Source: Candidatus Rokuibacteriota bacterium
Lineage (GTDB): Bacteria > Methylomirabilota > Methylomirabilia > Rokubacteriales > CSP1-6
Length of the DNA stretch: 18,047 nt
NCBI GenBank assembly: GCA_016177555.1
Contig: JACOVB010000301.1
Span: 1 to 18,047, forward strand
Reading direction: 5' to 3'
Shown piece by piece: positions 1 to 18,047 of the stretch; positions within the stretch are counted from its first letter, which is position 1, and each line of letters begins with the position of its first letter. Under the pieces are notes generated by a model. That model worked only from the letters and a program-made list of their open reading frames with translations, was not told the origin of the DNA and did no database searches. A program made the position numbers and the translations under genes.

Positions 1-654
1 GCCCGGACCACGCCGGTGGACCACGTGAAGCGGAAGACGGACGGGCTGAGCGTCTTCCTCGTGGACATCCGGGGCCTCAAGGGGCTCGAGGTGCGGCCCT
101 TGCGCATGATGATGAACCACTCGACCAACGCGCTCTTCTTCGACAACATGGAGATCCCTGCCGACAGCCTCGTCGGGCAGGAGGGCAAGGGCTTCTCCTA
201 TATCCTGGACGGCATGAACGCCGAGCGGGTCCTGGTCGCCTCCGACTCGCTGGGTGACGCGCGCTGGTTCATCGAGAAGGCCGTGGCCTACGCCAGCCAG
301 CGGGTGATCTTCGGCAAGCCCATCGGGGCCAACCAGGGCGTGCAGTTCCCGATCGCGCGGGCCCACATGGCGGTGGAGGCGGCGGATCTCATGCGCACCA
401 AGGCGGCGCGGCTCTTCGACGCGGGCCTGCCCTGCGGCGCCGAGGCCAACATGGCCAAGTACCTGGCCTCCGAGGCGGCCCTGCAGGCCGGGGACGCCTG
501 CATCGACGCCCACGGGGGGTACGGCTTCGCCGAGGAGTACGACATCGAGCGCAAGTTCCGCGAATCCCGCCTCTACCGGGCGGCGCCCATCAACAACAAC
601 CTCATCATGGCCTTCGTCGGCGAGCACGTGCTCGGCATGCCGCGCTCGTACTGA
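1..654 (+). CDS. Acyl-CoA dehydrogenase, C-terminal part (5' end outside window)
   Basis: Flavoprotein that oxidises an acyl-CoA to the 2-enoyl-CoA. The frame is open from base 1, so only the C-terminal ~217 residues are here. The GTG at 16 is an internal Val codon, not a credible start. Visible family features are the middle beta-domain segment (GLSVFLVDIRG), then the all-alpha C-terminal domain with the QRVIFGKPIG segment and the HGGYGFAEEYDIERKFRE region that binds FAD across the dimer. Where many family members carry the catalytic Glu (an EGT-type motif after the conserved LYR), this protein reads LYRAAPINNN, so the base is absent there or supplied from another position. The HMG-CoA lyase starts 12 nt downstream, suggesting one operon for branched-chain acyl-CoA (leucine-type) breakdown. 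The family call is firm; the substrate is unknown. Confidence 0.93.
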   Translation, partial: ARTTPVDHVKRKTDGLSVFLVDIRGLKGLEVRPLRMMMNHSTNALFFDNMEIPADSLVGQEGKGFSYILDGMNAERVLVASDSLGDARWFIEKAVAYASQRVIFGKPIGANQGVQFPIARAHMAVEAADLMRTKAARLFDAGLPCGAEANMAKYLASEAALQAGDACIDAHGGYGFAEEYDIERKFRESRLYRAAPINNNLIMAFVGEHVLGMPRSY

Positions 655-666
655 GGAGCGGAACCC

Positions 667-1623
667 ATGAAGCTCGCGACGCGCGTGACGATCTGCGAAG
701 TGGGCACGCGGGACGGCTTCCAGATCGAGCCCGGCTTCATCCCGACCGAGCAGAAGATCGAGGTCGTGGACCGGCTCTCGGCGACCGGGATGTCCCGGAT
801 CGAGGTGACGTCCTTCGTCTCGCCCAGGGCCGTCCCCCAGCTCCGGGACGCCGAGGAGGTGATGGCGAGGATCCAGCGCCGGCCCGGCACCGTGTACTCG
901 GCCCTGGTGCCCAACGACAAGGGCGCGGTGCGGGCGGTGGACGGGCGGGTGGACGAGATCCACACCGTGATCTCGGCCAGCGAGAGCCACAACCTCGCCA
1001 ACGTGAACATGTCCATCGCCGAGTCCATCGTGAAGCTGCGCGCCGTGGCGGAGGTGGCCCGGCGCGCCGGCGTGGCGATCAGCGCGGGTATCTCCTGCTC
1101 CTTCGGCTGCCCGTTCGAGGGCGAGGTGCCGGTCCAGCGCCTGGAGTCCGTGGTGGCGCGGCTCGTGGACCTGGGCGCGACGGGCATCGGGCTCGCCGAC
1201 ACCACCGGGATGGCCAACCCGGCCCAGGTGGCGCGGGTGCTCGAGCGGCTGATGCCCCGCTTCCCGGGGATCCCGTGGACGCTCCACACCCACGACACGC
1301 GCGCCATGGCCATCCCGAACATCCTGGCCGCCATGGAGATGGGCGTGACCCAGTTCGACGCCTCCATCGGGGGCCTGGGCGGCTGCCCCTTCGCGCCCGG
1401 CGCCTCGGGCAATGTCTGCACGGAGGACCTGATCCACTGCCTGCATGCCATGGGCGTCGAGACCGGCGTGGACCTGGCCGCCCTCATCGAGACCTCCCGG
1501 CGCGTCCAGGAGATCGTGGGGCGCCCCCTGCCGGGTCAGATCGTCAAGGCCGGCCAGTGGGACCGGCGCTACCCGCTCCCCGACGGCGTCGAGGCGCGGC
1601 TGGCCGCGCTGGGGACGCGATGA
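667..1623 (+). CDS. Hydroxymethylglutaryl-CoA lyase
   Basis: Cleaves 3-hydroxy-3-methylglutaryl-CoA to acetyl-CoA and acetoacetate, the last step of leucine catabolism; related aldol-type lyases of this fold are possible. The protein is 318 residues, a usual bacterial length, and forms a single DRE-TIM barrel. Seen in the sequence: the TRDG motif (R15, D16) at the start of the barrel, E46 in IEVTSFVSP, the metal-binding HTHD (H207, H209), and the signature GGLGGCPFAPGASGN with catalytic Cys240 and metal-ligand Asn249. The ATG at 667 is preceded by GAGGAG at good spacing. The gene lies 12 nt after the acyl-CoA dehydrogenase stop and is probably cotranscribed with it. The protein is probably cytoplasmic, as no signal peptide is visible. 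Confidence 0.93.
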   Translation: MKLATRVTICEVGTRDGFQIEPGFIPTEQKIEVVDRLSATGMSRIEVTSFVSPRAVPQLRDAEEVMARIQRRPGTVYSALVPNDKGAVRAVDGRVDEIHTVISASESHNLANVNMSIAESIVKLRAVAEVARRAGVAISAGISCSFGCPFEGEVPVQRLESVVARLVDLGATGIGLADTTGMANPAQVARVLERLMPRFPGIPWTLHTHDTRAMAIPNILAAMEMGVTQFDASIGGLGGCPFAPGASGNVCTEDLIHCLHAMGVETGVDLAALIETSRRVQEIVGRPLPGQIVKAGQWDRRYPLPDGVEARLAALGTR

Positions 1624-1660
1624 CCGAGGCCGCGGGCCGAGGCCCTGGGGTCCTCCGAGG

Positions 1661-2173
1661 ATGAGCGGCATGTTCGGCGAGCGCCTCGACCCCGAGTTCA
1701 TCAAGCGCCTGTTCGAGACGACGGAGATCCTCCGCAAGCCCGTGACCGGCATCATCGCCGGCTACCACGTGCTTCCCTACATCCTGGTGGGTCCGCAGGA
1801 GGACCGGCCGGCGCACTCGGTGGAGATCCGCGGGAAGATCAAGGTCTCCCCACGTCTCGTGCTGGCGCCGGGGCGTGCGGGGCAGACCTACGGGGACCTC
1901 TTCAAGGAGTCGGAGGTGATGGACCGGGCGCTGGTGGCGCGGGTCTTCTCCTTCATGTACTCGTCGCGCCACCAGGTCACGCTCGAGAGCGAGGACCTCT
2001 CGATCCAGCGGTGGGACCGCGACCCGCAGACCCAGATCGAGCGGGCGCTGGACGAGCTGGCGCGGCGGGAGGTCATCAACACGGGCGTCATCCTCTCTCC
2101 CAGCGCCCGCTTCTACCCCGTGTCGCTCGACCGCTTCATCACGGAGGTCCTCGACCAGGAGTTCCGTCCCTAG
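1661..2173 (+). CDS. Conserved-looking protein of unknown function
   Basis: I do not recognise a family. The product is about 170 residues, soluble and mixed alpha/beta in appearance, with no signal peptide or membrane segment. It begins MSGMFGERLDPEFIKRLFET and carries a central stretch rich in beta residues (GYHVLPYILVGPQ, then VEIRGKIKVSPRLVLAP) and a C-terminal segment ending in FITEVLDQEF. The open frame extends upstream to 1445, but the extension overlaps the lyase gene and has the Arg/Pro/Ser-rich look of an out-of-frame shadow. Starts at 1661 or 1670 are likely. GAGG at 1657-1660 abuts the first ATG and sits 9 nt from the second, which favours 1670. It lies 37 nt after the lyase and may share its transcript. 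It ends 2 nt from the convergent CBS gene. Confidence 0.75.
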   Translation: MSGMFGERLDPEFIKRLFETTEILRKPVTGIIAGYHVLPYILVGPQEDRPAHSVEIRGKIKVSPRLVLAPGRAGQTYGDLFKESEVMDRALVARVFSFMYSSRHQVTLESEDLSIQRWDRDPQTQIERALDELARREVINTGVILSPSARFYPVSLDRFITEVLDQEFRP

Positions 2174-2175
2174 CC

Positions 2176-2634
2176 TTAGCGGAAGGCGCGGCTGGCGGTG
2201 ACCTCGGGCGGGATCTGGTAGAGGTACGCGCGCAGGTACTCGAGCTCCTCCCCCTGGTCCTGCATCTCCACGCGCATGAGGTCGCGGATGGACAGCATGG
2301 ACAGGAGCCGGCCGCGGCTCACCACGGGAAGGTGCCGGATATTGGCCTGGTCCATCTTGCGGATCGCCGACCGGTAGTCCTCGTCCGCGTCTCCCACCAC
2401 CAGGTCCGGGGTCATGACGTCCCCGACGGTGGTCCGCGACGGGTCGAGGCCTCGCTCCACCACGCGGCGGACCACGTCGCGCTCGGAGAACACGCCGGCC
2501 AGCCGGTCGCCGTCGAGGACCACGACGATGCCCACGTTGTGCTCCGCCATGGCGTGGACGGCCTCGGCGACGCTGGCCGCGCGCTGGACGAGGAAGAGGA
2601 AGGACGGGCGCATGATCTCGCGGAGCGTCTTCAT
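2176..2634 (-). CDS. Tandem CBS-domain protein
   Basis: A 152-residue protein made almost entirely of one CBS pair (Bateman module), the kind that binds adenosyl ligands such as AMP, ATP or SAM and signals energy status. CBS1 covers roughly residues 8-65 (ending GVFSERDVVRRV) and CBS2 roughly 70-130 (VGDVMTPDLVVGDAD, then RHLPVVSRGRLLSMLSIRD). Each carries the typical hydrophobic-VV-G pattern followed by S-x-R-D. There is no attached effector domain, so it probably acts as a stand-alone regulator; its partner cannot be read from the context. The ATG is preceded by a very good Shine-Dalgarno, GGGAGGTGA, with about 4-5 nt spacing. It converges on the unknown gene before it, with 2 nt between stops, and no terminator hairpin is visible there. 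Confidence 0.93.
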   Translation of the reverse strand: MKTLREIMRPSFLFLVQRAASVAEAVHAMAEHNVGIVVVLDGDRLAGVFSERDVVRRVVERGLDPSRTTVGDVMTPDLVVGDADEDYRSAIRKMDQANIRHLPVVSRGRLLSMLSIRDLMRVEMQDQGEELEYLRAYLYQIPPEVTASRAFR

Positions 2635-2784
2635 CGTGTCACCTCCCGCGAAGTGAGTTCGGCCCCGGCTCCGGCCTGACTGGGTTTCTCCACGCTACTC
2701 CTCGGGGCGACACGGTGCAACCGGACGGGTCCCGCGGGCTCCCCGGACTCCGTTCGCGAGCGATCCGGGCCGGGAACGGACAGG

Positions 2785-2964
2785 TCAGGCGGGGGGCGCG
2801 GGGGATGCGGGGGGTGTGGCAGGCTCGGGAGGCGCCTCGGTCTCGTCGGGCGGGCTCTCGGTGCCGGCGGCTGCTTCCTCTGCCGCCGCCCGCTGTTCCG
2901 TCGCGGGATCGGTGAGATCGGAAAGCGCCCTCAGTTCCAGGTCGTACCAGGGGTCGGTGCTCAT
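2785..2964 (-). CDS. Small hypothetical protein, Ala/Pro/Glu-rich tail
   Basis: A possible 59-residue protein starting MSTDPWYDLELRALSDL, followed by an acidic, Ala/Glu/Pro-rich low-complexity tail. I do not recognise it. The start at 2964 is preferred because the minus strand reads GGAGAGTGAGG just before the ATG. An in-frame ATG at 2988 has AGGTG upstream and would add eight residues. Longer in-frame extensions back to 3096 look non-coding. The first 17 residues look like real protein; the tail could be compositional noise of GC-rich DNA, so this call is tentative. It stands alone between the CBS gene (same strand, 150 nt away) and the divergently transcribed nuclease gene. Confidence 0.45.
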   Translation of the reverse strand: MSTDPWYDLELRALSDLTDPATEQRAAAEEAAAGTESPPDETEAPPEPATPPASPAPPA

Positions 2965-3267
2965 CGCCTCACTCTCCGGTGCTGTCATCCCGCACCTGCC
3001 GGTCGGTGGCTTGCCCATGGCGGCCCTGGGGCTCGCGCTGTCGTCGCATGAGCGAGCACGGTACATGCCAAGTGGCCAGGCCAGCGCACACGGCACTTTT
3101 CGCGGGGCGGCCCGCGCAGAGCGCGGCAGCCTGCCCGACCGGTCCGGCCCCGGGCCGGGGCGAACCGGCCCGCGTCAAACCCTCGATGCTGGCGAGACCG
3201 AGACAGGGAGGCGCGGGCGGCCGAATCGGCCGGGACAGGGTCAGGGATGTATCTATAATGAGACACC
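2965..3267. other. Divergent intergenic region
   Basis: About 300 bp between the small minus-strand ORF and the + strand nuclease gene. It holds GC-rich short inverted repeats, for example CCGGCCC at 3144-3150 facing GGGCCGG at 3152-3158, and the -10 box listed separately. No RNA gene or credible ORF of its own was seen. Confidence 0.5.
3254..3259 (+). promoter_or_regulatory. Consensus -10 box, possible leaderless start of the nuclease operon
   Basis: TATAAT, a perfect sigma70-type -10 hexamer in very GC-rich surroundings, ends 8 nt before the ATG at 3268. Transcription would then begin at about 3265-3267, giving a leaderless or nearly leaderless message; consistent with this, no Shine-Dalgarno precedes the ATG. 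A weak -35 (GGGACA, 3232-3237) lies 16 bp upstream. Confidence 0.55.
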
Positions 3268-3792
3268 ATGGCCCGAGCACTCCCGGCCCGGCGCCCCCTC
3301 CTCGCCCTCGCCGGTGCCCTGCTCGCGGCCGCCCTGCTCTGGCCGACGGCCGGGCGCCCGGAGCCATCCCGGGGCATCGAGGGCACGGTGGTGCGGCTCG
3401 TGGACGGCGACACCATCCACGTGGCCGTCGAGGGCCGGCTCGAGAAGGTCCGCTACATCGGCGTCAACACGCCGGAGATCCACCATCCGCGCAAGGGCGA
3501 GCAGCCCGGCGGGCGGCAGGCGCGCGAGGTCAACCGGCGGCTGGTCGAGGGCCGGGCGGTGCGGCTCGAGCCCGACGTGCAGCAGCGCGACCGCTACGGG
3601 CGGCTGCTGGCCTATGTGTGGGTCCGCCGGGACGACGGCCGCGAGGTCATGGTCAACGCCGAGCTGCTGCGCCTCGGCTATGCCCAGGTCATGACCATCC
3701 CCCCCAATGTCCGCTACGCGAGCGCCTTCCTCACGCTCCAGCGCCAGGCCCGCGAGGCGAACCGGGGGCTGTGGCGCATGGCGAGCCCGTGA
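3268..3792 (+). CDS. Exported thermonuclease (staphylococcal nuclease-like)
   Basis: Secreted or periplasmic Ca2+-dependent phosphodiesterase of the SNase fold (OB barrel) that cuts DNA and RNA. The 174-residue protein opens with an Arg-rich n-region and hydrophobic core (residues 10-25, LLALAGALLAAALL), a clear signal peptide. The catalytic residues can be placed: D46 and D48 in VDGDTI (first Ca ligand region), R62 in VRYIG (equivalent to SNase Arg35), T68 and E70 in NTPE (Thr41/Glu43), and R112 in DRYGR (Arg87). The usual Asp40 ligand is Asn67 here, a common variant. The stop overlaps the GTG start of the tRNA-dihydrouridine synthase by 4 nt (GTGA), so the two are translationally coupled. 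The start is supported by the signal peptide; no ribosome site is visible. Confidence 0.92.
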   Translation: MARALPARRPLLALAGALLAAALLWPTAGRPEPSRGIEGTVVRLVDGDTIHVAVEGRLEKVRYIGVNTPEIHHPRKGEQPGGRQAREVNRRLVEGRAVRLEPDVQQRDRYGRLLAYVWVRRDDGREVMVNAELLRLGYAQVMTIPPNVRYASAFLTLQRQAREANRGLWRMASP

Positions 3793-4793
3793 AGATCGGC
3801 GCCGTCGCCATCGCTTCCTCCACGCGCCTGGCACCCATGGCGGGCATCACCAACGCCCCCTTCCGGCTGGTCGCGCGAGAGTGCGGCAGCGGGCTCACCA
3901 CCACGGAGGAGATGGACGCCGCCACGCTCCTCATGAACACTCCACATGCCGACGCCATCGCGGCCTACTACCCCGCCGAGCGCCCGCTGGCCATGCAGCT
4001 CCTGGGCAAGGACCCCGACATCCTCGTGCGCGCGGCCCGGCGCCTCGAGGGGCTCGGCGCCGACATCGTGGACCTGAACATGGGCTGCCCGATGCCGAAG
4101 ATCACCGCCAAGGGCAAGGGAGCGGCGCTCATGCGGGATGTGCCGGCGGCGGCGCGCATCCTGCGAGCGCTCCGCCGCGCGCTGGCGGTCCCGCTCACGA
4201 TCAAGATCCGCAGCGGCTGGGACGACGAGCATGTCAACGCCGTGGAGGTGGCGCGCATGGCCGAGGGCGAGGGGGTGGACGCCATCACCGTCCACCCGCG
4301 CACGCGCGCCCAGCGACACGCGGGCCAGGCGCCCTGGGCGATCATCGCCGAGGTCGCGGCCGCCGTCCGCATCCCGGTGACCGGCAACGGCGATGTGCGC
4401 TCGATGGCCGAGGCGCGCCGGATGATGGCCGAGACGGGCTGCCGCTCCGTCATGATCGGCCGCGGGGCGCTGGGGCGGCCATGGGTGTTCAGCGAGAGCT
4501 TCGAGGGGCTCCCGCCGGAGGCGCAGCGCGAGTACAAGGCGCGAGCCATCGCCCGGCACTGTGCGCTGATCCGCGAGCACTTCCGGGAGAAGTACGCGCT
4601 CGTGCAGATGCAGAAGCACCTGGCGTGGTACACGGAGGGGCTCGGCCATGCCAGCGACTGCCGCCGTCTGATCTTCGAGGCCCGCACGCCGGAGGAGGTG
4701 TGGGAGGTCTTCGAGCGCTACTGGCACGCCGCCCGTCCCGGTCCGGCCGATCAGCGGGCAGTCCCCGAGGATGCACCCCTCGCCGCTGGCTGA
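3789..4793 (+). CDS. tRNA-dihydrouridine synthase (Dus family, DusB-like)
   Basis: FMN- and NADPH-dependent enzyme that reduces specific uridines in tRNA to dihydrouridine. The 334-residue protein has the full N-terminal TIM-barrel signature: APMAGITNAPFR (residues 15-26), DLNMGCPMPKI with catalytic Cys100, TIKIRSGWD with Lys139, TVHPRTR with His169 and Arg171, and the phosphate-binding segments GNGDV and IGRGALGRPW. The helical tRNA-binding domain fills the last ~90 residues. The frame is open well upstream to 2979, but the GTG at 3789, which overlaps the nuclease stop, gives a normal family N-terminus; the extension is shadow sequence. The sensor kinase start codon lies inside its last codons (23-nt overlap). 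Specificity (DusA/B/C) is assigned by overall look only. Confidence 0.93.
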   Translation: MKIGAVAIASSTRLAPMAGITNAPFRLVARECGSGLTTTEEMDAATLLMNTPHADAIAAYYPAERPLAMQLLGKDPDILVRAARRLEGLGADIVDLNMGCPMPKITAKGKGAALMRDVPAAARILRALRRALAVPLTIKIRSGWDDEHVNAVEVARMAEGEGVDAITVHPRTRAQRHAGQAPWAIIAEVAAAVRIPVTGNGDVRSMAEARRMMAETGCRSVMIGRGALGRPWVFSESFEGLPPEAQREYKARAIARHCALIREHFREKYALVQMQKHLAWYTEGLGHASDCRRLIFEARTPEEVWEVFERYWHAARPGPADQRAVPEDAPLAAG

Positions 4794-6357
4794 CCCCGAG
4801 CCGAGTCCGCTCCGGAACGCCACAGGCGCCATGCGCCTGGGAGTCCGCCAGAAGCTCGTGCTGCTCAGCGTGGCGGTGCTGGTCGCCGTGTCCTTCGGGT
4901 TCACCGCCCTCAACTTCCGGCTGGCGCGCGGGTGGATCGAGGAGGACCTGAAGGAGCGCGCCATCGCATTCGCCCGGGAGGTCGCCGCGACCATCGGCGA
5001 TCGTCGGGAGTTCGAGAACGCCGAGCTGCTCGATGCGCAGATTCGCCAGATCCTGACCATCCGCCAGAACGTCACCCAGCTCGACGTGCTCGCCTTCCGC
5101 GCCGACGGAACCCACGTGGCCGCCGCAAGCCAGCCGGGCAGGCGGCTGCCCTTCACGCGCACGGATGTCGCGCAGGCCCGCCAGGGCCGGGCGGTCTCCC
5201 GGCTGGTCGAGGGTGACGGGGAGCGCTTCTGGGAAGTGATGGCTCCGATCACCCTCGGCGGGGCAGTGGCCGGCGCGGTGGCCGCCAAGTTCTCCCTGGA
5301 GCGGGCCGACCAGCTCGGGTCCCGGACGCGAGGGTGGACGCTCCTCCTCACGGCAGCCTCGGTGGTCGTGATGGGCTTGCTCATGAGCCTCGCCGTGTCC
5401 CAGGTCGTGGACCGGCCGATCCGGGTGTTCCTGGAGGCCATCAGCGCGCTCCGCGGCGGGGCCCCCCAGGCCCGCATCCGCCTGCAATCAACGGACGAGT
5501 TCGGAACGCTCGCGCGGCAGTTCAACGAGATGCTGGCCCGGATCGGCCAGTTCAACGACGAGCTGCAGACCCGGGTGAAGGAGGCCACCGCCGAGCTGGA
5601 CCAGCGGTACCAGGAGGTCCAGCGGCTCAACCGCCTCCTGTTCGACATGCAGCGCCGGCTCGGCCACGCCGAGCGGCTCGCCGTGTCCGGCCGGATCATG
5701 GCAGAGGTGGCTCACGAGGTGGGCACGCCGCTGCATTCGGTCACCGGGCACCTGGAGCTGTTGCGACAGGAGCTGTCGCCCCCGCTGGTCACCCCGGAGG
5801 TGCAGCGAAGGCTCGCGGTCGTCGAGACCCAGCTCGCCCGCGTGGCGGCGATCATCACCCAGCTCCTGGACATGACGCGAGGCCCCCGGGGCGAGCCGGC
5901 CCGTGTGGACCTCGGCCAGCTCGTGAGGGAGACGGCCGAGCTGGTGAGCCCGAGCATGGCCGCCGCAGGCGTCACCCTTCGCGTGACCACCGACCCCGGG
6001 TTGCCCGCGGTTTGCGGCTACGGCACACAGCTCGAGCAGGTGATCCTCAACCTCCTCACCAACGCCATGGACGTGACACCCCCCGGGGGGCGCGTGGAAA
6101 TCGGGACGTTCACGGGAGACCACAAGCAGGTCGTGCTGGAGGTCCGCGACACCGGAAGGGGCATCCCGGCCGCCGTCCAGGCTCGGATCTTCGAGCCCTT
6201 CTTCTCCACCAAGGAAGCGGGGCGGGGCACCGGCCTCGGGCTCTTCATCTCGGCGCAGATCGTCCGCGAGCACGGCGGCACCATCGACGTGTCCAGCGGC
6301 GCGGCAGGGGGGACGGTGTTCCGGGTCGTCGTCCCCGCCGGGGAGCCCGCCGCGTGA
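4771..6357 (+). CDS. Membrane sensor histidine kinase
   Basis: Sensor half of a two-component system. Layout of the 528 residues: TM1 at about 27-48, an extracytoplasmic sensor domain of about 140 residues (no family recognised), TM2 at about 188-211, HAMP at about 212-265, a coiled coil up to about 300, HisKA with phospho-acceptor His315 in AEVAHEVGTPLH, and HATPase_c with N-box NLLTNAMD (427-434), G1 DTGRGI (460-465) and G2 GTGLGL (486-491). It ends in a GTGA overlap with the response regulator, its obvious partner. The start is uncertain: ATG 4771 has GAGG directly abutting it and adds a Pro-rich 20-residue leader, while ATG 4831 (MRLGVRQKLVLLS) gives a more typical kinase N-terminus. The NtrB-like kinase pairs with an NtrC-type regulator, as is common. 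Confidence 0.94.
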   Translation: MHPSPLADPEPSPLRNATGAMRLGVRQKLVLLSVAVLVAVSFGFTALNFRLARGWIEEDLKERAIAFAREVAATIGDRREFENAELLDAQIRQILTIRQNVTQLDVLAFRADGTHVAAASQPGRRLPFTRTDVAQARQGRAVSRLVEGDGERFWEVMAPITLGGAVAGAVAAKFSLERADQLGSRTRGWTLLLTAASVVVMGLLMSLAVSQVVDRPIRVFLEAISALRGGAPQARIRLQSTDEFGTLARQFNEMLARIGQFNDELQTRVKEATAELDQRYQEVQRLNRLLFDMQRRLGHAERLAVSGRIMAEVAHEVGTPLHSVTGHLELLRQELSPPLVTPEVQRRLAVVETQLARVAAIITQLLDMTRGPRGEPARVDLGQLVRETAELVSPSMAAAGVTLRVTTDPGLPAVCGYGTQLEQVILNLLTNAMDVTPPGGRVEIGTFTGDHKQVVLEVRDTGRGIPAAVQARIFEPFFSTKEAGRGTGLGLFISAQIVREHGGTIDVSSGAAGGTVFRVVVPAGEPAA

Positions 6358-7721
6358 CGGCCGCGAGCACGCTGCTCATCGCCGACGACGATCCGGTGGC
6401 CCTGGCGCTCCTCGCCGAGGTCCTGAGCCGCGAGGGCTACCGGGTTCGCGCAGCCGCCAGCGGAGAGGAATGCCTGCGCGTGGCCGAGGCGGAGCCGGTG
6501 GACCTGGCCATCGTGGACCTCCGCATGCCTGGGCTGGACGGTCTGCAGGTGATGCGGGGGCTCGCGACCATCCAGCCGGGAGTGCCGGTGCTCGTGCTCA
6601 CCGCCTTCGTGACCATCGACACCGCCATCCAGGCCATCCGCGCCGGCGCCTACGACTACCTGTCCAAGCCCTTCCGGATGGAGGAGATGAAGGTCGTCGT
6701 CCGCCGCGCTCTCGAGGCCCGCCGGCTCGCCAGCGAGAACCGGCAGTACCGCCGGGAACTGGAGGATCGCTATGGCGTGCAGAACCTCCAGGGGCAGTCC
6801 CCTCAGATGGTGGAGGTCTACAAGCTCGTGGCCCGCGTGTCCGCCCTCGAGACCACGGTGCTCATCCAGGGCGAGACAGGGACCGGCAAGGAGCTGGTCG
6901 CCCGGGCCATCCACTACGCGAGCCCCAGGGCCGGGCGCCCCTTCGTCGTGGTGGACTGCACGGCGCTCCCGGAGGGCCTCTTCGAGTCGGAGCTGTTCGG
7001 CCACGAGCGAGGGGCGTTCACGGGGGCCCTCTCGACGCGGCGCGGCCTCCTCGAGACATCCGATGGCGGCACCTGCCTCCTCGACGAGATCGGGGACCTC
7101 GCCCCCACCCTGCAGGCGAAGCTCCTGCGGCTGCTCCAGGAGCGCGCCATCCGGCGGGTGGGCGGAAATGAGGTCTTGCCGGTGAACGTGCGGATCATTG
7201 CCGCGACCAACCGGGATCTCGGCAAGCGCGTCGCCGAGGGAGCCTTCCGCGAGGATCTCTACTACCGTCTGAACGTGGTGACCATCGTCCTCCCTCCGCT
7301 GCGTGAGCGGTCCCAGGATATCCCCCTCCTCGCCCAGCACTTCCTCGAGAAGTACGCACGCGCCGCCGGCAAGCCCACGAGGGGGTTCGCACCGGAGACC
7401 CTGGCCGTGCTGTCCGGATACCACTGGCCCGGCAACGTGCGCGAGCTGGAACATGCCGTCGAGCGAGCCGTGGCGCTGTCGTCGTCGGAAGTGCTCGTGC
7501 CCGGCGATCTGCCGGAGCTGCTGCGCCGGGGGCCGGACGGCGACTTGCGCCTGCCCACGAGCAGAATGACGCTCGAGGAGGTGAAGCAGTGGTACGTTGC
7601 GAAGGTGCTGGAGGAGGCCGGCGGGAACAAGGTGCGCGCTGCCGAGCTCCTCGGCATCGACCGCGGCACGCTCTACAGGATCCTCAGGCGGCACGCCAGC
7701 GAGGGGGACACCGAGGGATGA
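6354..7721 (+). CDS. NtrC-family sigma54-dependent response regulator
   Basis: Transcription activator that remodels the RNA polymerase-sigma54 closed complex when phosphorylated by the kinase encoded just before it. The 455-residue protein has three canonical parts: a receiver domain (about 5-120, acidic cluster DDD at 11-13, phospho-site Asp55, conserved Lys105 in SKPF), an AAA+ domain (about 145-385) with Walker A GETGTGKE (173-180), the sigma54-contact loop GAFTGA (220-225) and Walker B CLLDEIGD (241-248), and a Fis-type helix-turn-helix at about 410-447 (NKVRAAELLGIDRGTLYRIL). The GTG start overlaps the kinase stop by 4 nt; the longer upstream open frame is shadow. The intact GAFTGA means it must act at -24/-12 promoters; one is found upstream of the DUF1344 gene at 8829-8844. 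Confidence 0.96.
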   Translation: MTAASTLLIADDDPVALALLAEVLSREGYRVRAAASGEECLRVAEAEPVDLAIVDLRMPGLDGLQVMRGLATIQPGVPVLVLTAFVTIDTAIQAIRAGAYDYLSKPFRMEEMKVVVRRALEARRLASENRQYRRELEDRYGVQNLQGQSPQMVEVYKLVARVSALETTVLIQGETGTGKELVARAIHYASPRAGRPFVVVDCTALPEGLFESELFGHERGAFTGALSTRRGLLETSDGGTCLLDEIGDLAPTLQAKLLRLLQERAIRRVGGNEVLPVNVRIIAATNRDLGKRVAEGAFREDLYYRLNVVTIVLPPLRERSQDIPLLAQHFLEKYARAAGKPTRGFAPETLAVLSGYHWPGNVRELEHAVERAVALSSSEVLVPGDLPELLRRGPDGDLRLPTSRMTLEEVKQWYVAKVLEEAGGNKVRAAELLGIDRGTLYRILRRHASEGDTEG

Positions 7722-8449
7722 AGCGGGCAGCCCGCTGGCTCGCGCTCGCTCTGCTGATCTCCGGCTGTGCGTCCACGCCGGCAGGCCTGGAGCGCGGAGA
7801 GGTCATCCGGCGCATCCTCCCCTCCACGGTGCAGCTGCGCCTGGAGCGCCAGGGCGGCGTGCGCCGGGCCGCCTCCGGCGTCGTGCTGGCATCCGACCCC
7901 GCGGCGGGCCGGTCCTGGATCATCACTACCCGTCACTTCCTGGATCCGCCCGGGCCCCAGGACGTGTACGTCAGCAGCCCCGGACGGAAGGGGCGCACGA
8001 AGGCCGTGGTGGCCGCCGTGAGCCCGGACCTCGATCTGGCGGTGATTCAGGTGAGCGGACTGAGCCTCCCGCCCGTGAGGCTCAAGGAGACCGCGAGCCT
8101 CGGGGACGAGGTATGGGTCGTCGCCTTCCCCTGGGGACGCCGGCTCACCGTGGTCTCCGGCGTGGTCAGCCAGCTCGTGGCGGGCGAGGAGGAGCTGCCC
8201 GTGCAGGGGACGGTGCGGAGGGTCGACGCCTCCGTGAGCTACGGGGCGAGCGGGGGTGGGGTCTTCGACGTCGAGAACGGCGCGCTGATCGGCATCGTGG
8301 AGGGCTACCGCACGGCCAACGTTTCCTTCCCCGAGGCTCCCTCGCGGGTCGTGCCGGTGCCGGTGCCGGGCGAGACGACCGTCATCGCGACCCGGGCCAT
8401 CGTGCGGTTCCTGATCGCTTCGGGGCTCGAGGCCATCGTGCCCAGATGA
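7718..8449 (+). CDS. Trypsin-like serine protease lipoprotein
   Basis: Predicted envelope-anchored protease of the HtrA/trypsin-like (S1) fold. The 243-residue protein begins with a lipoprotein signal peptide, lipobox LISGC with lipidated Cys17. The catalytic triad can be placed: His73 (TTRHFL), Asp106 (SPDLDLAVI) and Ser178 (YGASGGGVFD, the GxSGG motif). There is no room for a PDZ domain, so it is a compact protease domain only, unlike DegP. The ATG overlaps the regulator stop (ATGA), so it is the last of the coupled chain nuclease, Dus, kinase, regulator, protease. Its place in a sigma54 two-component operon suggests a role in envelope sensing or signal processing; that is inference. The longer upstream frame (from 7589) is shadow. 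Confidence 0.9.
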   Translation: MKRAARWLALALLISGCASTPAGLERGEVIRRILPSTVQLRLERQGGVRRAASGVVLASDPAAGRSWIITTRHFLDPPGPQDVYVSSPGRKGRTKAVVAAVSPDLDLAVIQVSGLSLPPVRLKETASLGDEVWVVAFPWGRRLTVVSGVVSQLVAGEEELPVQGTVRRVDASVSYGASGGGVFDVENGALIGIVEGYRTANVSFPEAPSRVVPVPVPGETTVIATRAIVRFLIASGLEAIVPR

Positions 8450-8451
8450 AT

Positions 8452-8487
8452 CCCGGCGGGCGGACCGCGCATGGCCCGCCCGCCGGG
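8452..8487. terminator. Bidirectional hairpin between convergent genes
   Basis: A perfect 12-bp inverted repeat (8452-8463 with 8476-8487, CCCGGCGGGCGG and its complement) around a 12-nt loop. It begins 2 nt after the protease stop and ends 17 nt before the DUF1344 stop. There is no T-tract on either side, so termination may be of a non-canonical or pause type, but position and stem strength fit a shared terminator. Confidence 0.65.
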
Positions 8488-8504
8488 CCCAGCCTCCTGC
8501 GGGG

Positions 8505-8759
8505 CTACTCGGAGATCTGGATTCCCGTCACGACCTTCTGTCCGTCGCGCTCCTCGTAGGACGCCCTCACCGAGACACCTTCCTTCAGCCCCTCGGTGGG
8601 GAGCCCCTCGGCCAGCCGGAGCTGGGTGCCGTCCTCGAGGACGAACATGCGCTCGGCGACGTCGACCTTCTGGATCTTTCCGGAGATCTCCTCGGCCGCG
8701 GCCATGCCGACACCGAGGCCCAGCAGCACAGCCAGTGCCAACCCCATCACCTTCTTCAT
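8505..8759 (-). CDS. Small exported DUF1344-type protein
   Basis: An 84-residue periplasmic protein of unknown function. A clean signal peptide (residues 1-22, KK followed by a hydrophobic run ending MAAA) precedes a short beta-rich domain: GKIQKVDVAERMFVLEDGTQL, then LKEGVSVRASYEERDGQKVV. This resembles the DUF1344 family of small exported proteins, recognised from the pattern, not a search. AGGAGG on the minus strand gives a strong ribosome site 7 nt before the ATG. It converges on the protease gene across a shared hairpin. Upstream it has a sigma54 -24/-12 promoter, so it is the best candidate target of the NtrC-family regulator encoded next door. Confidence 0.85.
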   Translation of the reverse strand: MKKVMGLALAVLLGLGVGMAAAEEISGKIQKVDVAERMFVLEDGTQLRLAEGLPTEGLKEGVSVRASYEERDGQKVVTGIQISE

Positions 8760-8828
8760 GTGAACTTCCTCCTTGCTTCGCGGTGTGTGTGTGGACTGCC
8801 ATCGACGTCACGGTCAACCGCTATCCGG

Positions 8829-8844
8829 AGCAATCGGGGTGCCA
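8829..8844 (-). promoter_or_regulatory. Sigma54 (-24/-12) promoter for the DUF1344 gene
   Basis: The minus strand reads TGGCACCCCGATTGCT. Against the sigma54 consensus TGGCACG-N4-TTGC-A/T only the seventh base differs, and the invariant GG and GC are separated by exactly 10 nt. Transcription would begin near 8818, giving a leader of about 60 nt with a strong Shine-Dalgarno before the ATG at 8759. Confidence 0.8.
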
Positions 8845-8939
8845 GCCGCACAGCGCGCGTGGCCGCCAGGGAATTCAGGCGCTTCGCGCCTCTGGGGTTC
8901 CACGGATCGAGGGGCAGAGTGTGGTAGACCGGATCAGCG

Positions 8940-8956
8940 TGTGGCGCATCGCCACA
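8940..8956. promoter_or_regulatory. Palindrome at activator-site distance upstream of the sigma54 promoter
   Basis: TGTGGCG-CAT-CGCCACA, a perfect 7-bp inverted repeat with a 3-bp centre. It is centred about 105 bp upstream of the -24 element and about 130 bp upstream of the expected start, where NtrC-type activators usually bind. A further TGTGG half-site lies at 8920-8924. Binding by the neighbouring regulator is inferred. Confidence 0.55.
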
Positions 8957-8968
8957 TCGCGGGCCCGG

Positions 8969-8980
8969 CAGGCCGGCCTG
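8969..8980. repeat. 12-bp perfect palindrome
   Basis: CAGGCCGGCCTG lies between the upstream palindrome at 8940-8956 and the stop of the DSD1-like gene at 8994. It could be part of that gene's terminator, a second protein-binding site, or chance in GC-rich DNA. Confidence 0.35.
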
Positions 8981-8993
8981 GAGTCGACGACGG

Positions 8994-10094
8994 CTACTGC
9001 GAGCGGCCGCGGGCCGAGATCTCCCACACCGCCTCGACCCTGTCCCCCCGCATGGCGTGAATGCGGTCGTAGAGGTTGATCGTCGGATCGCAGTGAGGTG
9101 GGAAGAACTCGAGGAGATCGCCGAGCCGCGGCGCCCGGTCCTGGTCCGCGATGGTGAGCCGCCCGTGCTCGTCGCCTGCCCAGGAGTACGCGAGCCCCGG
9201 GCACTCGACGGCCTCGGGGGGAAAGGGCTTGTCGGTGGAGAAGGCCTTGAAACCCGCGTCCACGATGGCCAGCTCCGCGCTCGGCCGGCTCACCACCGTG
9301 GCGAGCACGGTGAGCGCCATCTCGAAGCTGTCGTAGACCTTCCCGCCGCGGCTGCCGATCCGCCGGTAGTCCAGATCCATCACGCAGTATGAGCCCGCTT
9401 GCAGCTCCGTCAGCCCTGGCAGCTCCACGTCGATGTCGAAGCTGCCGCTGGAGCCCCCGCTGACGATCTCCACGGGCAGGCCCTGCTTCTCGAAGAGGGC
9501 GCGCGTCCGCATCAACCTGCGCATCCACTTGAGCGAGGCGCGCCGCCGCGACTCCCAGCCCACCACGTGGGCGCAGTGCCCGGCATAGCCCTGCAGCCCC
9601 CGCAGATTGAGCGCCCGCTCGGTGGTGACGAGACGCCCGAGGTCGAGCGCCGGCTCGCCGTCCTCGACGCCCGTCCGCCGCCCGCCCACCTCCACGTCCA
9701 CCAGCACGTTGAGCACGCGCCCCGCGCGCGCCATGGCCTGTCCCAGCTCGCGCACGTTGTCCGGGTGGTCCACGACGACCATGGTCTCGGGCTGGCGCTC
9801 GAGCACCCGCAGCAGCCGGCCGACCTTCTCCGCCCCCACCACTTCCGTGGTGATGAGGAGATTGCGGACGCCGGCGGCGGCCATCACCTCGGCCTCGCCC
9901 ACCTTCGCGACGCACACCCCCACCGCGCCCGCGGCCACCTGCCGCCGGGCGATCTCGGGACACCTGTGCGTCTTGGCGTGGGGGCGGAGCCGCTTGCCGG
10001 CGGCCTTCACGTGCGCCGCCATCTTCTGGACGTTGCGCTCGAAGCGGTCGAGGTCGAGAAGGAGCGCAGGCGTCGGGAGGTCGGCTCGAGTCAT
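8994..10094 (-). CDS. D-threonine aldolase / D-serine dehydratase-like PLP enzyme (DSD1 family)
   Basis: PLP- and metal-dependent enzyme of the alanine racemase-like fold III that cleaves D-3-hydroxy amino acids: D-threonine aldolase, D-serine dehydratase or a 3-hydroxy-D-aspartate relative. The 366-residue protein begins MTRADLPTPALLLDLD. The Schiff-base lysine is K41 in RPHAKTH, the TIM-barrel domain runs to about residue 240, and the C-terminal beta domain carries the metal-binding pair His334/Cys335 region in FPPHCDPTINLYD, characteristic of the D-serine dehydratase/D-threonine aldolase group rather than alanine racemase. ATG 10094 is chosen because it matches the family N-terminus; the frame stays open to 10214 but that part looks non-coding. 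No good ribosome site is visible. The exact substrate cannot be told from sequence. Confidence 0.9.
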   Translation of the reverse strand: MTRADLPTPALLLDLDRFERNVQKMAAHVKAAGKRLRPHAKTHRCPEIARRQVAAGAVGVCVAKVGEAEVMAAAGVRNLLITTEVVGAEKVGRLLRVLERQPETMVVVDHPDNVRELGQAMARAGRVLNVLVDVEVGGRRTGVEDGEPALDLGRLVTTERALNLRGLQGYAGHCAHVVGWESRRRASLKWMRRLMRTRALFEKQGLPVEIVSGGSSGSFDIDVELPGLTELQAGSYCVMDLDYRRIGSRGGKVYDSFEMALTVLATVVSRPSAELAIVDAGFKAFSTDKPFPPEAVECPGLAYSWAGDEHGRLTIADQDRAPRLGDLLEFFPPHCDPTINLYDRIHAMRGDRVEAVWEISARGRSQ

Positions 10095-10382
10095 GGCGCG
10101 GCGAGGATAGCACAGGCGCGCACCATCATCCCTACCGCTCGGGAGAAGTCCGGCGTCGGGGTTGCCCGTGCGCAAGATCTCCGATTGACGCCGCCCCGGG
10201 CCTGGCCTCATCATGTGGGCTCGTCGCTCATGAGCGTCCGATGGCTGAGGCCGTCACGCCCTCCCGGACACCCTCGAGGCCTTCGTCGCGGAGCATCGGC
10301 GCTGTGAGGGGCCGGGGCGCGGCTGCGGCGCAGGGCGCGAGAGGCGTGTCTCGGCGTGGGGACTGCGACGACAGGGGGCAGG
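10095..10382. other. Divergent intergenic region
   Basis: 288 bp between the DSD1-like gene (minus) and the first exported protein (+). On the minus strand TATCCT ends about 12 nt before the ATG and could be a weak -10. I see no RNA gene, repeat array or convincing -35. Confidence 0.4.
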
Positions 10383-11363
10383 GTGAGGGGCGCCGTCAGG
10401 CGTATCCGCGTTGCCATCGTGCTTCTCGGGGCTGTCGGGATCGCTGCCGGGGCCTCCAGCGCTGGCCCTTCGCCCGACGCGAGAGAGCAATTCTTCGCGG
10501 ACCTCCTGCTTGGCGGCGTCGTCAGAGGGGAGATCTACCTCGAGCTCCCGATGGCGGACATGCAGAGGTTTCTCCGCCGTGCGGTGCTGAGCGACAGGCC
10601 GAGCTACTGTCATGGCGAGAAGCCCGAACCGCCGCTGAGCCCTTATGGCGGTTGGTCCTGTCGTCAGATCGACCACGCGTACATCAACAGCGCAGTTTCC
10701 GTGAAGACGGGCGAGATCGTCCAGGTTCGAACCCCCGACGGCGTGACCTCGGCACGGGTTATCAGACACGAGATCCTCGGCTTCGACGTGCAACCCGGGA
10801 CATTGATCGTGGCAGTGGCCGAACCGCACCCGCCGGCGGCGGTGGCCGACGTCCGTCTGGTCATCGCCGCGCGGCGGCTCCCCGCATGCCGGGCGCCCTG
10901 CGTCCTCAGGAAGCCCGGACCCCACCAGACGATCGCTTCGCGAGTCCGGACGCTGTTCCCGCGCGGGCCCGATTTGTGGGTGGGGGCCGGGAGGCCGGGC
11001 TCCGTGGCGCGGCCCCAGCAGAAACTGGCCAAACTGATCATCGCGGGCGGCCACTTCACGGCCCGCGAGCGCCGCCAGTACGTCGCCTACGCCCGCTATG
11101 GGGCAGAGGCCGAGCCGCAGATCGACGACGACTGGCGGACGGTCATCCTCGACTCCGACCTCTCGGTGGTGGCCGTACTCGGGGGAACGTACTACAGACA
11201 TATCGTGCCGCTCGGGGTCGCTGACGTCAACGGCGATGGCCTCGACGAGGTCTGGGCCGCTCTCGACGGCCACGAGGGAGACCACGCCGGCATCTTCTAC
11301 TGGCGCGGTGGCCGGGGCCAGCCCACCTTCGGCAAGGTCGCGACAAAATACCACGGGCTGTAG
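10383..11363 (+). CDS. Exported protein of unknown function with a DVNGDG loop
   Basis: A 326-residue protein I do not recognise as a whole. GTG 10383 is chosen because GGGGGCAGG precedes it and it gives a neat signal peptide (MRGAVRRIRVAIVLLG, cleavage likely near ASSAG). The mature part has four cysteines (C76, C93, C169, C173) that could form disulfides. Near the C-terminus VADVNGDGLDEVWAAL (about 279-294) is a DxNxDGxxD calcium loop of the kind in FG-GAP/VCBS-type propeller blades. An alternative start at 10356 adds nine unconvincing residues. The next gene, 181 nt downstream, also encodes an exported protein with the same loop type, so the pair may be related in function. Codon usage is slightly less GC-extreme than the two-component operon. 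Confidence 0.72.
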   Translation: MRGAVRRIRVAIVLLGAVGIAAGASSAGPSPDAREQFFADLLLGGVVRGEIYLELPMADMQRFLRRAVLSDRPSYCHGEKPEPPLSPYGGWSCRQIDHAYINSAVSVKTGEIVQVRTPDGVTSARVIRHEILGFDVQPGTLIVAVAEPHPPAAVADVRLVIAARRLPACRAPCVLRKPGPHQTIASRVRTLFPRGPDLWVGAGRPGSVARPQQKLAKLIIAGGHFTARERRQYVAYARYGAEAEPQIDDDWRTVILDSDLSVVAVLGGTYYRHIVPLGVADVNGDGLDEVWAALDGHEGDHAGIFYWRGGRGQPTFGKVATKYHGL

Positions 11364-11544
11364 GCATGGGCCGTGTTCCGCGTGCCGGGCTCCACCTGCT
11401 GCCGCGCGAGGCTGGCGCGGACCCAGGGCCGCCGCAGCGGAGATACTTGCCCTCTCGAGGCCCCAGCAGGGAATTGTCGGCTATGCGCGAACCGCCCGCT
11501 CACCGGGTCACGATTCGAGCGACGGGTGGAATCGCTGGAGGCCC

Positions 11545-12345
11545 ATGAGAGCCGTCATCGCCCTCGCGCTCCTGGGTGCCCTCGCCGGCCTCCCGGCGGC
11601 CGGCGCCGCAGCGAGCTGCACCGACACGTCTGACGACCTGCCCCGGCCGTTCGAGCGGAATCTCGAGGGCTGGATGAAGGACAAGGGAATCGACTCCATC
11701 GAGGCGAGCTGCCGGATCGGCAACACCACCTTCTTGCTCCTTTTCCCCTCCGCCGGCCGCATGGCCCAGGGGCTCTACCTGTACGACGCGGCCGGCGGCG
11801 ACCCGACGCGCCTGGTTGGCGGCAGCCCGGACGTGGTGGGCTTGGTGACGGACAAGGCGGGCACTCCGCATCTCACCGTCCGCTCCGTGGGCGTGACTCG
11901 TGGCGTCATGTGGGAGGGCTACCTGCTCGTCGATCTCAGGACGCGGGCGACGAAGGATCTCTTCTCGGGGGAGCAGGACGGGGAGAGCGGCGGCTGCTCG
12001 AGGCACGAGATCCTCCAGATCTCCCAGGCGACCCTGGGCGCGGCCGTCGAGATGCGCGACGTCAACGGGGACGGGGTGACCGACATCGTGATCCAGGCCG
12101 AGGAGGAGGAGTGCAAGACGGAGCGAATCGTGGCCGTCACGCAGACGTTCACGGCCATGTCCCCCGGATTCGCCCCGGGCCTGCCCCAGATCCGGGAGGT
12201 ATCACCCCGCGGCGCGCGGAGCCGGCCCCGGGCGGCCCCCCGCCGGTGGCGCGGGTCCTGGGGCGCCACGAGCCAGCCGTGCGGAGGACGACCTTCTCGC
12301 CCGACGGACGAGTCCTCCTGTCCGTGGGCGGCGGAGGCACTGTGA
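11545..12345 (+). CDS. Exported protein with a DVNGDG loop; C-terminus probably frameshifted
   Basis: ATG 11545 follows TGGAGG at good spacing and opens a clear signal peptide (MRAVIALALLGALAGLPAAGAAA). The mature protein has several cysteines (C25, C56, C151, C190) and a calcium-loop motif RDVNGDGVTDIVIQ (about 171-184), as in FG-GAP/VCBS-type domains. Up to about residue 219 (IREV, base 12201) it looks like real protein. The final ~47 residues turn Arg/Ser/Pro-rich, typical of an out-of-phase frame. From about 12216 the coding character passes to the next frame, which holds a WD40 propeller with no good start of its own. The simplest reading is one ancestral gene (exported N-terminal domain plus propeller) broken by a small indel near 12200; two overlapping genes are the alternative. 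Confidence 0.65.
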   Translation: MRAVIALALLGALAGLPAAGAAASCTDTSDDLPRPFERNLEGWMKDKGIDSIEASCRIGNTTFLLLFPSAGRMAQGLYLYDAAGGDPTRLVGGSPDVVGLVTDKAGTPHLTVRSVGVTRGVMWEGYLLVDLRTRATKDLFSGEQDGESGGCSRHEILQISQATLGAAVEMRDVNGDGVTDIVIQAEEEECKTERIVAVTQTFTAMSPGFAPGLPQIREVSPRGARSRPRAAPRRWRGSWGATSQPCGGRPSRPTDESSCPWAAEAL

Positions 12346-12717
12346 AATGGTGGGACCTCTTGGCCGGCAGGGAGGCTGGCGTGATTCGGGAACCCAGCGT
12401 CGGGCGCGCCCAGATATCGCCCGATGGGCGGTTCCTCGCCCTGGGCGGGGCGGCGGGGTACATAAGGCAGATGTTGAGCCTGAGCGAGATGGCTGGAGGC
12501 CGGGAGATCTGGCGTGCGACGTACGAGGTCAACACACCGCAAGGAAACGTCTACTCGCTCGCCTTCTCGCCGGACGGACGGCGCCTGCTGGTGGCGGGGG
12601 CTGATGGCACCCTGCGTCTGTGGGATACCGCCACCGGCCGGCGGCTGCGAGGGTTCACCGGGTATCCCGAATACTACAAGGAGGTTGCCTTTGCGGCGGA
12701 TGGCCGGTCGTTCCTAG
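12246..12717 (+). pseudogene. WD40 propeller gene, 5' part (blades 1 to mid-4), cut by insertion element
   Basis: Encodes the first three and a half blades of a WD40 beta-propeller. Blade signatures are visible: TTFSPDGRVLLSVGGGGTVK then WWDLLAGR, AQISPDGRFLALGG, LAFSPDGRRLLVAGADGT then LRLWDTATGR, and VAFAADGRSFL where the sequence is interrupted. The first codon used here is GTG 12246, but no ribosome site precedes it and the open frame extends further up; the propeller probably depended on the upstream reading frame. The coding sequence runs directly into the inverted repeat of the IS1634-family element after the CTAG at 12714-12717. The remaining blades are at 14869-15278. In frame into the element it would read on to a stop at 12767, giving a truncated, probably unstable product. 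Confidence 0.82.
12714..12717 (+). repeat. Target site duplication, left copy (CTAG)
   Basis: Left CTAG, matched by 14865-14868. Keeping one copy and removing the element rejoins the WD40 frame as TTC CTA GTG GGG GCC. If CTAG were treated as part of the inverted repeat, with no duplication, the frame would not be restored. Confidence 0.75.
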
Positions 12718-12731
12718 CCCAACTTCCACGG
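12718..12731 (+). repeat. Terminal inverted repeat, transposase 3' side
   Basis: CCCAACTTCCACGG, perfectly complementary to 14851-14864. Together with the flanking palindromic CTAG the matching stretch is 18 bp. The sequence inside the repeats is not further conserved between the ends. Confidence 0.85.
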
Positions 12732-12782
12732 TCTCGAGACCGGAGTGCTGATATGTCAGCAGGTTAGGCCCCTTGTGAGTGA

Positions 12783-14612
12783 CTATGGCGACAGGGTGGG
12801 GGCCCACGTCCTCACCGGCTTCATGACCTCGTGCGGGATCGCGAGCGTGCGGTAGATCTTCCGATGGATCGCGTCGGGGGTCGAGCCCTTCCGGATGCGC
12901 AACGTCTGGCCGTTCGTCGCCGGCAGCACCACCGTGACGACCTGGTGGGTGGAGAGCTGCTCGCGCAGCGTGGCCCACGACGTGTGCACGCCCTGGTAGA
13001 GGAAGCGCTTCTCGATGGCGACGAGAAAGTGGTAGGCGAGCACGCAGAGGAAGATGTGGGTCTGGACCCGATCCTTCAAGTGGTGGAAGATCGGCCGCTC
13101 CATCAGCGGACTCTTCATGTCGCGGAAGGCGTCCTCGACGCGGGTGAGGAGCACATACAGGCGCCAGATTTCCTCGTCACTGAGATCCTGGCGATCGGTC
13201 TTGAGCAGATAGCCGCCGTCGAGCTGCGCGGCCTTCGTTTTCTTGTCGTCGTGCGGGGTCCACGCCACCGCGGGGGCCGTGGCGTCGTAGGTCATGGCGT
13301 AATACCGCGCCACCCGCGGGTAGCGCTCCTTGAGGCGCCCGATCGCTTCATGCACCTTGGCCTCCTCGCGGAGGCGCCCTGTGCTGACCCGCGCCTGGAG
13401 CTTCTGGAGGTCCTCGAGGAAGCGTTGCTCGTGCTTCTCACGGATCGCGCGATCTTTCTCCGTACGGCCCTCACTGCGGCACAGGATGCGGACCTCCCCG
13501 TCGACGAGCCGGCGCTTGATCTCGACGCGCGACTTCTTCTGCCCCGGATTGCGCGGCGAGGGCTGGCGGAGCACCTCCGCCCAGCCGGTCTCGTCCTCGA
13601 ACGCGTCCAGGTGTGGCGTGCGCTCCGCCTGGCGGCCCGCCACGAGATAGTGATGGCCCCGGTCGGTGATCTCCTTGAGATTGTCGGCAAAGGCCATCCC
13701 GCGATCGACCACCACGGTGGCGCCGCCCCGGCGGCCCGTGCGCTGTTCCAGCGTCGTCAGCATGTCAGCGAGGGTCGTGCGATCGACGCGATTGCCGTCA
13801 AAGACCTCGTGGGCTTTCGGGAAGCCGTCGCGATCCAGGACCAAGCCGACGACCACCTGCTTGCAGTCTGGGCGGTGGTCGCGCGAGTATCCGCGTGTGG
13901 CCTGCGGATTGAGCCGGCACTGCCCTTCGAAGTACGTCGAGGTCAAGTCGTAGAGGTAGAGGGTGTCGTCCAGGGTGAAGAGCGTGCGCTCGCGCGCGGC
14001 CAGGGCCCCCTCGATCGGCGCGCGCTGGGGATGCAGCCGGTCCAGATTGCGATAGAGCGCCTCGTCGCTGAGCGTGCTGACGTCGGCGCCGAGGAGGTCA
14101 GCCAGGGCCGTGCGCCGGATCCAGTCGGGCATGGCGTGCTCCGAGGCCGGGTGCACCAGGCGGTTCAGCGTCATGAGCTCCGTGAGCCGCCGCGCCCGTG
14201 CCGAGAGGCCGGCCTCCTCCAGGATCCGGTCCAGCTCGAGGGCGCGCCACAGCTGATGGCCCACGTGGACCGGGCCCGCTTCCCGGTGGTCTTCGGTCTC
14301 GACCTGATCGGTGTGCACGGCCACCACGTCGGTGCCGACGGCCGCGGCGGGCCGCGGGCGGCCGCGCGGCGGGCGCACCCGCGCGGCGACCGCCGCGACG
14401 GCGGGATCAGGCAGGAAGGTCGTCTGGCCGCCCAATGCGGACGAGAGCTTCTGGGCGAGGCCGCACCACTGGGCTTCGGGCGCGGGGGCGAGCGAGCCGA
14501 GCGAACAGATCGTGCGGTGGCGCGGGCCCTCTGGGGTGGCGATCGACTCGACGAGGAGATGATTGACGTAGGTCTTGCTGCCCACCCGCCGGCTCGTGCG
14601 CTTGATGAACAC
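12783..14612 (-). CDS. IS1634-family DDE transposase
   Basis: A 609-residue transposase that carries out cut-and-paste type movement of the surrounding element. RNase H-fold catalytic residues can be placed: Asp222 in LYDLTSTYFEG, Asp303 in VVVDRGMAF, and Glu493 in LTRVEDAFRDMKSPLMERPIFH, where the E-x6-K pattern followed by RPIFH is typical of the IS4/IS1634 superfamily. A long insertion of about 190 residues between the second Asp and the Glu is also typical. The N-terminal ~100 residues probably bind the inverted repeats. The start is GTG at 14612; the nearest purine-rich run (GGGTGGGAG on the minus strand) is rather far upstream. A TTGACA hexamer sits about 40 nt upstream. No frameshift or stop interrupts it, so it may be active. 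Confidence 0.92.
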   Translation of the reverse strand: MFIKRTSRRVGSKTYVNHLLVESIATPEGPRHRTICSLGSLAPAPEAQWCGLAQKLSSALGGQTTFLPDPAVAAVAARVRPPRGRPRPAAAVGTDVVAVHTDQVETEDHREAGPVHVGHQLWRALELDRILEEAGLSARARRLTELMTLNRLVHPASEHAMPDWIRRTALADLLGADVSTLSDEALYRNLDRLHPQRAPIEGALAARERTLFTLDDTLYLYDLTSTYFEGQCRLNPQATRGYSRDHRPDCKQVVVGLVLDRDGFPKAHEVFDGNRVDRTTLADMLTTLEQRTGRRGGATVVVDRGMAFADNLKEITDRGHHYLVAGRQAERTPHLDAFEDETGWAEVLRQPSPRNPGQKKSRVEIKRRLVDGEVRILCRSEGRTEKDRAIREKHEQRFLEDLQKLQARVSTGRLREEAKVHEAIGRLKERYPRVARYYAMTYDATAPAVAWTPHDDKKTKAAQLDGGYLLKTDRQDLSDEEIWRLYVLLTRVEDAFRDMKSPLMERPIFHHLKDRVQTHIFLCVLAYHFLVAIEKRFLYQGVHTSWATLREQLSTHQVVTVVLPATNGQTLRIRKGSTPDAIHRKIYRTLAIPHEVMKPVRTWAPTLSP

Positions 14613-14850
14613 GCTGAGTCCATTTCGTTACTCCCACCCCCCTCCTGTCAAGAACAATCGAGCCGGGCATTCTGGCGGCTGACGGGGCGAGATGCTCTCG
14701 TGGGTACCGCCTCACTCCCCGGGGGCCCGTGGCCGCTCGCGCCGGCACCCAGGCCCCCCTCTGATTCGTGACTATTCTGGCAATCTCCGCATGCCCCACA
14801 CGAAATTTCACGGGGTTACGCGGCGCGCGCGCCCGAAAACCGTCAGGGCG
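14613..14850 (-). promoter_or_regulatory. Insertion element non-coding head with possible transposase promoter
   Basis: 238 bp between the transposase start and its proximal inverted repeat. The minus strand contains TTGACA (about 14645-14650) as a possible -35, without a matching -10 at 17 bp. No passenger gene is present. Confidence 0.35.
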
Positions 14851-14864
14851 CCGTGGAAGTTGGG
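14851..14864 (-). repeat. Terminal inverted repeat, transposase 5' side
   Basis: CCGTGGAAGTTGGG on the + strand, the exact complement of 12718-12731. It is followed at once by CTAG, the right copy of the target duplication. Confidence 0.85.
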
Positions 14865-14868
14865 CTAG
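14865..14868 (+). repeat. Target site duplication, right copy (CTAG)
   Basis: Right CTAG, partner of 12714-12717. Beyond it the WD40 frame resumes with GTG GGG GCC. Confidence 0.75.
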
Positions 14869-15278
14869 TGGGGGCCGGGGCCGTCCTCCGCGTGGTCGAC
14901 GCCGCCAGCGGGATGACCCGCGCGACCGTTCACGGACCCGCGCGGACGCGGATCGTGGGGTTTTCGACCGATCAGCGGTTCGTCCTGTCGATCTCGCGCA
15001 GGACCACTGTCCTGTGGGACGCGGCGACCGGCACCGAGGTGCGGGCGTTCACGGGAGAGGCGGAAGACCTCGTGAACGCCGCCCTTTCCCCTGATGGGCG
15101 GCTCGTCGCCGCGACAACAGGGCGGGGAGACGTGTGGCTGTGGAACCGCGGGACTGGGAAGCCGATCCACGTGCTTCATCGCGGCACCGCCAGCGGGGCC
15201 CTCGCGTTCGCGCCCGACGGGCGCCAGCTTGCCACGGGGCCGGGCGGGAGGGTGATCCTGTGGCAGGTCGGGCCGTGA
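14869..15278 (+). pseudogene. WD40 propeller gene, 3' part (mid-blade 4 to 7)
   Basis: The rest of the interrupted propeller: the end of blade 4 (GAGAVLRVVDAASG), blade 5 (IVGFSTDQRFVLSIS then TTVLWDAATG), blade 6 (AALSPDGRLVAATT then DVWLWNRGTG) and blade 7 (LAFAPDGRQLATG then RVILWQVGP, stop). Joined to 12246-12717 across one CTAG it gives an uninterrupted seven-bladed propeller, the usual closed number. A start at GTG 14853 lies inside the inverted repeat and is fortuitous; without blades 1-4 this part should not fold. Seven-bladed WD40 proteins act as binding scaffolds; its partner is unknown. Confidence 0.85.
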
Positions 15279-15491
15279 GGGTAGCCCACGCGAAGGACGC
15301 CGTCCTCGTGGCGATGCGCACCGCGTGGCGTTCGCGGCAAGACCGCACCGCCAAGCTCATGGGCCCGAGGGAAAGACCAACCAGGTCCTGACGGGTTGAG
15401 ACGCCACAAGTGAACCTCGATCGCGAGGGCCTCGTGCGCTTGGACGGCAACCAGTCCTCCCCCCCTTCCGCCACCTCGGCAAGACGGTTGA
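15279..15491. other. Intergenic DNA with no recognisable content
   Basis: Between the end of the WD40 gene and the HlyD remnant. I find no ORF with family character in any frame. The missing N-terminal half of the HlyD gene is not recognisable here, so the breakpoint of that gene lies at about 15490-15510. Confidence 0.4.
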
Positions 15492-16211
15492 CGCCAGGCT
15501 GTTGCGCGACCCGAGTTCATCGCCAGGCTGCAGTACCTCGAGGTGGAGGCCCAGCGGGTGACGGCCGTGCAGCAGCTGGCCGGGCAGCGCGAGAAGCTGG
15601 CGCAGGACATCGCCGCGGTCCGCGAGGCCGAGGAGCAGCGGGAGGTGATCGCCTCCGAGTTCAGGCGCGCGCGCCTGGGCGAGCTGTCGGAGTGGGAGAC
15701 TCGCTCGCGGTCCCTCACCGAGGAGGTCGCGAAGGCCTCGCAGCGGACCGCCATTCAGCGACTGGTGGCGCCCATCGACGGCGTCGTCCAGCAGCTGGCC
15801 GTCCACACCCAGGGCGGCGTGGTGACGCCGGCGCAGGCGCTGCTGGTGATCGTCCCCCGCGACGCGATCCTGGAGGCGGAGGCCTGGCTCGAGAACAAGG
15901 ACGTGGGCTTCGTCCGTCCGGGGCAGACGGTGGAGCTGAAGGTCGACACCTTCCCGTTCACGCGTCACGGCACCGTCAGCGGGACCGTCGCGTCGGTGTC
16001 GGGGGAAGCCGTCCAGGTCGAGAACGTGGGGCTGGTCTACGCGATGCGCGTGAGCCTCGGCCGGGCGGCCATCGAGGCCGACGGGGGACCGGCGACGCTC
16101 CTGCCCGGCATGGCGGTCACGGTGGAGGTCAAGACCGGGCAGCGGAGGCTGATCGAGTACTTCCTGAGCCCCGTCCTGCGCGCTTCGCGGGAGACGGCGC
16201 GGGAGCGGTAG
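15492..16211 (+). pseudogene. HlyD-type secretion adaptor, N-terminally truncated
   Basis: C-terminal half of a type I secretion membrane-fusion (periplasmic adaptor) protein. Homology begins at about 15513 (EFIARLQYLEVEAQ), passes through a coiled-coil hairpin (about 15540-15760), and continues into the very conserved lipoyl/beta-barrel part: APIDGVVQQLAVHTQGGVVT, then IVPRDAILEAEAWLENKDVG, FVRPGQTVELKVDTFPFTRH and MAVTVEVKTGQRRLIEYFL before the natural stop. A full family member is roughly twice as long and starts with a transmembrane anchor; here a TGA at 15489 closes the frame and no start with a ribosome site is present (GTG 15543 is the first usable codon). No secretion ATPase or outer-membrane partner is near. 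It is almost certainly a remnant. Confidence 0.85.
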
Positions 16212-16439
16212 AGCCGCAGCGCCGGCTGACCGAGGAGGGCTGCGTGAGGACTCCGGGACGCGGGCTGTCACCGGCCGGTGCCCAGAGGAAACACCAACGC
16301 CACTTCGCATCACGCGACCCCATGCAGCAGGCATCCAGGACCCTCCGAAAGACCCCAGCGTCGTCGAGCACCGTCCGCGCGCCGACGACACGGGCCCCGG
16401 CCGCCGCCCCTTCGTCCCCCTCGCGGAGCGCTTGCCTTG
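16212..16439. other. Degenerate spacer between remnants
   Basis: No family-like coding in any frame. It lies between the stop of the HlyD remnant and the aconitase fragment and contains no start site for the latter. Confidence 0.4.
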
Positions 16440-16634
16440 GGGCTCACTCTCACCCGCAAGCTCGCCGACTCCCATCTCGTCTCGGGCAAGGCCGCGGCGG
16501 GCGAGGAGATCGGGCTCTCGGTGAACCAGGTCCTCCTCACGGACACGAACGGCACCGGGGCGTTCCTGCACTTCGAGACCATGGGCTTGCCCCCCGTCCG
16601 CCCCCCGCCCGCCGTCACCTACATCGACCACCAC
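16440..16634 (+). pseudogene. Aconitase N-terminal fragment
   Basis: About 65 codons matching the start of aconitate hydratase: LTLTRKLADSHLVSGKAAAG, EEIGLSVNQVLLTDTNGTGA, FLHFETMGLPPV and VTYIDHHVY. These correspond to the K-I-L-x-x-H-L, GEEI, Q-x-L-T-D-x-x-GT, F-E-x-MG and Y-x-DH segments of the enzyme's first domain. It stops there: the residues that should follow, including the iron-sulfur cysteines and all later domains, are absent, and the downstream sequence in this frame becomes Pro/Ala/Arg-rich noise. There is no start codon with a ribosome site. It is a short, non-functional relic, probably left by a deletion or recombination event. I am fairly sure of the family from the linked motifs. 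Confidence 0.75.
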
Positions 16635-16640
16635 GTCTAC

Positions 16641-16918
16641 CGGACGCCGGCCCCAGACAGCCCCGGACCGGCCCCGCCCCAGCCCGACCACACCGCGGCC
16701 ACCTCTGTCACCCTCGCCCGGGCGGCCAAGCGGGCCTCTCAGAGGTCTCCCCGAGCAACGGCGACGGCCGCCAGGGCAGCCGTCGGCCCCGCTCACGCGG
16801 CCCTTGGACGCCGCCCCTGTCGCGGGAGCCGGATCACCAGGATCACCGCGGGAGCCGGATCAGAGCCGGGCGGGGTCTGGCGCGCGTGGCCGAGGAGACC
16901 CAGGGGTTCCCGGGGGGG
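16641..16918. other. Degenerate spacer with a short tandem duplication
   Basis: No recognisable coding. A 16-bp sequence, CGCGGGAGCCGGATCA, occurs at 16821-16836 and again at 16847-16862 (26-bp period), a small tandem duplication. Confidence 0.45.
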
Positions 16919-17107
16919 CCCTGGATGCCCGCTGCACGGGTGGCGTGGCGGGAGCTGGCGTTCATGTTTCCTCTGCGCTCGGCCATCTTCCTGGGCCCGC
17001 TCGTGGCCGGCGTCCTCGAGGGCGCCGGGCAGCGCGTCTTCCTCGCGGTCATCGGCGGCGGGGCCTTGCTGCTCGGAGCGCGACTCATGTGGCGCCCGAG
17101 CCCGTGA
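16919..17107 (+). pseudogene. C-terminal tail of a possible membrane transporter
   Basis: An in-frame stretch ending at a TGA (17105-17107) encodes two hydrophobic segments, FPLRSAIFLGPLVAGVLEG and VFLAVIGGGALLLGARLMW, joined by a short polar turn (GAGQR). This resembles the last two helices of an MFS-type transporter, but the match is only in general character. Upstream the frame has no further membrane helices and no start with a ribosome site. It fits the run of broken genes before it. It could also be a chance ORF in GC-rich DNA. Confidence 0.35.
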
Positions 17108-17138
17108 CCCGCGCGTAGGGTACATGTCTGGGTCAAGT

Positions 17139-17151
17139 GGGGAGCAGACCA
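17139..17151 (+). repeat. 13-bp inverted repeat, left copy, flanking hicBA
   Basis: GGGGAGCAGACCA, perfectly complementary to 17811-17823. It ends 4 nt before the hicA stop codon. The two copies enclose only the toxin-antitoxin pair and its upstream region. Confidence 0.6.
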
Positions 17152-17155
17152 TACA

Positions 17156-17386
17156 TCAGACCTCGGACAGAAGAGCGAAATAGCGCTTCCGGTCCATGTT
17201 TGCCGTTCGCATGACGTTGCGGATGATCGAGACGGGCACGGCGGCATACGCGGGAATGGCCACCGGGCGGGGCGTCCCCGGCTTTACGTAGGACCGGTGG
17301 CTGCCCTCTTGCCTGTCGAATTGCCACCCGTCCCGGACGAAGATCTTCTCCAGGACGGTCCAGTGGACGGGGACAATCTTGGGCAC
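17156..17386 (-). CDS. hicA: HicA-type toxin (mRNA interferase)
   Basis: Small toxin of the HicA family, a double-stranded-RNA-binding-fold RNase that cuts mRNA independently of ribosomes or tmRNA. The 76-residue protein shows the family pattern: an N-terminal helix WTVLEKIFVRDGW, then RQEGSHRSYVKPG with catalytic His30, PVAIPAYAAVPVSIIRNVMR, and a terminal helix. The start is GTG at 17386. No Shine-Dalgarno is visible, but the hicB stop lies 12 nt upstream, so translation is probably coupled to the antitoxin. Gene order is antitoxin first, which is less common for hic loci than toxin first. The catalytic His is kept, so the toxin may be functional. Confidence 0.88.
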   Translation of the reverse strand: MPKIVPVHWTVLEKIFVRDGWQFDRQEGSHRSYVKPGTPRPVAIPAYAAVPVSIIRNVMRTANMDRKRYFALLSEV

Positions 17387-17398
17387 GTGGCCGACGGC

Positions 17399-17674
17399 TT
17401 AGGCAGAGATGGCCTGACTCACGGTCTCCGAGGACAGCAGGGTCGGCGCTCGCCACTCGTCATTGACCCGCCGATAACCGCACTCTTCCAGGACCTCGGC
17501 CAGTGTGCCGTGAGCGGAGGCAGTCTTGAGAAAGAGCGCCACGGCTTCCGAGAGATTCCGACGAGCGTCCTCAGGAGTCGTCCCGCAGCTCAGGACGTCA
17601 AGGGGTATGGCCCGCGCCACATACGACGCGTCCTCCCGCCAAACCTGCACCGTATGCTCGATCCTGATGGTCAT
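17399..17674 (-). CDS. hicB: HicB-type antitoxin
   Basis: Antitoxin that binds and blocks HicA. The 91-residue protein has the HicB partial RNase H-like fold: IEHTVQVWREDASYVARAIP, then DVLSCGTTPEDARRNLSEAV and LAEVLEECGY. ATG 17674 is preferred because GGAGGGATC sits directly before it; an in-frame upstream codon at 17692 would place that site inside the gene. There is no room for a C-terminal helix-turn-helix or ribbon-helix-helix, so this is a short HicB without an obvious DNA-binding domain, and autoregulation is uncertain. It is followed after 12 nt by hicA. Confidence 0.87.
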   Translation of the reverse strand: MTIRIEHTVQVWREDASYVARAIPLDVLSCGTTPEDARRNLSEAVALFLKTASAHGTLAEVLEECGYRRVNDEWRAPTLLSSETVSQAISA

Positions 17675-17759
17675 GATCCCTCCACTGGCCAAAACCGCAA
17701 CCGAGTGCTGCCCATCTCCGTCGCTCTGACTTTATCACGAGCCTCGTTCGCCCAAAACG

Positions 17760-17777
17760 CGTATCGGAGAAGATACG
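17760..17777. promoter_or_regulatory. Possible operator upstream of hicBA
   Basis: CGTATC-GGAGAA-GATACG, a perfect 6-bp inverted repeat with a 6-bp spacer, 86 bp upstream of the hicB start. A weak AT-rich GATAAA (minus strand, about 17732-17737) lies between it and the gene. Its role is uncertain because this HicB seems to lack a DNA-binding domain. Confidence 0.35.
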
Positions 17778-17810
17778 TGTGACTGAGCGTGATCGGATTT
17801 GACGTTCTCT

Positions 17811-17823
17811 TGGTCTGCTCCCC
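17811..17823 (-). repeat. 13-bp inverted repeat, right copy, flanking hicBA
   Basis: TGGTCTGCTCCCC on the + strand, the exact complement of 17139-17151. Just outside it lies the palindrome at 17837-17853; the left copy has only a GGGTCA half of that palindrome nearby (17130-17135). Confidence 0.6.
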
Positions 17824-17836
17824 GAAGCCGGAGATC

Positions 17837-17853
17837 GGGGTCAACCTGACCCC
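17837..17853. repeat. Palindrome GGGGTCA-ACC-TGACCCC
   Basis: A perfect 7-bp inverted repeat with a 3-bp centre, 13 bp outside the right hicBA repeat. It may be part of a dispersed REP-like element or a protein-binding site. Confidence 0.5.
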
Positions 17854-17930
17854 CATTTCCCTACGGCTGTGCGAGTTGTCGCGTCAACCCAATGGTCCAT
17901 TCCCAGGGACGTTCGGGTGCGGTCGGCATG

Positions 17931-18012
17931 TGATTTCCCAGAAGCATTCCCCCACGTAGCAGGCTGATTCTCAGAACCTTTCCCCCAGGGGTTTCTCAAA
18001 ACCTTTCCGCCA
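17931..18012 (+). repeat. Three degenerate ~23-bp direct repeats
   Basis: Units at 17931-17954 (TGATTTCCCAGAAGCATTCC...), 17965-17987 (TGATTCTCAGAACCTTTCCC...) and 17990-18012 (GGTTTCTCAAAACCTTTCCG...) share the pattern TTCYCARAA-CTTTCCCCCA. Unit spacing is irregular (34 and 25 bp). Arrays of this sort occur at the ends of IS21-type elements as transposase sites; no transposase gene is inside the window, so the identity is open. Confidence 0.5.
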
Positions 18013-18047
18013 CCCGGGGCCCGGCGGCCAAGCTGGGCCGTGGTTAC

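Follow-up and report, generated by a model that had tools for sequence, protein, structure and literature searches.

A predicted two-component sigma54 switch for a small exported DUF1344 protein in Rokubacteria

The window analysed here (the whole 18,047-nucleotide stretch of Rokubacteria DNA) very probably encodes a dedicated two-component sigma54 switch, in which a Cache-domain kinase and an NtrC-type activator control a small periplasmic OB-fold protein of the family DUF1344. The kinase and activator appear to exist mainly to turn on this one adjacent small exported gene. The predicted action of the activator on a palindrome and a sigma54 promoter before the DUF1344 gene is strongly supported, because of conservation, synteny, a within-genome control and two genomes with another exported target. 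DUF1344, a family of unknown function, gains in this way a candidate regulator, operator motif and promoter, and its function becomes testable via what activates the switch.

NtrC-type activators are phosphorylated, bind DNA as dimers, oligomerize and use ATP to drive the opening of sigma54 polymerase. In the mechanism we propose, the membrane kinase, with its one periplasmic Cache domain, would sense an envelope or periplasmic signal and phosphorylate the co-encoded NtrC-type regulator. The regulator would bind TGTGGCRNNNYGCCACR operators, often in tandem, and form an ATPase oligomer that would activate sigma54 polymerase at TGGCAC-N5-TTGC, so that the small secreted OB-fold DUF1344 protein would be made. 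A trypsin-like lipoprotein protease, encoded in the regulator operon at most loci, probably acts in the same compartment. A preliminary description of this DNA had proposed an envelope-signalling module; conservation, synteny and controls uphold its regulatory core, while the word 'envelope' is suggested by how the sensor is placed in the membrane, by the export of the product and by the analogy with Zra.

The operon and its convergent target

The kinase gene (4771–6357, plus strand) encodes a transmembrane segment, a periplasmic single Cache domain (sCache_3_2), a second transmembrane segment, and HAMP, HisKA and HATPase_c domains (domains by Pfam, transmembrane segments from the sequence). 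An AF2 model of its sensor resembles the sensor domains of CitA, DcuS, KinD and WalK. The regulator gene (6354–7721, plus strand), which probably starts at a GTG, encodes the predicted operator-binding activator; with its receiver, sigma54 AAA+ and HTH_8 domains (Pfam), a GAFTGA motif and a Walker A motif, it belongs to the NtrC-type (group I) enhancer-binding response regulators, and its orthologues align at 64–93% identity. The third gene (7718–8449, plus strand) encodes a trypsin-like serine protease (PF13365) with the lipobox LISGC, read from the sequence. Its His73, Asp106 and Ser178 are invariant in 19 of 19 aligned homologues and are taken as the putative catalytic triad. The protease is not of the DegS/DegP HtrA type, scoring 43.4 bits against a required 416.2 (TIGR02037) and 35.3 against 423 (TIGR02038). 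Kinase, sigma54 activator and protease thus share one operon convergent to the DUF1344 gene, much as the preliminary description had read it, and start and stop codons overlap (regulator start at about 6354, protease start at 7718), which suggests that the genes may be translationally coupled. That description had also made the anchored protease a member of the module. It is a frequent, not an obligatory, partner: there is no protease match beside the loci L094, L096 and L208, and protease–DUF1344 pairs without the kinase–regulator system occur at L110, L111, L114 and L117.

The controlled gene (8505–8759, minus strand) encodes an 84-aa protein, with a signal peptide by inspection, that scores 37.1 bits against the PF07076 gathering cut-off of 23.1 and matches no other Pfam family. 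An AF2 model of this protein is an all-beta, five-stranded OB barrel of the CusF/PilY2-like kind, and a fold search with the model returns PilY2 (PDB 3tdq) and the periplasmic OB-fold proteins CusF/SilF, at 10–20% identity over the aligned part. Other OB folds come close in score (RecO 9.3, SSB 9.2), which makes this a match to a common fold; a DUF1344 profile run against the sequences of solved structures gave a best E-value of 0.16. Metal ligands of the CusF type are His, Met-x-Met and Trp. In the window protein, His, Cys, Trp and the MxM motif are all absent and a single Met follows the predicted signal peptide; we therefore reject a CusF-like metal chaperone for it.

Upstream of the DUF1344 gene lie a ribosome-binding region (AGCAAGGAGGAAGTTCAC, 8760–8777, minus strand, assigned from sequence) and a sigma54 -24/-12 element (TGGCACCCCGATTGCT, 8829–8844, minus strand), identified by consensus match and conservation. 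The element reads TGGCAC-CCCGA-TTGC-T on the minus strand from 8844 to 8829, starts 85 bp from the ATG and agrees with 11 of 12 consensus positions, including the GG-N10-GC core of TGGCAC-N5-TTGC. The near-perfect element of the preliminary description is therefore there, and so is its singularity: this is the top sigma54 site of the window, and the next three score 10, each without TTGC. In G001, the nearest genome examined, the strict pattern TGGCACN5TTGCW has 27 matches against none in a reversed control, and a sigma54 gene (rpoN, PF04552 above cut-off) is present in all six genomes tested, G001 among them. GAATTC (8871–8876, minus strand), some 30 bp farther upstream than the -24 element, forms an A/T patch that recurs in relatives. 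At each of three positions about 27–29 bp upstream of -24, A or T stands in 15–17 of 20 non-redundant promoters; the patch, which spans about 27–32 bp upstream in regulator-linked promoters, is a possible bending or accessory site.

Operators and their conservation in relatives

The perfect palindrome that had been noted upstream of the sigma54 element, TGTGGCG-N3-CGCCACA, is found at 8940–8956 on the minus strand (TGTGGCGATGCGCCACA), with 95 bp between its edge and that of the -24 element. We predict it to be the primary operator, an upstream activating sequence conserved across relatives. Considered alone, the palindrome could be a chance event: the window holds 22 perfect palindromes with 7-bp arms and spacers of 0–6, where shuffles give 23.4, and among shuffled intergenic regions of 234 bp, 8.5% contain one with a spacer of ≤ 3. 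Since the palindrome alone is not improbable, the case for an operator rests on conservation, and it is the conserved place in relatives that opposes a chance origin. TGTGGC-N5-GCCACA occurs once in G001. A second, degenerate operator (TGATCCGGTCTACCACA, 8920–8936, minus strand), absent from the preliminary description, has four mismatches. It is spaced 20 bp from the primary operator, and two sister species retain its 3' half-site.

Across 24 promoters, 36 sites with ≤ 3 mismatches (31 of them distinct) yield the consensus TGTGGCRNNNYGCCACR. Two operators, each with ≤ 3 mismatches, stand about 20 bp apart in 12 of these promoters. The number rises to 19, at a spacing of 18–23 bp, if the second operator is allowed four mismatches (no chance rate was computed for 4-mismatch sites), and five promoters lack a second operator even then. 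Measured from the -24 element, tandem operators typically have their starts at about 111 and 91 bp and their centres at about 103 and 83 bp upstream, the arrangement that two regulator dimers contributing to a single oligomer would be expected to show.

Within the GTDB family, DUF1344 occurs in 36 of 57 genomes (in the phylum, 41 of 95 by profile at a stricter threshold), and regulator orthologues number 22 genes in 21 of the 57 genomes and 11 of 24 genera (E ≤ 7.1e-176, with nothing next down to 1e-140). Kinase, regulator and DUF1344 remain neighbours across many genera of Rokubacteria and in three genomes from beyond the family. The DUF1344 gene may be convergent, co-directional or divergent there, and the block that also includes the protease is kept with DUF1344 in varying orientation. 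Regulator-carrying genomes often hold further DUF1344 genes. Each DUF1344 gene was scored for TGTGGC-N5-GCCACA with ≤ 2 mismatches starting 70–130 bp upstream of a sigma54 element, and was called regulator-adjacent when it lay within 7 kb of a regulator orthologue; L082, a near-identical relative, stands in for the window, and L120_19879, L211_85 and L215_405 are left out for missing upstream sequence.

Operator and sigma54 element together precede 19 of the 23 regulator-adjacent genes, all at a spacing of 88–112 bp, whereas they precede four of the 27 other DUF1344 genes, all four in regulator-carrying genomes (Fisher p = 1.5e-6, the test ignoring relatedness). First-order shuffled sequence reaches ≤ 2 mismatches in 0.4% of 4,400 trials. 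Conservation of both the -24/-12 element and the palindrome at related loci, which the preliminary description had named as a check on its proposal, is thus what we observe. The 27 other genes divide into those on contigs ending before the regulator (three of three with the pair), those non-adjacent in regulator-carrying genomes (one of 13), and those from genomes without a detected regulator (none of 11; ten of 11 genomes in this class were searched whole, and the eleventh, G085, by a 6.6-kb contig only).

The exceptions on both sides are few. The four genes with an operator among the 27 others are L087, two divergent genes at L093, and L100. L087 and the L093 genes sit on broken contigs of G024 and G032, where the regulator lies at the end of another contig, and they were counted as lacking the regulator because the contigs end; L100, in the regulator-carrying genome G018, is a possible second target. 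The four regulator-adjacent misses are L089 (three mismatches), L090 (a half-site only), L109_3902, which comes second in a tandem pair of genes with the operator at the first, and L212_9230, the second gene of an operon whose first gene is preceded by the operator. On a DUF1344 tree, operator presence needs nine changes against a shuffled mean of 17.3, the tree having few columns and 22 of 49 inner branches open. Operator presence is thus clustered, as descent predicts, but does not form a single clade. In G061, from another family of the class, a regulator 52% identical to that of the window adjoins an exact operator whose start is 113 bp from a sigma54 element (TGGCACGAGAGATGCT), and the two precede a receiver-like gene and then DUF1344.

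At the thresholds used, operator and sigma54 element are both missing from the protease–DUF1344 pairs at L110, L111, L114 and L117, and eight other such pairs with a more distant protease (L102, L106, L107, L108, L118, L209, L211 and L214) have sigma54-like elements, the operator being absent. L106, L107, L108 and L214 form a second protease–DUF1344 group, with a protease about 37% identical and a GGGCACG-N4-TTGC sigma54-like element; L106–L108 share a different, TAAGASTTACCGGCATGTT-like upstream sequence, and this group is perhaps under another activator. Protease relatives mostly outside Rokubacteria (L138–L158) lack an operator–sigma54 pair at 19 of 21 loci. We rejected the same regulation for the non-Rokubacteria relatives, as L155 is Rokubacteria and the pair at L157 (Methylococcaceae), 6 kb from the protease, is judged to be chance. 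The Anaeromyxobacter loci L139–L142 have protease relatives (37–39%) about 2.4–3.9 kb from an NtrC-type regulator (46–47%), with no DUF1344 match and no operator–sigma54 pair.

Regulon size and competing readings

A scan of the 57 genomes for palindrome and -24/-12 pairs, another check that had been suggested, agrees with the proposed link. The pattern GTGGCN5GCCAC-N72-100-YGGCN7TTGC has 14 matches against one in a reversed control, and 11 of the 14 (10 genes) are DUF1344 promoters; those in G016:C155 (a probable membrane protein gene) and G051:C39 have nothing more in their favour and were set aside. Bare exact operators number 16 against 14 in the reversed control; because these counts are barely above the control, the signal lies in the location of the sites, seven of the 16 being upstream of DUF1344 and one upstream of another exported gene. 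Of the 27 strict sigma54 sites in G001, only that of DUF1344 has an operator with ≤ 1 mismatch within 250 bp upstream, which argues against a wider regulon there. The regulon would therefore be close to a one-target switch.

Two genomes, G009 and G010, have the kinase and regulator without an adjacent DUF1344 (the gene is elsewhere in G009, and none was found in G010). In both, an operator with one and two mismatches, respectively, and a weaker sigma54 element (9 of 12) precede a divergent small exported gene. In G030, the operator ahead of its relative is exact and the sigma54 element agrees with 10 of 12 positions; this gene, the remaining one of the 14 pattern matches, is a credible operator target, and a regulator orthologue was not found in this 82%-complete genome. 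These genes (L205:6209–6493, minus strand; L206; L230, which is G030:C529) encode small exported proteins starting FQCPK(L/I) after the signal peptide. No Pfam family matches these proteins above cut-off, and FQCPK genes occur in 55 of 57 genomes, often in several copies; in G008, a further copy immediately follows DUF1344. The operator stands upstream of three of the 11 scored copies (G009, G010 and G030), these 11 of 30 loci being the ones that passed the search for motif and start codon. Because the operator fronts another exported gene in G009 and G010, without an adjacent DUF1344, the motif probably belongs to the regulator. This suggests that activator–operator pairs can persist when the exported effector under their control is replaced.

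Could the palindrome instead have nothing to do with sigma54 and be an RNA feature, such as a terminator or processing hairpin at the end of the aldolase/dehydratase-like gene upstream? The palindrome follows the stop codon of that gene by 37 bp, a 7-bp stem is possible, and similar palindromes are as common in the window as shuffling predicts. However, no terminator-like site is found in 8700–9050, which led us to discard a terminator, and no Rfam match for a structured RNA is found in the window. Moreover, the arms are conserved as sequence: across the 31 distinct sites, one of 43 departures from the consensus pairs is still complementary, in a test limited by the choice of sites by mismatch count. 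The distance from site to -24 is also kept where the upstream gene is the protease (L099, L101 and L105) or a divergent kinase (L094), and the operator is often tandem. We regard this reading as very improbable indeed. Somewhat less remote, although still unlikely, is that a different sigma54 activator encoded elsewhere in the genome binds the palindrome, the adjacent system controlling something else. The G030 operator and sigma54 element, with no regulator orthologue detected, would fit this, and other such regulators probably exist (41–190 unfiltered candidates per genome); yet the operator tracks the orthologues of this regulator across genera, even where DUF1344 is not adjacent (G009 and G010), and precedes none of the 11 DUF1344 genes from genomes where no regulator was found.

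A third reading, which we hold to be possible though not favoured, accepts the link and makes the module metabolic: a CitA/DcuS-like Cache domain would sense a small metabolite, and DUF1344 would handle a ligand or metal. Some of the CitA, DcuS and KinD domains that the sensor model resembles were solved with citrate or pyruvate, the DUF1344 fold matches CusF, and HMGL-like and acyl-CoA dehydrogenase genes are among the window neighbours. Against this, WalK sensor domains match about equally well, the window DUF1344 lacks the His, Cys and MxM motif noted above, and the metabolic neighbours are not kept with the module: L082 alone has HMGL, and Dus is confined to L082 and L083. A more specific form of the preferred two-component switch can be offered only tentatively: a Zra-like, single-output envelope circuit assembled from unrelated parts, with a swappable exported effector and a surface-anchored serine protease, encoded with the regulator, that trims or removes it, closing a feedback loop. 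The effector in that form would be OB-fold DUF1344 in most genera and the FQCPK protein in others.

Known systems and neighbouring genes

ZraP is a helical zinc-binding chaperone. The target in the window is instead the OB-fold DUF1344 (PF07076), and, unlike in ZraPSR, a lipoprotein protease is usually co-encoded and the DUF1344 gene of the window is convergent. Nor are the proteins ZraPSR members, the regulator scoring 403.1 bits against the ZraR equivalog cut-off of 760 and the kinase 137.6 against 479 for ZraS. Nevertheless, as far as extracts of the published accounts describe it, ZraPSR of Escherichia coli and Salmonella is similar in combining a membrane kinase, an NtrC-type regulator, sigma54 promoters, an adjacent small periplasmic protein and a very small regulon: according to those extracts, ZraR controls the divergent sigma54 promoters of zraSR and zraP (PMC4987338), and ChIP-exo found mgtA as its sole further direct target (PMC7657598). 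The preliminary description had called the module previously unnamed; ZraPSR is an established example of its general kind, an NtrC-type two-component system that has a single small periplasmic target.

AtoS–AtoC and NtrB–NtrC share the domain architecture, and AtoC and AtoS are the best NCBIfam matches, at scores below the equivalog cut-offs (489.7 against 714 bits and 216 against 646, respectively); unlike in these systems, the target has no known connection with acetoacetate or nitrogen metabolism. Desulfovibrio vulgaris offers a further parallel: the extracts of one study report sigma54 activator regulons in which binding motifs were reconstructed ahead of conserved sigma54 promoters, in many cases close to the gene for the regulator (PMC4641369). 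The strings TGTGGC and GCCACA are absent from the main text of that study, its figure logos lying outside a text search, and the operator motif as text has no match in the literature, where motifs shown only as logos would escape. In the portions of articles covered, mentions of DUF1344 are incidental only. Open-access literature yielded nothing on sigma54 control in Rokubacteria and, by title and the start of the abstract, nothing on a particular two-component system.

Several neighbouring genes and loci deserve mention. The upstream neighbour of DUF1344 (8994–10214, minus strand) encodes an Alanine-racemase-N/D-serine dehydratase-like protein whose best NCBIfam match is BhcC (3-hydroxy-D-aspartate aldolase), at 303.1 bits against a cut-off of 690. 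Its homologue adjoins DUF1344 within the same genus, and one distant match (34%) lies 5 kb away in L119. Interrupted-looking matches (L097, L210/L155 and G008:C231) include a regulator in two pieces in G018, a protease in two pieces in G095 and, in G008, a single TGA inside the regulator match, which may stand only at the end of that match; these reflect either real decay or assembly error. The DUF1344 genes of L086 (G047:C48) and L088 (G038:C63) are near-identical, as are the regions upstream of them, and the two genomes are assigned to separate genera; this reflects either recent transfer or a binning error. Further along, the window contains a DDE transposase gene (PF01609; 12783–14612, minus strand) and a gene with a HicA-type toxin domain (PF07927; 17156–17386, minus strand), beside which 17399–17692 has a weak, below cut-off match to DUF7387.
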